A stretch of DNA of 64,000 bases from Bacteroidales bacterium (GTDB lineage: Bacteria; Bacteroidota; Bacteroidia; Bacteroidales; UBA932). The notes beneath the pieces are model-generated. The model was given only the letters and a program-made list of their open reading frames with translations, was not told the origin of the DNA and made no database searches. Of this stretch, positions 1 to 64,000 are shown piece after piece (the stretch's first letter is position 1; each line of letters opens with the position of its first letter). The position numbers and the translations under genes were made by a program. The stretch covers positions 1 through 64,000 of the forward strand of contig JAFUDQ010000031.1 in assembly GCA_017459075.1 (NCBI GenBank), in the 5' to 3' direction.

Positions 1-149
1 CGCCCATCGGCTTGCGGTATATTGTAGTTTTCTGCATGATTCTGTATGATTTCTACTACAAAGGAACGACTTTTTACTGAAATATCAAAGTAAATCTCTA
101 ATTGTTAACAAGTTAATTTATAGAACATCCCTAAAAAGAGATTTCTCGA
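1..149. other. Unassigned left edge
   Basis: No gene can be supported here. One plus-strand frame stays open from base 3 to a TGA at 78-80 and could be the last 25 codons of a gene that begins outside the window, but it is too short to identify. The rest is AT-rich and leads into the repeat array that starts at 150. Confidence 0.4.
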
Positions 150-254
150 CTTCTCTCGAAATGACAGGGACTTCTCTCGAAATGACAGGGACTTCGCTCG
201 AAATGACAAGTAGTTCTCTCGAAATGACAGGGACTTCTCTCGAAATGACAGGGG
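150..254. repeat. Tandem array of five 21-bp units
   Basis: Five adjacent 21-bp units (150-170, 171-191, 192-212, 213-233, 234-254) share the core TCTCGAAATGACAGGGACTT; the third and fourth carry a few substitutions. The array ends one base before the TAA stop of the minus-strand mannosidase gene (stop at 255-257). Because 21 is a multiple of three, the array would read through as a heptapeptide repeat, but nothing suggests it is translated here. The core GAAATGACA links it to the repeats at 9.0, 10.95, 17.6, 33.1 and 51.1 kb. Confidence 0.9.
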
Positions 255-1673
255 TTACAGGCTGTTCAGGATGTTCAGGCGGCCGTCGTTCACGAGTTTG
301 ACAATAAGCTCTCCAAAGAGGGTATTCTGCCACGCGAACCACTCACGGGTGAAACTGGAAGCATCGTCCTTATGGAAAGACTCATGGATGAAACCAAGGT
401 CAGCATCGGTATCAAGTAGCATCCTGAGGCAGAAGCGAATCTCCTCGTCATCGTCAGAAGTAAAAGCCTTCATCATGATGCTCATTGGCCATACAGCCTG
501 AGTGCCGATGTGCGGGCCGCCGATGCCCTCCCCTGCCGCTCCGCGCCAGAAGTAAGGATTATCAGTGCTCCAGACAAAACGCCTGGTATTCTGGTATATG
601 GGGTCCGATGCCATCTCCGGGTCAAGGTAAGCCAAGGACAGGAGGCTGGGCACATTGGCATCGTCCATAATATATTTATTGCCGAAGCCGTCCGTTTCAA
701 AGGCGTAAATGGGCCCGTAAACCGGATGCTCATAGACTGCATAATCATGCAGAGCGGCCGATACTTCATCGGCCAGGGCAGTGCAGCGCGCAGCAATCTC
801 CGGCCTGCTGTTTACCACTGTCAGAATCTCCGCCGCCTTGCGTAAAATGCTCACAGCGAAGAAGTTGGATGGCACAAGAAACTCAAACTGGGTGGCATCG
901 TCAGAAGGCCTGAAGGCCGATGCGATGAGGCCGACCGGCTTGACGGGGTTGCCAAGACCTACGCGGTCCTTGGTATCCAGCTGACGGTCAGTAACTCGAA
1001 GGAAGTAATAAGGGCCGTCACCGTCCTTTCTCTGCTGGACGGTAAAAGTATCCAGGATGGTTTCAACGGCCTCAAGCCATTTGGGCCCGAAGACAGAAGT
1101 GTCACCCGTTACCTTCCAATACTCGTATGCCAGGCGCACGGGATAGCAATGGGAATCTATCTCCCACTTGCGCTCAAACACATTAGGGTTGCGCGGGGCA
1201 CCGGTATCGTCCGAAGCGCCCTCCCCCGTAGGGCCGTCATTGAAGGCATTGGCATAAGGGTCAATGCAAATGAGCCTGAACTGGGTATTTATCACCCCCG
1301 CAATCATCTTGCGAAGGGCTTCGTCCTCATTCGCAAAGGCGACGTAAGGCCAGACCTGAGCTCCGGAATCCCGCAGCCACATGGCGTGGATATCTCCAGT
1401 ATAAACAAAGGTCGCAGGAGTGCCATCTTCATCTTCCCTGTAATGCACCGTAGTATCCAGGGTGTTAGGGAAACAATTGATAAACATCCACTTAAGCTTA
1501 GGATTTGTAAGCTGGTCCGCTATGCGGGCGATCTCTTGCTCTACAGCCTGGCTCTTGAAAAGGCGGGCCTCCTCCGAAGGCCTTCTTGAAGGCTTATACT
1601 GCCCCTCCTGCGCTTGCAGGGCGGGAATCATCAACAAAAATGAAACAACAGCAAAAAAGTATTTTCTATACAT
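255..1673 (-). CDS. GH125 family exo-alpha-1,6-mannosidase, secreted
   Basis: The product has about 472 residues and matches glycoside hydrolase family 125 (former DUF1237), metal-independent exo-alpha-1,6-mannosidases that trim mannose from N-glycan or fungal mannan chains. Family-like stretches include GDIHAMWLRDSGAQVWPY near the N-terminus, the WEIDSHCYP segment, PSNFFAVSILR, and FHKDDASSFTREWFAWQNTLFGE near the C-terminus. I chose the ATG at 1673 because it gives a clean signal peptide (MYRKYFFAVVSFLL, cleavage after ALQA); the open frame extends 31 codons further upstream but that stretch overlaps the promoter. The enzyme is probably periplasmic. It is divergent from the CotH-type gene, and the 3' end touches a tandem repeat array. 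Family assignment is confident; the exact substrate is inferred. Confidence 0.9.
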   Translation of the reverse strand: MYRKYFFAVVSFLLMIPALQAQEGQYKPSRRPSEEARLFKSQAVEQEIARIADQLTNPKLKWMFINCFPNTLDTTVHYREDEDGTPATFVYTGDIHAMWLRDSGAQVWPYVAFANEDEALRKMIAGVINTQFRLICIDPYANAFNDGPTGEGASDDTGAPRNPNVFERKWEIDSHCYPVRLAYEYWKVTGDTSVFGPKWLEAVETILDTFTVQQRKDGDGPYYFLRVTDRQLDTKDRVGLGNPVKPVGLIASAFRPSDDATQFEFLVPSNFFAVSILRKAAEILTVVNSRPEIAARCTALADEVSAALHDYAVYEHPVYGPIYAFETDGFGNKYIMDDANVPSLLSLAYLDPEMASDPIYQNTRRFVWSTDNPYFWRGAAGEGIGGPHIGTQAVWPMSIMMKAFTSDDDEEIRFCLRMLLDTDADLGFIHESFHKDDASSFTREWFAWQNTLFGELIVKLVNDGRLNILNSL

Positions 1674-1688
1674 ACAGAACCGTTTTTG

Positions 1689-1696
1689 CAAATATA
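1689..1696 (-). promoter_or_regulatory. -7 box for the GH125 gene
   Basis: CAAATATA on the plus strand reads TATATTTG on the minus strand, matching the Bacteroidetes -7 consensus TAnnTTTG. It lies 16 bases upstream of the ATG, so the leader would be very short. I see no convincing -33 TTTG at the right distance. Confidence 0.5.
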
Positions 1697-1706
1697 AATA
1701 TTTTTT

Positions 1707-1714
1707 TACCTTTG
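1707..1714 (+). promoter_or_regulatory. -7 box for the CotH-family gene
   Basis: TACCTTTG matches TAnnTTTG, with a TTTG at 1685-1688 (18-base spacing) as a possible -33 box. The ATG follows only 9 bases after the box, so the transcript would be nearly leaderless. The two divergent promoters interleave within 30 bases. Confidence 0.55.
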
Positions 1715-1722
1715 TAAAAGGA

Positions 1723-2946
1723 ATGTCAGGTTCGATAAAAAATATACCTATCTTTCTGCTTTGCATTGCATTGCTGCAAAGCTGCCTTTACATGCTTGAA
1801 AAAAAGAACGACAAGCTGAAAGACGTGGACGAAGACGACATTGCGGAAGAGTTTGCCGATGGCACCAGGACGCTTCCCGTTATTTTCCTTGAGACCGATG
1901 ACCACGACGGCATAGACAACAAGGAATACTGGAAAGAAGCTGAAATCAAAATCTTCACCCCACAGGGCCGCACAAAAGAGACGGACATAGAAATCAAAGG
2001 CCGCGGGAACAGCACCTGGACCTTCCCCAAAAAGCCCTTCAACTTAAAATACGAAGACAAAAACAGTCTCCTGGGCATGCCGGAGGCCTATAAATTCTGC
2101 GCCCTTGCAAACTGGAGGGACCGCACCCGCATACGCAACGCCGTCGCCCTTGAAATAGCCCGCCAGACATCAATGAAATGGACTCCGCAGGGCCGTTTCG
2201 CAGATCTTGTAGTAGACAAGGACTGGTACGGGAACTTCTATTTCACGGAAAAAGTAGAGCCTGAAAAGCTGGGACTTGGCAAAAACGGCTTCCTGCTCTT
2301 TGTAGACGACCATTACAACGAGACCTACCGCTTCCGCAGCAAAATAAAAGACCTTCCCGTGAACATAATCACAGGCTCGGACGTAGTGCTGGACGCAAAC
2401 GCCTTCGCCGCCGTCAGGAAAACCGTCGACGACTTTGAAAACGCCCTCTACAATGGGGTGAGCAATTGGAGGGAACGCATTGACATCCAGAGCTTTTGCG
2501 ACTGGTTCCTGATTCACGAACTAACCGGAAGCGATGAACCGTCGGACCCTAAAGGTATATATATGTATTGTGAGGGCGATGGCGTACTCCATGCCGGCCC
2601 CTGCTGGGACTATGACTACCACACCTTCCGCCCCGGCTCCACAGGCCTTACGAATCCGGACGCCCTCTGGTTTGGCAAACTGCTCAAGATGCCGGACTTC
2701 CAGTCTGTGCTTAAGCGCCGATGGTCTGAGATAAAGCCTCTTGTTGAAGACCATATACCAGCCTATATATCAAGTCTTTACGAAGAGCTGCAAGAGTCCG
2801 TAACCCTGGACCACCAGCTCTGGCCGGTGAAAGTCATAAAAACCAACGGAGACGAGCACCTTTCTTTTGGCGAAGCCGTGGAAAGGCTCAAAACCGGCCT
2901 GTCCCAGAGGATTGCCGTACTTGACGATTATTGCAGCAAATTGTGA
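1723..2946 (+). CDS. CotH-family kinase-like lipoprotein
   Basis: The 407-residue product resembles CotH proteins, an atypical protein-kinase-like family first known from Bacillus spore coats. Visible family features are KGRGNSTW followed by PKKPFNLKY, the LLGMPEAYKFCALANW stretch, RIRNAVALEIAR, and the acidic GPCWDYDYH segment that corresponds to the metal-binding region. The ATG at 1723 gives a lipoprotein signal peptide with lipobox LLQSC (Cys21); an open frame runs 87 codons further upstream but lies antisense to the mannosidase gene and is not credible. It overlaps the next gene by four bases (GTGA), implying coupled translation. Kinase activity and substrate are unproven; in this phylum such proteins are anchored in the cell envelope. 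Confidence 0.85.
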   Translation: MSGSIKNIPIFLLCIALLQSCLYMLEKKNDKLKDVDEDDIAEEFADGTRTLPVIFLETDDHDGIDNKEYWKEAEIKIFTPQGRTKETDIEIKGRGNSTWTFPKKPFNLKYEDKNSLLGMPEAYKFCALANWRDRTRIRNAVALEIARQTSMKWTPQGRFADLVVDKDWYGNFYFTEKVEPEKLGLGKNGFLLFVDDHYNETYRFRSKIKDLPVNIITGSDVVLDANAFAAVRKTVDDFENALYNGVSNWRERIDIQSFCDWFLIHELTGSDEPSDPKGIYMYCEGDGVLHAGPCWDYDYHTFRPGSTGLTNPDALWFGKLLKMPDFQSVLKRRWSEIKPLVEDHIPAYISSLYEELQESVTLDHQLWPVKVIKTNGDEHLSFGEAVERLKTGLSQRIAVLDDYCSKL

Positions 2947-3794
2947 GAAGGATATTGTTCATATTGCCCCTGCTGCTGTCCACCTTCATGGCGGAGGCCC
3001 AGCTAATTCCGGCCAAGGGAGATATCCCGACGAACGCCCCCGGAGTAAAATATGGCTTCCAGGCTGTTGCAGAGGCCAGGAAAAGCATAACGCCGGAACT
3101 TGAAGCCGGCATCGGCACTGAACTCAGGATGCAGGGGGATTTCCTGTTTGACAGGCAGTGGCGCATCAACGCCGACGCAGAGTACAAGCTTGCCAAAAGG
3201 TTCTTCCTCACGGGCGAATGCACCATGATTAGAAAGCACAGGGACGGCGACAGGGTGTCCTATCGCTACCGCGTTGGTATCGGCCTTAAAGAGAACATAA
3301 AATTCAGCAAAAAATTCAAACTGACGCTCTCAGAGAAGGTGCAGTTCACCCACAGGGCAGGCCACATGAATAAATATCAGTCGGCAATGAATAATGTTGC
3401 GGCAAAGCTGAAGGCAAAACTCACTTTCGCTCCAAGCAAGAAGATTGAACTCTTTGCGTCTGCGGAGGCGAGGATTTCTTTCACGGAACCGAATCTGGCC
3501 GATGTTTACTACGCCCCCGCCATTTGGCAGTTTACCGATGCTTCCGGTTCCCCTGTGGGAGAGCCAGGATGGTTCCTTGACGGCTTCAACAAGGTAAAAG
3601 TCAACAGGTTCAGGACAGACATCGGCATTTCCTACAAGATTAACAGGCATCACAGGCTGAAGCTTTCCGCCCTGACGGACTTTGACAGGGAGCTGGATAT
3701 TGATTCTGACAGGGCCGGCACCGTTATCAAGTCGCTGGTAAACGACCGCCGGTTCACCGTTTACGCAAAACTTGCCTACACTTTTTCATTTTAA
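2943..3794 (+). CDS. DUF2490-like outer-membrane protein
   Basis: The product has about 283 residues: a signal peptide (RRILFILPLLLSTFMAEAQ) followed by alternating beta strands with basic charged turns and a C-terminal aromatic ending (AYTFSF), as expected for a small outer-membrane beta-barrel. The sequence looks like DUF2490. I prefer the GTG start at 2943 because its first bases overlap the CotH stop codon (GTGA); a TTG four codons upstream at 2931 is an alternative. The tight overlap with the CotH-like lipoprotein suggests that the two work together in the envelope, but no function is known. Family assignment is by resemblance only. Confidence 0.75.
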   Translation: MRRILFILPLLLSTFMAEAQLIPAKGDIPTNAPGVKYGFQAVAEARKSITPELEAGIGTELRMQGDFLFDRQWRINADAEYKLAKRFFLTGECTMIRKHRDGDRVSYRYRVGIGLKENIKFSKKFKLTLSEKVQFTHRAGHMNKYQSAMNNVAAKLKAKLTFAPSKKIELFASAEARISFTEPNLADVYYAPAIWQFTDASGSPVGEPGWFLDGFNKVKVNRFRTDIGISYKINRHHRLKLSALTDFDRELDIDSDRAGTVIKSLVNDRRFTVYAKLAYTFSF

Positions 3795-3897
3795 GGAAAT
3801 CCTTCATATTGGAAGAAGAAGCCTCGTCCCCTGCTTAAACTTTTGATTTTTAAATCGTTTTATTCCTTTTATATATGAAAATATAAAATATTTTGCA

Positions 3898-3905
3898 TAT
3901 TTTTG
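3898..3905 (+). promoter_or_regulatory. -7 box for the SusC/SusD operon
   Basis: TATTTTTG matches TAnnTTTG, leaving an AT-rich leader of about 65 bases before the receptor start. The leader lacks a Shine-Dalgarno sequence and is rich in A, which is usual for highly translated genes in this phylum. No clear -33 TTTG is seen. Confidence 0.5.
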
Positions 3906-3975
3906 CACGTTTAATTGAAAAAGGAAAACTTAAACCTAACAAATAAACACTTATTATTAACTAACACAAATGCAC

Positions 3976-6900
3976 ATGAAAAATCTGTTTACCAGAATTG
4001 CTTTGACAGTTGCACTCATGGCTGCAGGCGTTATCGCTTATGCCCAGACAACTGTTAAAGGAACTGTAAAAGATGCTGCAGGACAGCCTGTCATCGGTGC
4101 GTCTGTATTTGTACAGGGAACCCACAACGGTACCATCGTTGAGCTTGACGGTTCCTATGCACTTCAGAACGTAAAGAAGGGTGACAAGATTGAGTTCTCT
4201 TGCATCGGCTACACTTCACAGGTGCTTGTATTCGACGGCCAGCCCATCAATGTAGTTCTCGCAGAGGACTCTGAGATGCTGGAAGGTACAGTTGTTACCG
4301 CCCTCGGTATCCGCAAGGATGAGAAGAGGGTAGGTTATGCAGTATCATCCGTTGATGCCAGCAAACTGAATGCAACAGCGTCTCCTTCCCTGGGTTCCGC
4401 CCTTTACGGAAAGGCATCAGGCGTACGTATCATGACTGCTCCCGGTGGTGCTACCGGCGCTATCTCAATCAACGTACGTGGTCTTTCTTCAATTACCGGA
4501 ACCAGCCAGCCGCTCGTTATCGTTGACGGCGTTCCTATCAGGAATGGTGAGGCTAACCGCGGAGACTATTGGAGCGTACAGCGTATGGAGAGCAACGGTC
4601 TTACCGATATCAACGTAGAGGATATCGAGAACCTGACCGTCCTCAAGGGCGCATCCGCAACTTCACTTTATGGTTCAGAGGGAGCCAACGGCGTAGTCCT
4701 CATCACCATGAAGCAGGGTAAGAAGAACAGCGGTGTTCACGTAGACTTCAACGCTTCCCTCCAGGCAGATATGGTAGCTTACATGCCTAAGTACCAGACC
4801 ACCTTCGGTCCTGCTTATCCTTTCGCATGGTGGGGTTACGGCGGTCTTGTAGATGATCCTACAAGCGAGTACTTCGGCTTTGATATCCGTCGTATGGGCG
4901 GTACTGACAAGAACGGCCAGACAATTGACGTTCCTTCAGTATTCAACGCTTACTTCTACTGGGGTCCCAAGTACGATGGCCGTATGGTTTACACACCTAC
5001 CGGTTACCGTCCTTTCAAGGCTATCACCAGCAATCCTTGGAGCAACCTCTTCCGTACAGCTTTCACACAGCAGTACAACATCGCCATCACAAGCGGTAAT
5101 GAGAAGGGCAACACCCGTTTCTCCTACACCTTCATGGACAACACTCCTAACCAGTACAACTCTCACCTTGGAAAGCACAACTTCCAGATTAGCGGCAGCC
5201 AGGAGATTGTTCCCAGTGTAAAACTCGGTTACTCTGTAAACTACATGTACCAGAATGTAAAGAACCGTCCTTACCGTATTGCACGTATGGTTGCAAACTA
5301 CGCAGGTATGTTCGGTGCATGGGATGATATCGAGTACTATCGCAAGACTATCCGTACTTCCGCAGGCTTCAAGAACAGGCCTTGGACCGAGGCTACCCAT
5401 GAGAATCCTTCAGAAGGCTGGTACTATGGCAATAACCTCTCCGGCTTCATTTCTGAGTACGCATGGAACATCATCGGCCGCGAGCAGTATGAGAAGAACC
5501 AGAGGCTCATCGCCAGCGTAACCCCTTCATGGGAGATTATCAAAGGCCTTACCCTCAAGGGCAACATCGCTACTGACTGGACAAACAACGACATCGAGCT
5601 TAAGGAGTATGCAGAGACTTCTCCTATCCTTGCCGGAAGCAACCAGGGCTACTATGCAATTACCGAAAGGAACTACCAGACCTTCTACGGTGACGTTCTC
5701 CTCAACTACGACAAGAAGCTGAATGAGGACTTCGCACTCCAGGCAAACGTAGGTTACTCTGCACGCAGGGAGAAGTATCTTGGCACAACCGCCAACACAA
5801 GGAACGGTCTTACAGACCTCAACCACTTCCACCTCAGGTATTCTGCAGACGATGCACGTTCAAGCGAGAGCACAACAGACTTCCTTAAGACTGCATTCTT
5901 CGCAACCGCATCAGTTTCTTACCAGAACTGGGCTTACCTTGAGGGAACCATCCGCCAGGAGACCACCTCTACCCTTAACGGCCAGAGCTTCTGGTATCCT
6001 TCAGTAAACGGTTCAGTTATCCTTTCCGACATCATCAGCATGCCTGCATGGGTTGACTATGCAAAGGCACGTGTATCCTACGGTGTTGTAGGTCTTGCTC
6101 CTGAAATCTACAAGGCAGCTATTTCCTACTCACAGAACACTGCTTCAGGTTACACCTACCAGCAGCTTGATGATTCAATCGGCAACAACGCCATCAAACC
6201 TGAGAAGACTCACGAATGGGAGTTCGGTCTTGAAGGAAAGGCATTCAACAACCGTTTGGGATTCGAGGCTTCTTACTATCACAAGAGAATCAAAGACCAG
6301 ATCCTTGATGCAACAGTTGCTCCTACTTCAGGTGGTCACTCCATCCTTGCAAACGTAGGCGAGCTTACCAACCAGGGATTCGAGTTCAGCGCTTACGGTA
6401 CCCCTATCGAGACTTCTGACTGGAGACTCGACCTTAGCGGTAACATCGCATGGAACACCAACAAGGTTGTAAAACTCATGGAAGGCCTTGACAACCTTAC
6501 CCACTCACGTTGGGACAACGGTGCCGCTTACCTCTACTCCTTCGTTGGAGAGAAGATGGGTGACATCTACGCTTTCGCTCCTCTTAAGGACGACAAGGGC
6601 AACTATGTTGTAGACGGCGAAGGTCTCTACAAGGTTACCGACGAGCCTATCAAGGTTGGTAACGCAATGCCTGACCTCATCGGAGGTTTCGCAGCCAGCG
6701 TTTCTTACAAGAGATGGACTCTCGATGCCAACTTCAACTTCCAGATTGGCGGTGACGTTTGGAACCAGCCTTACCAGTACATGATGGGTCTTGGTGCCCT
6801 CGAAGACACCATGCCTTACCGTGACGAGGCTCACGGCGGTCTCCCTTACTACTACGATGCAAACGATGCTACCGTTGGCGTTGCCAAGGGCGCCACTGCA

Positions 6901-7308
6901 GGTCCTAACGGCGAATACATCCACCACGACGGACAGATTCTCAAGGGTGTTAAGGAAGATGGCACACCTAACGACATCATCGTTCCTACAGACTACCTCC
7001 TTGAGGAGACTTATGCATGGGGTACCGGTGGTCCTATCTACTACTCTCACTCTATCTTCAAGAACACTTACCTGAAGTGCCGTGAGCTTACCCTTACTTA
7101 CAACGTTCCTGAGAGCATTACCAAGAAGTTCAAATGCAACAACCTCAGAGTTTCCGTATTCGCACGTAACCCGTTCTTCATTTACAAGAACCTGCCTATC
7201 TTCGATGCAGAAGCAACTGACGGTACACGCTGGACCGACCAGGTTCAGATTGGTGGTTCCACTTCTTCTACAAGAACTTTCGGTCTCTCACTTCGTGCCA
7301 ACTTCTAA
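3976..7308 (+). CDS. SusC/RagA-type TonB-dependent outer-membrane transporter
   Basis: About 1,110 residues, a typical SusC length. Order: signal peptide ending AYAQ; a carboxypeptidase-regulatory-like domain (TTVKGTVKDAAGQPVIGASV to about residue 100); plug domain with VRGLSSITGTSQPLVIVDGVP and the LKGASATSLYGSEGANGVVLI ending; then a 22-strand-type barrel finishing in the aromatic LRANF. It imports an oligosaccharide or peptide across the outer membrane, powered by TonB, with the SusD-like lipoprotein encoded 20 bases downstream as lid. I chose the second ATG (3976); 3970 is an in-frame alternative. Codon use is biased toward CTT, GTT, CCT and GCT, as in the ribosomal protein gene at 56.9 kb, which suggests high expression. 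No glycan enzyme or regulator is adjacent, so the substrate cannot be named. Confidence 0.95.
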   Translation: MKNLFTRIALTVALMAAGVIAYAQTTVKGTVKDAAGQPVIGASVFVQGTHNGTIVELDGSYALQNVKKGDKIEFSCIGYTSQVLVFDGQPINVVLAEDSEMLEGTVVTALGIRKDEKRVGYAVSSVDASKLNATASPSLGSALYGKASGVRIMTAPGGATGAISINVRGLSSITGTSQPLVIVDGVPIRNGEANRGDYWSVQRMESNGLTDINVEDIENLTVLKGASATSLYGSEGANGVVLITMKQGKKNSGVHVDFNASLQADMVAYMPKYQTTFGPAYPFAWWGYGGLVDDPTSEYFGFDIRRMGGTDKNGQTIDVPSVFNAYFYWGPKYDGRMVYTPTGYRPFKAITSNPWSNLFRTAFTQQYNIAITSGNEKGNTRFSYTFMDNTPNQYNSHLGKHNFQISGSQEIVPSVKLGYSVNYMYQNVKNRPYRIARMVANYAGMFGAWDDIEYYRKTIRTSAGFKNRPWTEATHENPSEGWYYGNNLSGFISEYAWNIIGREQYEKNQRLIASVTPSWEIIKGLTLKGNIATDWTNNDIELKEYAETSPILAGSNQGYYAITERNYQTFYGDVLLNYDKKLNEDFALQANVGYSARREKYLGTTANTRNGLTDLNHFHLRYSADDARSSESTTDFLKTAFFATASVSYQNWAYLEGTIRQETTSTLNGQSFWYPSVNGSVILSDIISMPAWVDYAKARVSYGVVGLAPEIYKAAISYSQNTASGYTYQQLDDSIGNNAIKPEKTHEWEFGLEGKAFNNRLGFEASYYHKRIKDQILDATVAPTSGGHSILANVGELTNQGFEFSAYGTPIETSDWRLDLSGNIAWNTNKVVKLMEGLDNLTHSRWDNGAAYLYSFVGEKMGDIYAFAPLKDDKGNYVVDGEGLYKVTDEPIKVGNAMPDLIGGFAASVSYKRWTLDANFNFQIGGDVWNQPYQYMMGLGALEDTMPYRDEAHGGLPYYYDANDATVGVAKGATAGPNGEYIHHDGQILKGVKEDGTPNDIIVPTDYLLEETYAWGTGGPIYYSHSIFKNTYLKCRELTLTYNVPESITKKFKCNNLRVSVFARNPFFIYKNLPIFDAEATDGTRWTDQVQIGGSTSSTRTFGLSLRANF

Positions 7309-7328
7309 TACAGTCTGTATAATTTAAT

Positions 7329-8939
7329 ATGAGAAAAGATATGAAAAAATTATATTCACTGATTCTGGCAGTCGTAGCAGTGGTAGCCATCTCTTCTTGC
7401 AGCAAGGATGAATTCAAGGACAAATATGTAGATCCTTCAAAGACCACTACTGTTTCTTGCGAAAAACTTATGACAGGTGCCTTTATGTTCGGTAGGGATT
7501 ACACTTTCAATGCCTACTGGAGAATGTACACCTGGGACAACTACTTCGGAAAACTCGCACAGAGCATTGGTACAGGTACCAACAGCGGCTCAATGTATTA
7601 TATCAATGACGGTTACGCTTCTGACCGTTGGAAGAGCTTCTACAGGGTTCTTCGCAACTACCGCGTAATGCAGGCTAATGCAACTGAGAACGACCGTATT
7701 TACCTTGCTCTTACAGAGGTATTCCTCTATGACCATCTTTCACAGATTGTAGATATCTTCGGACCTGTTCCTTTTGAAGAGGCCGGCAAACTTCCTGAGA
7801 CAGGAAGCATCGCTGCATCCCTCGCAAAATTCGACAGCGACGTTGATCTTTACAGGATGATGCTTACAAACCTTGACGCCCTCTACACAGAAATTGGCAC
7901 CCTGGCAAGCAACCTTACTCCTGAGGCAGAGACTGCCCTTCCCAAGCAGGACTTCATCAATGGTGGAAACCTTGAAATGTGGCAGAGGTATGCAAATGCC
8001 CTCCTCCTCCGTCTTGGTATGCACGTAGCTATTCAGGGTTCCCTTACAGCAGAAGGCAGGGCCGCCGTTTCAAAGGCTGCAGGCCGTCTTCTTCCTACCA
8101 ACTGGGAGAATTCCATCAAGGTTAAGTCAGACTTCGACGGTTTCAACTACTGGGAGAACTTCCGCGACAGCTGGAAAGACATCAACGCTACCGCTTCCCA
8201 GGGCGTTATCGACGCCTTCAGGGTATCCGGCGCTGACGATCCCCGTCTGAGAGTTGTTTACATCCCTAACGAGGCTGGTGAGTACTTTGGTGAGGGTTAT
8301 CATGAGACTGCACAGGAGCAAAGCGACCATAACACCTACGATGGCTATGCCAACAGGTATTATGCAAGACTCAACTATGCTACTTTCACTTACAACAACC
8401 TCTTCGTAAGCCCTGTATTCTCTGCAGCTGAGGCTTGGTTCCTTCTTGCAGAGGCTATCGAGCGTGGTTATGCTTCAGGAAACTCTGAGACCGCATTCAA
8501 GAATGCTATCGCAGCTTCCATCGAGCAGTACTTCGATGAGAATGTACACGGCAGCCAGGACAAAGCCACCTCTTCAGGTGGAGAGTACTTCCTCAAGCTT
8601 ACCGAGGCTGACATTCCCAGCAATTCAGACGCTCTTGCATTCGCAGGCAATGTTTGGAACGCTTACACCAATAAGATCGAGGGTATCATGACCCAGAAAT
8701 GGGCTCACTTCGGTATCACCCAGCCTACCCAGGCTTGGACCGACATCCGTCGTACCGGTTATCCTCACCTCAACTATCCTACCGATACAGGTTCTGGTGT
8801 CAAGTATGCAAACATCGTTAACCGCGTGAAGTATCCTAATGATGAGGTAGAGCACAACAAAGCCAACTACGAAGCCAACAAAGGCAATGTAGGTGACGAT
8901 TCTGCTGAGTTCCCTCTCTTCTGGGCAAATAAACTCTAG
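7329..8939 (+). CDS. SusD/RagB-like nutrient-binding lipoprotein
   Basis: 536 residues with a lipoprotein signal peptide (KKLYSLILAVVAVVAISSC). The early TFNAYWRMYTWDNYFGKLAQ segment, the helical repeats and the late WAHFGITQPTQAWTDIRRTGYP are characteristic of the SusD-like subfamily often called SusD-like_2. It sits on the cell surface as the substrate-binding lid of the preceding transporter. Translation may begin at the ATG at 7329 or at 7341 (MKKLYS), which gives the more usual signal peptide. The gene ends 21 bases before a strong terminator, so the pair forms a two-gene operon. Confidence 0.93.
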   Translation: MRKDMKKLYSLILAVVAVVAISSCSKDEFKDKYVDPSKTTTVSCEKLMTGAFMFGRDYTFNAYWRMYTWDNYFGKLAQSIGTGTNSGSMYYINDGYASDRWKSFYRVLRNYRVMQANATENDRIYLALTEVFLYDHLSQIVDIFGPVPFEEAGKLPETGSIAASLAKFDSDVDLYRMMLTNLDALYTEIGTLASNLTPEAETALPKQDFINGGNLEMWQRYANALLLRLGMHVAIQGSLTAEGRAAVSKAAGRLLPTNWENSIKVKSDFDGFNYWENFRDSWKDINATASQGVIDAFRVSGADDPRLRVVYIPNEAGEYFGEGYHETAQEQSDHNTYDGYANRYYARLNYATFTYNNLFVSPVFSAAEAWFLLAEAIERGYASGNSETAFKNAIAASIEQYFDENVHGSQDKATSSGGEYFLKLTEADIPSNSDALAFAGNVWNAYTNKIEGIMTQKWAHFGITQPTQAWTDIRRTGYPHLNYPTDTGSGVKYANIVNRVKYPNDEVEHNKANYEANKGNVGDDSAEFPLFWANKL

Positions 8940-8962
8940 TAAGAGTTTCTCCCTAAACTAAA

Positions 8963-8994
8963 AAACTCCGGCCTTCACGACCGGAGTTTTTTTA
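8963..8994 (+). terminator. Rho-independent terminator of the SusC/SusD operon
   Basis: AAACTCCGG at 8963-8971 pairs perfectly with CCGGAGTTT at 8981-8989 around a nine-base loop and is followed by a T-run to 8993. A-rich sequence on the other side means it could also work in the minus direction. Confidence 0.92.
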
Positions 8995-9000
8995 GACCTT

Positions 9001-9145
9001 TCGACTTCGCTCAAGGTGACAGGGTCATTCTGATCTTTCGACTTCGCTCAAGGTGACAGGGTCATTCTGATCTTTCGACTTCGCTCAAGGTGACAGGGTC
9101 CATTCTGACCTTTCACCGTCATTCTGACCGAAGGGAAGAATCTAC
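9001..9145. repeat. Three 37-bp tandem units plus one GAATGAC-type core
   Basis: Units begin at 9001, 9038 and 9075 and share TCGACTTCGCTCAAGGTGAC; the third has a one-base insertion. A diverged extra copy at about 9118-9142 (GTCATTCTGACCGAAGGG then AAGAATC) is the widely interspersed core itself, here in the opposite reading direction, and it ends exactly at the stop codon of lspA (9142-9144). This is the only content of the gap between the SusD terminator and lspA. Confidence 0.9.
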
Positions 9146-9720
9146 TTCCCAGAAAAGAATTTCCAATGGAAAAGAACAAGATAAATGGCGCCGCAGGTAA
9201 CGCAGGCATCGGCAAAATTAAATACCGGCTCGAAGAAAAGGCGTCCGCCAAGAAGAGGCACCCAATCAGGCCAATGGAAAAGAGGGAACTGGAACATATC
9301 CACAACTTTACCAAGCAGGAAAGGGCCGTTATAAAGGCTGTCGATGATATTTCCGACAGCACCGGCAGTAATGAACATAAGCCCGACAAGAACGCCCATC
9401 GGCACTACAGAAGCCTCAGAGCCCTCCTCTGTGCCACGGTGGAGAAGCTTCCAAATCCAGCACAGGAGGATAGTCACAAGGGCAATCCTGAATAGGGACA
9501 GCAGCAGTTTGCCAACCATCCCGCCGAACTTCAGGCCATAGGCCATGCCCACATTCTCTACATAACACAGTTTGAACCAGCTCAGGACATCTATCTGCTG
9601 GCCAGGCTCCATTTTATTCATGACCAGGATCTTTATCACCTGGTCAATAACCACAAGCAGGACACCGGTAATACACAGTATCCTGCCTCTGGATATTACA
9701 AGATTTCTAACGCCTTCCAC
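9142..9720 (-). CDS. lspA: Lipoprotein signal peptidase II
   Basis: 192 residues with four hydrophobic membrane segments. It cleaves prolipoproteins in the inner membrane after diacylglyceryl transfer. The catalytic aspartate pair is visible as D127 in GNIIDSLY and D171 in FNFADACVT, with the conserved YVENVGMAYG loop near residue 53-62. The product is slightly longer than the E. coli enzyme, with a loop (FPLFHWPDWVPLLGGR) before the second aspartate that is common in Bacteroidetes. It overlaps the upstream DksA-like gene by 14 bases and is the last gene of the ileS-dksA-lspA operon, mirroring the usual ileS-lspA pairing in other bacteria. Confidence 0.96.
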   Translation of the reverse strand: MEGVRNLVISRGRILCITGVLLVVIDQVIKILVMNKMEPGQQIDVLSWFKLCYVENVGMAYGLKFGGMVGKLLLSLFRIALVTILLCWIWKLLHRGTEEGSEASVVPMGVLVGLMFITAGAVGNIIDSLYNGPFLLGKVVDMFQFPLFHWPDWVPLLGGRLFFEPVFNFADACVTCGAIYLVLFHWKFFSGK

Positions 9721-10108
9721 CAGAAAGTTTTTCTTTAGCCTCTACTGTAAGGGTTGCGTGCGGAACAAGACGCAGACGCTCCTTGGGAATAAGCTTTCCG
9801 GTCTCACGGCAGATGCCGTATGTCTTGTTTTCAATTCGTACGAGCGCCGCCTCAAGATTCTGGATGAACTTGTACTGGCGCTGTGCCAACTGGCTGGCTT
9901 CCTCTTTTGAAAGCTGCAAGGCACCATCGTCCTCAACGGTCTTGAAAGAAGGAGTTGTATCTTCAATGTCGTTGGTTCCGTTGTGCATTACAACCTTGCG
10001 CAAAGCATTGTACTCGCTCTTGGCTTTGGTAAGCTTTTCAAGGATTATCTCCTTGAATTCTTCCAATTCCTCGTCACTGTAACGAGTTTTAACCTCTTCG
10101 TTTGCCAT
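9707..10108 (-). CDS. DksA/TraR-family protein lacking the four-cysteine zinc site
   Basis: 133 residues. The N-terminal half is a coiled coil with an acidic turn (GTNDIEDTTPSFKTVEDDGA), as in DksA, which binds the secondary channel of RNA polymerase; the C-terminus aligns with the DksA zinc-finger region (YGICRETGKLIPKERLRLVPHATLT). Only one cysteine (Cys100) remains where two CxxC pairs are expected, so classic zinc binding is unlikely. Bacteroidetes relatives of this gene commonly show the same loss. It lies 23 bases downstream of ileS and overlaps lspA. The family is clear from the sequence; a role as a transcription factor is inferred. Confidence 0.88.
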   Translation of the reverse strand: MANEEVKTRYSDEELEEFKEIILEKLTKAKSEYNALRKVVMHNGTNDIEDTTPSFKTVEDDGALQLSKEEASQLAQRQYKFIQNLEAALVRIENKTYGICRETGKLIPKERLRLVPHATLTVEAKEKLSGGRR

Positions 10109-10131
10109 AATTGAAAGTGTTATAAATGGTT

Positions 10132-13100
10132 TTATTTTGTTATCTGGATAGCTATATTGCCCTCATTCCACTCTACCTGGACAGCAGTCTCAGGTGCAGG
10201 GTCAGGAGATACGGAGTCAATCTGCGACAAGGTCTGTGAAGTGACATAGTCGTAGAACAAATCTACTGCCGATGCAATCTTGAAGAACTCGTCTCCGGTT
10301 GCGAAGATTGTAACCTTTACGCGGTCCGTAACCTCAAAGCCGCTGTCCTTGCGGACATTCTGGATGCGGTTAACAATCTCACGGGCGATACCTTCGCTGC
10401 GAAGCTCGTCCGTTAGCGTAATATCAAGGGCCACAGTAAGCTGGCCTTCCGTTGCAACTGCCCAGCCCGGCATATCTTCTGAACTGATTTCATAGTCACC
10501 GGGATTCAGTACAACATCACGGCCAGGGAGAGAAACAGTATAAGCGATTCCTGCAACATCGGCCTTCTGTATAGCGGCGATATCGGCCTGGGAGAAGCCT
10601 CCGAAGGCGGCGGCAATCTCTTTCATCTGCTTGCCGTAAATCTTTCCAAGGGTCTTGAAATTGGGCTTTATCTTAAGGGTGATGATGCCGACGGTGTCGG
10701 AAATGAACTCCATCTCCTTAACATTGACTTCTGTAAGAATGAGCTGGCGGGCACCTTCAAGCTGCTCGCGAACCTTCTCTGAAATCACAGGGATAACCAC
10801 TTTTGCAAGCGGCTGGCGTACGTTCAGATGGTTCACCTTACGCAGGGAGTGAATAAGTGAACAAGCCTTCTGGGCCACTGCCATACGGTCTTCAAGGCCT
10901 GCGTCTATCATGGAAGCATCGGCCTCAGGCATAAGGGTCAGATGAACGGATTCTTCGCTTCGCTCAGAATGACAAGGGGCGGTGAGGTCGCGGTAGAGCT
11001 GGTCCATATAGAACGGAGCAATAGGAGAAGCCAACACTGCCACCTTCACCAAAACCTCATACAGGGTCTGGTAAGCGGCATCTTTGTCAAGGGACTTCTC
11101 GCTGCCCCAGAAACGCTTGCGGTTAAGGCGGACGTACCAGTTACTAAGCTCGTCGCACACGAAGTCCTGGATAAGGCGGCCGGCAGTTGTGATGTCGTAG
11201 TCCTCATAAGAGGCGCGTACGTCACGCACAAGTGAATTGAGCTTGGAGAGTATCCAGCGGTCAATTTCCGGACGCTTGGCGGCGGGAACAGCCTCTGCTG
11301 AAGGGTCAAAGCCGTCTATGTTGGCATACTGTGCAAACAGCTTGTAAGTGTTGAACAGTGTGCCGAAGAATTTGCGGCGAACCTCGTCTACACCGGCCTC
11401 GTCAAAACGGAGGTTGTCCCAAGGCTGGGCGTTTGTAAGCATGTACCAGCGGAGGGCGTCTGCACCGTATTTGTCAAGGGCGTAGAACGGGTCTACGGCA
11501 TTGCCAAGACGCTTACTCATCTTGTTGCCGTCCTTGTCAAGTACCAGGCCGTTGGAAATTACGCGTTTGAAAGCGGGAGTTCCGCTAATCATCGTATGTA
11601 TAGCATGGAGGGTATAGAACCAGCCACGAGTCTGGTCAACGCCCTCTGCAATAAAGTCTGCGGTAGCGCCGAAGCCCTTTCCATCAAGGCCGCGGAGGCC
11701 TTCCTGAGCGTAAGGCATTGCGCCTGAGTCAAACCATACGTCAATAAGGTCTGTCTCACGAGTCATCTTCTTTCCGGAATCGGAAACAAGGAAGATATTG
11801 TCTACGTAAGGACGGTGAAGGTCTATCTTGTTGTAGTTCTCAAGGCTCATGTCCTCCGGGTCAAAACCTTTGGCTTTGAAGGGGTTGGACTGCATTACGC
11901 CGGCTGCAACAGCCTTCTCTATCTCATTGTACAGTTCTTTTACGCTGCCGATGCATTTTTCTTCCTTGCCGTCTTCTGTGCGCCAGATGGGAAGCGGAGT
12001 GCCCCAGTAGCGGCTACGGGAGAGGTTCCAGTCCTGGATGTTCTCCAGCCACTGTCCGAAGCGGCCTGTTCCGGTGGATGCCGGCTTCCAGGTAATCTGC
12101 TTGTTCAGTTCCACCATCTGCTCCTTTACCGCCGATGCCTTTATGAACCAGGCGTCAAGGGGGAAGTAAAGGACGGGCTTGTCCGTACGCCAGCTGTGAG
12201 GATAGCTGTGCACGTGCTTCTGAATCTTGAATGCACGGCCATCGGCCTTCATCATCATGCAAAGGTCAACATCAAGGGTGGTGGCGTCTGCGGGCAGGCT
12301 GTCATCGAAGGCGTTCTTAACATATCTGCCGGCGAACTCTTTGTAAGAGTCTGCTACATTGGTCTTTACGTATGAAGGGTCAAGGTCTTCAAGGCGATAG
12401 AAGCGGCCGCTGCGGTCTACCTGAGCCTGCGGCTTGCCGTCGCGGTCAAGGACCATCATCGGAGGAATGCCATAGTTGGCGGCTACCTTCTTGTCATCTG
12501 CACCAAAGGTGGGGGCGATGTGAACGACACCGGTACCATCTTCGATGGTGACATAGTCTCCAAGGATAACCCTGAAAGCATCGCCCTCAAGCGGCTTGAA
12601 CCAAGGAATAAGCTGCTGGTAACGGATGCCAAGCAGGTCTTTGCCCTTGAATTTGCCGTCAAGTACTTTGTAAGGAACCAGCTTGTCACCGGGCTTGTAA
12701 TCCTCCGGCTTAAGCTCTGCGGCCTTGGGGTTGAACATGGTAGAAACCAGTTTCTCTGCCATTACGTATATTGCCTCCTGGCCCGAATAAGGGTTGAAGG
12801 AGCGTACGCGTACATAGTCAATCTCCGGACCTACGCAGAGGGCGGTGTTTGAAGGAAGGGTCCAGGGAGTTGTGGTCCATGCCAGGAAATATACGGGAAG
12901 GGTCTCAGTACCATAAAGGGGCTGGGATTTTTCATCCTTAATAACCTCGAACTGGCAGGTTGCGGTGGTATCGGTAACATCTTTATAACAGCCGGGCTGG
13001 TTCAGCTCATGGGAGCTGAGGCCGGTACCGTCTGAAGGAGAATACGGCTGGATGGAGAATCCTTTGTAAAGGAGTCCCTTGTCATAAATCTTCTTAAGCA

Positions 13101-13581
13101 GGTACCACAGGGTTTCAATAAACCTGTTGTCGTAGGTGATGTAAGGGTCATTCATGTCTACCCAGTAGCCTACGCGCTCTGTCATGTTCACCCATTCCTT
13201 GGTGTATTTCATGACTTCCTTGCGACAGGTGTCGTTGTACTCTTCTACCGATATGGTTTTGCCGATATCTTCCTTATGTATTCCGAGCTTCTTTTCTACG
13301 CCGATTTCTACAGGCAGTCCGTGGGTATCCCAACCGGCCCTTCTTGCGACTTTGTAGCCAGTCTGGGTTTTGTAACGGCAGATTGCATCCTTGATGGAGC
13401 GGGCCATTACGTGATGGATGCCGGGCATTCCGTTGGCGGAAGGCGGTCCTTCAAAGAAAATGAACTCCGGGGCGCCTTCCCTGATGCGAAGGGACTGCCC
13501 GAAGGCATCCTCTTTTTTCCACTGCTCCAGGACATCTGCTCCGACGCCCACCAAATCAAGACCTTTATACTCTTTGAACAT
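10132..13581 (-). CDS. ileS: Isoleucyl-tRNA synthetase
   Basis: 1,149 residues, class I synthetase charging tRNA-Ile. Visible landmarks are the HIGH-type motif in PSANGMPGIHH (about residue 48-57), the editing domain with WTTTPWTLPSNTALCVG, the EGVDQTRGWFYTL segment, and KMSKRLGNA (about residue 688). The EGVDQTRGWFYTL wording and the lack of a C-terminal zinc-binding cysteine set point to the IleRS2 (eukaryote-like) type, which in other species tolerates mupirocin; that phenotype is an inference. A nine-residue stretch (CHSERSEES, about residues 868-876) in the anticodon-binding part is encoded by an interspersed repeat rather than by family sequence. First gene of the operon with the DksA-like gene and lspA. 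Confidence 0.97.
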   Translation of the reverse strand: MFKEYKGLDLVGVGADVLEQWKKEDAFGQSLRIREGAPEFIFFEGPPSANGMPGIHHVMARSIKDAICRYKTQTGYKVARRAGWDTHGLPVEIGVEKKLGIHKEDIGKTISVEEYNDTCRKEVMKYTKEWVNMTERVGYWVDMNDPYITYDNRFIETLWYLLKKIYDKGLLYKGFSIQPYSPSDGTGLSSHELNQPGCYKDVTDTTATCQFEVIKDEKSQPLYGTETLPVYFLAWTTTPWTLPSNTALCVGPEIDYVRVRSFNPYSGQEAIYVMAEKLVSTMFNPKAAELKPEDYKPGDKLVPYKVLDGKFKGKDLLGIRYQQLIPWFKPLEGDAFRVILGDYVTIEDGTGVVHIAPTFGADDKKVAANYGIPPMMVLDRDGKPQAQVDRSGRFYRLEDLDPSYVKTNVADSYKEFAGRYVKNAFDDSLPADATTLDVDLCMMMKADGRAFKIQKHVHSYPHSWRTDKPVLYFPLDAWFIKASAVKEQMVELNKQITWKPASTGTGRFGQWLENIQDWNLSRSRYWGTPLPIWRTEDGKEEKCIGSVKELYNEIEKAVAAGVMQSNPFKAKGFDPEDMSLENYNKIDLHRPYVDNIFLVSDSGKKMTRETDLIDVWFDSGAMPYAQEGLRGLDGKGFGATADFIAEGVDQTRGWFYTLHAIHTMISGTPAFKRVISNGLVLDKDGNKMSKRLGNAVDPFYALDKYGADALRWYMLTNAQPWDNLRFDEAGVDEVRRKFFGTLFNTYKLFAQYANIDGFDPSAEAVPAAKRPEIDRWILSKLNSLVRDVRASYEDYDITTAGRLIQDFVCDELSNWYVRLNRKRFWGSEKSLDKDAAYQTLYEVLVKVAVLASPIAPFYMDQLYRDLTAPCHSERSEESVHLTLMPEADASMIDAGLEDRMAVAQKACSLIHSLRKVNHLNVRQPLAKVVIPVISEKVREQLEGARQLILTEVNVKEMEFISDTVGIITLKIKPNFKTLGKIYGKQMKEIAAAFGGFSQADIAAIQKADVAGIAYTVSLPGRDVVLNPGDYEISSEDMPGWAVATEGQLTVALDITLTDELRSEGIAREIVNRIQNVRKDSGFEVTDRVKVTIFATGDEFFKIASAVDLFYDYVTSQTLSQIDSVSPDPAPETAVQVEWNEGNIAIQITK
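10946..10975. repeat. Interspersed GAATGAC repeat inside ileS
   Basis: GATTCTTCGCTTCGCTCAG followed by AATGACAAGG is translated on the minus strand as CHSERSEES, in frame, within the C-terminal anticodon-binding region of IleRS. The same DNA core occurs outside genes in this window, so this is a repeat that has entered a coding region without breaking it. Confidence 0.88.
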
Positions 13582-13599
13582 AATGTCGTATATTTTATT

Positions 13600-13607
13600 T
13601 ATCTTTG
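13600..13607 (+). promoter_or_regulatory. -7 box for cvpA
   Basis: TATCTTTG matches TAnnTTTG; a TTTG at 13573-13576 lies 23 bases upstream, slightly longer than the usual spacing and inside the first codons of the divergent ileS. The start codon of cvpA is at 13665. Confidence 0.55.
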
Positions 13608-13628
13608 CGTTGTCTTAAAATAAGACTA

Positions 13629-13636
13629 CAAAGATA
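13629..13636 (-). promoter_or_regulatory. -7 box for ileS
   Basis: CAAAGATA on the plus strand reads TATCTTTG on the minus strand, an exact copy of the divergent box. A CAAA at 13659-13662 (22-base spacing) may be the -33 box and overlaps the start of cvpA. The leader would be about 40 bases. Confidence 0.58.
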
Positions 13637-13664
13637 ATCATATTTTTAGATATACATTCAAAGA

Positions 13665-14153
13665 ATGAGCGTTATCGATATTGTTATCCTGATAATTTTC
13701 ATTCCCTTCATTATCAGGGGAATAAAATTAGGTTTCGTTGTGCAAGCGGCTGCTGTCGTGGCACTTATAGTTGGCGTTTGGCTGGCCTTCCGTTTCTCTT
13801 CACTTCTGGGCGGCTGGCTGGCTCCGCTGGTAAAAGCCTCCCCCAAGGCCCTCCAGACAATAGCCTTCGTGCTTATCCTGATTGCGGCCATACTGGTTTT
13901 CCACCTCATAGGTAAGGGGCTTGAAAAAGTGGTTCACCTTGCACTTCTGGGCTGGCTGGACAAGCTTCTGGGCGGTATTTTCGCGGCCATCAAGGTTATC
14001 CTTATCCTTGGCATTCTTATCATGCTGTTCAATACCCTCAATACCAAATACAACTGGGTAGATGCCGCCACTCTTGGGGAGTCTTTCCTGTATGAACCCC
14101 TCAAGGACGCCGCTTATGCCGTCTTCCCTTATTTCAAAGAATTATTAGCTTAA
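13665..14153 (+). CDS. CvpA-family inner-membrane protein
   Basis: 162 residues with four hydrophobic segments (about 5-22, 25-45, 65-85 and 105-125) and the family-like opening IDIVILIIFIPFIIRGIKLGFV. CvpA proteins are small inner-membrane proteins linked to colicin V export in E. coli and to envelope stress; the true activity is unknown. It is divergent from ileS and followed by an inverted repeat and tsaB on the same strand. Confidence 0.87.
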   Translation: MSVIDIVILIIFIPFIIRGIKLGFVVQAAAVVALIVGVWLAFRFSSLLGGWLAPLVKASPKALQTIAFVLILIAAILVFHLIGKGLEKVVHLALLGWLDKLLGGIFAAIKVILILGILIMLFNTLNTKYNWVDAATLGESFLYEPLKDAAYAVFPYFKELLA

Positions 14154-14160
14154 AAGAAAC

Positions 14161-14214
14161 AGATCCCATTCCAAAGGCCTAAAAATAAGGGTCCATGGCC
14201 TTTGGAACAGGTAT
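14161..14214. other. Inverted repeat between cvpA and tsaB
   Basis: TTCCAAAGGCC at 14169-14179 pairs perfectly with GGCCTTTGGAA at 14197-14207 around a 17-base A-rich loop, and the flanks extend the pairing imperfectly. There is no T-run after it, so it is not a standard terminator; it could attenuate tsaB or protect the cvpA 3' end. Confidence 0.6.
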
Positions 14215-14234
14215 CTGCTTCAAGACAACATACT

Positions 14235-14960
14235 ATGGCAAAAATACTGTTGATAGAGACTTCCACCGCGCTGACGTCTGTTGCAATTGCAGACGGTGGC
14301 CGGATAGCATTTTATAAGGACGATGGCGCCTCCCGCAACCAGTCTGCACTTACAGCTCCGTTCATTAAGGAAGCTCTTGATTCACAAGGGCTTACCGCTA
14401 AAGAACTGGATGCAGTCTGCGTAAGCATGGGCCCCGGTTCATACACCGGATTAAGGGTAGGAGTGTCATCGGCCAAAGGCCTTTGCTTCGGGGCAGGAGT
14501 GCCACTCATTGCCATCGGCACACTTGACTGCCTGGTATGGGAAGCCATTGACGGCGGCTGCGGTTCTTCCATCGCCGGAGTTGCAAACGGTTGCAAATAC
14601 ATAGTGCCCATGATTGACGCCCGCCGCATGGAAGTTTACACGGCAGTATTTGACGCCTCCGGCAACCGCATTACAGACATCGCCCCCCGAATCATAGATG
14701 AGGGCAGTTTTGCCGATATCATTGCCGATGCAGCCGGTTCCGGCCAGGGGGTTCTTTTCATCGGCGATGCCGCCGAAAAATGCAGCAAGGTAATCTCCGC
14801 CCCCGGCGCCCGCTTTGTTCAGCACTCCCCCACCGCCCGCGGACTCATGGCACCATCGGCAAAAAAATTCGAAGCAGGAGACTTTGAAAACGTCGCCTAC
14901 TTCGAACCTTTTTATCTGAAAGACTTTGTTGCTACGGTTTCCCGGAAAAAGCTATTTTAG
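14235..14960 (+). CDS. tsaB: tRNA threonylcarbamoyladenosine biosynthesis protein TsaB
   Basis: 241 residues of the ASKHA fold, related to TsaD but without its metal-binding histidines. It supports TsaD in making t6A at position 37 of ANN-decoding tRNAs. The opening KILLIETSTALTSVAIADGG, the SAL-rich region and CVSMGPGSYTGLRVGVSSAKGL near residues 66-88 are diagnostic. I chose the ATG at 14235; the frame opens 11 codons earlier but those lie in the inverted repeat. The 3' end overlaps the convergent thioredoxin-fold lipoprotein gene by nine bases. Confidence 0.95.
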   Translation: MAKILLIETSTALTSVAIADGGRIAFYKDDGASRNQSALTAPFIKEALDSQGLTAKELDAVCVSMGPGSYTGLRVGVSSAKGLCFGAGVPLIAIGTLDCLVWEAIDGGCGSSIAGVANGCKYIVPMIDARRMEVYTAVFDASGNRITDIAPRIIDEGSFADIIADAAGSGQGVLFIGDAAEKCSKVISAPGARFVQHSPTARGLMAPSAKKFEAGDFENVAYFEPFYLKDFVATVSRKKLF

Positions 14961-16103
14961 CTTTGAAGACAGGAAGCTGCGAAGCGACGCGTCATCCTTC
15001 ACACCAGTACTTGTAACCACTTCTCCGTCAATGATAAAGAAGAGGGAAGGAATCTTCTGCACGTTGTAAGTTGAGATAACGGGCGATGCTGTTCCAAGAC
15101 CATCGCAAACATTAACCCAACCTGCCTCCTGAGCCTTTACGGCAGTAGCCCAGGCAGCCTTGTCAGTATCGAGCGATACTGCATAAATCTCAAATCCCTT
15201 GGGAGCGAACTGCTTGTAAACGGGCTTCAGGACATCCTGGTTGAACATTTTCTGTTCTCCCATGACAGAGGCCCAGAAGTAAACCATTACCACCTTCTTG
15301 TTCTCTGCAACAGAGCTGAGGGATATTTTCTTGCCGTCGACACCGGTAATGTCAAGGTCTATGAAGCCAATTTCATTTGCAAGGCTGGCCTTGTTGTTAA
15401 GCTGGAGGAGGTTCTCCCTGCGGGCGGCCTCTGCGTCAAGGGCTTTGACATATCTTGAAAGAGGATAAACGGTTACCAGTGAATCATAGGCGTTGCGGAA
15501 ATGGATGGCGTCTACGTGCTGGGAGAAAACGGGCAAATCTCCAACATTCTCATAAAGCACCGGGATAGTGCTCAGGGACTTGCTGTTTTCCATTACAAAG
15601 AGCACTCTCTTACGATAGTAACTTACATAATTGCGATACAATTCACTGCCGATTTCAAGGGCCTCGGCTGAAGAGGGATTCAGGCCATCAAGCTTTGAGC
15701 GATACAGGGCTACGGCTGCGGAGAATTCCGCCTGAGCCTTCTCTGACTCGCACAAGAGCTCACTTTCAGGAGAGCCGGTTACAGAGTAATTTCCAAGGCT
15801 GTCGGAAACGACATTCACATTTTCTCCCTTCTGAAGAATAAGGGATGCTACCTTGTTGGCGCCATAGTAAACATAGACGAATTCAGGGTCACCCGGCTTT
15901 ACAGGAACGCTGCAGGAATAATTTCCTTCGGCATCCAGCTTAAGGGTGTCAATAACAGTCATCTTATTGATATCCAGGAGCTTTACAACAACATCGCCCT
16001 TGTTAGCGCCTTCAATTTTACCGGAAAGGCGGGCCTTGTCTGAGCCGCAAGAGCAAAGGAATGCTGCTGCCAGGATAACTGCGACAAATTTTATCTGCTT
16101 CAT
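14952..16103 (-). CDS. Thioredoxin-fold lipoprotein without the CxxC active site
   Basis: 383 residues: lipoprotein signal peptide (lipobox LCSC), an N-terminal beta-rich DUF4369-like domain (ARLSGKIEGANKGDVVVKLL), a helical middle, and a C-terminal AhpC/TSA-thioredoxin domain. Bacteroidetes relatives are envelope thiol:disulfide oxidoreductases with FWASWCGPC-type motifs. Here the corresponding stretch is YFWASVMGEQKMFN, so both catalytic cysteines are gone, while the cis-proline region (QKIPSLFFI) is retained. It cannot be a normal disulfide reductase; a binding or scaffold role is inferred. Start at 16103 chosen for the signal peptide; the open frame extends 17 codons upstream into the HIT gene. 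Four bases separate it from the HIT gene. Confidence 0.88.
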   Translation of the reverse strand: MKQIKFVAVILAAAFLCSCGSDKARLSGKIEGANKGDVVVKLLDINKMTVIDTLKLDAEGNYSCSVPVKPGDPEFVYVYYGANKVASLILQKGENVNVVSDSLGNYSVTGSPESELLCESEKAQAEFSAAVALYRSKLDGLNPSSAEALEIGSELYRNYVSYYRKRVLFVMENSKSLSTIPVLYENVGDLPVFSQHVDAIHFRNAYDSLVTVYPLSRYVKALDAEAARRENLLQLNNKASLANEIGFIDLDITGVDGKKISLSSVAENKKVVMVYFWASVMGEQKMFNQDVLKPVYKQFAPKGFEIYAVSLDTDKAAWATAVKAQEAGWVNVCDGLGTASPVISTYNVQKIPSLFFIIDGEVVTSTGVKDDASLRSFLSSKLK

Positions 16104-16107
16104 AATT

Positions 16108-16512
16108 TTACAATTTTTCAAACTGTGCACGGATAGCATCGGCAATGGCTGCAAAGCGCTCAGGGGTAAGAGTCAGATGCTCTTTACGGAAGTCCATGTC
16201 GCCCTCTGTATTAAGCGGAACAAGATGGATGTGGGTATGGGGAACTTCCATTCCAAGGACGGCTACGCCTACCCTTTTGCACGGAACGGCTGCCTTGATT
16301 GCAACTGCCACCTTGCGGGCAAAGGCCCAAAGACCTTCGTAAACATCGGCGTCAAGATTGAAGATATAATCATCTTCAACATTCTTGGGGATGACAAGGG
16401 TATGACCTTCTGCCAGAGGGGAAATGTCCAGGAATGCATAGTAATCCTCGCTCTCTGCTACTTTGTAGGAGGGGATTTCGCCTTTTGCGATGCGGGTGAA
16501 AATTGTTGCCAT
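16108..16512 (-). CDS. HIT-family nucleotide hydrolase or transferase
   Basis: 134 residues, a histidine-triad protein of the Hint type. The triad is visible as PHTHIHLVP near residue 100-108, with the family's N-terminal TIFTRIAKGEIPSYKV and the GHTLVIPK stretch. Such proteins hydrolyse AMP-lysine or AMP-phosphoramidates and act on nucleotidyl conjugates in the cytoplasm. Its ATG overlaps the greA stop codon by one base (TAATG), indicating translational coupling. Confidence 0.94.
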   Translation of the reverse strand: MATIFTRIAKGEIPSYKVAESEDYYAFLDISPLAEGHTLVIPKNVEDDYIFNLDADVYEGLWAFARKVAVAIKAAVPCKRVGVAVLGMEVPHTHIHLVPLNTEGDMDFRKEHLTLTPERFAAIADAIRAQFEKL

Positions 16513-16985
16513 TATCCTAAAGAAATATCAAGAATCTTGAATTTGATAACGCCCTGAGGGACTTTTGCCTCTACGGTCTCGCCTTTTCCATGGCCCAGGA
16601 GAGCCTTTGCGATAGGAGTGGTTGCGGCCATTTTTCCGTGGGCGAAGTCTGCTTCCGTCTCACCGACGATGGTAAACTCCATTACCTGGTTGTTAGCCAG
16701 ATTCTGGACCTTTACCTTGTTTGTCATCTGGACTTTGTCTGTGCCAACCATTGATTCGTCGATAACCTTTGCATTTGCTACCAACTCTTTAAGTTTGGCG
16801 ATTCTTACCTCCAGAAGACCCTGCGCATCACGAGCAGCGTCGTATTCTGCATTTTCTGAGAGGTCTCCCTTCTCCCTTGCCTCTGCTATAGCTGCGGAGA
16901 TTACGGGGCGCTGTGCCAGAGCCTCTGCAAGGTCTTTTCTGAGTTTGTCAAGACCCTCTTGGGTCATGTAATGAATTTCTGCCAT
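16512..16985 (-). CDS. greA: Transcription elongation factor GreA
   Basis: 157 residues, normal length. An N-terminal coiled coil carries the acidic tip (KGDLSENAEYDAARDAQG, about residues 40-57) that enters the RNA polymerase secondary channel and stimulates transcript cleavage; the C-terminal FKBP-like domain follows (GKMAATTPIAKALLGHGKG). It heads the greA-HIT-thioredoxin-fold gene string. Note that a DksA-like protein that would compete for the same channel is encoded about 6 kb away. Confidence 0.97.
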   Translation of the reverse strand: MAEIHYMTQEGLDKLRKDLAEALAQRPVISAAIAEAREKGDLSENAEYDAARDAQGLLEVRIAKLKELVANAKVIDESMVGTDKVQMTNKVKVQNLANNQVMEFTIVGETEADFAHGKMAATTPIAKALLGHGKGETVEAKVPQGVIKFKILDISLG

Positions 16986-17067
16986 TAGTATGTTATGTTT
17001 TTTTTATATTCAGTCAAAGAAGAATAAAAAGGAGTCCTGCCCCATGGCAGAACCCATTCTTCAACCG

Positions 17068-17075
17068 CAAATATA
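17068..17075 (-). promoter_or_regulatory. -7 box for greA
   Basis: CAAATATA on the plus strand reads TATATTTG on the minus strand, with a leader of about 75 bases that contains a small hairpin (TGCC-CCA-TGGCA near 17040). No clear -33 box is visible. Confidence 0.5.
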
Positions 17076-17103
17076 GGAAAAAATTTTGAAGTTTTAACGA
17101 TTC

Positions 17104-17132
17104 CAGGTGCAAAAGAGCGTGTTTTGCACCTG
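17104..17132. repeat. Palindromic repeat, CAGGTGCAAAA type, copy 1
   Basis: CAGGTGCAAAA at 17104-17114 and TTTTGCACCTG at 17122-17132 form a perfect 11-bp stem with a seven-base loop. The same hairpin recurs 25 bases away, at the 3' end of ribF, and twice near 33.2 kb. It has no T-run, so it is not a canonical terminator. Confidence 0.85.
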
Positions 17133-17146
17133 AGGACATTGTTTTT

Positions 17147-18271
17147 TCACCCTCGCGGTGCAAAAGAGGCGTTTTTGCACCTCTGTTCATCCTGAATCAG
17201 CTGAGCCTTAAGCTCTTCCATGCTGGCGAACTTGCGCTCTTCGCGGATTCGGCGACGGAAGGTTATAGTGATATCCAGTCCGTAAATATCCTCGTTGAAA
17301 TCAAAGATGTTGGTTTCTATGGTAAGACCGTTTGCAGCACCCACAGTAGGTCTTACGCCGATGTTGCACATACCCTGACAGCATCGCCCAAGTACCTGTA
17401 CATCAACGGCATAGACGCCGCCGGCAGGTACCAGTTTCAGCGGTTCATACAGCTTCATATTGGCCGTCGGGAAGCCGATGGTCCGGCCCAGCTGGTTCCC
17501 GGCCACCACCACCCCGTGGAGTCCGTAGCCATATCCCAGCATAGCATTGGCCGTCTCTACATCCCCCTCCATCAGCGCATTACGTATTTGCGTGGAGGAG
17601 ATACGTTCGACTCGCTTCGCTCGCTCAGTATGACAATAAGAAGCGGCTGGCGACTCGATAGGACAAAGGGAAGCGGCTGGCGACTCGATAGGACAAAGGG
17701 AAGAGTCTGGAGATTCGGTAGGACAAAGAGAAGAGTTTGGCGATTCGGTAGGACAAAAGGAGGGGTCTGTTTGCTGGTGGAGGGTAGTCCCCTGAAAATT
17801 GTGCCACCCTCGGCAGCATAAGAGGGAGGGGCCCGCAGCCGAAGGCTGTGGGAGGGGCCGAAGCGAAGCGGAGGCATTTTCAGAGGAGTAGCCCTCCGCC
17901 AGCAAGTCACTGAACGTCCGGCGATCGCTGCCAATGCGGTTATCGTAGCCCATCACAACCAGCGAAGCTCCATAACGGTCCCGGAGCATATCAAGATACT
18001 CCCGGGCCGTCATCGCCGCAAATTCACGGGTAAAACTAAGAACCTCAACCCTGTCAACCCCGGCCGCAAGAAGCAAAGCCTTCTTCTCCTCAAGGGAACT
18101 CAGCAGCCTAAGCTCCCTGGCATCCTGCTGCAGAACCGTCCTCGGATGCGGCCAAAACGTAACAACGACAGCCTCCTCCCCCCTTTCACGGGCAGAGGAG
18201 ACCACCGTCTCAAGCAAGTGGCGGTGCCCAAGATGGACACCGTCAAAAAAACCTGTTGTAACTACAGCCAT
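17147..18271 (-). CDS. ribF: Bifunctional riboflavin kinase / FAD synthetase with repeat-encoded insert
   Basis: 374 residues, about 60 more than usual. The N-terminal nucleotidyltransferase (TTGFFDGVHLGHRHLL, TFWPHPRTVL) and the C-terminal riboflavin kinase (GRTIGFPTANMKLYEP, about residues 265-280) are intact, as is the RISSTQIRNAL motif. Between residues about 127 and 223 family sequence is replaced by peptide encoded only by repeats: a 129-bp inverted-repeat element, four 30-bp tandem units (SLCPIESPAA and variants) and one GAATGAC core (CHTERAKRVERI). The last residues and the stop codon come from a palindromic repeat. The gene overlaps the upstream fusion gene by 10 bases. It makes FMN and FAD; whether it is fully active is uncertain because the insert is next to the ISST motif. 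Confidence 0.93.
   Translation of the reverse strand: MAVVTTGFFDGVHLGHRHLLETVVSSARERGEEAVVVTFWPHPRTVLQQDARELRLLSSLEEKKALLLAAGVDRVEVLSFTREFAAMTAREYLDMLRDRYGASLVVMGYDNRIGSDRRTFSDLLAEGYSSENASASLRPLPQPSAAGPSLLCCRGWHNFQGTTLHQQTDPSFCPTESPNSSLCPTESPDSSLCPIESPAASLCPIESPAASYCHTERAKRVERISSTQIRNALMEGDVETANAMLGYGYGLHGVVVAGNQLGRTIGFPTANMKLYEPLKLVPAGGVYAVDVQVLGRCCQGMCNIGVRPTVGAANGLTIETNIFDFNEDIYGLDITITFRRRIREERKFASMEELKAQLIQDEQRCKNASFAPRG
17157..17181. repeat. Palindromic repeat, CAGGTGCAAAA type, copy 2, at the ribF 3' end
   Basis: GGTGCAAAA at 17157-17165 pairs with TTTTGCACC at 17173-17181. On the minus strand it encodes the final residues of RibF (RCKNASFAP) just before the stop, so a repeat has become the C-terminus of the enzyme. 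Confidence 0.82.
17604..17760. repeat. GAATGAC-type core followed by four 30-bp tandem units inside ribF
   Basis: A core (CGTTCGACTCGCTTCGCTCG then CTCAGTATGACA) at about 17604-17634 is followed by exact 30-bp units at 17641-17670, 17671-17700, 17701-17730 and 17731-17760. The first two are identical and the others drift, as if the array grows from the core side. Each unit adds ten residues in frame, so copy-number change would lengthen RibF without a frameshift. Confidence 0.92.
17774..17902. mobile_element. Small inverted-repeat element inside ribF (MITE-like)
   Basis: An outer arm (CTGGTGGAGGGTAGTCC... at 17774-17799) pairs with 17876-17902 with a few mismatches, and an inner palindrome GCCCGCAGCC-GAA-GGCTGTGGG sits near 17831-17853. 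The element, about 129 bp, could fold as one long hairpin. It is translated as part of RibF (includes RPLPQPSAAGPSLL). It has no coding capacity of its own; the mobile nature is inferred from the terminal inverted repeats and its place inside a conserved gene. Confidence 0.6.
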
Positions 18272-21200
18272 CTTACCAGGCCGAAGTCCTGCCTGTGAGG
18301 CATCAGAGGATTCTTGGCATAGAATCTCACTGCCACCTGGTACATACCGGTACGCTCCGGCAGAACAGAAGTCTCAAACTTGGCAACACCATCCTCGAAG
18401 GAAGTGAGGGTGAACTCAGTCTTGTCCTGAATATGAAGGACACCCTTGCGGTCTGTGGTGCAGAACAGCATCTCCACGCCGATATCCTCCGGCAGAAGCT
18501 CACCAATCTGCAAGACAACCTCACTGTGAAGATGATTGTCCGGAGACAGATTGTAAGAAGCATCGGGCTGGGTGAAAGAAACAACTTCTACATCATTCCA
18601 GTGACGGAGAACATTCTTCTTCCATGCAGCAATCTGGCGGGCAATCTTGTAATCATCAGCAACAAGTTCGTTTGCACGTTTGGACTGCGGCAGATAATAC
18701 TGGTTGCAATAGTCGGTAAGCATCCTGTTGGTAGTGAAGTTGCATGCAACCTGGGCGATGCAGTTCTTGATATACTGAATCCACTTCGCGCTACGGCCGC
18801 TGCGGTAATCCACATCGTAATATGTAGGAGCAATCTCATTCTCTATGAGAGTGTAGATTGTTGCGGAATCGAGCTCATTCTGGAAATGCTGGTCATCGTA
18901 GGTACGCTCCTGGCGGAGTGCCCAGCCAGCGCCCTTCTTGTAGCCCTCTACCCACCATCCGTCAAGCACAGAGAAATGCATGACGCCATTCATGGCAGCC
19001 TTCTCTCCTGAAGTACCGGAAGCCTCCTGCGGGCGGGTAGGATTGTTCATCCACACATCAACACCCTGGACAAGCCTCTTTGCAAGAGTGATATCATATC
19101 CGGGAACAAAGACAATCTTACCCAGGAAGCGCTCCTGCTTGGAAATGTCGATGATGAGTTTTATGAAGTCCTGGCCAGCCTTGTCTGCCGGATGAGCCTT
19201 TCCTGCGAAGAGGAACTGAACCGGCATCTTGGGATTATTGACGATGCTGTCAAGACGGTCAAGGTCAGTGAAAAGAAGGGTAGCCCTCTTATATGTCGCA
19301 AAACGACGGGCAAAGCCGATTGTAAGAACATCGTCACGAAGTGTCTCCTTGATAGTCATAATTTCCTTCGGAGAATAATGGCTGCTCATTGAAGGATCGG
19401 ACAGACGCTCGTTGACAGTAGCCACAAGAGCCTTCTTCAAAAGCTTGCGGGTATTCCATACTGTCTCGTCAGACACATTGTAAATGCCCTCGAAGCACTT
19501 CTTGTCATAATGATGAGTCTGGAACTCGGGGCCGAAGACCTCTTTGTGAACCTGCTTCCACTCCTTGGCAGCCCATGTAGGATAGTGAACACCATTGGTC
19601 ACATAGCTTATATAAAGCTCCTCAGGAAGATAACCGGGATACATATTGGAGAAAATCTCCTGGCTCACCTTGCCGTGAAGCATGGAAACACCGTTTACAT
19701 TCTGGCTGATGTTGGCGGCAAGCTTGCTCATTGAGAATTTCTCGTTAGGATCGTCGGCATTAAGCTTGCCAAGGCCCATCATGGTCTCCCATGAAATATT
19801 CAGACGGCCCGGATAATGGCCGAGGTACTGACGAATCATGCCCTCGTCAAATGCATCATGGCCAGCAGGAACAGGGGTGTGCGTTGTAAAGAGGGAAGAA
19901 GCCCTTACTACCTCCATCGCCTCGGGGAAGGTAAGTCCCTTATGCTCAATATATTCCCTAAGCCTTTCAATGCCGATGAGAGCAGCATGACCCTCATTGC
20001 AATGATAAACGCTGGTGCTGATTCCAAGGGCGCGGAGAGCCCTGATACCGCCTATGCCAAGGAGTATCTCCTGCTTGAGACGATTCTCCCAGTCGCCACC
20101 ATAGAGCTGGTGGGTAATCTGACGGTCCTCGGGACGGTTGTCCTCATAATCGGTATCAAGAAGGTAGAGGTCTGTACGGCCGACGGCAACCTTCCAGATT
20201 CTTGCAGAGAGGTTGCGGCCCGGAAGGGCAAGCTGGATTGTAAGCCACTCGCCGTTCTCTCCGAATACAGGCTCTGCCGGAATGCTCAGGAAGTTCTGGG
20301 CATCATAGCGTGCCTCCTGATAACCCTGGGAAGACAGAATCTGAGTGAAGTATCCGTACCTGTAAAGAAGACCTACAGCTACAAGATTCACATTCATGTC
20401 CGATGTCTCCTTGAGATAGTCACCGGCAAGGATTCCAAGACCGCCGGAATAAATCTTAAGAGAGGTATCAAGACCATACTCCATACAGAAATATGCGATG
20501 GAAGGCTCTGTACGCTGTTTCTTAAGTTCCATATAAGCATTGAATTCTGCAATGACGGCATTCATCCTGAAGATGAAATCAGAATCCTTTGCAAGCTCTG
20601 AATAACGCTTGATACTTACGGTGTCAAGGATAGCCTTGGGGTTATGGCCGCTCTTGTGCCAGATTTCAGGGTCGATGGATTTGAAAAGAGCCTTTGCATT
20701 GTCGTTCCAGCACCACCAGAGATTCTTGGAAAGGGTCTCAAGGCCTGCCAGTTCCTTAGGCAGGTGACGGGTTACCATTACGCTCTTCCAAGACGGAGCG
20801 TTTACTTCTATCTTATTATAATTCATACTCAAAATTTTGTTAGCAGGAGCTGTCACTTTTCTGGCAGACAACTTCTCCAGTGCAATGGAATAGGCCTGGT
20901 CATAATACTTAATCTGGTTCTCCCACAGAGCTGTGGAAGCGACTTCGCGCGCACTCTCCATATACTCGCGGCGGGTGTCACGGTCCAACTGGGTCATTTC
21001 CAGAATCCTGGCCTTGACGGCCTCTACGACCTCCTGGTAATTGGAGTCATTGCGAGGCACGACGGTAATTCCGGGATGGGCTTTGTCCTTGTAAATCCTG
21101 TCCACCCACTTGCCGAAGCCGGCAAGGCTGGTGGTAAGGGTAGGAACCCTGAAGGCAAGGGCCTCAAGAGGCGTGTAGCCCCAAGGCTCATAATATGAAG

Positions 21201-22491
21201 GGAACAAAGCCAAATCCATTCCCACAAGAAGGTCATAATACTTGGTATTGAAAATACCGTCGTTGCCATTCAGGTAGGAAGGAATAAAGAACACCTTGAC
21301 TTTTCCACCAATGGCATTGACAAGGCCAACCTCGCCGAAGCGGCGCGTAATCTGGTCATTGTCAGGATATTCCAGATAATGGGAAGTCTGGGTGCTGTAA
21401 TGCTCAGGGCCGTTCCCGGCAAGGCGGGCGGCCAGAGTACGGTCAGGTCCGTTGTGGGCTCCGGGAACCATGATGAAGGCCACAACCTGACGCTGAATAT
21501 CATTGCCTATTGCAGAGAGAGCGTCAATGAAGACATCGATACCCTTGTTCCGGTATTCATAGCGTCCGCCAATGCCTACGATAAGGGAATCTGCCTTAAT
21601 CTCTTCATCTGCCATTGCCGATGCCACTTCGAGCAGCTTTGCACGGGCTTTCTTGCGCGCGGCATCGTATAGTTCATCAGTCTCGGGAGTGAAACTGTTC
21701 TCAAATCCGTTGGGTGTCACAACATCCGGCTTCCTGTGAAGGAACTGCTCGCACTCTGCGGCCGTGATATCGCTCACCGTCGTGAAAGCATCGGCATTAA
21801 GGGCCGATTTCTCTTCCATCGAATAGCGGGACATCACTCCGAACCGCTCCGCCATGGTCTGGGCGTCATAAGACTTAAGGTTGTCATACAGGGGAAGATT
21901 GTTCCCCGCAATGCAACGTCCCACCATGGTGGCATGGGTCGTAAATACCGTTGCCACAGGCACTTTCTCATTCTTGAGATAGAGAAGGCCGGCACCGGTT
22001 TGCCACTCGTGGAACTGGGCTACGGATGTCTCTGCAGGAGTAAGGTTATGCTCAATGAAATGCCTTATTACACGGCCGGCGGCATAACCGAAGAGGACAT
22101 TCTCCCTGTAATCCCAGTTTCCGGTGATTGAATCTACTCCGTAAACTTCCCAGAACTTGCCAAGGATTTTGTCCATGAGTGGCATAAATTTCTTGAAGTC
22201 TACCAATATCGCTATAGGTTTTCCGGGGATATTCCACCTTCCGATACGCAACAACAGTCCGTCCTGGGCGGCCTTTGCCTTCCAGGAACGGAACAGGTGC
22301 GGATCCTCAACGAAATCAGGATTGGAAGCGGTATGCATCCATACGTCAGGTCCAATCAGGATGTGGTGGCGGCCATACTGCGATTTCTGGTACAAAGCCT
22401 TAGTCGCGATAACCGTATATATCCCTCCCATCTTGTTGCAAACTTCCCAGCTTACTTCAAAAAGATAGTCAGGTTTCAGTAAAGTCGTCAT
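18262..22491 (-). CDS. Glycogen synthase-alpha-glucan phosphorylase fusion
   Basis: 1,409 residues in two enzymes. Residues 1 to about 550 are a GT3-like glycogen synthase (LFEVSWEVCNKMGGIYTVI at the start; PSYYEPWGYTPLEALAFRVPT near the end of the domain). From about residue 556 a GT35 alpha-glucan phosphorylase follows (LSKNLWWCWNDNAKALF, YFCMEYGLDTSLKIYSGGLG, HCNEGHAALIGIERL). The pyridoxal-phosphate lysine lies in EASGTSGEKAAMNGVMH. One protein would thus carry both chain extension and phosphorolysis. Such fusions occur in Bacteroidetes. It lies five bases after the GH57 gene in the operon debranching enzyme-GT4-GH57-fusion-ribF; ribF overlaps its end. Domain assignments are confident; how the two activities are balanced is unknown. 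Confidence 0.93.
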   Translation of the reverse strand: MTTLLKPDYLFEVSWEVCNKMGGIYTVIATKALYQKSQYGRHHILIGPDVWMHTASNPDFVEDPHLFRSWKAKAAQDGLLLRIGRWNIPGKPIAILVDFKKFMPLMDKILGKFWEVYGVDSITGNWDYRENVLFGYAAGRVIRHFIEHNLTPAETSVAQFHEWQTGAGLLYLKNEKVPVATVFTTHATMVGRCIAGNNLPLYDNLKSYDAQTMAERFGVMSRYSMEEKSALNADAFTTVSDITAAECEQFLHRKPDVVTPNGFENSFTPETDELYDAARKKARAKLLEVASAMADEEIKADSLIVGIGGRYEYRNKGIDVFIDALSAIGNDIQRQVVAFIMVPGAHNGPDRTLAARLAGNGPEHYSTQTSHYLEYPDNDQITRRFGEVGLVNAIGGKVKVFFIPSYLNGNDGIFNTKYYDLLVGMDLALFPSYYEPWGYTPLEALAFRVPTLTTSLAGFGKWVDRIYKDKAHPGITVVPRNDSNYQEVVEAVKARILEMTQLDRDTRREYMESAREVASTALWENQIKYYDQAYSIALEKLSARKVTAPANKILSMNYNKIEVNAPSWKSVMVTRHLPKELAGLETLSKNLWWCWNDNAKALFKSIDPEIWHKSGHNPKAILDTVSIKRYSELAKDSDFIFRMNAVIAEFNAYMELKKQRTEPSIAYFCMEYGLDTSLKIYSGGLGILAGDYLKETSDMNVNLVAVGLLYRYGYFTQILSSQGYQEARYDAQNFLSIPAEPVFGENGEWLTIQLALPGRNLSARIWKVAVGRTDLYLLDTDYEDNRPEDRQITHQLYGGDWENRLKQEILLGIGGIRALRALGISTSVYHCNEGHAALIGIERLREYIEHKGLTFPEAMEVVRASSLFTTHTPVPAGHDAFDEGMIRQYLGHYPGRLNISWETMMGLGKLNADDPNEKFSMSKLAANISQNVNGVSMLHGKVSQEIFSNMYPGYLPEELYISYVTNGVHYPTWAAKEWKQVHKEVFGPEFQTHHYDKKCFEGIYNVSDETVWNTRKLLKKALVATVNERLSDPSMSSHYSPKEIMTIKETLRDDVLTIGFARRFATYKRATLLFTDLDRLDSIVNNPKMPVQFLFAGKAHPADKAGQDFIKLIIDISKQERFLGKIVFVPGYDITLAKRLVQGVDVWMNNPTRPQEASGTSGEKAAMNGVMHFSVLDGWWVEGYKKGAGWALRQERTYDDQHFQNELDSATIYTLIENEIAPTYYDVDYRSGRSAKWIQYIKNCIAQVACNFTTNRMLTDYCNQYYLPQSKRANELVADDYKIARQIAAWKKNVLRHWNDVEVVSFTQPDASYNLSPDNHLHSEVVLQIGELLPEDIGVEMLFCTTDRKGVLHIQDKTEFTLTSFEDGVAKFETSVLPERTGMYQVAVRFYAKNPLMPHRQDFGLVRWL

Positions 22492-22496
22492 AAATC

Positions 22497-23702
22497 CTAT
22501 TTGGTAATCATATCGTTCTCTACACGGATACTGAAATCAGAGAGCACATTCATGTAATTGATGAAGGCCTCGTACGGTGTATCATAAGGATTGAAATACT
22601 TGTGTACAGCACCGTCAGAGAAGAATTTAGTACTCATGTAGTAGAAGTGGTCGCTCTCCTGAAGATGGCCGAAGTCATTCCACAGTGAAGGATGGTTCAG
22701 GATGGCAAGTTTCTCATACAGGGCGTAGAGCTTGTTGTAAGCGTCCTGCTGAAGTTCGTTTCCGAGCCATGCGGAAACGTCGCGTTCCTCGTCTGCCCAG
22801 GAAATGGCCTGAGGCACATCCAGTACAGCCTCGGCCTTGAAACGGCGGCTGATGGAGGCAGGAGTGCTGAATTCAAATTCACCATCGGCAATAACGGCAG
22901 CGGGAAGGGCGCGCATGAAGTCGAAGATGCCGCTTTCTACTGTCTGATGCTCACCGAAGGTCTCGTAATCCATGAAGAGGCCAACTACGTTGCCGCCGTC
23001 CTTGACTGAGTCTTTGAGCCAGCCAAGATATTTCTCAGCGGTAAGGGGCCAGTTCTCCCAGCTTCTGTTGGAGAAACGGAAGGCGATGTCATCGCTGAGC
23101 TGATAGTTACGGAGCAGGAGCTTGAGCTTGGGACGGGAAGCGCAGCTGTAGATGTAATTGGGGCTCTGCCATCCAAGGATGTGCTTTGCACCCTCTGTAA
23201 GCATGGTCTTGAAGCCAAGGTCTGCTACCTGCTCTCCTATGCCGTCAGAGTAAATAAGCTCTGTATTGCGGAAGGTGACGGGAGTCTTGCCGAAGAGGCG
23301 CTCAATGGTCTCTTTGTGCTTCTGAACCTGCAGGCGGAACTCTGCCGGGCTGGCAAGGGATGCCAGGGAGTGGTAATAGGTCTCTGCAAGGAATTCTACG
23401 CAGCCTGTGTCTGCGAGGGCCTTGAAGCTGTCAAGAACTTCCGGAGCGTATCTCTCGAACTGCTCAATAGCGGAACCGGAGATGGAGAAGCTCACCTTGA
23501 ATGCGTCTTTATGCTCCTTTATGAGCTCCAGAAGCAACTGATTCATAGGAAGATAGCACTTCTGAGCCACGCGGCGCATAATTGAACGGTTGGCAAAGTC
23601 ATCGTAGTAATGAGAATCCTTGCCGATATCAAAGAATCTGTACAATCTGAGTCTTACAGGCTGATGCACCTGAAAATAGAGACATATCTGTTTCTTTGCC
23701 AT
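22497..23702 (-). CDS. GH57 family alpha-amylase-type glycoside hydrolase
   Basis: 401 residues starting with the GH57 YFQVHQP motif (usual form FHxHQP). The predicted nucleophile is Glu148 in TFRNTELIYSD and the acid/base Asp245 in MDYETFGEH. There is no signal peptide, so it acts in the cytoplasm on glycogen or maltodextrins; it could be an amylase, a 4-alpha-glucanotransferase or a branching enzyme, all known in the family. Its start follows the GT4 stop by four bases. Confidence 0.92.
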   Translation of the reverse strand: MAKKQICLYFQVHQPVRLRLYRFFDIGKDSHYYDDFANRSIMRRVAQKCYLPMNQLLLELIKEHKDAFKVSFSISGSAIEQFERYAPEVLDSFKALADTGCVEFLAETYYHSLASLASPAEFRLQVQKHKETIERLFGKTPVTFRNTELIYSDGIGEQVADLGFKTMLTEGAKHILGWQSPNYIYSCASRPKLKLLLRNYQLSDDIAFRFSNRSWENWPLTAEKYLGWLKDSVKDGGNVVGLFMDYETFGEHQTVESGIFDFMRALPAAVIADGEFEFSTPASISRRFKAEAVLDVPQAISWADEERDVSAWLGNELQQDAYNKLYALYEKLAILNHPSLWNDFGHLQESDHFYYMSTKFFSDGAVHKYFNPYDTPYEAFINYMNVLSDFSIRVENDMITK

Positions 23703-23706
23703 ATCT

Positions 23707-24999
23707 TTACTTATTTACAACTGATTCATAAACCTTTTTCATTTTGGCAGTGGCGTTGTTCCACTTGAGAGTGTTAACCTCGTCAAAGCCTTCCCTTGCC
23801 GCGAATTTTGCAAGGGCCGGATACTTAAGCAGGCCGTAAATCTGGTCTGCCATTGCATCCACATCCCAGAAGTCCACCTTGAATGCGTAGCGAAGAACCT
23901 CCGCAGCACCGCTCTGCTTTGAGATGACAGAAGGAACGCCTGTACGCATCGCCTCCAGCGGAGAAATACCGAAAGGCTCTGATACTGAAGGCATTACGTA
24001 AACATCAGACAGGGCGAACATCTTCTGGACATCGGCACCGCGAAGGAAGCCGGTGAAGTGGAAGCGGTCAGAGATTCCAAGGCGGGCGACGTGGCGGATG
24101 GCACGGTTCATCATGTCTCCGCTGCCGGCCATTACAAAGCGTACGCCTTCCGTGCGTTTGAGCACCTTGGCGGCAGCCTCAATAAAGTACTCGGGGCCTT
24201 TCTGGAAGGTGATTCGGCCAAGGAAGGTGACAACCTTGTCCTTAACTCCGCGCTCTACCACAAGGTCATCGCGGCCGCTGAAATCAACGGCATTGTGAAC
24301 GGTCACAACCTTTGCCGGGTCAATTCCATACTTGCTTATGACGATGTTTCTGGTAAGGTCGCTCACCGTTATTACGCGGTCTGCCGCAAGCATACCGTTA
24401 CGCTCAATTTCATATACGCGGGTGTCAATGTTGTCTACGCTTCCGCGGTCGAATGAAGTGGCGTGCACATGGATTACGAGCGGCTTTCCGGTGAGCTGCT
24501 TTGCAGCGATTCCGGCATAATAGGTAAGCCAGTCATGGGCATGGATAACGTCAAACTCGTCCTTGTGATGTACGGCGATAGTGCCGCCGACCATTGCATA
24601 GCGGGCGACTTCTTCCATAAGGTTGGAGCCGTATTTTCCGGAGAACTTATATTTCTGTCCATAAAGGATGCGGAAGTCTTTTTCCTGGCGCTTGCGCTCT
24701 TCTTCTACAAGGTTGGTAAAGGACTCAGGGTCGCAGTACGGAACCATATTGGTGCCGATGTGAACGAATTTCACCTTCTCCAGGAAATCTGAAGAAAGGT
24801 CTTCGCGCACGTCTACAGGCACGTCGCTTGCGTTGATGATGCGGGCGGCGCTCTGGTCCTCGTCTCCTGAAGCGGAAGGCATCACAAAGATGGTCTCCAC
24901 ACCGTTATAGGCAAGGCCTTTTACAATTCCGTAGCAGGCTGTTCCAAGACCGCCTGCGATATGGGGAGGAAACTCCCAACCGAACATTAATACCCGCAT
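23707..24999 (-). CDS. GT4 family glycosyltransferase (glycogen synthase-like)
   Basis: 430 residues of GT-B fold: N-terminal FGWEFPPHIAGGLGTACYGIVKGL (glycine-rich donor loop), IHAHDWLTYYAGIAAK, FLGRITFQKGPEYFIEAA in the linker, and the nucleotide-sugar motif VMPSVSEPFGISPLEAMRTG with the E-x7-E pattern. In the middle of a glycogen operon it most likely elongates or primes alpha-glucan chains. It overlaps nothing; the start lies two bases after the debranching enzyme stop. The GT4 family is certain, the acceptor is inferred. Confidence 0.9.
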   Translation of the reverse strand: MRVLMFGWEFPPHIAGGLGTACYGIVKGLAYNGVETIFVMPSASGDEDQSAARIINASDVPVDVREDLSSDFLEKVKFVHIGTNMVPYCDPESFTNLVEEERKRQEKDFRILYGQKYKFSGKYGSNLMEEVARYAMVGGTIAVHHKDEFDVIHAHDWLTYYAGIAAKQLTGKPLVIHVHATSFDRGSVDNIDTRVYEIERNGMLAADRVITVSDLTRNIVISKYGIDPAKVVTVHNAVDFSGRDDLVVERGVKDKVVTFLGRITFQKGPEYFIEAAAKVLKRTEGVRFVMAGSGDMMNRAIRHVARLGISDRFHFTGFLRGADVQKMFALSDVYVMPSVSEPFGISPLEAMRTGVPSVISKQSGAAEVLRYAFKVDFWDVDAMADQIYGLLKYPALAKFAAREGFDEVNTLKWNNATAKMKKVYESVVNK

Positions 25000-25001
25000 T
25001 G

Positions 25002-26939
25002 TTAATCCTCCTTGTATTTTTCAATAAGATAATCTATTCCAAGCAGTGCAGCCGTACTGAGGGCGGAAGAAATGGCGCCGTGAGGCTCGTGAGGCGGGTC
25101 TCCGTCATAAAGTTCGGAGAATGCACCTACACCGTGGTTTGCAAGGTCTTCATAGAAACCTTCGCAAAGCCACTCGGCCCTCTTCACGTAAGAGGCGCCG
25201 CGCATGCGGAATGCCATTGCGATGTAAGGATACAGGAGGTCAGGGCGGGTGCAGCCCTGGTGGTATGCAAGGTCGCGCTCTGTCTGCGAGCCCTCATAGA
25301 CTCCGCGGTACTTGACATCGCGGGGTGAGAGGGTGCGGATTCCGCGGCGCGTCTCAAGCTCATTCTTGATAACATTCATCACGTGGCCCCAGATTTCATC
25401 CTCAACAGGTGAATACTGTACCCAGATTGCATACAGCTGGTTGGGACGGACGTCCATATTCTGGCCGTTGTTGTCTACGTAATCTGCCAGATAACCGGCT
25501 TTCTCGTTCCAGAACATGGGCTGGAATGAGGCTGCAGCGGCATCCCTTACGGGAACCCACTTCTTTACGAAGTCACTACGGAGGGACTTGTAGCGGCAGT
25601 CCATGTCAATTGCGAAGCAAAGCATGTTGTACCAGAGGGCGTTGGTCTCTACCTGATATCCGGCGCGCTCTGTGACGGGGCGGCCGTCGATATAGGCATT
25701 CATCCATGACAGTGCGACTCCGTCCATCTGAGCCCAGAGAAGGCCGTTAGGCTGGAGTGAAACTTCCTTGCGGACGCCGGGGGCGTAGCTTTCGATGACG
25801 CCTTTAACGGTGTCTCCGTATTTACGCCATACCTTGCGGGCATCGGCACCGAATTCAATATATTCCTGAAGCACGGTAGCCAGGCGGAGAGGTGCCTCAA
25901 CCTGGGTTGTGCGGTGGAAGAGTCGCTCCTGTTCATCGGCAATAAGATTGTCAAGGATTGCCTCAAACTCTTCCGTTGAGCCGTTTGCATAAAGGGTAAG
26001 GCCGGGAAGGGCCTGCAAAGTCTCGCGCAACAGGCCGGTGTACATCCATGAGAAGCCGGCTGTAATCTGAGCCTTTCCGTTACGGGTACGCTTCAGAAGG
26101 TCTGCCTGACGAACAAGCTGGTCATGGTAACCGGTGATAGGGCCTATTTTCTGGATGGCTTTTTCATAATTGGTCTTGAGCATCCTTGGAGCCACGTCCT
26201 CTACTCCTGCAGAGAAGTAAATGCTGTCTCCTTTCTTCATCTTTACGTTGAAGGTTCCGGGGACGAAGAGGTCTTCCTTGCATTCGAAGCCGCGGCGGTA
26301 TTCGTCTGTGTAGGTAATGCCCTCATACCAATAGGGGTTGTAAACGAATTCGTACTTTGCGGTGCTCAGCTGGAGGTTCAGGTCCGGGAAGCCTTCGTAC
26401 ATGTTGAAGGCGGCTCCTCCCCTGACTTCCTTGTAACCGGTACGGGCGGCCGGATTCTTGTGTGTGAGTTGGTGAAGGCCCCTGAATGCCAGGAAGGGCT
26501 TCAGCTGCAGGTCTACCGCCGAGGGCGCCTGCTGTAGCTCATACTTGATAATTACCTGGTCCTTGTCCGGAGAGAGCAGTATGCTCTTTGCGAACACGAT
26601 TTCGCCCACTTTGTAGACGATTTCCGGAACAGGATCGGCGTCAAAATCTACAATGTACTTATGGCCGCGGGGGTCATAGACATCGCCGTAGCAATGGATT
26701 CCCAGATTGAACTGCTTTCCGCCCACGAACAATGATTCGTCAATGGCCGACAGCAGCAGGTATTTGCCGCCGTCGAAGCGGTCAATCGGCACTGCAAGCA
26801 ATCCGTGGTAACGGCGCGTGTTGCACGTGGCGATGGTGGTATTGCACACTGCCCCGGTCTTGTTCGCAGAGATAATCTCCCTGCGAAGCGAATAGGACAG
26901 ATTCACCAGCTCGTGCTTGTTGAATTTCAAAAATGCCAT
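25002..26939 (-). CDS. Glycogen debranching enzyme (amylo-alpha-1,6-glucosidase)
   Basis: 645 residues, cytoplasmic. The N-terminal beta domain (SLRREIISANKTGAVCNTT, TRRYHGLLAVP) and the C-terminal (alpha/alpha)6 GH133-like domain (GWMYTGLLRETLQALPGLTL style region at about 300, ETNALWYNMLCFAI at about 430, HQGCTRPDLLYPYIAMA near the end) are those of the Bacteroidetes amylo-alpha-1,6-glucosidase. It removes alpha-1,6 branch points from glycogen. It is the first gene of the glycogen operon, with a -7 box about 60 bases upstream. Confidence 0.94.
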   Translation of the reverse strand: MAFLKFNKHELVNLSYSLRREIISANKTGAVCNTTIATCNTRRYHGLLAVPIDRFDGGKYLLLSAIDESLFVGGKQFNLGIHCYGDVYDPRGHKYIVDFDADPVPEIVYKVGEIVFAKSILLSPDKDQVIIKYELQQAPSAVDLQLKPFLAFRGLHQLTHKNPAARTGYKEVRGGAAFNMYEGFPDLNLQLSTAKYEFVYNPYWYEGITYTDEYRRGFECKEDLFVPGTFNVKMKKGDSIYFSAGVEDVAPRMLKTNYEKAIQKIGPITGYHDQLVRQADLLKRTRNGKAQITAGFSWMYTGLLRETLQALPGLTLYANGSTEEFEAILDNLIADEQERLFHRTTQVEAPLRLATVLQEYIEFGADARKVWRKYGDTVKGVIESYAPGVRKEVSLQPNGLLWAQMDGVALSWMNAYIDGRPVTERAGYQVETNALWYNMLCFAIDMDCRYKSLRSDFVKKWVPVRDAAAASFQPMFWNEKAGYLADYVDNNGQNMDVRPNQLYAIWVQYSPVEDEIWGHVMNVIKNELETRRGIRTLSPRDVKYRGVYEGSQTERDLAYHQGCTRPDLLYPYIAMAFRMRGASYVKRAEWLCEGFYEDLANHGVGAFSELYDGDPPHEPHGAISSALSTAALLGIDYLIEKYKED

Positions 26940-26999
26940 ATCTGTGATAAATCTTATTTCTTTAAAAAGCCTTCTCTACCTAATCTAAACAATACGCTA

Positions 27000-27007
27000 C
27001 AAAGGTA
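27000..27007 (-). promoter_or_regulatory. -7 box for the glycogen operon
   Basis: CAAAGGTA on the plus strand reads TACCTTTG on the minus strand, giving a leader of about 55 bases. A second candidate CAAAGATA is at 27093-27100. Neither has a clear -33 TTTG. The rest of the 326-base gap (26940-27265) holds AT-rich sequence, the 14-bp repeat and the serpin promoter. Confidence 0.5.
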
Positions 27008-27127
27008 CTAAATATTAACTACGTGACCAATAATTATTTTGCCTTTAACGATTTTGTTACAATCAAAGTTTAACTCTTTGAATACATGTTTGCAAAGATA
27101 CAAAGTATAATCCATAAAGCAATTTTT

Positions 27128-27199
27128 TGTTTTTTCTTGATTGTTTTTTCTTGATTGTTTTTTCTTGATTGTTTTTTCTTGATTGTTTTTTCTTGATTT
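27128..27199. repeat. 14-bp tandem repeat upstream of the serpin gene
   Basis: Four perfect units of CTTGATTGTTTTTT start at 27136, 27150, 27164 and 27178, with partial copies on both sides. Perfect identity and a short T-rich unit make slipped-strand copy change likely. The last unit places a near -33 element (ATTG, 27182-27185) 19 bases from the -7 box of the serpin gene. Confidence 0.93.
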
Positions 27200-27204
27200 A
27201 TACA

Positions 27205-27212
27205 TACATTTG
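27205..27212 (+). promoter_or_regulatory. -7 box for the serpin gene
   Basis: TACATTTG matches TAnnTTTG. The -33 position falls on ATTG inside the last unit of the tandem repeat. A leader of about 47 bases follows. Confidence 0.55.
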
Positions 27213-27265
27213 TCCAACGAAGTACTTTCTTGTCTCTTTATAACCTTTAAACTAACGTTTTCAAT

Positions 27266-28495
27266 ATGAAGAGGATATTAACTTTCATTATCGCTTTTGC
27301 TGGTATCATTTTACCACAAAGTTGTCAGAAATCGAATGCTGATACAAATACAGAATTTCAGCCTATTGTATTGACAAAGACGCAGCAAGAATATGTGGAT
27401 AATGGTAATCAATTCGCTTATAACTGGTTAAGAGTTGTAAACAAGGACCAGAAAGAGGATTGGTGTGTATCTCCCCTAAGCCTTCAGTTCGTTTTGAGCA
27501 TGCTTGCAAATGGAGCAAACGAAGAAACGTTGTCAGAGATTTGCAGCGTTTTGGGTTATGGCGAGGAAGGCCTTGCTGAACTGAACGAATTTGCACGGAC
27601 AATCCTGAGTGGACTGAAAGGAATTGACCCAAGTACAATATTCCAGAGTTCAGCCATAGCCTTGGCAGACCAAGGTGTTCCATTTGTTTCTGAGTTCAAG
27701 GAAACGGTTTCAGGCACCTATGGAGCATCCACTCATGAAATGGATTTTTCCAATAAGCAGGCCGTCGTAGATTGGGTTAACAACTGGGCTTCCAATAACA
27801 CAAACGGAATGATAAAAAAGATTCTTGAAGTTAATGATTTGACCGGCAAAATATATTCTATTCTTGGAAACGCTTTGTATTTTAAGGGCAAATGGACAAG
27901 CCGGTTTAAAACGAGCGACACTGAACAAACCAAATTCTATTTGGAAAATGGAGCTTACAAAAATGTTCCAATGATGAAGCAGAAAGGTAGTTTTCAATGC
28001 ACTCAAACAGAGGCTTACAAACAAGTCACATTGTGGTACGGCAATGGAGCTTTTTTTATGGACATTCTGTTGCCCTTTGAAAACAAAACCATTGATGACG
28101 CGATAGATTACCTCGTTATCAATGGCCGTAGATACGGAGATCCACGGGACGCAGATATATGGCTTCCCAGATTTGAGGTTTCCACGGAAAAGATGGAGGT
28201 AAACAAACAGTTGACTTCCTTAGGTCTAAGCGAGGCTGTTTTTGATGGCGGCAATTATCCAGGAATGCAAAAAGGACTGTTTAGCTCCTTTATTAGAACA
28301 GTGCAATCTGCTAAAATCAACGTTGATGAATCCGGCTCAGTAGCTGCTGCGGTTACTGTTAACACAAATTATGCAGTGGCCCCAGCACCTACATCCGGCG
28401 TCTTTGAATTCCATGCCGATCACCCGTTTTTATATATCATCCGGGAATCCAGTACTAAAGCTATCCTGTTTGCAGGAAAGTATGGTACTAATTAA
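27266..28495 (+). CDS. Serpin, lipoprotein protease inhibitor
   Basis: 409 residues: lipoprotein signal peptide with Cys20 (ILPQSC), then a complete serpin fold (SPLSLQFVLSMLANGANEET, GNALYFKGKW, FHADHPFLYIIRE). The reactive-centre hinge is visible as VDESGSVAAAVTV and should allow loop insertion, so it is probably inhibitory. Counting 17 residues from the hinge glutamate puts Val-Ala at P1-P1', which would suit elastase-like proteases; the loop end is longer than in antitrypsin, so this is uncertain. A. a secreted Bacteroidetes serpin, miropin of Tannerella forsythia, is known. The gene is clearly more AT-rich than its neighbours, stands alone between glycogen genes, and is convergent with glgB, which points to horizontal acquisition. 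Confidence 0.93.
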   Translation: MKRILTFIIAFAGIILPQSCQKSNADTNTEFQPIVLTKTQQEYVDNGNQFAYNWLRVVNKDQKEDWCVSPLSLQFVLSMLANGANEETLSEICSVLGYGEEGLAELNEFARTILSGLKGIDPSTIFQSSAIALADQGVPFVSEFKETVSGTYGASTHEMDFSNKQAVVDWVNNWASNNTNGMIKKILEVNDLTGKIYSILGNALYFKGKWTSRFKTSDTEQTKFYLENGAYKNVPMMKQKGSFQCTQTEAYKQVTLWYGNGAFFMDILLPFENKTIDDAIDYLVINGRRYGDPRDADIWLPRFEVSTEKMEVNKQLTSLGLSEAVFDGGNYPGMQKGLFSSFIRTVQSAKINVDESGSVAAAVTVNTNYAVAPAPTSGVFEFHADHPFLYIIRESSTKAILFAGKYGTN

Positions 28496-28507
28496 TTTTA
28501 GTGCACC

Positions 28508-30526
28508 TTAATCTACTTTCCGTAGCACAAAGCAGCAGCGGCTGGGGAGGTAGAGTTTCAGGGTGCACTGCGCGCCTTTATGGGCATCGGGGGCAGGTTC
28601 GGCGATGGAGATATGCTTCTCTCCGGGGTTAATGCGGCCGAAGCCGTCAAAGGCGGCATCATCGGACGAAAGCACAAGTTCCCAGGTGCCTCCGGGGGCC
28701 GGGAAACCGTAGTCTGAGTAAGAGCCGGCGGGGTTGAAGTTAAAGGCGAAGATGTAGTCCCCGCGGCGGAAGATGAGAACGTTCTTCTGCTCATCGGCGC
28801 GAAGCAGCTCAGGGGCATCGGCAAGAAGGCCGCTGCCTCCCACAAGGGAAATTATCGCCTTGTCAAAATCCTGCAAATACTTGTACCTCAGGTAGTCCGG
28901 GCGGCTCAGGGACCAGAGCCTGCGGGCGTGCTGGTAAGACCAGCCGTTGCCTTCGCGCGGGAAGTCTATCCACTCCGGATGCCCGAACTCGTTGCCCATG
29001 AAGGTAAGGTAGCCTCCGCCGCAGGTAGCCAGGGTTACAAGGCGTATCATCTTGTGAAGGGCCACTCCCCTGTCCACTATCAGTGACTGCGAACCTTTGT
29101 TCATGGAGAAGTACATTTCCTTGTCTATGAGGCGGAAGATGATGGTTTTATCGCCCACCAGAGCCTGGTCATGGCACTCGGCGTAGCTGATTGTCTTCTC
29201 ATCGGCGCGCTTGTTAGTGAGCTCGTACCACATCTCTCCAGGACTCCACTGCTCGTCAGATTTCTCCTTTATCCATTTTATCCAGTGGTCTGCAATTCCC
29301 ATGGCCATACGGTAGTCAAAGCCCACGCCTCCATCCTTAATGGGAGCAGCCAGGCCGGCCATTCCGGATACGTCCTCAGCTATTGTAATTGCCTGAGGGT
29401 CAATTTCATGGGCCAGGATATTGGCAAGAGCCAGGTAGGTTACAGCGTTGTCATCCACGCCTTTGTCAAAGTAAGAGGCATAGCCGTTAAAGTCTTTGCC
29501 AAGGCCGTGGTCCCAGTACAGCATGCTGGTTACGCCGTCAAATCGGAAGCCGTCCAGCTGGTATTCGTCCATCCAGAATTTGCAGTTGCTAAGAAGGAAG
29601 TACTTGGTCTCGTCCTTGCCATAGTCAAAGCAACGGGAGCCCCAGGCCGGATGCCTGCCCTGAGGGCCTTTGTAGAAGTAAATATCTTCGCGGCCGTCGA
29701 ACATACTGAGGCCTTCCGCCTCATTGTCTACGCTGTGCGAATGGACGATGTCCATGATTACGGCTATCCCAAGGCCATGGGCTTCATCCACCAGCTGCTT
29801 AAACTCTTCCGGGGTGCCGAAGCGGCTGCTAAGCGCATAGAAATTGGACACCTGATAGCCGAAGGAGCCATAATACGGATGCTCCTGAAGGGCCATAATC
29901 TGGATTGTGTTGTATCCAAGCTCTGCTATATGCGGCAGGACGTCACGGCGGAACTCATCAAAAGTGGAAACCTTCTCCTCTTCAGAGCTCATGCCTATGT
30001 GGCACTCATAGATAAGCGGATTGGCAGATTTTGCAGGCCTTGCGTTCTTCCATGAGTACGGCAGAGGGTCCCAGACCTGGGCGCAAAACATCTTGGTCTC
30101 CGGGTCCTGGACGGCCCTTGTGCAGTATGCAGGCAGCCTTTCACCGCCACCGCCGGGCCATTCGATGAAGAGTTTGTACAGATCTCCGTGGCTAAGGAAC
30201 ATTGAGGGCAGTTCCAGTTCCCAGGTGCCTCCGCCGGCCGGCTTCAGTTCATAAGCCGATGTCCGCTTCCAGTTGTTGCCTTCGCAAATCAGATAGATGC
30301 GGTTGGCGTTGGGGGCCCACTCGCGGAACACCCATCCTTTTTCTGTCCGATGCAGACCGTAGAACAGGTGGTTGTTCATTACGTCCGACAGCTTCTTGCC
30401 GCCCTTTTCCACTGCCTTTTCCAAGGCATTGCCGGTGTAGGCTTCGAAGGTATTCAGTATCTGTTTTTTTCTTGCATCGATGGCGTCCTTGAAAGGAAGC
30501 AGCCACTTGTCATTGTCGTATATCAT
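28508..30526 (-). CDS. glgB: 1,4-alpha-glucan branching enzyme, GH13_8 type
   Basis: 672 residues. An N-terminal CBM48-like domain (HRTEKGWVFREWAPNANRIYL) precedes the GH13 barrel. Catalytic residues are visible as Asp330 (DGFRFDGVTSMLYWDHG) and Glu384 (ITIAEDVSGM). Wording and length match the eukaryote-like GH13_8 branch used in Bacteroidetes rather than E. coli GlgB. It introduces alpha-1,6 branches in glycogen and belongs with the operon on the other side of the serpin. It is 30 bases downstream of xseB and is probably cotranscribed with it. Confidence 0.95.
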   Translation of the reverse strand: MIYDNDKWLLPFKDAIDARKKQILNTFEAYTGNALEKAVEKGGKKLSDVMNNHLFYGLHRTEKGWVFREWAPNANRIYLICEGNNWKRTSAYELKPAGGGTWELELPSMFLSHGDLYKLFIEWPGGGGERLPAYCTRAVQDPETKMFCAQVWDPLPYSWKNARPAKSANPLIYECHIGMSSEEEKVSTFDEFRRDVLPHIAELGYNTIQIMALQEHPYYGSFGYQVSNFYALSSRFGTPEEFKQLVDEAHGLGIAVIMDIVHSHSVDNEAEGLSMFDGREDIYFYKGPQGRHPAWGSRCFDYGKDETKYFLLSNCKFWMDEYQLDGFRFDGVTSMLYWDHGLGKDFNGYASYFDKGVDDNAVTYLALANILAHEIDPQAITIAEDVSGMAGLAAPIKDGGVGFDYRMAMGIADHWIKWIKEKSDEQWSPGEMWYELTNKRADEKTISYAECHDQALVGDKTIIFRLIDKEMYFSMNKGSQSLIVDRGVALHKMIRLVTLATCGGGYLTFMGNEFGHPEWIDFPREGNGWSYQHARRLWSLSRPDYLRYKYLQDFDKAIISLVGGSGLLADAPELLRADEQKNVLIFRRGDYIFAFNFNPAGSYSDYGFPAPGGTWELVLSSDDAAFDGFGRINPGEKHISIAEPAPDAHKGAQCTLKLYLPSRCCFVLRKVD

Positions 30527-30556
30527 AGTGCTACTAATTAACTGATTGACGGGCCG

Positions 30557-30748
30557 TTACTGGTCCTCTCCATTATCTTCTATCGTATCCCTGAGGGAGC
30601 GCAAATAATCCCTGCATTCTTTGACCAGAGTCTTTGACTCCTTAACCATGGCACCGATATCCTCTACCGGTGTTTTGGGGTCCTGCGCATCCGATGCCAT
30701 CTTCTCCAAGGCTGCCATCGCCTTCGCATAATCGAATTTTTGTTCCAT
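30557..30748 (-). CDS. xseB: Exodeoxyribonuclease VII small subunit
   Basis: 63 residues, cytoplasmic, mostly two helices, with the family pattern FDYAKAMAALEKMASDAQDP and LVKECRDYLRSL. It binds XseA to form the ssDNA-degrading exonuclease. It is on the strand opposite to xseA, separated from it by the plug lipoprotein gene, which is unusual because the two are normally adjacent in one operon. Confidence 0.9.
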   Translation of the reverse strand: MEQKFDYAKAMAALEKMASDAQDPKTPVEDIGAMVKESKTLVKECRDYLRSLRDTIEDNGEDQ

Positions 30749-30762
30749 ATCTCAGATTTTTT

Positions 30763-30770
30763 CAAATCTA
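30763..30770 (-). promoter_or_regulatory. Promoter for xseB-glgB
   Basis: CAAATCTA on the plus strand is a minus-strand -7 box (TAGATTTG), and CAAA at 30789-30792 gives a -33 box with 18-base spacing. The ATG of xseB is at 30748, about 15 bases from the box. Confidence 0.62.
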
Positions 30771-30817
30771 CAAAAATTTTTGTGCATTCAAAAATTCATT
30801 TACCATTTTTTTATCAC

Positions 30818-30825
30818 TATTTTTG
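30818..30825 (+). promoter_or_regulatory. -7 box for the plug lipoprotein and xseA
   Basis: TATTTTTG matches TAnnTTTG and ends six bases before the ATG at 30832, so the mRNA should be leaderless or nearly so. No clear -33 box. Confidence 0.55.
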
Positions 30826-30831
30826 TAAGGT

Positions 30832-31245
30832 ATGAAAAAGATAGTAATCATATTACTTGCAGCAATGCTGGCGGTTTCCTGCGGAAAACCATTCTTCAAG
30901 AGCCTTGAGGAGCGCCGCGGGAACACGGGAGACGTTGTCATGGTGCAAGCGGACGAAGCGGTGCGGTACGAAAACGTATACGAATATATCAAATCGAAAT
31001 TCCCATCCATAAGCGTCACTAAAAATGGCGGAACATCCTACATTATCAGGATAAGAGGCGTAAACAGCATGACAGGGCCGCTGGACCCCGTCCTTATTCT
31101 TGACGGAATGGAAGTGAGGGATTTTGACGGAGTAAATACGGTGGACGTAGAGAGAATAGAAGTAGTCAAGGGCCCACGGGCTTATGCTCTTGGCGCCAAC
31201 GGTACGAACGGAGCCGTAATCATAACCACAAGAAAAGCCGGATAA
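30832..31245 (+). CDS. Stand-alone TonB plug-domain lipoprotein
   Basis: 137 residues. A lipoprotein signal peptide (MLAVSC, Cys17) is followed directly by a complete TonB-dependent receptor plug domain: IRIRGVNSMTGPLDPVLILDG, VERIEVVKGPRAYALGANGTNGAVIITT. No barrel follows; the next gene, xseA, starts two bases after the stop. There is no frameshift remnant of a barrel nearby, so this is a real small protein and not a truncated receptor. Such a lipidated plug could cap or regulate a barrel encoded elsewhere, or act as a surface STN-plug adaptor; function is unknown. Confidence 0.88.
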   Translation: MKKIVIILLAAMLAVSCGKPFFKSLEERRGNTGDVVMVQADEAVRYENVYEYIKSKFPSISVTKNGGTSYIIRIRGVNSMTGPLDPVLILDGMEVRDFDGVNTVDVERIEVVKGPRAYALGANGTNGAVIITTRKAG

Positions 31246-31247
31246 TC

Positions 31248-32432
31248 ATGTCACTGTTTCCAGATACATACATGGATTTGAGAACCCTGCAGGAAATCAC
31301 TGCGGATGCGGTAAACATGGCCTTCCCGGAGTCTGTCTGGGTGAAGGCAGAAATTGCAAGCATCTCTGTAAAGAGCAACGGCCATTGCTATCTGGAACTA
31401 TCCCAGAGTGAAGACGGCACAGTTGTAGCCAAGGCCAGGGCAGCCATCTGGAGGACCCGTTACGGCAGAATCGCCAAAGATTTTTACGATGCCACCGGGA
31501 CAACCCTGGCGGCCGGAATGGAAATCCTGTCGCTGGTAAAAGTGTCATACAACGAAGTCTGGGGCTTCCTGCTGACCATTGAAGACATCGACGCCTCTTT
31601 TACTTTGGGAAAGGCGGAGCAGAAGCGGCGCGAAACTATTGAGCGCCTTGAGAAAGAGGGCCTTATAGACCTTCAGAAGGAACTATGCCTGCCGCTGCTG
31701 CCATATCGCCTGGCAGTAATATCCGCCGCCACGGCAGCCGGTCTAGGAGACTTCCGGAAGCATCTTAACCAGAATCCTTACGGGTTCCGCTTTGACGTCA
31801 CTCTTTTGGAGGCCACAATGCAGGGAGAGAATGCCCCGGCGTCGATAATCGAGGCCCTTACGATTGCGGAAAATGCCGCAGACCCCTTCGACGCCATCCT
31901 GATTCTAAGGGGTGGCGGTTCAGACCTTGACCTTGCCTGCTTCGATGACTACAACCTTGCGGCTACCATTGCCCGATGCACTGTCCCGGTATTCACCGCC
32001 ATCGGCCATGAAAGGGATTATCATGTTGCCGATATGGTGGCCAATACCTTTGTCAAAACACCAACGGCGCTGGCCGATCTTTTCCTGGATTGCTACATTT
32101 CAGAAGATCAAAGGATTAGCTCACTGGAAGCAGCTTTGAAGACAGCCTTTACCGCGCGGTTATCCAGTATGGAACTTCGGCTGCAGGCGGCCTTCGCGGC
32201 CGTCAGGACAGCCGCACTCGGCCGCCTTGCCAACGAAGAAGCCAGGCTAGGTCTGCTGGAAGTAAAAATAGCATCATCAGACCCCTCCGAAATCCTCAAA
32301 AAAGGCTACTCTCTTGTTACGGACGCCGCCGGAGTCAAGATGACATCGGCCCAAGGCACCCGCAAAGGAGACAAAATCGCCGTCTCTTTCTCTGACGGCC
32401 GCCTCCAATGCACCGTCGACACCGTAGAATAA
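31248..32432 (+). CDS. xseA: Exodeoxyribonuclease VII large subunit
   Basis: 394 residues, cytoplasmic. An N-terminal OB fold (ESVWVKAEIASISVKSNGHCYLEL) precedes the exonuclease domain with LPYRLAVISAATAAGLGDF, ILILRGGGSDLDLACFDDYNLA and FTAIGHERDYHVADMVANTFVKTPTA, all standard for XseA. It degrades single-stranded DNA to oligonucleotides with XseB. Translation is probably coupled to the plug gene, with which it shares a two-base gap. Confidence 0.95.
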   Translation: MSLFPDTYMDLRTLQEITADAVNMAFPESVWVKAEIASISVKSNGHCYLELSQSEDGTVVAKARAAIWRTRYGRIAKDFYDATGTTLAAGMEILSLVKVSYNEVWGFLLTIEDIDASFTLGKAEQKRRETIERLEKEGLIDLQKELCLPLLPYRLAVISAATAAGLGDFRKHLNQNPYGFRFDVTLLEATMQGENAPASIIEALTIAENAADPFDAILILRGGGSDLDLACFDDYNLAATIARCTVPVFTAIGHERDYHVADMVANTFVKTPTALADLFLDCYISEDQRISSLEAALKTAFTARLSSMELRLQAAFAAVRTAALGRLANEEARLGLLEVKIASSDPSEILKKGYSLVTDAAGVKMTSAQGTRKGDKIAVSFSDGRLQCTVDTVE

Positions 32433-32456
32433 CATCGTTAGTGATGAGCAAAAAAT

Positions 32457-32613
32457 AGCCGTCAAGCGACCGGTGTGGCACCGACCGCTTCCGTCGTCCC
32501 GGTCCCTTCTTCCCTTTCCACGACATACAACGGAGCGAGATAGTGCGGGCCACGCATGGTTTTGGTAAGTTATTGATTCGCAGGTATTTGCTAAAGAACA
32601 CCGTGGCCCGCAC
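32457..32613. repeat. 157-bp direct repeat, copy 1
   Basis: The stretch recurs at 33650-33807 with about a dozen differences. Its right part is bounded by a perfect 12-bp inverted repeat, GTGCGGGCCACG at 32543-32554 and CGTGGCCCGCAC at 32602-32613, enclosing 47 bases that include TTATTGATTCGCAGGTATTT. Its left part has a small palindrome (GGTGTGGCACC). No credible ORF lies in it. Confidence 0.92.
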
Positions 32614-33649
32614 ATCCTTTTTTTGGTTCGCGGGCCACGGCATAATTTCATAAGAGGCTGATTGTCAACCACATAGAAGAGAAGAGCGTGGCCCGCGCAA
32701 ATTCAAATTTTGTTTGGTGCAGATAGTGGTGCAAAGGCTGGCACCTGTATGTGCAAAAACAGCCATTTTTGCTTATACCAGTCCCAATCACAACACCTGT
32801 ATAAGCACTCGCACAGGAGAGGATTCCAGGTTACAACCTGGTCAATAGGCTATTTTTGTGGTAAATATGGGCGTTAAGGGTATTTTGGAAGGGGTATAAA
32901 GCCTGCGATAAGGGCTTCTGCGGGCGTTATCCCGGTCTTTTTAGAGGCTTAAAGCCCATATAAGGCCACTTTGTGTCGTTAGAGGAGATTCTTCACTTCG
33001 TTCAGTTCCTATGTTTGAAATCCAAATAAAATTGGAGTGAGCCCAAAGGGCTCATTAGGGAAGTCTAGAGAAGGCACCGCCGCCGGAATGACATGATGGG
33101 AAACAGGAATGAAAAGGAAGGGAGATTTCTCCGCTGCGGCCTGCCGTCCTTCGGTCGAAATGACAGAAGGAGATTCCCGGTCGGGGCCGGGAATGACAGT
33201 AAGAGCTGTGTCAGGTGCAGGAAGGGCGGTTTTGCACCGCGAAGGTGGAAAAACGAGGACTCCAGGTGCAGGAAGGGCGGTTTTGCACCTGGAACTGGTA
33301 GAATGGCCGCAGCCGGAATATACGACCTCCGGCAGCTACTGCGTGGAAAGCACCGCAGCCGCACAACCACTAAGTGCGGCTGCTACGGGCACGGATAGTC
33401 CCGGGCTCTACACAGGGGCCCAGGACTACCGGCCCGTTGCCACATTGTTAGTGCTGGAGAAGGGAAAGGGAAAGAGGGGGCAAGGGACAATAGGAAGAGT
33501 CGGTGTTGTGCGTGGGGCCCGGCGAAGCTGGCAGGGTGTTGCCCTGCCAGCGCGAGCCAGGAATGGTGCAGGGAGCGGTGCTCCGCATGACGGCGTGTGT
33601 TTGACGACTGTTACGAACGACCATGGGGAGTTCGTAAAAAGGAGGAGTT
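32614..33649. other. Gene-free repeat island between the two direct repeats
   Basis: About 1.04 kb without a supportable gene. It contains further GCGGGCCACG-type pieces (32629-32641 and 32685-32697), a GAGCCC-AAA-GGGCTC hairpin near 33038-33052, GAATGAC-type cores near 33140-33205 (including one CCCGGTCGGGGCCGGG palindrome), two CAGGTGCA...TTTTGCACC hairpins (33212-33238 and 33262-33292), GCAGCCGCA/TGCGGCTGC near 33352-33382 and a perfect 10-bp stem GCTGGCAGGG-TGTTG-CCCTGCCAGC at 33527-33551. Open frames in it are short, overlapping and unlike known proteins. Confidence 0.7.
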
Positions 33650-33807
33650 AGCCGTCAAGCGACCGGTGTGGCACCGAACTCTTCCGTCGTCCCGGTCCCC
33701 TCTTCCCTTTCCTCGGCATACAGCGGAGCGAGATAGTGCGGGCCACGCATGGTTTTGGTAAGTTATTGATTCGCAGATACTTGCTAAAGAATACCGTGGC
33801 CCGCACA
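33650..33807. repeat. 157-bp direct repeat, copy 2
   Basis: Near copy of 32457-32613 in the same orientation. The 12-bp inverted repeat is conserved exactly (33736-33747 and 33795-33806) although the enclosed sequence and the flanks have changed in several places, suggesting selection on the stem. Confidence 0.92.
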
Positions 33808-33847
33808 AAGTGGGAGTTTAACATAGTATCTATCGCGGACAAACAGG

Positions 33848-33970
33848 AAATGCCTTCCGGGGATAAGCAGTGAAAGGCATTTGACTGTATGGGGATGCCC
33901 GAACAGGTCGGGCATACGGCTATGCAGCGTCAGGATGGCCACATGGAAGATGCCCGAACAGGTCGGGCAT
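33848..33970 (-). terminator. Three hairpins downstream of rnfA
   Basis: Stems are AAATGCCTT/AAGGCATTT (33848-33856 with 33874-33882) and two identical ATGCCCGA-ACAGG-TCGGGCAT hairpins at 33895-33915 and 33950-33970. They lie just past the 3' end of the Rnf operon. None has a strong T-run, so they may block 3' exonucleases or be one more repeat family rather than terminate transcription. Confidence 0.5.
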
Positions 33971-33992
33971 AACGCGGGTATACCCAGCGGGA

Positions 33993-34589
33993 TTAGGCGA
34001 TGCCGGAGAAACCCATGAAGGCCATGGCAAGGATGCCTACGGTGATAAGAGCGATAGGGATACCCTTGAAAGCCTTGGGAACATCGTTCAGGGCAAGGTG
34101 CTCGCGAAGACCTGCGAACAGAATCATTGCAAGACCATAACCCAGAGAGGTTGCGAAGGCATAGATAAGAGCCTCGCCAAGACCAAGCATCTTTGTAACG
34201 CCACCGAAAGTAACCTCCTTGGTCACAGTAATAGCCACACCAAGCACAGCGCAGTTGGTAGTAATAAGCGGCAGGAAGATACCCAGAGCCTGGTAAAGGG
34301 CCGGGCTAATCTTCTTGAGCACAATCTCCACCATCTGGACCAAAGCAGCAATCACAAGAATGAAAGCAATGGTCTGGAGGAACTCCAGCTGGTTGGGAAC
34401 AAGCAGGTACTGGTTCAAAAGATAAGTAACCAACGTTGCCAGGGTAATAACGAAGGCAACCGCAGCAGCCATACCGGAAGCGGTAGAAAGCTTGTTGGAT
34501 ACTCCAAGATAAGGGCAGATACCAAGGAACTGCGCCAACACAATATTGTTAACAAATATTGCAGAAACAATGATTAACAGAATTTCCAT
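33993..34589 (-). CDS. rnfA: Rnf complex subunit RnfA
   Basis: 198 residues with six membrane segments (MEILLIIVSAIFVNNIVLAQF is the family's start; cysteine in FLGICPYLGVS). With RnfE it forms the ion-conducting membrane core of the Rnf ferredoxin:NAD+ oxidoreductase and carries the buried Fe-S site with RnfE. A strong Shine-Dalgarno (AGGAGG) lies seven bases before the ATG, rare in this phylum. Last gene of rnfBCDGEA. Confidence 0.96.
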   Translation of the reverse strand: MEILLIIVSAIFVNNIVLAQFLGICPYLGVSNKLSTASGMAAAVAFVITLATLVTYLLNQYLLVPNQLEFLQTIAFILVIAALVQMVEIVLKKISPALYQALGIFLPLITTNCAVLGVAITVTKEVTFGGVTKMLGLGEALIYAFATSLGYGLAMILFAGLREHLALNDVPKAFKGIPIALITVGILAMAFMGFSGIA

Positions 34590-34601
34590 AACATATCCTC
34601 C

Positions 34602-35189
34602 TTATTTCTTGGCCAGGAATTTATTGAAAAGAACCATAAGGTAACCCAGGCAAAGGAAAGCTCCGGGAGCCATCACGAAAGCCAGCATACCATCACCAGT
34701 TCCGGGAATCTTCCATCCGAAGACAGAAAGGCTTCCAAGAATCTCACGAACAGCACCAAGCACTGTAAGCGAGCAGGTAAAGCCAAGACCAACGCCAAGG
34801 CCGTCCAAAGCGGAATCAAATACACTGTTCTTATTTGCGAAAGCCTCTGCGCGGCCAAGCACGATACAGTTAACTACAATAAGCGGGATGAAAAGGCCCA
34901 GGGTAGCATAGATATCCGGAACAAAAGCCTGCATAAGGAACTGAAGCACAGTTACAAAGGTTGCAATTACGACGATGTACACAGGAATGTGAACCTTGTC
35001 AGGAACTGCCGGTGCAAGGGCCGATATCGCCATGTTGGAAAGTACCAGCACGAACAGGGTTGCAAGACCCATGCTGAGTCCGTTTATTGCCGATGTGGTT
35101 GTGGCCAGCGTAGGGCACATACCAAGCAGCAGTACAAAGGTTGGATTGTCTTTTACCAAACCTTTGGTTACAAGTCCAAATTTACTCAT
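34602..35189 (-). CDS. rnfE: Rnf complex subunit RnfE
   Basis: 195 residues with six membrane segments, related to RnfA in inverted topology; VLLLGMCPTLATTTSAINGL is the conserved cysteine region. I chose the ATG at 35189 because GGAGG lies six bases before it; the longer frame would use TTG at 35195. It overlaps rnfG by eight bases and is 12 bases before rnfA. Confidence 0.95.
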   Translation of the reverse strand: MSKFGLVTKGLVKDNPTFVLLLGMCPTLATTTSAINGLSMGLATLFVLVLSNMAISALAPAVPDKVHIPVYIVVIATFVTVLQFLMQAFVPDIYATLGLFIPLIVVNCIVLGRAEAFANKNSVFDSALDGLGVGLGFTCSLTVLGAVREILGSLSVFGWKIPGTGDGMLAFVMAPGAFLCLGYLMVLFNKFLAKK

Positions 35190-35892
35190 TTTCAACCTCC
35201 TGTTCTACATTGTTGTTAGATTCCTCGCCGTCGCTCGCCAAATTTTCAGTCTGAGACTCTGAAGGAGTCGTGAGAACCTCATTCTTTATCTGGTCAAAAG
35301 CAACCAGGGCATTGGAAACAGCCAGTGTGTAAGCCTTTGAGGTGATGGTAGAAGCCGTAATGGCATCGATACCATCCTTTACAGGCTTCTGAACCTCAAG
35401 CTTGGTCTTTGAAAGCTCAAGCCCATTCCACTGGGACATAAACTTCTCGTCAGAAGTACACTTGGCACCAAGGCCCGGAGTCTCTGAATGAGAAAGCACG
35501 GAAGTATTGAGAACCAGAGTCCTGTCTGCGGAAATACCAACCATAAGGGTAAGAGGACCGCCGAAGCCGGTAACGGTAGACTTGATTGCATAAGCAACCG
35601 GCTGACCGTCAGCTACCTGAGTATAATACTCATAAACCTTATCCTCAATGGTTACCTGCAAAGCCTTCGGGCTTCCAAGAGAATCGAGCACGATCTCAGT
35701 TCCTTCCTTGATACCGGAATTATCGGCATTCCTAAGAAGAACAGTGCCGATGGCATCCTGAAGAATCTTCGCATTAGTCTGGTCGATAGGCTCCTTGGTA
35801 AGGGCGTAAACGCCGCCAAGGATGGCTGAGCAGAAAAGGCAGGTGCCGAAGAGGCACAATACCATGTTTTTAAGATTAGATTTTGCTGCCAT
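35182..35892 (-). CDS. rnfG: Rnf complex subunit RnfG
   Basis: 236 residues: one N-terminal membrane helix (MVLCLFGTCLFCSAILGGVYAL) and a periplasmic FMN-binding domain. The flavinylation site normally reads SGATxT; here the corresponding stretch is ITASTITSKA, which retains the threonine to which FMN is attached but not the standard glycine. The C-terminus is acidic and glutamine/asparagine-rich. Start at 35892, two bases after the rnfD stop, chosen over an upstream ATG that would overlap rnfD. Confidence 0.92.
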   Translation of the reverse strand: MAAKSNLKNMVLCLFGTCLFCSAILGGVYALTKEPIDQTNAKILQDAIGTVLLRNADNSGIKEGTEIVLDSLGSPKALQVTIEDKVYEYYTQVADGQPVAYAIKSTVTGFGGPLTLMVGISADRTLVLNTSVLSHSETPGLGAKCTSDEKFMSQWNGLELSKTKLEVQKPVKDGIDAITASTITSKAYTLAVSNALVAFDQIKNEVLTTPSESQTENLASDGEESNNNVEQEVENE

Positions 35893-35894
35893 AC

Positions 35895-36872
35895 TTATGC
35901 CCTCCCGTATTTTTTCTGATGGAACCAATTGTTAAGAAGAGGAACCGTCGCATTCATGATAAGGATAGCGAAAGACATACCCTCCGGATAAGAACCGAAG
36001 TAACGAATCATCATCGTAATGAAACCAATTCCGATACCGAAGATGATTCCGCCCTTTATGCTCATAGGAGAAGTGACATAGTCAGTTGCCATGAAGCAGG
36101 AGCCAAGAATCAAGCCGCCGGTAAGGAGGTTGAAGACAGGACCTGTGAACTGCTCCGGAGCAGCAAGGGAGAATATCAGGGAAACTACAGCAACGGTAGC
36201 CCAGATGCTAAGGGTGATGTAAGGACGAACAACCTTACGGAGCAGCAGGTAGCCGAAACCAAGCAGCAAGGCTATTGCGGAAATCTCACCGGCAGAGCCG
36301 CCAATGTTGGCGAAAAGCATATCGGACCAGTTGTACTGGGCGGTAAGGTCAGAAAGCTGCGCACCACCAATAAGACCCTCTTTGATTGCACCCAGGGGAG
36401 TTGCACCGGAGACTGCATCGGCACCGAAAAGGCCGCCGGGAATCTTCCAGTCAGTCATATAGGTAGGGAAGGAAACCAGCAGGAAAACACGGCCTACAAG
36501 GGCAGGGTTGAACACATTCTGTCCAAGACCGCCGAAGGTCATCTTTGCAACGCCGATAGCCACGACTGCACCAATGAAAACCACCCACCAGGGGGTTGAA
36601 GAAGGAAGGTTCAGAGCCAGCAGGAGGCCGGTCACAACAGCGGACCAGTCACCCACGGTGCAATCCTTCTTAAGCATATATTTGGTAATAAGGTACTCCA
36701 GCACAAGGCAGGAAGCGATACTGGTTCCAAGAACAACCAGCTCACCAATGCCGTAGAAAACTACGGAAACGATGGCAGCGGGAAGAAGGGCCAGCACCAC
36801 GTCACGCATCAGGCTTTTGGTGCTTACCGAAGCGTGGATGTGCGGGGAAGGTGATACCAATAATTTACTCAT
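35895..36872 (-). CDS. rnfD: Rnf complex subunit RnfD
   Basis: 325 residues with about nine membrane segments; inner-membrane subunit with a covalent FMN. The attachment motif is clear as GADAVSGATPLGAIKEG. The N-terminal SPSPHIHASVSTKSLMRDVVLALLPA is typical of the family. It is separated from rnfC by 19 bases. Confidence 0.95.
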   Translation of the reverse strand: MSKLLVSPSPHIHASVSTKSLMRDVVLALLPAAIVSVVFYGIGELVVLGTSIASCLVLEYLITKYMLKKDCTVGDWSAVVTGLLLALNLPSSTPWWVVFIGAVVAIGVAKMTFGGLGQNVFNPALVGRVFLLVSFPTYMTDWKIPGGLFGADAVSGATPLGAIKEGLIGGAQLSDLTAQYNWSDMLFANIGGSAGEISAIALLLGFGYLLLRKVVRPYITLSIWATVAVVSLIFSLAAPEQFTGPVFNLLTGGLILGSCFMATDYVTSPMSIKGGIIFGIGIGFITMMIRYFGSYPEGMSFAILIMNATVPLLNNWFHQKKYGRA

Positions 36873-36891
36873 ATTATTGTCATTTAATTAT

Positions 36892-38259
36892 TTACTTCTT
36901 AGCTGCAGCACGTGCCTTGATAACACCCATAACCTGAGCCTTGGACTGACGAATCACGTCCAGCAGAGGAATGTTAGCAGGGCAGCTGTACAAGCAGCAT
37001 CCACACTCGATACAATCCTGAACCGCATTCTTCTCAAGCTCATCCAGCATTCCGCCGGCGCGGCTGAGACGGTTCAGAAGGAAAGGCTCCAGGCCCATAG
37101 GGCAGGCCTCGGCGCACTTGCCGCAACGGATGCAGTTACCCTCTTTGCCACGGGCAGTCTGCTTTGCGGTAAGGAAAAGAAGGGCCGATGTACCCTTGAG
37201 CGTAGCAGCATCAAGATTTGCAATAGCCTTACCCATCATAGGACCACCGCTGATGACCTTGACAGCATCGGCAGGCATGCCACCCAAATAATCGATGATA
37301 TATTTAAGAGGTGTACCCACGCGCACGAGGAGGTTGGCCTGTTTGGGGAAGCACTCACCGGTAACGGTAACTGAATTGTCTACGATAGGCTTGTTCTTCT
37401 GGACAGCATCGTAAACAGCCAGCGCTGTAGCCACATTCTGCACAACGGCGCCAACGTCAATAGGCAGGCCGCCGGAAGCAACCTGACGATGCATCACAGC
37501 GTCAATAAGCTGCTTCTCACCGCCCTCAGGATACTTCTTCATGAGGCTCAGAACAGAGATTCCGGCATACTTTGAAGAGAGTTTGCGAAGATTTGCAAGC
37601 ACCTCATTCATGTGCTTTATAGCCTCCGGCTTATTGTCTTCTATGGCGATGGTAGCCTTGTCCACTCCAAGGATGTTCTTGATGATTGCGGTACCGATGG
37701 CAACTTGCTCACCCTTTTCAAGAAGTGTACGGAAGTCCGATGTCAGATAAGGCTCGCACTCGCAACCATTGATAATAAGCATCTCGCACTTCTTTCCAGG
37801 AGGCGGGGACAACTTCACATGTGTAGGGAAAGTAGCTCCGCCAAGACCTACAATACCGGCGGCCTTGATTTTGTCAAGGCAGGATTTTGCATCGTCCGGG
37901 AAGTCTGTGATAACGGTATCGGTAGTGTCGATTCCTTCCATCCACTCATCACCCTCAACAGCAATCTCTATGCACATCTGGGGGTTGCCGGCCAGGTCCT
38001 TGCGGGGAGCGATGCTCTTCACTGTACCTGATACGGAAGAATGAATGTAAGCCGATACAAAGCCGCCCGGTTCAGCAACAGGCTGGCCAACCTTAACTTT
38101 GTCGCCAACGGCAACAATAGGCTTGGCGGGAGCGCCGATGTGCTGTCCAAGGTGGATGTAAACGGTCTCGGGAATAGGCAGAACCTCTATTTTACACTCG
38201 CGGGAGATTTTATTGTCTGCGGGGTGAACGCCACCCATTGAAAAAGTTCTTCTTGACAT
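36892..38259 (-). CDS. rnfC: Rnf complex subunit RnfC
   Basis: 455 residues, peripheral subunit that binds NADH and FMN, and passes electrons through two 4Fe-4S clusters. Landmarks: N-terminal HPADNK region and biotinyl-like segment, GLGGATFPTHVKL (nucleotide-binding), and ferredoxin motifs CIRCGKCAEACP and CIECGCCLYSCP near the C-terminus. A GGAGG lies eight bases before its ATG and directly after the rnfB stop. Confidence 0.96.
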   Translation of the reverse strand: MSRRTFSMGGVHPADNKISRECKIEVLPIPETVYIHLGQHIGAPAKPIVAVGDKVKVGQPVAEPGGFVSAYIHSSVSGTVKSIAPRKDLAGNPQMCIEIAVEGDEWMEGIDTTDTVITDFPDDAKSCLDKIKAAGIVGLGGATFPTHVKLSPPPGKKCEMLIINGCECEPYLTSDFRTLLEKGEQVAIGTAIIKNILGVDKATIAIEDNKPEAIKHMNEVLANLRKLSSKYAGISVLSLMKKYPEGGEKQLIDAVMHRQVASGGLPIDVGAVVQNVATALAVYDAVQKNKPIVDNSVTVTGECFPKQANLLVRVGTPLKYIIDYLGGMPADAVKVISGGPMMGKAIANLDAATLKGTSALLFLTAKQTARGKEGNCIRCGKCAEACPMGLEPFLLNRLSRAGGMLDELEKNAVQDCIECGCCLYSCPANIPLLDVIRQSKAQVMGVIKARAAAKK

Positions 38260-38262
38260 GAC

Positions 38263-39222
38263 TTAAGCCTCCTTCTTTACTTCAGGTTCAACCTTTGCGG
38301 GAGCAGCCTCTGCTGCTTTTGCAGCGGCGGCAGCCTTTGCAGCCTCTGCGGCCTTGGCGTTACGCTCCTTGATGCGGGCCTTGATGGCATCCTTGTCAAG
38401 CGGCTTGGGGAAGTTCACGCCATGGATTGCTCCAGTAGGGCACATAGCCTCGCACTCACGGCAAAGCTTGCACTTGGAAGCATCGATGTAAGCCACGTTG
38501 TTCTCAAATACGATGGCACCGTGCTGGCAGGTCTTGAAGCAGATTCCGCAGCCGATGCATGAATTTGCGCAGGCCTGTTTTACAGCAGGACCCTTGTCTT
38601 TGTTAACGCAGGATACATACATGCGCATTCCGCGGGGGCCCTTGGGACGAATCTCGATGATGTTCTTGGGGCAGGCCTTTGCGCAGGCGCCGCAGGCGGT
38701 ACACTTCTCCTGGTCCACTACGGGAAGACCTGTAGCAGGATTCATTGAAATGGCACCGAACTGGCAGGCTGCCACGCAGTCTCCGCAGCCAAGACATCCA
38801 AAGCTGCAGCCGGTATCTCCGCTGTACAGGGCGGCCTTAACACGGCAAGAAGCATAGCCGTCGTAATTGTTGATGCGGGGACGTGCCTCGCATGTACCGT
38901 TACAACGGACTACAGCTACCATCGGGGCTTTTTCCTTAACTTCATAACCCAGGATGGCAGCAACCTTCTTCATCACCTCGTTTCCGCCCACCGGACAATA
39001 ATTATTGTCCAGGTTGGGTGCCTTAACGGCAGCATCGGCGAACGCACGGCATCCCGCGAATCCGCAACCGCCACAGTTGGCACCGGGCATCACCTTCTCC
39101 ACCTCGTCAATGCGGGGATCCTCAACCACCTTGAAGCGCTCTGCCACAAGGTAGAGGACTACTGCAAGCACAAGGCCCAGGAGAGCGATGATAGCGATTG
39201 TCCAAATAATAGTTGTTGACAT
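38263..39222 (-). CDS. rnfB: Rnf complex subunit RnfB
   Basis: 319 residues: one N-terminal membrane helix, the 4Fe-4S domain GANCGGCGFAGC, then four further ferredoxin-type cluster motifs (CLGCGDCVAACQ, CTACGACAKACP, CIGCGICFKTCQ, CKLCREACMCP-like CKLCRECEAMCP). It accepts electrons from reduced ferredoxin. The Ala/Lys-rich C-terminal tail (about 30 residues) is longer than in E. coli RsxB. First Rnf gene of the operon, nine bases after rseC. Confidence 0.96.
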   Translation of the reverse strand: MSTTIIWTIAIIALLGLVLAVVLYLVAERFKVVEDPRIDEVEKVMPGANCGGCGFAGCRAFADAAVKAPNLDNNYCPVGGNEVMKKVAAILGYEVKEKAPMVAVVRCNGTCEARPRINNYDGYASCRVKAALYSGDTGCSFGCLGCGDCVAACQFGAISMNPATGLPVVDQEKCTACGACAKACPKNIIEIRPKGPRGMRMYVSCVNKDKGPAVKQACANSCIGCGICFKTCQHGAIVFENNVAYIDASKCKLCRECEAMCPTGAIHGVNFPKPLDKDAIKARIKERNAKAAEAAKAAAAAKAAEAAPAKVEPEVKKEA

Positions 39223-39231
39223 AGTTATAGT

Positions 39232-39648
39232 TTATTTATTCAATCTCTCTACTGTAAAGGCATAGCCCTTGGCAATCTTGTCCCTTAACAGGTAAACAAT
39301 AAAATACCAGAGGGCGATGGCTCCAATGCCGGCTAGGCCGGCTGTAAGCTCGGGAACACCTGTGTAACAAAGCGTTACGGTAATCCCGATGACCACAAAA
39401 AGGGGGATGGCATAAGCCAGCAACACCGCTCTCATTCCCATGGAGCGGCGTAAAAAAACATTCACTTCTTCACCCGGAACGAAGGATGACCAGCTTTTGG
39501 CTTCTACCTCTTTCCGTTTCATGTCTGAGGCGGAACAGAGGCCGGCTGCATGACAGGCGGAGCAGGCGGACTGGGATATAATTTCCACCTTCACCATGCC
39601 GCCTTCTGCGGAAATAACCTTACCTTTATGTGATATCTCCCCTTCCAT
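39232..39648 (-). CDS. RseC/MucC-family membrane protein
   Basis: 138 residues: an N-terminal cysteine-rich domain (SACSACHAAGLCSAS) and two membrane helices in the middle. In other bacteria RseC works with Rnf (Rsx) to reduce SoxR or adjust SigmaE signalling. Its place directly before rnfB, after dnaB with one base between, suggests an accessory role in Rnf assembly or electron transfer. Confidence 0.9.
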   Translation of the reverse strand: MEGEISHKGKVISAEGGMVKVEIISQSACSACHAAGLCSASDMKRKEVEAKSWSSFVPGEEVNVFLRRSMGMRAVLLAYAIPLFVVIGITVTLCYTGVPELTAGLAGIGAIALWYFIVYLLRDKIAKGYAFTVERLNK

Positions 39649-39649
39649 G

Positions 39650-41206
39650 CTATCTTATATCAGGAGCCCCGAAGTCTGCCGGGTTGCCGAAATCAGCTCC
39701 TCCGTAGCCTGGCGCCCCGAAGTCCGGGCCACCGGCGAAGGGGTCAAAACCGCCCTGCGGCTGAGGCTCCGTAGAATTGTTCATCTCTGAAGCAAAAACC
39801 GCCTGGGAGGCAAGGGTCTGGTCCATCTCAACAAAGCGAATCTGCTCGCTCTTGAAGAGCATGTCAATTTCTCCCGTCTCTCCGTTACGGTGCTTGGCTA
39901 TAATAATCTGAGTTGTCTCCTTGCCGTTCTCTGTCTCTGAAAGACCCAGATAATCAGGACGATGCACAAAGAGCACCATATCTGCATCCTGCTCAATAGC
40001 GCCGGACTCACGCAAGTCGCTCAGCTGGGGTTTTCCGGTACCTCCGGTGCGCTGCACAGCGTTACGGGACAGCTGGGACAGGGCGATGATTGGCACGTTG
40101 AGTTCCTTTGCTGTGGCCTTGAGCATACGTGAAATAGCCGCAACCTCCTGCTCACGCATTCCGCGGAGCTCCGGCGGGCCCTGCATGAGCTGCAAATAGT
40201 CCACAATTACAAGGCGAACCTTCTTGCTCTTTACAAGACGCTTTACCTTGGTGCGGAATTCCATGATAGGAAGGCTGGGGGTATCGTCCACGTACAAGGG
40301 GGCCTTGGAGAGGGCCTTGAGCTTGAATTCCAGCTGCTCCCACTCGCGGGGCTCCAGCTTTGAACCACCCTTTATCTTGTCCGCAGGCAGGCCGGATTCG
40401 CTTGTCATAAGACGCTTGGCCAGCTGGATTGCAGGCATTTCAAGCGAGAACACGGCCACAGGCATGTTGTGGTCTACAGCCGCATTCCTGGCGATGTTAA
40501 GGGCGAAAGCGGTCTTACCCACGGACGGACGGGCGGCAAGGATTATAAGGTCCGAGGCCTGCCAGCCCATGGTTATCTTGTCAATTGACGGATATCCGGA
40601 AGGAACACCGCTGAGGCCGCTCTGCGCCTGCATTCTCTCTACATCGTCCATCGCCACTTTGATAACGGAGCCGATTTCCTGGACATCGTTGCGGACGCTG
40701 TTCTGGATGGCATCGAAAATCTTGGACTGGGCGGAGTCAATCAGAAAATCTACATCCACAGACTCATCGTACGCAGTCTTAAGGATACCGAACGATGCGG
40801 TGATAAGGTCCCTCTGGATTGTTTTCTGCTTGAGGACTTTGATGTAATACTCAATGTGGGCGGCTGCGCCGATTTTCTGGCTGAGGCCGGCAAGGAACGT
40901 AGGCCCGCCGACGGCTTCCAGGTTGCCCAGGGCCTTCAGTTTCTGGGATACTGTGAGAAGGTCCGGTGCGATGTGCTCATTGACAAGGCTTACGATAGCC
41001 TCGAACACCATTTTGTTGCGCGGGTCGTAGAAGCAGGAAGGCTTGAGCTCTTCCATAGCTTCATCCAGCACGCTGGGCTCAATAAGGAGGGCGCCCAGAA
41101 CAGCTTCCTCAAAATCTATGGCCTGAGGTGGTTTGTTTCCCATCTCAAATCCAAGATTTTCAAGGTTCACATCCTGTGATTTACGCTTGTTTCCGGGTGC
41201 AGGCAT
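39650..41206 (-). CDS. dnaB: Replicative DNA helicase DnaB
   Basis: 518 residues, hexameric 5'-3' helicase at the replication fork. The N-terminal primase-interacting domain (PPQAIDFEEAVLGALLIEPSVLDEA) and the RecA-like motor with Walker A AARPSVGKTAFALN, VDYLQLMQ (Walker B) and SQLSRNAVQ are present; no intein is seen. The C-terminal 40 residues are rich in Gly, Ala, Asp and Phe (repeated DFGAP/ADFGN) and are not part of the core. It is in line with rseC and rnf genes, apparently one transcript. Confidence 0.97.
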   Translation of the reverse strand: MPAPGNKRKSQDVNLENLGFEMGNKPPQAIDFEEAVLGALLIEPSVLDEAMEELKPSCFYDPRNKMVFEAIVSLVNEHIAPDLLTVSQKLKALGNLEAVGGPTFLAGLSQKIGAAAHIEYYIKVLKQKTIQRDLITASFGILKTAYDESVDVDFLIDSAQSKIFDAIQNSVRNDVQEIGSVIKVAMDDVERMQAQSGLSGVPSGYPSIDKITMGWQASDLIILAARPSVGKTAFALNIARNAAVDHNMPVAVFSLEMPAIQLAKRLMTSESGLPADKIKGGSKLEPREWEQLEFKLKALSKAPLYVDDTPSLPIMEFRTKVKRLVKSKKVRLVIVDYLQLMQGPPELRGMREQEVAAISRMLKATAKELNVPIIALSQLSRNAVQRTGGTGKPQLSDLRESGAIEQDADMVLFVHRPDYLGLSETENGKETTQIIIAKHRNGETGEIDMLFKSEQIRFVEMDQTLASQAVFASEMNNSTEPQPQGGFDPFAGGPDFGAPGYGGADFGNPADFGAPDIR

Positions 41207-41221
41207 GGCTTTTCAGAAGTC

Positions 41222-42037
41222 TTATTTGTCCATTTCAGGGCTTACGATGATTCTTCCGCAGTGCTCGCAGATGACAAGCTTCTTCATGGAAGCGATATCA
41301 ATGAGGCGCTGGGGGATGATGGTGTTGAAGCAACCACCGCAGGCGTTGTCATTGAAAACGCTTACTACTGCAAGATGGTTGTGAACGCTTCCGCGGATGC
41401 GCTCGTATGCGCTCATTGTCCTTTCATCAATCTTTTCTGCAAGAGCGGCACGTTTTGTCTTGAGAGACTTCTCCTCGTCTACGGTAGTCTTGGCGATGTT
41501 TTCAAGCTCTTCCTTCTTGATGCGAAGGTCTTCGCTTCTTACCTCAACCCTCTGGCCAAGCTCTGCTGCAGCGTCTTTGTTCTCTGCAATCTTGAGTTTT
41601 GCCTCGCCTATGAACTTTTCTGCAATCTGCTTCTCAAGGTCCAGGTTCTCGATTTCCTTCTCAATTGAGTCGTATTCGCGGCTGTTCTGGATCTGGTTCA
41701 GCTGTGTGCGGTATTTTGCGGCTGCATCTTCGCTGGCAGCGGCTTTCTCTTTATTCTCGCTGATGGAAAGGCTCAGGCCGGCGTTCATCTCATTGATTTT
41801 GGAGATTCTTGCCTTGATGCCTGCGATTTCTTCTTCAAGGGCCTCTACTTCTGCGGGAAGCTCTCCGCGGCGGTTCATGATTTTGTCAATGGCGACATCG
41901 GCCTTCTGGAGCTCGTAAAGAGTACGGAGCTTTTCTTCTACGGAGATGTCGGAATCAGCAAAACTCTTCTGGATGGATACGAATGTTTCCCTCTGGTCCA
42001 CCGGAGTTGCTACTTTCTTAGTTTTCTTTGTTGCCAT
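41222..42037 (-). CDS. Coiled-coil protein with C4 zinc ribbon
   Basis: 271 residues. A long coiled coil (about residues 40-200, rich in Lys/Glu) is followed by a zinc ribbon with CGGCF and CEHCG (NACGGCFNTIIPQRLI ... ICEHCGRIIVSPE). This is the zf-RING_7/CdsZ-like family, conserved in many bacteria but of unclear function. It heads the dnaB-rseC-rnf gene string. Confidence 0.87.
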   Translation of the reverse strand: MATKKTKKVATPVDQRETFVSIQKSFADSDISVEEKLRTLYELQKADVAIDKIMNRRGELPAEVEALEEEIAGIKARISKINEMNAGLSLSISENKEKAAASEDAAAKYRTQLNQIQNSREYDSIEKEIENLDLEKQIAEKFIGEAKLKIAENKDAAAELGQRVEVRSEDLRIKKEELENIAKTTVDEEKSLKTKRAALAEKIDERTMSAYERIRGSVHNHLAVVSVFNDNACGGCFNTIIPQRLIDIASMKKLVICEHCGRIIVSPEMDK

Positions 42038-42098
42038 ATTTCGTTTTAATCTGATTAATCAGTCTTGTGCACGGCTTGCGCCGAATTGTTCAAGTCTG

Positions 42099-42106
42099 CA
42101 AAGGTA
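42099..42106 (-). promoter_or_regulatory. -7 box before the zinc-ribbon gene and dnaB
   Basis: CAAAGGTA on the plus strand reads TACCTTTG on the minus strand. A CAAA at 42130-42133 is 23 bases away, slightly longer than usual, and lies inside the end of the MerR gene. Leader of about 60 bases. Confidence 0.52.
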
Positions 42107-42126
42107 GAAATAATTTCTTGAAATTA

Positions 42127-42444
42127 TTACAAAGATTTACGCACTTCTTCAAGTTGGGCACGTATTTCCTTGAGAGTATCAAGCGCTTTGACACGGCTTT
42201 CTACGGATTTGCGGTCCTCTGAGAGCCTGTTTTTGGCTCCTTCAAGGGTCAGTCCCTGCGCCCTCATAAGGAATTTTATCTGCTTGAGGGTTTCGATGTC
42301 ATCCGCAGTGTATTTGCGGTTGCCTTTCGCATTGCGGCCCAGCTTCAGGAACCTTTCAAAATAATCAGACCAGTAGCGCACTGCCGAGGTGCTCTCCTCC
42401 AGGATTCCGGCCACCTCGCCGATAGAGTAATAAAGTTTTTCCAT
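42127..42444 (-). CDS. MerR-family transcriptional regulator
   Basis: 105 residues: a MerR winged helix at the N-terminus (YYSIGEVAGILEESTSAVRYW then GNRKYTADDIETLKQIKFLM) and a short dimerization coiled coil. No cysteine cluster or ligand domain is present, so no metal can be proposed. It follows the two M23 peptidase genes on the same strand by 17 bases and could belong to their operon. Very similar short MerR proteins are common in Bacteroidetes. Confidence 0.9.
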   Translation of the reverse strand: MEKLYYSIGEVAGILEESTSAVRYWSDYFERFLKLGRNAKGNRKYTADDIETLKQIKFLMRAQGLTLEGAKNRLSEDRKSVESRVKALDTLKEIRAQLEEVRKSL

Positions 42445-42461
42445 TATAATGCAAATATTTA

Positions 42462-43409
42462 TTAGTCAAGTGATTGCGCAGTGTGTTCCGCCATATATGA
42501 AATGCCAGCGTACTGCTCCGGAGCAAGGGCTGCAAAGAAGTAGTTCACAGGGTCCAGGGGCTCCCCGTTAAAGAGCACTTCATAATGAAGATGCGGGGCG
42601 AAAGATTTTCCGGAAACGCCAACCTCTGCAAGAAGGGCTCCCCTCTTCAGTTTCTGCCCCCTTGACACCTTCACCTGGCCAAGATGGGCGTATCTTGTAA
42701 CATAGCCGTTCCCGTGGTTTATCGTCACCACGTTTCCAAGGCCTTTTGCAGAGCGGACGACGGCTTCCACAGTGCCGTCCGCCGTCACATACACAGGCTC
42801 TCCCTGAGGGGCGATGATATCAAGGCCGTCGTGACGGGATTCCACCTTGTAAAAAGGATTGTATTTCATACCCGTTGACGCTCCTGTCATGATATAGGAC
42901 AAATTCTTGATTGGCAGGCACATAGGAGGAATTGTATCCTTCTTGGAAAGGCGCTCGAAGGCGGCTTTGAAAGAGGCCTCCACGCGGGCCGCCCTTGACG
43001 CTACCGAGTCCAGCCTGCTGCGGTTGGAAAGCACCATCGAAGCATAGTCGGCGGCATCGCTGTCAGTGTCTGCGACAAGTATTCCCGCAGGGTCAACTTC
43101 CGGGGCCGTTCCATGAAAAATCTGGCTGTAGATTTCATCGTCGCGGGAGCGCAGGTTCCTGACAACATCGGACAGAAGCCTCTGCCTCTCATGAAGCTTT
43201 TCATATTCCTGCCGGTAGGCCCTGTTTTCGAGGGAGAGCTGGGACTCTACGTCTGTGTTGAACAACTGGCTGAAGATGACATAGTACACAACGGCAAGGG
43301 CGATGGCTCCGGACACCCATTTGAGCACCTTGCCAATAATGTTCCACGCAGAGAGTCCAACTTTGCGGAAACTTACGCTTTCTTTGTCGAATATGTATTT
43401 CTTAGCCAT
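42462..43409 (-). CDS. M23 family metallopeptidase, membrane-anchored, copy 2
   Basis: 315 residues with one N-terminal membrane helix (about 30-48), a coiled-coil linker and a LytM domain. Zinc ligands are seen in SRHDGLDI (HxxxD) and HLHYEV, with YAHLGQV between. The domain cuts peptidoglycan cross-links or works as an EnvC-type activator; both uses are known. It is a paralogue of the next gene upstream with only 10 bases between. The C-terminal tail (AEHTAQSLD) lacks an anchor. Confidence 0.92.
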   Translation of the reverse strand: MAKKYIFDKESVSFRKVGLSAWNIIGKVLKWVSGAIALAVVYYVIFSQLFNTDVESQLSLENRAYRQEYEKLHERQRLLSDVVRNLRSRDDEIYSQIFHGTAPEVDPAGILVADTDSDAADYASMVLSNRSRLDSVASRAARVEASFKAAFERLSKKDTIPPMCLPIKNLSYIMTGASTGMKYNPFYKVESRHDGLDIIAPQGEPVYVTADGTVEAVVRSAKGLGNVVTINHGNGYVTRYAHLGQVKVSRGQKLKRGALLAEVGVSGKSFAPHLHYEVLFNGEPLDPVNYFFAALAPEQYAGISYMAEHTAQSLD

Positions 43410-43419
43410 TGGTTTTCAA

Positions 43420-44430
43420 CTATTTACCAGTTCTCTTAGGGAGTTTGGAAGGAGGGATGACTCCTGACTCTTTCTCGGCCTTTTTAACCATGGTGTCATA
43501 TTCACGGGAATCCATGTCAATGTCTACGTAATTAACGGGATTGATTGGATTGCCGCGGTAAATCACCTCATAATGGAGGTGGGGTCCGGTGGCTTTTCCG
43601 GTACGTCCGGCCTCACCTATAAGCGAGCCCCTGTATACCTTCTGGCCTTCCCCAACGAGTATGGTTTTAAGGTGGGCGTAACGGGTGCAGTAACCGAAGC
43701 CATGGTTTACGATTACACAGTTCCCGTAGCCCCTGATTTCATTGGTAACTTTTTCCACGACGCCGTCTCCGGTGCAATAAACTTTATTGCCGATATCAGT
43801 GGCGAAGTCCATTCCGGCGTGGAAGGCCGTCCTGCCGTAAACAGGGTCTGACCTGTAACCGAACGGGCTGGAGAGGCGGTACCTTGAACCTGGATTAAGG
43901 GGGATGATGACGGGGATGCAGGAGGCCATGTCGCCGGCTCTTTTCGATATGGCGCCGACGTCGTCAAAAGACAGGCTCTGGACATAGGCTTCTTTCGTAA
44001 GGTAGTCTACGCGGCGGATTGTGTTTTTAAGAAGCGGCGACGCCCCTTCTTCATCCAGGTAGGCGTAGCGGTTCACTCCGCTGAAGCCGGAATACCGTTC
44101 CTGAGGGTCTACCGGGTTCATACCGAAGATATTACGGTAAATTCCGTCATCCCTTCCGGCTACTCCGGCGAGGGACTGTTCCACGGCGTCAAGACGCTTG
44201 TTCATCTGTTCCAGGCGCGATGCCCAGTCTGCATTCTGCTTTCTCAGGAGGATGGTCTTGGGGAGTTCCATTCCCAGCACGGACACGTAAAACCACCATA
44301 CGGCGGCAGCCAGGAAGATGCTCCAAACCAGAAACAGCAAAAAGCGCAGGAAACGGCTCCTCACAGACACCTTCTCTATTTCATAGAGTAGGGTCTCCGG
44401 ATTCAGTTTATATCCAAATTTTCCTGCCAT
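43420..44430 (-). CDS. M23 family metallopeptidase, membrane-anchored, copy 1
   Basis: 336 residues, with one membrane helix near residues 29-50, a linker, and the LytM domain with FHAGMDFA (HxxxD), YCTRYAHLKTI and GPHLHYEVIY. All zinc ligands are present, so the enzyme should be active in the periplasm. First gene of the unit M23-M23-MerR, driven by a good promoter shared head-to-head with alaS. Confidence 0.93.
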   Translation of the reverse strand: MAGKFGYKLNPETLLYEIEKVSVRSRFLRFLLFLVWSIFLAAAVWWFYVSVLGMELPKTILLRKQNADWASRLEQMNKRLDAVEQSLAGVAGRDDGIYRNIFGMNPVDPQERYSGFSGVNRYAYLDEEGASPLLKNTIRRVDYLTKEAYVQSLSFDDVGAISKRAGDMASCIPVIIPLNPGSRYRLSSPFGYRSDPVYGRTAFHAGMDFATDIGNKVYCTGDGVVEKVTNEIRGYGNCVIVNHGFGYCTRYAHLKTILVGEGQKVYRGSLIGEAGRTGKATGPHLHYEVIYRGNPINPVNYVDIDMDSREYDTMVKKAEKESGVIPPSKLPKRTGK

Positions 44431-44456
44431 AACTATTTCTGTATTCCTTCCGTCAC

Positions 44457-44474
44457 GCCCGGCGCCGACCGGGC
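44457..44474. repeat. GCCCGG hairpin in the M23 leader
   Basis: GCCCGG at 44457-44462 and CCGGGC at 44469-44474 close a six-base loop; the flanks (GTCAC... and ...ATC) resemble the GATGCCCG-type hairpins near 33.9 kb and 33.17 kb, so this is probably another member of the same scattered family. Confidence 0.5.
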
Positions 44475-44486
44475 ATCTCCAAATTG

Positions 44487-44494
44487 CAAAAATA
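44487..44494 (-). promoter_or_regulatory. Promoter for the M23 peptidase operon
   Basis: CAAAAATA on the plus strand reads TATTTTTG on the minus strand; CAAA at 44514-44517 is a -33 box at the ideal 19-base spacing. The leader is about 50 bases and contains the GCCCGG hairpin. Confidence 0.72.
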
Positions 44495-44526
44495 ACAAAC
44501 AGATTTCATCTCTCAAAATTTATGCC

Positions 44527-44534
44527 TATATTTG
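44527..44534 (+). promoter_or_regulatory. Promoter for alaS
   Basis: TATATTTG is a perfect -7 box; TTTC at 44504-44507 is a near -33 box at 19-base spacing. The leader of about 70 bases is GC-rich (GTGCGGTGCGCGGGAGAGG) and then A-rich. Confidence 0.62.
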
Positions 44535-44612
44535 CAGGCTTATACGCGTGCGGTGCGCGGGAGAGGAGAGGGGCGCGGCGCGTACAAAAAGAGAAAAAAC
44601 AAGAAATAACAT

Positions 44613-47231
44613 ATGACATCCAACGAGATCAGACAGAAGTTCCTGGACTTCTTTGCTTCAAAGGGACACACAGTTGTGCCCTCTGCACCCATGGTCATCA
44701 AAAATGACCCTACCCTCATGTTCACCAACGCCGGAATGAACCAGTTCAAAGACTACTTCCTGGGCAACAGCACAGCCCCTTACAGCAGGGCCACGGACAC
44801 CCAGAAGTGCCTCAGGGTAAGCGGAAAGCACAATGACCTTGAAGCAGTTGGCCACGACGGAAGGCATCACACCATGTTTGAGATGCTTGGCAACTGGAGC
44901 TTCGGCGAATATTTCAAGACAGAAGCCATAGACTGGGCCTGGGAACTGCTCACAGAGGTTTACAAGATTGACAAATCCATACTTTACGCCACCGTTTTTG
45001 AGGGCGATGCCAAAGACGGCACAGCCCTGGACGAAGAGGCCAAGGCAGCCTGGCTCAAGCACATGCCGGCAGACCATATCATCCTTGGAAACAAGCACGA
45101 CAACTTCTGGGAAATGGGCGACACCGGTCCCTGCGGCCCTTCAAGCGAGATTCACATTGACCTTCGCGATGCAGCCGCCCGCGCAGCCGTTCCCGGAGCA
45201 AGCCTCGTAAATACAGACAACGACGACGTTATAGAAATCTGGAACCTCGTTTTCATGCAGTTCAACCGCAAGGCCGACGGTCACCTGGAGTCCCTCCCTT
45301 CCAAGAACATTGATACCGGAATGGGCTTCGAGCGCCTTTGCATGGTACTTCAGGGAAAGAGGAGTAATTATGAGACCGATGTTTTCAGCGGCCTCATCGG
45401 GGAACTTGAGAACCTTTCCGGCCACAAATACGGCAATGAGAACGACAAAGTTGACGTAGCAATGAGGGTTTGCGCAGACCATATCCGTGCAATCGCATTC
45501 TCAATCGCCGACGGCCAGCTCCCTTCCAACGTAAAAGCCGGCTATGTCATCAGGCGAATCCTTCGCCGCGCCGTCCGTTACGGCTACACCTTCCTGGGCT
45601 TTGACAAACCCTTCCTCTGCCTTCTCATTGACAGGCTTTGCGCCGATATGGGCGGGGCATACCCCGAGCTTGTAGCCCAGAAGAAACTCATAGAAAGCGT
45701 TATCCGCGAAGAGGAAAACGCCTTCCTGCGCACACTGGACCGCGGAATCCGCATGCTGGATGACCTTATGGCAAAGAGCGAAGGCACCATCTCAGGAACA
45801 GACGCCTTCACGCTTTACGACACTTACGGCTTCCCCATCGACCTCACTGAACTCATCGCGGCAGAAAAGAATTTCAAGGTAGACCTCGACGGCTTTGCCG
45901 TGGAAATGGAGAAGCAGAAAAACCGCGCCCGCAACGCCACAGCCAATGAATTCGGAGACTGGACAGAGTTCGGCGGCGCCGCAGACGCAGAGGTTACCTT
46001 CACCGGTTACGACACAACAGAAGAGGCTGGATGCCGCCTCCTTAAGCACAGGACGGTAAAGCAGAAGAACAAAGAGCTCCTGCAGCTTGTCTTCGACCGC
46101 ACTCCTTTCTACGCAGAGATGGGCGGCCAGGTTGGAGACACCGGCACGGCAGTATCGGCCTCAGGAGAAGAGATAAAAATCCTCAACACTGTAAAAGAGA
46201 ACAATCTTACCATCCATATCGCAGACCGCATACCGCAGGACTGCGAAGCCACCTTCACCCTTAAGGTAGACGCAGGGCGCCGCGCAAAGATTACCGCGAA
46301 CCACACCGCCACCCACCTTATGGACCAGGCCCTGAGGGAAGTTCTTGGTACACATGTAGAGCAGAAGGGCTCCTTCGTTTGCCCTGACTACCTGCGCTTT
46401 GACTTCTCACACTTCTCCAAGATGACGGATGAAGAAATTGAGGCCGTTGAAAAGAGGGTTAACCAGCTGATTCGCAGCAACTTCCCTCTTCAGGAAAAAC
46501 GCGATGCAACTATGGATGAGGCTAAGGCGATGGGAGCCCTGGCCCTGTTCGGAGAGAAATACGGAGACCGCGTGAGGGTTGTAAAATTCGGCCCTTCAGC
46601 AGAGCTCTGCGGCGGAACCCATGCCAGCGCAACCGGCAACATCGGCTTCTTTAAGATTGTGTCCGAGGGTGCAGTGGCAGCAGGCGTACGCCGTATTGAG
46701 GCCGTTACCGGAGAGGCTGCCGAAACCCTTGTCAGGACGCTTCAGAACACGCTGCAGGCAGCAAAAGCCTTCTTCAACAACGCTCCCGACCTTACCGGAG
46801 CCATCCATAAGATGATTGAAGAGAACGCCGGCTTCAAGAAAGAAATTGAAGACTACATGGCAGAAAAGACCAAGGAACTTGCCAAGAGGCTGACAGAGGG
46901 CGCAGAGCTCTCAGGCGACATAAAGATAATCCGCTTCGACCACAGCACAGACCCTGCAATGGTACGCGGCGCAGCCACCCTTCTTCAGAAAGAGCTCCAG
47001 GGCACGGCTCTTGCAGGAGCCTTCCAGTGGGACGACAAGCCTCAGCTTGTACTTATGTACTCCCAGGACCTTGTGGCCAAGGGACGCAACGCAGGCAAGG
47101 ACATCCGCGAAGCAGCCAAGTTCATCCAGGGCGGCGGCGGTGGCCAGCCCGGCCTTGCAATGGCAGGAGGCAAGAATGTCGAGGGTCTCAAAGATGCAAT
47201 GGAAGCACTTGTAAACATCATCAAAGGCTAA
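44613..47231 (+). CDS. alaS: Alanyl-tRNA synthetase
   Basis: 872 residues, class II synthetase with editing. Catalytic region: [35 protein letters not shown], then [14 protein letters not shown]; editing domain with [16 protein letters not shown] and [16 protein letters not shown] (zinc ligands), and C-terminal domain with [13 protein letters not shown]. It is in line with the permease-Fmt gene, which starts six bases after its stop. Confidence 0.97.
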
Positions 47232-47237
47232 GCGTTA

Positions 47238-49715
47238 ATGAAAAAGCTTGACCTCTTCATATTGAAATCGTTCATCGGGCCTTTCTTCGCCCTGCTCTTC
47301 ATCGTACTCTTCATACTGATGATGCAGTTCCTGTGGCTGTACATTGACGAGCTGGTTGGAAAAGGCCTGAGCATAGGGGTCATAATGGAGTTCATGGCCT
47401 GGGGAGGAGCAACCCTGCTGCCGCTTTCCATGCCTCTGGCAACCCTGCTGGCATCGGTGATGACAATGGGTCAGCTGTCAGAGAACAATGAACTCATAGC
47501 CATGAAGTCCGCAGGCATCTCCCTCAAGAGGGTGATGGCACCTCTGGCAATAGCATCGGCAGTAATCAGCGTCGGCGCCTTCTTCGCAGCAAACGACCTT
47601 GTGCCTACCGCCTACAACAACATCTACACGCTAAGGGACGATATCGGCCGTACAAAGGCAGAGATAAAAATCCCCACCGGCACATTCTATGACGGCCTGG
47701 AAGGCTATACGCTTCGCGTTGACAGCCGCAACAAGAAGACCGGAATGATGTACAATGTGCAGGTTTACGACCAGTCAAGCGGCAAGGGAGACGTCAGCAT
47801 GACGCTGGCGGATTCCGCAATGATGACGATGTCGGCGGCCAAGGACCTTCTTACCTTCAAACTGTACAGCGGCATCAACTATCAGGAAACCAACACCTTG
47901 CGTTACCGCGACACCACCCTGGAACTGCAAAGGATCAGCTTTGACGAGCAGACTCTTATAATTCCCCTTGAGAATTACGCCTTTGAGAAATCGGACGGCG
48001 CCAAATTCTCTGACCAGGTACGTGCAATGAACATCTCCAGGCTCAGCGCGGGACGCGATTCCTTGCAAAGGATTCACGACTCCACGGTAAACAACCTCAG
48101 GGTGAATTTCTGGCAGAAGAGGAACCTTAAATACATGCGCCAGTTGGATACGTCCAACCACTTCCATGCCAACGCCGACATGGACTACAGCAACATGGGC
48201 TGGGGAAAAGATTACTCCCGCGAGAAGATGGCCTACGACAACGCCGCCTACGCTGCCACCGAGATGGCCACCACCATGCAGAATGCCGATGATGAAATGG
48301 GTTACACCAGCAAAATCCTCAGGCACACGAATGTAGAGCTGCTTAAAAAGTTCGCCATGGCCCTGGCCTGCTTCATCCTGTTCTTCATAGGGGCCCCGCT
48401 GGGTTCCTTCGTAACCAAGAAAACCGGCCTTGGAGCAGCCGCCATCGTGGCCGTGCTGTTCTTTGTGTTGTACTGGGTTATAGACATCACCGGAACAAAA
48501 CTGGCCAAGGACGGAGCGGCATCGGCAATGACTGGAGCCTTTATTTCCACTATAATATTGTTGCCGCTGGGGCTCTTCCTGTCCTGGAAGGCCGTTAACG
48601 ACGCCAAACTATTCGGCTCAAACGACAGCCTGGCCGCATCGTGGCGTAAAATCAAGAGTAAAGTCATGAGAATATTCAAGAAGACAAGAATAGTTTACAT
48701 GGGCACGCCGGAGTTCGCAGTAGCCCCGCTCAAAGCCCTTATAGGCGCCAAATACAAGGTTGTAGGCGTTGTGACAGTGGCTGACAAGCCCAGCGGACGC
48801 GGCCTTAAGATGAACGAGAGCGCAGTCAAGAAATTTGCAGTTGAGCAGGGAATTCCCGTGCTTCAGCCTCTGAAGCTTAAAGACCCTGAATTCCTGGAGC
48901 AGCTTGCAGCCCTTAAGGCAGACCTCTTTGTAGTGGTAGCCTTCAGGATGCTTCCGGAAGTAGTCTGGAAGATGCCGCCTCTTGGAACCTTCAACCTGCA
49001 TGCAGCCCTTCTGCCCCAGTATCGCGGCGCAGCCCCTATCAACTGGGCCGTCATTAACGGGGAAAAGATTACCGGCGCCACCACCTTCATGATTGATGAG
49101 AACATCGATACCGGTGGCATCATGCTGCGTCAGGAGTGCCGTATCTCAGAGAATGAGACTGCCGGCGATATCCATGACAAACTTATGCCGATAGGCGCAG
49201 ACCTCGTGGTCCAGACCGTAGAGGGTATTATCCAGAAGAATATCGAGACTCGCGTACAGCGCAGCTTCATCCAGGGTTCAGAGGTTCTTAAGCCGGCTCC
49301 CAAGCTGACTAAAGAGCTCTGCCATATTGACTGGGATGCTCCCGCCACCCAGGTTTACAACCTGATTCGCGGCCTGAGCCCCTACCCCACTGCCTATACC
49401 GAGGTGTTCAAAGAAGGCACCGAGCCGCTCCAGCTCAAGGTCTTCGGAGCAGAAAAGACTACCGTCCAGGCCCTTGCAGAGAGGCTTCCTGAGATGCCTT
49501 CTTCCGTAGAGCCCGGCACCGTTCTTACAGACGGCAAGAAGTTCTTCGCCGTTGCTACGGCTGACGGAGGCGCCATTTCACTCACCGACGTACAGCTCTC
49601 CGGCAAGAAGCGCATGGACATAAAGGCCTTCCTGGCCGGATTCAGGGAAGCATCGGCTTATAAAACAACGAAGGGCACATCGCGAAGCGAGATAGAAAAA
49701 ACGCAGGCAAAATGA
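47238..49715 (+). CDS. LptF/LptG permease fused to methionyl-tRNA formyltransferase
   Basis: 825 residues in one frame. Residues 1 to about 470 are a YjgP/YjgQ (LptF/G) permease: LDLFILKSFIGPFFALLF, three N-terminal membrane segments, a periplasmic beta-jellyroll (residues about 130-290), and three C-terminal segments. From residue 477 (ATG at 48666, MRIFKKTRIVYMGTPEFAVAPL) a full Fmt follows, with catalytic Asn586 and His588 (NLHAALLPQYRGAAP) and Asp624 (ENIDTGG). There is no stop or frameshift between. The first half moves lipopolysaccharide to the outer membrane; the second formylates initiator Met-tRNA. Translation might also restart at the internal ATG. Next gene overlaps by four bases (ATGA). 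Confidence 0.9.
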   Translation: MKKLDLFILKSFIGPFFALLFIVLFILMMQFLWLYIDELVGKGLSIGVIMEFMAWGGATLLPLSMPLATLLASVMTMGQLSENNELIAMKSAGISLKRVMAPLAIASAVISVGAFFAANDLVPTAYNNIYTLRDDIGRTKAEIKIPTGTFYDGLEGYTLRVDSRNKKTGMMYNVQVYDQSSGKGDVSMTLADSAMMTMSAAKDLLTFKLYSGINYQETNTLRYRDTTLELQRISFDEQTLIIPLENYAFEKSDGAKFSDQVRAMNISRLSAGRDSLQRIHDSTVNNLRVNFWQKRNLKYMRQLDTSNHFHANADMDYSNMGWGKDYSREKMAYDNAAYAATEMATTMQNADDEMGYTSKILRHTNVELLKKFAMALACFILFFIGAPLGSFVTKKTGLGAAAIVAVLFFVLYWVIDITGTKLAKDGAASAMTGAFISTIILLPLGLFLSWKAVNDAKLFGSNDSLAASWRKIKSKVMRIFKKTRIVYMGTPEFAVAPLKALIGAKYKVVGVVTVADKPSGRGLKMNESAVKKFAVEQGIPVLQPLKLKDPEFLEQLAALKADLFVVVAFRMLPEVVWKMPPLGTFNLHAALLPQYRGAAPINWAVINGEKITGATTFMIDENIDTGGIMLRQECRISENETAGDIHDKLMPIGADLVVQTVEGIIQKNIETRVQRSFIQGSEVLKPAPKLTKELCHIDWDAPATQVYNLIRGLSPYPTAYTEVFKEGTEPLQLKVFGAEKTTVQALAERLPEMPSSVEPGTVLTDGKKFFAVATADGGAISLTDVQLSGKKRMDIKAFLAGFREASAYKTTKGTSRSEIEKTQAK

Positions 49716-50371
49716 CGGCTGCAATTATCTGCAACGGAGATTTCCCAAAGAAGGAGTTTCCAAGATATCTTATTGCATCGGCAGATTTCATAATCTGCTG
49801 CGACGGGGCGCTGAAGGCTTATCTCAGGGCCATGCCGTCTGTTTTTGGCGGAAGGAAGCGCCTGCCTGATGCCATTGTGGGAGACATGGATTCCCTCTCC
49901 CCCGTCCTTCAGGAAGAATTTTCCAGCCGCATCGTCCATTATGAGGAGCAGGACTATAACGACCAGACAAAGGCTGTAAGGTATTTGCTTGAGACGCATC
50001 CGGAAGTATCTGAAATTCACATACTTGGAGCAACCGGCAAGAGAACGGACCACACCATAGGCAACGTTTCCCTGCTGATGGAATACGGCCGCCTTTTCCC
50101 GGAAGTCAAAGAGAAGGTACTGGACATGGTTTCTGACAATGAGACCATGTTTCCGATATGGGACACGGCAACCATATCTGTAGGAACAGGGCGCAAGGTT
50201 TCCATTTTCACACCGGATAATTCATTAAGAATCAAATCCTCCGGTTTGGAATATTCAACGGAAAACGTTACCTTTGATAATTGGTGGAAAGCGACCCTTA
50301 ACAGGGCCGTTGAAGATGAGATAACGCTGGAGCTAAGCCATCCTTCCATGGTGCTTCTCTGCCTTGACTGA
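49712..50371 (+). CDS. Thiamine pyrophosphokinase
   Basis: 219 residues, cytoplasmic. N-terminal catalytic domain with CDGALKAYL, PDAIVGDMDSL and HYEEQDYNDQTKAVRYLL, then GATGKRTDHTIGNVSLL, and the C-terminal beta thiamine-binding domain (GLEYSTENV). It converts thiamine and ATP to thiamine diphosphate and AMP. The start overlaps the Fmt stop (ATGA). The gene would be called tpk or thiN in other phyla; I leave the symbol empty because naming varies. Confidence 0.93.
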   Translation: MTAAIICNGDFPKKEFPRYLIASADFIICCDGALKAYLRAMPSVFGGRKRLPDAIVGDMDSLSPVLQEEFSSRIVHYEEQDYNDQTKAVRYLLETHPEVSEIHILGATGKRTDHTIGNVSLLMEYGRLFPEVKEKVLDMVSDNETMFPIWDTATISVGTGRKVSIFTPDNSLRIKSSGLEYSTENVTFDNWWKATLNRAVEDEITLELSHPSMVLLCLD

Positions 50372-50392
50372 CAACAACACTTAGGATAACAT

Positions 50393-51805
50393 ATGCTAAA
50401 AAAAATCAGAATCATCCTGGCGACGCTTGTTTTCATCGCCTTCTTGCTTCTTTTCATTAACCCGTGGGAAGGAGCTCCCTTGCAGCTAAGCTTCCTGGCC
50501 AAATGGCAGTTCCTGCCGGCCTTGCTGGCGTTCAACCTTGTGGTTATTGCCGTTCTTATCGTGCTAACCCTGCTCTTCGGGCGAATCTACTGCTCTGTCC
50601 TCTGCCCTCTTGGCATCCTGCAAGATATCGCAGGACGCCTGGGACGCATCGGCAAAAAGAAGAAGATGCGCTACACGCCTTCCAAAGAGAAGAAGGTTCG
50701 CTATATAGTTTGGGTAGTCTTCGTGGCAAGCCTTATCGCAGGCCTCAACTACCTGGTTGTCCTGCTTGACCCTTACGGCCTATTTGGCAAGATGATGGCT
50801 TCTGCAAGCGGCAAATTTGTTGGTTCACTTGTGCCGATTGTAGCTATTGCAGCCTTTGTTATCATTGCCGTACTGGCATGGAGGAACGGGCGCACCTGGT
50901 GCAATACCATCTGCCCTGTGGGCACTACGCTGGGCATTTTCTCCCGCTTCGCCCTCTTCCGCCCCGTTATCAATGCCGATGCCTGCAAGAATTGCCACGC
51001 CTGTGAGAAGAAGTGCAAGGCTTCCTGCATTGACATTGCCGCTAAGAAGATTGATTACAGCCGCTGCGTAGACTGCTTCGACTGTCTTGATAACTGCAAG
51101 TTCGGTGCGCTTAAGTATAAATTCGCATATAAAGGAGATTCTTCCGCTCCACTTCGTTCCGGACAGAATGACAATTCCGGCCGCCGCGCCTTCCTGGCAT
51201 CATCGGCAATGATAGCCAGCGCAGCGACCCTGGGAGCGCAGAAAAAGAAGGTAGACGGAGGCCTGGCCGCCATCCTGGACAAGGAGGTACCGCAAAGGAC
51301 AACGCCCCTTACCCCCTTCGGTTCAGAGAGCGTCAAGGATTTCTATAAGAAGTGCGTAGCCTGCCAGCTTTGCGTATCAGCCTGCCCCAACAATGTACTC
51401 AGGCCCTCTACAGACCTTGACCGCCTGATGCAGCCGGAGATGAGCTACGAAAAAGGCTACTGCCGCCCGGAATGTACAGAATGCTCACAGGTCTGCCCCG
51501 CCGGAGCGATTCTGCCTCTTACCCCTGAGGAAAAGACCCAGTTCCATATTGGCGTTGCAAGCGTGAACCGCGACCTCTGCGTAGTTGAGGCAGATGGCGT
51601 CAAGTGCGGTAATTGCGCCCGTCACTGCCCTGTAGGAGCCATCATGATGGTTCCCAAGGACCGCGAAGACCCTGAAAACAGCCCGCTTATTCCTGTTGTA
51701 GACGAAGCCAAGTGTATTGGCTGCGGCGCCTGCGAGAATCTGTGCCCGGCAAGGCCGTTCAGCGCAATTACAGTTAACGGACTCAGTGTTCACATTAAAG
51801 ATTAG
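50393..51805 (+). CDS. Membrane polyferredoxin (NapH-like plus NapG-like halves)
   Basis: 470 residues. The N-terminal half is NapH/CcoG-like: four membrane segments with YCSVLCPLG and WCNTICPVGTT, then 4Fe-4S motifs CKNCHACEKKC and CVDCFDCLDNC. After residue about 255 a second, NapG-like ferredoxin half begins with an internal Tat-like segment (GRRAFLASSAMIASAATLG) followed by CVACQLCVSACP, CTECSQVCP, CGNCARHCP and CIGCGACENLCP. It likely passes electrons from quinol to a periplasmic reductase. Residues about 249-256 (DSSAPLRSGQND) are encoded by a GAATGAC-type repeat between the two halves. It is 21 bases after the pyrophosphokinase gene and six bases before an Fe-S aldo/keto reductase, a plausible partner. 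Confidence 0.9.
   Translation: MLKKIRIILATLVFIAFLLLFINPWEGAPLQLSFLAKWQFLPALLAFNLVVIAVLIVLTLLFGRIYCSVLCPLGILQDIAGRLGRIGKKKKMRYTPSKEKKVRYIVWVVFVASLIAGLNYLVVLLDPYGLFGKMMASASGKFVGSLVPIVAIAAFVIIAVLAWRNGRTWCNTICPVGTTLGIFSRFALFRPVINADACKNCHACEKKCKASCIDIAAKKIDYSRCVDCFDCLDNCKFGALKYKFAYKGDSSAPLRSGQNDNSGRRAFLASSAMIASAATLGAQKKKVDGGLAAILDKEVPQRTTPLTPFGSESVKDFYKKCVACQLCVSACPNNVLRPSTDLDRLMQPEMSYEKGYCRPECTECSQVCPAGAILPLTPEEKTQFHIGVASVNRDLCVVEADGVKCGNCARHCPVGAIMMVPKDREDPENSPLIPVVDEAKCIGCGACENLCPARPFSAITVNGLSVHIKD
51138..51180. repeat. Interspersed GAATGAC repeat inside the polyferredoxin gene
   Basis: GGAGATTCTTCCGCTCCACT followed by TCGTTCCGGACAGAATGACA is a longer variant of the core seen inside ileS, here read in the opposite direction. 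It falls at the junction of the NapH-like and NapG-like halves and keeps the frame. Confidence 0.85.
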
Positions 51806-51810
51806 CAGCC

Positions 51811-53175
51811 ATGAAAGATATAAACAGAAGAGATTTCCTTAAGCTTGCAGGGGCAGGGGCCCTTGCAGCAGGAGCAGCCGCCTGCGGCGGAGGCAGCAAA
51901 CCGGCAGCATCGTCACAGGTTTCAGGGCCGGACGGCGAAGGCCAGATGGAATACCGCCTGAATCCTAAAAACGGGGACAAGGTGTCCCTGCTTGGCTATG
52001 GCTGCATGCGCTGGCAGATGAAAAAGGACGAGAACGGGAAAGACATAGTAGACCAGGAGAGTGTCAACGAACTGGTAGACAGGGCTCTTGAGGCCGGTAT
52101 CAACTATTTTGACACTTCACCCGCCTATCTTCGCGGCCAGTCAGAAAAGGCTTCCGGAAACGCCCTGGCCCGTCATCCGCGAAGCAGTTACTACATTGCC
52201 ACAAAGCTTTCCAACTTTGGAGACAGGAGCCCTGAGGCATCCGAGAAGATGTACCACGACTCCTTTGAGCAGATGCAGACGGACTATTTTGACTACTATC
52301 TGATGCATTCCATCGGCCGTGGCGGCTACGAGGCTTTCAAGGCCCGCTACGAAGACAATGGCATGATGGACTTTGTGCTGAAGGAGCGTGAGGCCGGCCG
52401 CATCCGCAATCTTGGCTTCTCCTTCCATGGCAGCAAGGCTGAATATGACCAGATGATTGCCCTTCATGACAAATATAAATGGGATTTCGTGCAGATTGAA
52501 ATGAACTATATGGACTGGCAGCATGCCGATGGTGTCCGTAACGTTAATGCAGACTATCTGTACGAGAGCCTTGACAAGCGCGAGCTTCCCATCGTTGTGA
52601 TGGAGCCGCTTCTTGGCGGCCGCCTTTCCAGTGTTCCGGAGAATGTTACCCGCCACATGAAGGAGCGTGAGCCGGACCTTTCAATTGCCAGCTGGGCTTT
52701 CCGCTTTGTAGGAACCTATCCAAGGATTCTTACCATACTTAGCGGTATGACCTACCGCGAGCATCTGGAGGACAATATCAAGACTTTCACGGGGTTCAAG
52801 CCTCTGACGGAGGAAGAACTTGACTTCCTTAAGGATATGGCCGGTATAATGGCCACCTACCCTACCGTCAACTGTACCCATTGCAACTATTGCATGCCTT
52901 GCCCTTACGGCATCGATATCCCTGAGATTTTCGCCCATTACAACAAGCATGTCAACGATGGTACTGTTGCCCAGAGCAGCGAGCAGGCTAATTACAAGAA
53001 GCTTCGCAAGGATTATCTGCTGAGTTACAACAAGGCTATTCCTACCCTCCGTCAGGCAGACCATTGCATTGGCTGCGGCCAGTGCATGCCTCACTGCCCC
53101 CAGAGTATTGAAATTCCCGAGCAGCTTCACCGCATAGACCGCTACATAGAACAGCTCAAACAGAATAAACTGTAG
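51811..53175 (+). CDS. Iron-sulfur aldo/keto reductase, Tat-exported lipoprotein
   Basis: 454 residues. N-terminus NRRDFLKLAGAGALAAGAAAC is a twin-arginine signal that also ends in a lipobox. The aldo/keto reductase barrel follows (LGYGCMRWQM, NYFDTSPAYLRG, YDYYLMHS-type FDYYLMHS, NLGFSFHG) and a C-terminal ferredoxin part with CTHCNYCMPCP and CIGCGQCMPHCP. It may be a periplasmic oxidoreductase that takes electrons from the preceding polyferredoxin. The substrate is unknown. A strong terminator lies 12 bases downstream. Confidence 0.92.
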   Translation: MKDINRRDFLKLAGAGALAAGAAACGGGSKPAASSQVSGPDGEGQMEYRLNPKNGDKVSLLGYGCMRWQMKKDENGKDIVDQESVNELVDRALEAGINYFDTSPAYLRGQSEKASGNALARHPRSSYYIATKLSNFGDRSPEASEKMYHDSFEQMQTDYFDYYLMHSIGRGGYEAFKARYEDNGMMDFVLKEREAGRIRNLGFSFHGSKAEYDQMIALHDKYKWDFVQIEMNYMDWQHADGVRNVNADYLYESLDKRELPIVVMEPLLGGRLSSVPENVTRHMKEREPDLSIASWAFRFVGTYPRILTILSGMTYREHLEDNIKTFTGFKPLTEEELDFLKDMAGIMATYPTVNCTHCNYCMPCPYGIDIPEIFAHYNKHVNDGTVAQSSEQANYKKLRKDYLLSYNKAIPTLRQADHCIGCGQCMPHCPQSIEIPEQLHRIDRYIEQLKQNKL

Positions 53176-53186
53176 TTTCCCAAAAA

Positions 53187-53217
53187 ACGAAGCATCTTGC
53201 AAGATGCTTCGTTTTTA
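53187..53217. terminator. Bidirectional terminator
   Basis: ACGAAGCATCTTG at 53187-53199 pairs perfectly with CAAGATGCTTCGT at 53200-53212, followed by TTTTTA on the plus side and preceded by an A-run. It serves the aldo/keto reductase operon and the convergent subtilisin gene. Confidence 0.93.
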
Positions 53218-53224
53218 TAGTATA

Positions 53225-55543
53225 TTACTTTTTAACTACAGTTTTAGTCTGAGTCTTTCCGTCGAAGGAAACCTTCAAGGTGTAAATACCGGGAGCTACG
53301 GAAGACATGTCAATCTGAAGAGGATTGAAAGCACTGAACGTCTTCTGAGCCTCATACACAACAGATCCCGTAGTAGAAACCACGCTCACCTTGGAAAGAG
53401 TCTCCTTCTCACCCGTACGAACAAACAAAGTCTTGATAACCGGGTTCGGATAAGCGTCAATCTCATTGGTATCGCCATCCCTTACAAGAATGCTGAAGGA
53501 AGAGGACACGCTCTTTCCAAGGGCATCGGTAGCTGTTACGGTAATGTCTGAAAGACCGTAATCAAGTGATGTCACATACAGGGTATTATCATTTACGTTA
53601 AGATGAGCAACCCTGTTCTCTGAAAGATTGAACTTGAATGAGAGAGGCTCCTCATCAGGATCGGTGAAATAATCTTCAATATTGAAAGAGAATATCTGGC
53701 CAATGCTGCCGCTGATGATGTTGGAGAAGTTCTTGTTCACTACCGGAGGATGGTTCTCAAGTATCTCATAAGAGCATGTAGCCTCTGCGGACTCACCCTT
53801 GACATCGGTAACGGTGATGGTAGCCGTATATTTTCCGGCTGCTGCGGCTGTACCTACTATCCTCAGGAAATAAGTCTTGTTGTTAATGATAATCTGCTCT
53901 GCTCCGGAGCCCTTTACAGTAACATTAAGGGCATCGCCGTCAGGGTCAGAAACCTCAAGCTCAACATCAATGGTCTGCCAAGCCTTAATCTGGGCAGGGA
54001 CCACTGATTTAATGGAAATCACTGGCGGCTGGTTCTCTGTATGGGTGGAATATGTAATGGCACCGTAAGCATCAACCTTAGGGCCGATATTCTTTGCAGA
54101 AATAGCAGTGGTGGAAGCGCCTTCAAGTATGCGGGTCTTGAGCATTTCATTGGTGAATCCGTCTCCGCCGAATTTTGAAACAACAAGGGCAGCCACGCCT
54201 GAAACATGAGGGCAGGCCATTGAAGTTCCGTCCATGTAAGCGTACTTATTGTTCGGAGCAAGGCTGTAAATGGAGTGAGATTCAGTGTAAGAACCTTCTC
54301 CGCCAGGTGCGGCGATATCAACCCAGCTTCCGTAATTGGAGAAATAGGACTTTGCACCGGTCTGGTCAAAGCAACCAACTGCAACAACATCGCACTGCTG
54401 GCAGATAGGGTCAAGGTCAATATCCTCATTACCAGCGGCAAAGAAAACAATACCGCCCTTCATCATGGAACCGGCCTTCTGGTTTCCGGCATTATCGCAG
54501 CCGGCGTACTTTACAAAGTATGAGATGGCGGATTTGATAACGCTGGGAACGGTAATCTTCTTGTATGCGTTGTATTCAGAGTTACTTACAGTTCCGTCAT
54601 CGTTGTCATCGGCATAATAGCCCCAGCTGTTCTGGGAAATGACGGCACCGTGGTCTGCACCCCACTTGATAGCGTTTGCACAGGTAGCATCGGAACCGTT
54701 GTTCTCATCATACTCATCCTCATTGAAAATCTGGCAGGACATGACTTTGCAGCCTTTTACATTGTTGGCATAGTCTCCGCCGGCGATACCGCAGACGCCC
54801 TTGCCATTGTTATTGATGGCAGCGATGGTTCCGGCAACATGTGTTCCGTGCTCGTCAATCTCAATGGTGTAATTGTTCTTCACGAAGTTCTTGCTGCCAT
54901 TGGCCCCGGCGGCAACAGCGTTGGAAGAAAGGTCTGTATGAGTAAGGGCAACGCCACCGTCCACAACAGCTACGATTACATTCTCATTTCCAGTGATACC
55001 GCTGTCCCAAACCGGCTTTACGTTGATGTCGGCGCCCTTGGTATAGTCATTATTGATATAATGCCACTGGCGGCTGAGGTAAGGGTCATTGAAAGCGCGG
55101 CGGCGGACTTTGAGGATTCCCTCGGCAGACTCAATTCCGGGAACTGCGGCAAGGTCGCTGATAGCCTTTGTAGGAACCACATCGTCAGCGAAAGTTACCT
55201 TATAATAACGGTGAAGGCCCTCACGGCGGGTACGCTCTTCATACTCACCTGCGTCCGGGAATACCCTGGTCATGCTCTTGATGCCAAGATTTGAGACGAC
55301 AGAATTAAGGGCTGCTGATTTTGTGGCGATGCTGCCCTGGACAAGGTCCTGCTCAATGAGGGAAATCATCTGGTCATCGAACTTAACGATGACATTACCT
55401 TTTACATAACGGCGGGCGATTGCCTTTGATGCGGCCTCTTCTTCATTTGCGAAGGCCTCTGCGGTCTCTTCAGTAATCTCCGGCTTAGCACATGAGAAAA
55501 TTGCGAATGCTGCGATGGCAGCTATGTATAGTTTCTTTATCAT
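53225..55543 (-). CDS. S8 subtilisin-family protease with type IX secretion signal
   Basis: 772 residues: signal peptide ending in a lipobox-like IFSC (Cys18), an I9-like propeptide (about 45-145), S8 catalytic domain with Asp195 (VVDGG), His232 (EHGTHVAGT), Asn372 and Ser441 (DGTSMACPHVSG), two Ig/cadherin-like domains (about 510-700), and a C-terminal sorting domain with YPNPVIKTLFV and GIYTLKVSFDGKTQTKTVVKK. The C-terminus marks it as a type IX secretion cargo, to be displayed on or released from the surface. The lipobox at the N-terminus is hard to reconcile with that route. It follows the PorV-like gene by 20 bases. Confidence 0.94.
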   Translation of the reverse strand: MIKKLYIAAIAAFAIFSCAKPEITEETAEAFANEEEAASKAIARRYVKGNVIVKFDDQMISLIEQDLVQGSIATKSAALNSVVSNLGIKSMTRVFPDAGEYEERTRREGLHRYYKVTFADDVVPTKAISDLAAVPGIESAEGILKVRRRAFNDPYLSRQWHYINNDYTKGADINVKPVWDSGITGNENVIVAVVDGGVALTHTDLSSNAVAAGANGSKNFVKNNYTIEIDEHGTHVAGTIAAINNNGKGVCGIAGGDYANNVKGCKVMSCQIFNEDEYDENNGSDATCANAIKWGADHGAVISQNSWGYYADDNDDGTVSNSEYNAYKKITVPSVIKSAISYFVKYAGCDNAGNQKAGSMMKGGIVFFAAGNEDIDLDPICQQCDVVAVGCFDQTGAKSYFSNYGSWVDIAAPGGEGSYTESHSIYSLAPNNKYAYMDGTSMACPHVSGVAALVVSKFGGDGFTNEMLKTRILEGASTTAISAKNIGPKVDAYGAITYSTHTENQPPVISIKSVVPAQIKAWQTIDVELEVSDPDGDALNVTVKGSGAEQIIINNKTYFLRIVGTAAAAGKYTATITVTDVKGESAEATCSYEILENHPPVVNKNFSNIISGSIGQIFSFNIEDYFTDPDEEPLSFKFNLSENRVAHLNVNDNTLYVTSLDYGLSDITVTATDALGKSVSSSFSILVRDGDTNEIDAYPNPVIKTLFVRTGEKETLSKVSVVSTTGSVVYEAQKTFSAFNPLQIDMSSVAPGIYTLKVSFDGKTQTKTVVKK

Positions 55544-55563
55544 AACTTTTCCTTTTTTGCCGA

Positions 55564-56496
55564 TTAGAATGAATATCCAAGGCCGATGGTGATGGTGTTG
55601 CCAAGCGACTTGTTAGCTGTGAGATAAGCAAAGTCAAGCTTTACGCCATAAAATTTAAGGCCTGCGCCAATGGCGGCGAATGAAGGAAGGACTGACTTGT
55701 CCTCTCCGTAATGATATCCGGCACGGATGAATACCATGTCAGCAAAACCGTACTCCGCACCAATGCCGGCAGTAAGGTTGCCGCTGAAGTAATAATCCAG
55801 ATCGACATCGGCCCTGATAATGTTGCCCTCAATGTCAAGGGTGTAATCTCCGGCAACTTTTGCAGAAGCAGGGAGGCTGTAGGATTCTCCAAGGATGGAT
55901 TTGACCTTGCTTCCTACGGAAACCACTCCGGCGGTGAGACCGAGCTCTTTCAGGGGCTTGTAATAAAGCATTACGTCTCCGGCAAAGGCGTCAATAGCCC
56001 TTCCGTCAGTAATGGTCTGGCGAAGATAGCGGACATTGGCACCGATGCTGAACTGGTCTGCCACGCGGACTCCCACGCCACCGTTAACAACAAGGGCCTT
56101 GGGTGTGAAGGTACCGTCCTGCATTCCGTACTGGTCTATTACATCATAAGACTCATAGCTCTGGCTTGCAAAACCGGCGGAAATGCCAATGAAGTCGTTG
56201 ATTCTGTAAGCGACTCCGGCGTTGATATTGGTGCTCTTGGTTCCGTCAGGAGCCCAGTTCTGCCAGGAAAGTCCGGCATCGAAATTCTGCTTGTAGAAAG
56301 GAATGACGGCAGAGTTGGAGAAAGCGCTCCAGGCGATACTAGATGTGGATGCTGTACCGGTGAATGCCTTTCCGGCGGTTGCCGGGTTACGGTCTGTCCT
56401 TGCGAACGGCAGGGCTTCTTCTCCGCCCTGAGCGAAAGATGGCACAGCCATCAAAAGCGCCGCTGCGGCGGATATAAGGAGTTTAGGTGTACGCAT
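55564..56496 (-). CDS. PorV/PorQ-like outer-membrane protein
   Basis: 310 residues: signal peptide ending PSFAQ, then LPFARTDRNPATAGKAFTGTAS, the opening typical of PorV/PorQ proteins, and a FadL-type beta-barrel with C-terminal GLGYSF. In type IX secretion PorV shuttles cargo from the translocon to the attachment complex. Being encoded directly upstream of a type IX cargo protease, it may be a dedicated partner for it. Confidence 0.88.
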   Translation of the reverse strand: MRTPKLLISAAAALLMAVPSFAQGGEEALPFARTDRNPATAGKAFTGTASTSSIAWSAFSNSAVIPFYKQNFDAGLSWQNWAPDGTKSTNINAGVAYRINDFIGISAGFASQSYESYDVIDQYGMQDGTFTPKALVVNGGVGVRVADQFSIGANVRYLRQTITDGRAIDAFAGDVMLYYKPLKELGLTAGVVSVGSKVKSILGESYSLPASAKVAGDYTLDIEGNIIRADVDLDYYFSGNLTAGIGAEYGFADMVFIRAGYHYGEDKSVLPSFAAIGAGLKFYGVKLDFAYLTANKSLGNTITIGLGYSF

Positions 56497-56563
56497 AATA
56501 TTGGTTTTAGTTTAATTTAGTGCGCGAAGTTAGTAATTTTTTTGATAAAAGACAAGGAACGAA

Positions 56564-56586
56564 AAAACCCGACCTCACGGCCGGGT
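56564..56586 (-). terminator. Terminator-like hairpin facing the PorV-like gene
   Basis: On the minus strand ACCCGGCC pairs with GGTCGGGT (with a GTGA loop) and is followed by TTTTTTCG, a good intrinsic terminator shape. It lies upstream of the PorV-like gene and downstream of no known minus-strand gene, since the tRNA-Ser is on the other strand. Confidence 0.6.
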
Positions 56587-56740
56587 AAATTCGCTAACAC
56601 TAACACTTATTCAATATGATCAAAATTGCTTATGAATTTTTCATTTCGATTTAAGATATTGCGAAATGCGTGCCAAAATGAAAAAAATTCAAAAAATGTA
56701 GAAAATTTTTCAAGAATTTGAGGAATTGATATCTTTTTTA

Positions 56741-56748
56741 TATATTTG
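56741..56748 (+). promoter_or_regulatory. Promoter for tRNA-Ser, rpsP and rimM
   Basis: TATATTTG with a TTTG at 56717-56720, exactly 20 bases apart, is the best consensus promoter in the window. Transcription would start a few bases before the tRNA. Confidence 0.8.
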
Positions 56749-56759
56749 CACCCCAATTC

Positions 56760-56847
56760 GGAAAGATGCTCGAGTGGCTGAAGAGGCACGCCTGGAAAGC
56801 GTGTGTACCCCAAAAGGGTATCGCGAGTTCGAATCTCGCTCTTTCCG
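56760..56847 (+). tRNA. tRNA-Ser (GGA)
   Basis: 88 bases with acceptor stem GGAAAGA/TCTTTCC, a D-arm, anticodon loop CTGGAAA between CACGC and GCGTG giving anticodon GGA, a long variable arm (GTACCCCAAAAGGGTAT) and a T-arm GCGAGTTCGAATCTCGC. It reads UCC and UCU. Its CCA end is only partly encoded. It is followed by rpsP in the same unit. Confidence 0.97.
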
Positions 56848-56912
56848 CAAAATGCTTTCCACGGGATGGAAAGAAGCAACAACTAATTATTTACATTTAA
56901 AACAGATTCACA

Positions 56913-57458
56913 ATGGCTGTTAAAATTCGTCTTCAGCGCCACGGTAAGAAGAATTTCGCATTCTTCCACATTGTAGTGGCTGACTCACGCGCTCCGCGCG
57001 ACGGTCGTTACATTGAGCAGATCGGCTCTTACAATCCTAACACCAACCCTGCTACCATCGTACTCAACAGCGAGCGCGCACTTGCATGGCTCAACGTTGG
57101 TGCTCAGCCTACCCTTACAACCCGCCGCATCCTCTCTTACGAAGGTGTTCTCCTTCGCAAGCATCTTGCAGGTGGCGTAGCAAAGGGCGCCCTTACACAG
57201 GAGCAGGCAGACAAGAAGTTTGCAGATTGGAAAGAGCAGCAGGATGCTAAGATCGCTGCCAAGAAGCAGGGTCTTGACAAAGCTGCCGCACAGGCTCAGA
57301 AAGCTGCCCGCGATGCAGAGGCTAAGGTAAACGAGGCCCGCGCAGAAGCAATCGCAAAGAAGAAGGCAGAGGCAGAGGAAGCAGCTCGCAAGGCAGCAGA
57401 GGAAGCTGCAGCAGAGCAGAACGCTGAATCAGCAGAGTCCGCAGCTCAGGAGGCATAA
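56913..57458 (+). CDS. rpsP: Small-subunit ribosomal protein S16 with long acidic-basic tail
   Basis: 181 residues. The first about 85 residues are bS16 ([40 protein letters not shown]). The remaining about 95 are an Ala/Lys/Glu-rich predicted helix ([23 protein letters not shown]), a C-terminal extension common in Bacteroidetes S16. Strongly biased codon use agrees with high expression. Confidence 0.96.
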
Positions 57459-57465
57459 GTTCCCC

Positions 57466-57969
57466 ATGCTGCAGATTGCTTCAGTATTGAAATCCAACGG
57501 CACAGACGGTGAACTCCTCATAGGGTTCAAAGAACTGTCGGCACAGGAAATTAATACAAAGGAACCGGTTTTCATCGAACACGATGGACTGCCGGTTCCT
57601 TATTTTATTGAAAAACTAACCCCAAAGGGTAACACAAAAGCTATCGTCCGCCTTTCCGGCGTCACATCGCTGGATGAGTCTGAAGAACTTTGCGGCAGGG
57701 CTATGCTTGGCCGCGCCAGCGATTATCCTGAGCTTGAAGAGGATGAGTCCCTTGAAGCGCTTATTGGCTGGTCTGTCCTGGACGCCAAGGGAATAGAAGT
57801 AGGAAAGATAGTAGCCGTGGAAGATATTCCCGGGAATCCCTGCATAGAGGTGCAGACAAAAAAAGGACAGTGCCTGCTGCCTCTCAATGAGGAACTGATA
57901 CTGTCCGTAAATCCTGATTCTGAAGTTCTTCAGATGAAAATCCCGGAAGGTCTCCTTACAATAGAATAG
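57466..57969 (+). CDS. rimM: Ribosome maturation factor RimM
   Basis: 167 residues, PRC-barrel protein that assists assembly of the 30S head near S19 and S13. The N-terminal RimM domain (IASVLKSNGTDGELLIGF) and the C-terminal PRC-type domain (LIGWSVLDAKGIEVGKIVAVEDIPGNPCIEV) are present. It is seven bases after rpsP, the usual partner gene, and its 3' end overlaps the convergent DUF4465 gene by 14 bases. Confidence 0.95.
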   Translation: MLQIASVLKSNGTDGELLIGFKELSAQEINTKEPVFIEHDGLPVPYFIEKLTPKGNTKAIVRLSGVTSLDESEELCGRAMLGRASDYPELEEDESLEALIGWSVLDAKGIEVGKIVAVEDIPGNPCIEVQTKKGQCLLPLNEELILSVNPDSEVLQMKIPEGLLTIE

Positions 57970-58711
57970 TGGCTGCAATAGCCAGGTTATCAATGCAGAA
58001 GCATAGAGGAATATCGCTTCTGTTTGAAAGCAGTGCCACATCTATGGCTTCAATTCCGCCGAGCGGGGTAAGGTCTACGGTCTTCCACTCATTAATAACG
58101 GAAAGTATACCGCTTTTACGCTCTGCCAGGGTAACCTCCACGAACTTCTCGGAAGTTGTGGCGCTTCCTGATGTGGAATAAATCCTGAGCTTAAGATAAT
58201 CCCCATCCTGGAAAGCAGGAATCTCATCTTCATCGTCATGGGCCGGAAGGCCGAAGGTGGCAATATGGACAAGCCTGTTCGTGTTGTTAACCTGGCATTC
58301 GGCAGCGTGCATGGTGCCACTGTCCTTCTGGACGAATGTAGCCAGATGCTCCGGCATGTTCGCAGAGTTGGGGTCATACTTGATGGTCAGGTAATACTTG
58401 GAACCGTTGTAACCCTTCCCGAATACACTGAGGGGTGCTGCAATGTGACCTTCTTCCAGGGTATCGTCCTCAAGACCCACAAGGGCGCAGCCACCAAGGA
58501 AAACATCGCCGGCAGCCTTGTTAAGGAATGCCATTACACCGCCGCCCATGAAGTAATTGTCAAAATACACCTGGTCATCCCCAACCATTTCAATGGCATC
58601 GGTATAATCAAATGTGCAGACAGTATTTGTTGTGTACTGGTTCTCTTTTGTACTGGTGCAGGACACCGCAAGTGCCACTGCCAAAAGCGTAAATAAAAAA
58701 GACTTTTTCAT
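57956..58711 (-). CDS. DUF4465-like lipoprotein
   Basis: 251 residues: lipoprotein signal peptide (LLAVALAVSC, Cys18) and a beta-rich domain resembling DUF4465, a family with carbohydrate-binding-like jelly-roll structure of unknown function in Bacteroidetes (FDYTDAIEMVGDDQVYFDNYFMGG, GDYLKLRIYSTSGS, NEWKTVDLTPLGGIEAIDVAL). Start at 58711 for the signal peptide; the frame extends 27 codons further. It stands alone between rimM and eno. Confidence 0.8.
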   Translation of the reverse strand: MKKSFLFTLLAVALAVSCTSTKENQYTTNTVCTFDYTDAIEMVGDDQVYFDNYFMGGGVMAFLNKAAGDVFLGGCALVGLEDDTLEEGHIAAPLSVFGKGYNGSKYYLTIKYDPNSANMPEHLATFVQKDSGTMHAAECQVNNTNRLVHIATFGLPAHDDEDEIPAFQDGDYLKLRIYSTSGSATTSEKFVEVTLAERKSGILSVINEWKTVDLTPLGGIEAIDVALLSNRSDIPLCFCIDNLAIAATILL

Positions 58712-58831
58712 AAGTTTACTAACATTTTTAGTCCCATCTTTTTCTGCAAATATTATGCCCGCATCCACCTTTTTATATGGGAAAGCAGCCAATGATTGCT
58801 CATTGACTGCTTGTTAATAAAGATTCAGATT

Positions 58832-60145
<1,314 letters not shown>

Positions 60146-60169
60146 TTAATTAAAAATTTTGTTGATTTC

Positions 60170-61120
60170 TTATTTAACCCTTGCTACGCAGATGCCGGTG
60201 ATTGATTTGCGGCCCTTTGCGTAATCAGATATGCTCTGGTGGTCGATGACAACCTGCATCTCCGCCATGGAAGCGTGCATGAAGCCAACCTTTGCGTTGC
60301 TGTCATGAGGCCCGTAAACAACGTTTCCGTCCGGATCCGTGACATAAGCCATTGCCACGTGGGCGATGTCAAGACCCTCTGTAGCAGCCATATAACCAAT
60401 GATATCACCGGTCTGGATGAAAGGCTCCGCCTTTACGATGTTGACATCCTTGATATAATACTGAGGCGTCTGGTTCAGGGTATTCTCGATTTCCTTGATA
60501 CGGGCAAGGTCAGCTGCAGCTTCCTCATTGGTAGCAGCATTCTGAATCTGCTTGTAGTAGGCGATATTGTTAGACATGAAGTTGATTGGATGGTCATAAA
60601 CCTCACCTCCGAACTCCAGGGTCTTGTCTTCAAGAATGCCGTTTGCCTGTGCCTGGCGAATCCATTCGGTAGTATAATGAATCCTGTCTGAATAATGCTC
60701 TGTCTTTCCGTCGCGATACCTGGTCTGGAGAACGTCAGCCGCATAGCTCAGGAAATTGTTTTCCGGGAATTTGGGGTTGACAGCAGCCCTGGCCAGGTTC
60801 GTGCAGGCCTCAACAAAGAGGATGCAGTCCGTATTGTTCAGGTAAAGTGTAAGAATTTCTTTCTCACCACCATCCAGGGTGCCGGCGACATATTCCTTGC
60901 CAAGCAGGCTGCGTCCGGCGATAACCATGAGTTCAGGGGTGGAAACCTCCTTTACGGCGGCTTCATTCTTCAGGACATTAATGATTTCTGTTGCCAGAAC
61001 GGAGTCTCCGGGTGTGGTTACATAGTCACAATCAAACAATCTGGTTTCCTTCTTTGTGCTTTGTCCGCAGCTTGTGATGAACGCTGCAGCAAGAAGCAGA
61101 ATTGCAGATAAACGTCTCAT
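60170..61120 (-). CDS. DUF1460-like lipoprotein (predicted cysteine amidase)
   Basis: 316 residues: lipoprotein signal peptide (AAAFITSC, Cys18) and a DUF1460 domain, an NlpC/P60-related fold whose members cleave cell-wall peptide or amide bonds. The catalytic cysteine probably lies in NNTDCILFVEACTNLAR, close to the family's DCxxFVE; HVAMAYV and the DGNVVYGPHDS stretch follow with histidines that could complete a triad. Start at 61120 for the signal peptide. The frame extends 56 codons upstream through the tRNA-Leu region, which is not credible. Confidence 0.83.
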   Translation of the reverse strand: MRRLSAILLLAAAFITSCGQSTKKETRLFDCDYVTTPGDSVLATEIINVLKNEAAVKEVSTPELMVIAGRSLLGKEYVAGTLDGGEKEILTLYLNNTDCILFVEACTNLARAAVNPKFPENNFLSYAADVLQTRYRDGKTEHYSDRIHYTTEWIRQAQANGILEDKTLEFGGEVYDHPINFMSNNIAYYKQIQNAATNEEAAADLARIKEIENTLNQTPQYYIKDVNIVKAEPFIQTGDIIGYMAATEGLDIAHVAMAYVTDPDGNVVYGPHDSNAKVGFMHASMAEMQVVIDHQSISDYAKGRKSITGICVARVK

Positions 61121-61168
61121 GACAATGATTTTAGTTGGTTTTAGTTTGTAATAATTGTATTTAGCCTG

Positions 61169-61176
61169 CAAATATA
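61169..61176 (-). promoter_or_regulatory. -7 box for the DUF1460 gene and eno
   Basis: CAAATATA on the plus strand reads TATATTTG on the minus strand, with a leader of about 45 bases. No -33 box is evident. Confidence 0.5.
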
Positions 61177-61211
61177 CAAATACTTTGGGAATTAGCCACC
61201 TTAATAATAAC

Positions 61212-61246
61212 AAAAAAGACGACCGGTCTTGCAACCAATCGTCTTT
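61212..61246 (-). terminator. Terminator of tRNA-Leu
   Basis: On the minus strand AAGACGATTGGT pairs with ACCGGTCGTCTT (two U-G pairs) around TGCAAG and is followed by a T-run (61212-61217). It sits directly after the tRNA 3' end. Confidence 0.88.
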
Positions 61247-61247
61247 G

Positions 61248-61330
61248 TGCGGACGATGAGACTCGAACTCATACAGGCCAACGCCCACTACCCCCTCAAA
61301 GTAGCGTGTCTACCATTTCACCACGTCCGC
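61248..61330 (-). tRNA. tRNA-Leu (GAG)
   Basis: 83 bases on the minus strand with acceptor stem GCGGACG/CGTCCGC, discriminator A, and anticodon loop TTGAGGG between CTACT and GGTAG giving anticodon GAG, which reads CUC and CUU. A long variable arm follows (GGGCGTTGGCCT), as in class II tRNAs, and the T-arm is ATGAGTTCGAGTCTCAT. Confidence 0.97.
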
Positions 61331-61370
61331 AGGAAAGTAGATTTGGATTTCTCCATTTACTTTGGGACTG

Positions 61371-61378
61371 CAAAGATA
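61371..61378 (-). promoter_or_regulatory. Promoter for tRNA-Leu
   Basis: CAAAGATA on the plus strand is a minus-strand TATCTTTG; CAAA at 61398-61401 gives a -33 box at ideal 19-base spacing. It starts transcription about 35 bases before the tRNA. Confidence 0.72.
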
Positions 61379-61526
61379 CACACAAAATTTTAATCTCCAA
61401 AAATATTTTAAAAAATTTTAATCCAAGCGTCTATTTTTTTATGCACGCATACGAGGCGATTTGCTTTATTCAGCGGCACAGACGCAAAAAAAGAGAAAAA
61501 TTGTTTTTATTTCAAATAATATATTA

Positions 61527-61534
61527 TATTTTTG
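61527..61534 (+). promoter_or_regulatory. -7 box for the terminal SusC-like gene
   Basis: TATTTTTG matches TAnnTTTG; the -33 region is T-rich without an exact TTTG. The leader is about 75 bases. The remainder of the gap 61331-61613 is AT-rich and shows no other feature. Confidence 0.55.
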
Positions 61535-61613
61535 CATTTCCAGTACCTTGGAAGAAACTGGAATTTTGATTGGAAAATTTGATAATACTTTATATCACTA
61601 ACATCTTAAACGT

Positions 61614-64000
61614 ATGAAATTCAAATTATTATCTCTGATCAGCTGTGCTGCCGCACTCCTACTTGGAGCTGTCAGCGCCTTCGCTCAGACAAAGACCGTT
61701 AAGGGAACTGTCCTTGAAGAGGACGGACAGCCCGCAATCGGCGCCTATGTCAAAGTAGAGGGTGTTGCCAACAAAGGCACTATCACAGATCTCGATGGTA
61801 ACTTCACGCTCGATGGCGTGCCCGCCAGCGCTACAACGTTGGTAATCACGCACATGGGCTTCCTTGAGGAAAAAGTTGCCATTGCTCCGAATGTCAAGGT
61901 TACCCTGAAGCAGGATTCAGAAGTTCTTGAATCCGCCGTTGTAACCGGTATGACCTCCATGGACCGCCGTCTCTTTACAGGATCATCTGCAAAGGTGGAC
62001 GCTGCTACGGCCAAACTTGACGGTATCGCCGATGTCTCCCGTTCACTGGAAGGCCGCGTAGCCGGAGTTTCCGTGCAGAACGTTTCCGGTACTTTCGGTA
62101 CCGCTCCTAAGATCCGCGTCCGTGGTGCTACCTCCATCTACGGTTCATCAAAGCCTTTGTGGGTCGTTGATGGCGTTATTATGGAAGATGTAGTGGAAGT
62201 TGACGCAGAAGACCTGAGCTCAGGAGACGCCAACACCCTTATTTCTTCTGCAATCGCAGGACTTAACTCAGACGATATCGAGTCTTTCGATATCCTGAAG
62301 GATGGTTCCGCTACCTCTATTTACGGTGCGCGCGCGATGGCAGGTGTGATCGTTGTAACAACCAAGAAGGGTCGTTCTGGTCACAGCCAGATTTCCTATA
62401 CAGGTGAGTATACCATGAGGCTTAAACCTCAGTACAGCACCTTCAACATCATGAACTCCCAGGACCAGATGTCCATCTACCAGGAACTTGAGCAGAAGGG
62501 TTACCTCAACTATGCAGGTACCGCAAATGCATCTGCTTCAGGTATTTACGGTAAAATGTACCAGCTCCTTAGCGAATACGACCCTGCTACCGGTCAGTTT
62601 GCACTTGCAAACACTCCCGAGGCAAAAGCCGCTTACCTTCGCGCAGCTGAGTACCGTAACACAGACTGGTTCGACAAACTGTTCACCTACAACATCCAGC
62701 ACAACCACTCTGTAAGTATTTCCGGTGGTTCAGAAAAGGGCAGCTACTATGCTTCAATGTCTATCATGGATGACCCGGGTTGGTCTCTCCAGAGCCGCGT
62801 TCAGCGTTACACCGCTAACCTGAATGTAACTCACAAGATTCTTGACAACCTCACATTCAACATGATCAGCAACGCTTCTTACCGTAAGCAGCGCGCTCCT
62901 GGTACCCTCGGTTCTTCAATTGACGCCGTATCAGGTGAGGTTAAACGTGACTTCGATATCAACCCTTACTCATACGCACTCAACACTTCACGTGCTCTTG
63001 ACCCGGACGTATTCTACACAAGGAACTACGCTCCCTTCAACATCATGTATGAGTTGGACAACAACTACCTTGATCTTGACGTTACCAACCTCAGGTTCCA
63101 GGGTGAGCTCAAATACAAGCCCATCAAAGACCTCGAGCTTTCAATCCTCGGTGCTGTAAAGCATTCCGCAACAACACGTGAGCACTACATCCTGGACGAA
63201 TCCAACCAGGCACTTGCTTACCGCGCAGCTTATACAACAACCATCAGGGACGCCAACTCATTCCTTTACACAGACCCTGACGTTCCGTTCGCACTTCCTG
63301 AGACTGTTCTCCCTTACGGAGGTATCTTCCAGAGAACAGACAACAAGATGTTCGGTTGGGACTTCCGTGCATCCGCTACTTACAACAAGACCTTCGACAA
63401 GCACATGGTAAACGCATACGCCGGTATGGAGACCAACTCCATTGACCGTCACGCTGTTTGGTTCCGTGGCTGGGGTCTCCAGTATGACATGGGCGAAATT
63501 GCACAGTACAACTACAAGATTTTCAAGAAAGGTGCAGAAGAGAATACTGAGTACTTCACAATGGGTAACACCCACGAGCGTCGTGCAGCATTCTTCGGTA
63601 CTGTAACTTACGCATACAACAGCCGTTACAGCCTTACCGGTACCATGCGTTATGAGGGTTCCAACCGTCTTGGTAAGAGCCGTAGCGCACGCTGGCTTCC
63701 TACATGGAACGTATCCGGCAGGTGGAACATTTCCGACGAGCCGTTCATGCGTCCTCTCGCACCCGTTCTCTCACACGCAGCCCTCAAACTCTCTTACTCA
63801 CTTACCGCAGAAAGCGGCCCGAGCTGGGTAACCAACTCTGCCGTTGTTATTGTTGCCGATAACCCTTGGCGCCCGGTAGCAAGGGACAAAGAGAGTATCC
63901 TGGCTATTGACGACCTCGCCAACCCTGACCTCTCCTTCGAGAAGAAGCATGAGTTCAACGTCGGCATTGAGACCGGTTTCCTTGACAACAGAATCAACTT
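61614..64000 (+). CDS. SusC/RagA-type TonB-dependent transporter, cut by the window end
   Basis: 795 codons are visible and the gene continues beyond the window. Signal peptide ending SAFAQ, carboxypeptidase-regulatory-like domain (KTVKGTVLEEDGQPAIGAYV), plug domain with IRVRGATSIYGSSKPLWVVDGV and LKDGSATSIYGARAMAGVIVV, then the start of the barrel. The frame stays open from the ATG at 61614 to the last base. It is about as similar in style to the first SusC-like protein as any two members of the family, so it is not a recent duplicate. A SusD-like gene is expected downstream. No regulator is seen upstream. Confidence 0.94.
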   Translation, partial: MKFKLLSLISCAAALLLGAVSAFAQTKTVKGTVLEEDGQPAIGAYVKVEGVANKGTITDLDGNFTLDGVPASATTLVITHMGFLEEKVAIAPNVKVTLKQDSEVLESAVVTGMTSMDRRLFTGSSAKVDAATAKLDGIADVSRSLEGRVAGVSVQNVSGTFGTAPKIRVRGATSIYGSSKPLWVVDGVIMEDVVEVDAEDLSSGDANTLISSAIAGLNSDDIESFDILKDGSATSIYGARAMAGVIVVTTKKGRSGHSQISYTGEYTMRLKPQYSTFNIMNSQDQMSIYQELEQKGYLNYAGTANASASGIYGKMYQLLSEYDPATGQFALANTPEAKAAYLRAAEYRNTDWFDKLFTYNIQHNHSVSISGGSEKGSYYASMSIMDDPGWSLQSRVQRYTANLNVTHKILDNLTFNMISNASYRKQRAPGTLGSSIDAVSGEVKRDFDINPYSYALNTSRALDPDVFYTRNYAPFNIMYELDNNYLDLDVTNLRFQGELKYKPIKDLELSILGAVKHSATTREHYILDESNQALAYRAAYTTTIRDANSFLYTDPDVPFALPETVLPYGGIFQRTDNKMFGWDFRASATYNKTFDKHMVNAYAGMETNSIDRHAVWFRGWGLQYDMGEIAQYNYKIFKKGAEENTEYFTMGNTHERRAAFFGTVTYAYNSRYSLTGTMRYEGSNRLGKSRSARWLPTWNVSGRWNISDEPFMRPLAPVLSHAALKLSYSLTAESGPSWVTNSAVVIVADNPWRPVARDKESILAIDDLANPDLSFEKKHEFNVGIETGFLDNRIN

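Follow-up and report, generated by a model that had tools for sequence, protein, structure and literature searches.

The window analysed here, 64,000 nucleotides of one contig from a Bacteroidales genome (GenBank GCA_017459075.1; a metagenome-like draft of 2.3 Mb in 53 contigs with 8.16% contamination), encodes a bifunctional riboflavin kinase/FMN adenylyltransferase, RibF, with a segment composed of DNA repeats between its two catalytic modules. The locus raises the question of how a core enzyme comes to contain such a segment, and whether the event is peculiar to this gene.

A repeat-made segment in RibF

The RibF protein contains the Pfam domains FAD_syn (residues 2–126) and Flavokinase (residues 245–367), and its PDB relatives have E values from 5e-46 to 2e-9. 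Three motifs of the FMN adenylyltransferase module, HxGH, Gx(D/N) and SSTxxR, are described in PMC3509593; all are present here, and alignment A1, with 52 RibF sequences, shows no variation at the residues that they name. With both domains and all three motifs, the protein qualifies as a RibF. It has the two modules and the three motifs in common with the bacterial bifunctional FAD synthetases 3op1, 2x0k and 1mrz, but the distance between its second and third motifs is about three times the usual one. A search of the 2.3-Mb draft genome, made with no insert-derived peptide, found no second RibF; ribF thus encodes a single-copy core enzyme.

An earlier note on this DNA had described an in-frame, repeat-made insert of about 95 residues between the modules. 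The open frame, the Pfam assignments and the repeat searches bear this out, and the figure of about 95 counts the residues made of repeats; the net gain over a normal RibF, however, is about 75 residues, because some of the normal loop has been lost. The component features are collected in Table 1. The inverted-repeat element, previously put at 129 bp, was confirmed at a somewhat greater length. Its DNA fold has a z score of −4.47, with none of 200 shuffles equally stable, and positions 17768–17908 are matched in 29 of 41 genus genomes, the source genome counted. The end of the repetitive extragenic palindromic (REP) hairpin, which in ribF reads ATCTCC, overlaps the conserved I-S codons of the sequence ISST. 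In the 30-bp array, the repeat search and the codon table agree with the earlier description of two identical units, which are those proximal to the REP, and of others that drift; to call four units exact was too strong for the copy number and match rate that we obtained.

Repeats also reach the 3′ end of the gene. The palindrome GGTGCAAAA..TTTTGCACC, part of a repeat with 51-bp spacing, encodes the last ten residues, CKNASFAPRG, and the stop codon lies in the repeat spacer. The statement that the C-terminus is made only of repeats holds for these ten residues and the stop codon and is overstated beyond them. Because the palindrome pattern occurs at 13 places in the genome, compared with none for the reversed pattern, and because the longer element recurs in so many genus genomes, we regard the ribF repeats as real rather than as chance matches.

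Table 1. Positions in the window of ribF, its repeat-derived parts and a further in-frame REP
Feature	Position	Strand	Basis
ribF, bifunctional riboflavin kinase/FMN adenylyltransferase, 374 aa	17147..18271	-	single open frame; Pfam; PDB relatives
Repeat-made insert, ~aa 123–222, between the Gx(D/N) and SSTxxR motifs	17606..17905	-	codon table; alignment with relatives
Inverted-repeat element, 137 nt	~17770..17906	-	DNA fold; matches in genus genomes
30-bp tandem array, 4.1 copies, 89% matches	17640..17761	-	TRF; repeat search
REP hairpin, TGTC start	~17597..17636	-	read from sequence
Palindrome GGTGCAAAA..TTTTGCACC, within ribF 3′ end	17157..17182	-	repeat search; 13 genome places
Second copy of the palindrome, 51 bp on, just downstream of ribF	17105..17130	.	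repeat search
Single in-frame REP (CHSERSEES) in class I tRNA synthetase gene 10132–13581	10945..10974	-	Pfam tRNA-synt_1, Anticodon_1

Repeats inside other genes of the genome

A 709-kb sample of the source genome, which included the window, was annotated with a simple codon-usage caller (534 genes, ribF being entered by hand). TRF and hand curation identified 16 in-frame REP arrays in 14 genes of this sample. Eight of these genes have Pfam names: RibF, PurD, GH97, GH3, a GlcNAc 2-epimerase-like protein and a gyrase/topoisomerase IV A protein, with a SpoU methylase and a shikimate kinase that have two arrays each. The others encode TrmO, an ABC ATPase, a sugar-nucleotide dehydratase, urocanase, a THUMP-like protein and an alpha-amylase. 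Single repeat elements were found in the TruB of the source genome, in a 350-residue protein without a Pfam match and, within the window, in the class I tRNA synthetase gene of Table 1, which we read as that of IleRS. Insertion of repeats peculiar to the ribF of the window can be rejected on these grounds, and the focus of the earlier note on RibF and on ten-residue steps was too narrow for a process that is genome-wide and genus-wide. In the first 464 kb, 60 repeat elements comprised 43 intergenic copies, 13 inside called genes and 4 partly inside (ribF's own being miscalled).

The in-gene arrays have periods of 21, 24, 27 or 30, which fits the argument that a period divisible by three preserves the protein: divisibility was observed in 16 of 16 in-gene arrays, compared with 4 of 10 elsewhere (p 0.0009). 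The former count was hand-curated, with a false array at C2:139601 dropped and a variant array at C13:10240 added; the ten comparison arrays lie outside genes, one of them touching a gene edge. As a frame-breaking array would hardly be counted as in-gene, the 16 of 16 reflects selection and not a property of the mechanism.

Other repeats in the window include a REP-like in-frame stretch at about 51150–51173 in the 4Fe-4S protein gene 50393–51805, and intergenic REP arrays at 148–253 (period 21) and 8998–9114 (period 37, not divisible by three). The intergenic array at 27127–27198, with 5.1 perfect 14-bp units of TTGTTTTTTCTTGA, is unlike the REPs.

RibF among repeatedly hit genes

In a biased, insert-leaning set, repeats were detected in 28 of 71 named ribF genes and in 0 of 276 neighbouring open reading frames. 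The repeat library was taken from the source genome only, with ribF's own copies excluded, and so undercounts repeats in other genomes. Genus sets not chosen by insert, which drew on 30 of the 40 truB matches and on 24 purD loci, gave repeats in ribF (4/36), truB (6/30), purD (2/24) and neighbouring genes (2/275). When the source genome's own target genes were left out, 9 of 87 target loci contained repeats, compared with 2 of 275 neighbours (p 7e-5), TruB and PurD having been chosen as targets because the source genome has an insert there. These counts indicate that some genes are hit repeatedly, with ribF among them and not alone; the repeats in the TruB and PurD loops lead us to reject RibF as the sole hotspot.

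The RibF loop across the genus

The named relatives are uncultured Bacteroidales, many of them ruminant-derived, and include two Candidatus Cryptobacteroides. Of 131 genomes sampled evenly from the genus, the source genome among them and likewise chosen without any insert peptide, 124 had a RibF match. The match is split at the loop by 18 to 75 extra residues in 19 of these, the source included, and 12 more genomes have 7 to 14 extra loop residues, one with an internal stop. Both groups were picked from the match table by eye, and at least four of the 124 have a partial or divided gene only, so that their loop state is not assignable. The earlier note had taken one insert common to all close relatives, with normal family sequence in it, as the outcome contrary to its reading; the relatives checked are not all normal there. 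Its proposal of a repeat-driven protein that may vary between strains is upheld in part: the segment is repeat-made and in frame in a single-copy core enzyme, and, with one genome compared per species, the loop is very variable between species.

A survey of 126 ribF loci (46 + 80) yielded 117 distinct loops, from open frames only and mostly from draft genomes; the set of 80 leans to insert carriers because one search peptide came from the insert. Repeats elsewhere in 1.41 Mb of DNA were matched by 42 of the 59 in-group loops that are at least 38 residues long, and for 39 of these 42 the matches fall in three or more loci. The same comparison gave no match for any of 48 shorter in-group loops, 10 outgroup loops or 117 equally long control segments from the kinase part (the ribF records L173 and L176 having been removed from the database). 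The RibF loop is thus made of genome repeats, open and in frame, and the elements, frames and strands vary by species. The remaining 17 long loops have no match in the 1.41 Mb compared. Palindromes or internal repeats were nevertheless seen by eye in the unmatched long loops of L108, L122, L133, L120 and L144, so that further element families probably use the same site. One record, L176, is broken in the kinase part, so that an intact gene is not universal.

Element E1 occurs in 31 of the 117 loops, on the plus strand in phases 0, 1 and 2 (7, 6 and 12 loops) and on the minus strand in phases 0 and 1 (5 loops and 1 loop). Although gapped alignments underlie some of these phases, four frames are obtained from the ungapped alignments by themselves. 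Because E1 is read in at least four frames, the unit is the DNA and not a peptide, and a repeat-encoded domain with a conserved peptide is rejected. The locus L118, one of the nearest tree rows, has E1 in the same frame as the RibF of the window and lacks the 30-bp array, which suggests that in the window E1 is probably the older component and the array the younger.

Loop history and gene history

In a quick tree built without the loop, the long-loop state changes at least 11 times, with starred branches forcing 4 of the changes. The loci L124 and L125 are 96.3% and 99.0% identical in their flanks, whereas their loops are 50.8% identical (shuffled controls had a mean of 42 and reached 57.1) and are considered unrelated. 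The reverse holds for L103 and L153, two loci whose genome series bear different names: identity is 83.0% and 80.0% in the flanks and 100% over the 183 nt of the loop, with perfect identity running on for 33 and 38 nt outside it. Among 5,671 pairs (107 distinct genes), 4 combine a loop at least 96% identical with both flanks at most 92% identical, compared with 1 and 0 for two control segments; the sole pair with both flanks at least 94% identical has unrelated loops. Altogether, loop history is discordant with the flanks in five species pairs, two of which include L124. These five pairs point to short-tract recombination of loops together with fresh insertion. A repeat-like TruB loop common to three genus genomes (L237, L240 and L244) is 92–94% identical, compared with 78–92% for its flanks, a faint hint that loops may be exchanged in TruB as well.

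Origin of the loop

We consider it likely that the loop consists of selfish REP-like DNA that is tolerated at a permissive site in RibF and has spread partly by short-tract recombination. Selfish palindromic repeats, comprising REP-like hairpins, the longer inverted-repeat element and the arrays grown from them, would be scattered through these genomes, and a copy would survive if it landed in frame where a loop can accommodate additional residues. The stretch between Gx(D/N) and SSTxxR would be such a loop, its extra residues being tolerated, and probably unstructured, at the surface of a working enzyme. Exchange of loops between species would take place by homologous recombination over short tracts, with the conserved codons that flank the loop as anchors, and arrays would grow by slippage or unequal exchange, with selection retaining multiples of three. 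A more far-reaching version, which we put forward tentatively, is that the loop of this essential enzyme acts as a mobile cassette: new alleles would arise continually from palindromic repeats, and gut species would share them through very short tracts ending in the conserved flanking codons, giving the protein a vertical core and a horizontal hypervariable segment.

The loop might instead be a useful hypervariable region, in which repeats are recruited and exchanged as change is favoured, for example in regulation or in oligomer contacts. Recurrence at one RibF site across species, the sharing of loops between species and the excess of repeats in ribF over neighbouring open reading frames in the biased set speak for such a region. 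Against it stand the lack of a conserved peptide, the use of several frames and both strands, and the hits in the TruB and PurD loops; moreover, 105 of 124 genus genomes have no insert of at least 18 residues or are not assignable. Taken together, these observations make a useful region unlikely.

Still less probable is a contingency locus, in which the 30-bp array would gain and lose units within a species and so tune RibF. The identity of two units and a period that is a multiple of three are in keeping with this idea, and in L106 the corresponding loop holds an array of its own, with 21-bp units (CHSEHSY). Most long loops surveyed show no array, however, and REP arrays are also intergenic. 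The ten-residue steps foreseen in the earlier note are outdone by the larger changes actually seen, whole-loop replacement and loop sharing between species. Mis-joining of repeats into ribF during assembly or binning, which the fragmented and contaminated draft might invite, is very improbable given many independent records with inserts at the same loop, in frame and with correct ribF on both sides. Equally remote is removal of the insert from RNA or protein, or its skipping by the ribosome: strong hairpins would suit it, yet inserts would then have no need to be open and in frame, as the repeat-bearing loops that we found are, although a survey of open frames only would miss broken copies.

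Relation to known intragenic repeats

The tolerated-repeat reading places the RibF case beside two known systems. In PMC3733652 (2013), REPs of the GTAG and CGTC classes are reported in frame inside conserved genes, in clusters encoding 43–82 residues; they occur in the TruB genes of three bacteria, RPE-1 lies in the TruB gene of Rickettsia conorii, the recB genes of two Xanthomonas are hit at about the same site, and CGTC REPs generally have no dedicated transposase. The repeats described here resemble those in being in-frame palindromes in conserved genes, in targeting TruB and in flanking neither of the two Y1 transposase genes of the source genome. They differ in three respects: across many species the RibF loop is occupied by different elements, read in several frames; tandem arrays preserve the frame; and loops are swapped or shared against gene history. 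Rickettsia palindromic elements (RPEs) are described in the review PMC10969869 as elements about 150 bp long that have entered many unrelated genes in frame and encode a conserved peptide. The in-frame insertion into protein genes is matched here; the conserved encoded peptide is not, E1 being read in several frames.

Our literature search found no work joining riboflavin kinase, insertion and repetitive extragenic palindromic sequences, although the RibF case may still have been published. We regard this case as a variant of known intragenic REP and RPE insertion, set apart by one loop with many species, elements and frames. Intragenic REPs and RPEs have so far been known as scattered cases, whereas the RibF loop offers a replicated natural experiment, with different elements in several frames at one site in many species. 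It makes testable the idea of selfish repeats as a source of new protein segments, as well as the amount of arbitrary sequence that an essential fold tolerates. The case also bears on annotation: a peptide such as CHSERSEES can derive from a repeat, and where housekeeping enzymes of these bacteria differ in length, a new domain is not necessarily the reason.

The repeat family and a candidate mobiliser

Two consensus patterns recovered 38 and 5 REP copies from the 709-kb sample. The first base of the tag is T in 41 of the 43 copies and C in 2, the search pattern itself having fixed GTCATT. Inspection by eye gives a stem of ATTTC..CCG paired with CGG..GAAAT that encloses a loop of 3, whereas the predicted RNA fold of the consensus differed. 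The copies end in CTC or CTA, the pattern having required TCT followed by C or A. REPs of the CGTC class were defined by an unpaired CGTC tag (often TGTC or CCTC), a stem of 8–9 bp starting with AT, a loop of 4–5 and an unpaired tail that is mostly CCA; the REP of the window resembles this class, on a comparison in which the search pattern fixed most of the tag, stem and tail.

Y1 transposase genes are present in 31 of 41 genus genomes. The 350 bp to either side of the two Y1_Tnp genes of the source genome (on one side of L206, the 165 bp up to the end of the sequence) contain no copy of the REP; upstream of one gene there are two bare TGTCA matches, at distances of 256 and 327 bp. For these two genes, the result agrees with CGTC REPs, in which no transposase gene is flanked by the repeat, and departs, in the source genome, from RAYT-mobilised REPs, in which a transposase gene is flanked by the same REP. 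A Y1/RAYT transposase as the mobiliser is accordingly not supported by the source genome's two Y1 genes. These genes, L206 and L207, are flanked by another palindrome family, approximately TTCATAAGATTCGTAAAAA, which by eye is akin to the arrays of contig C18.
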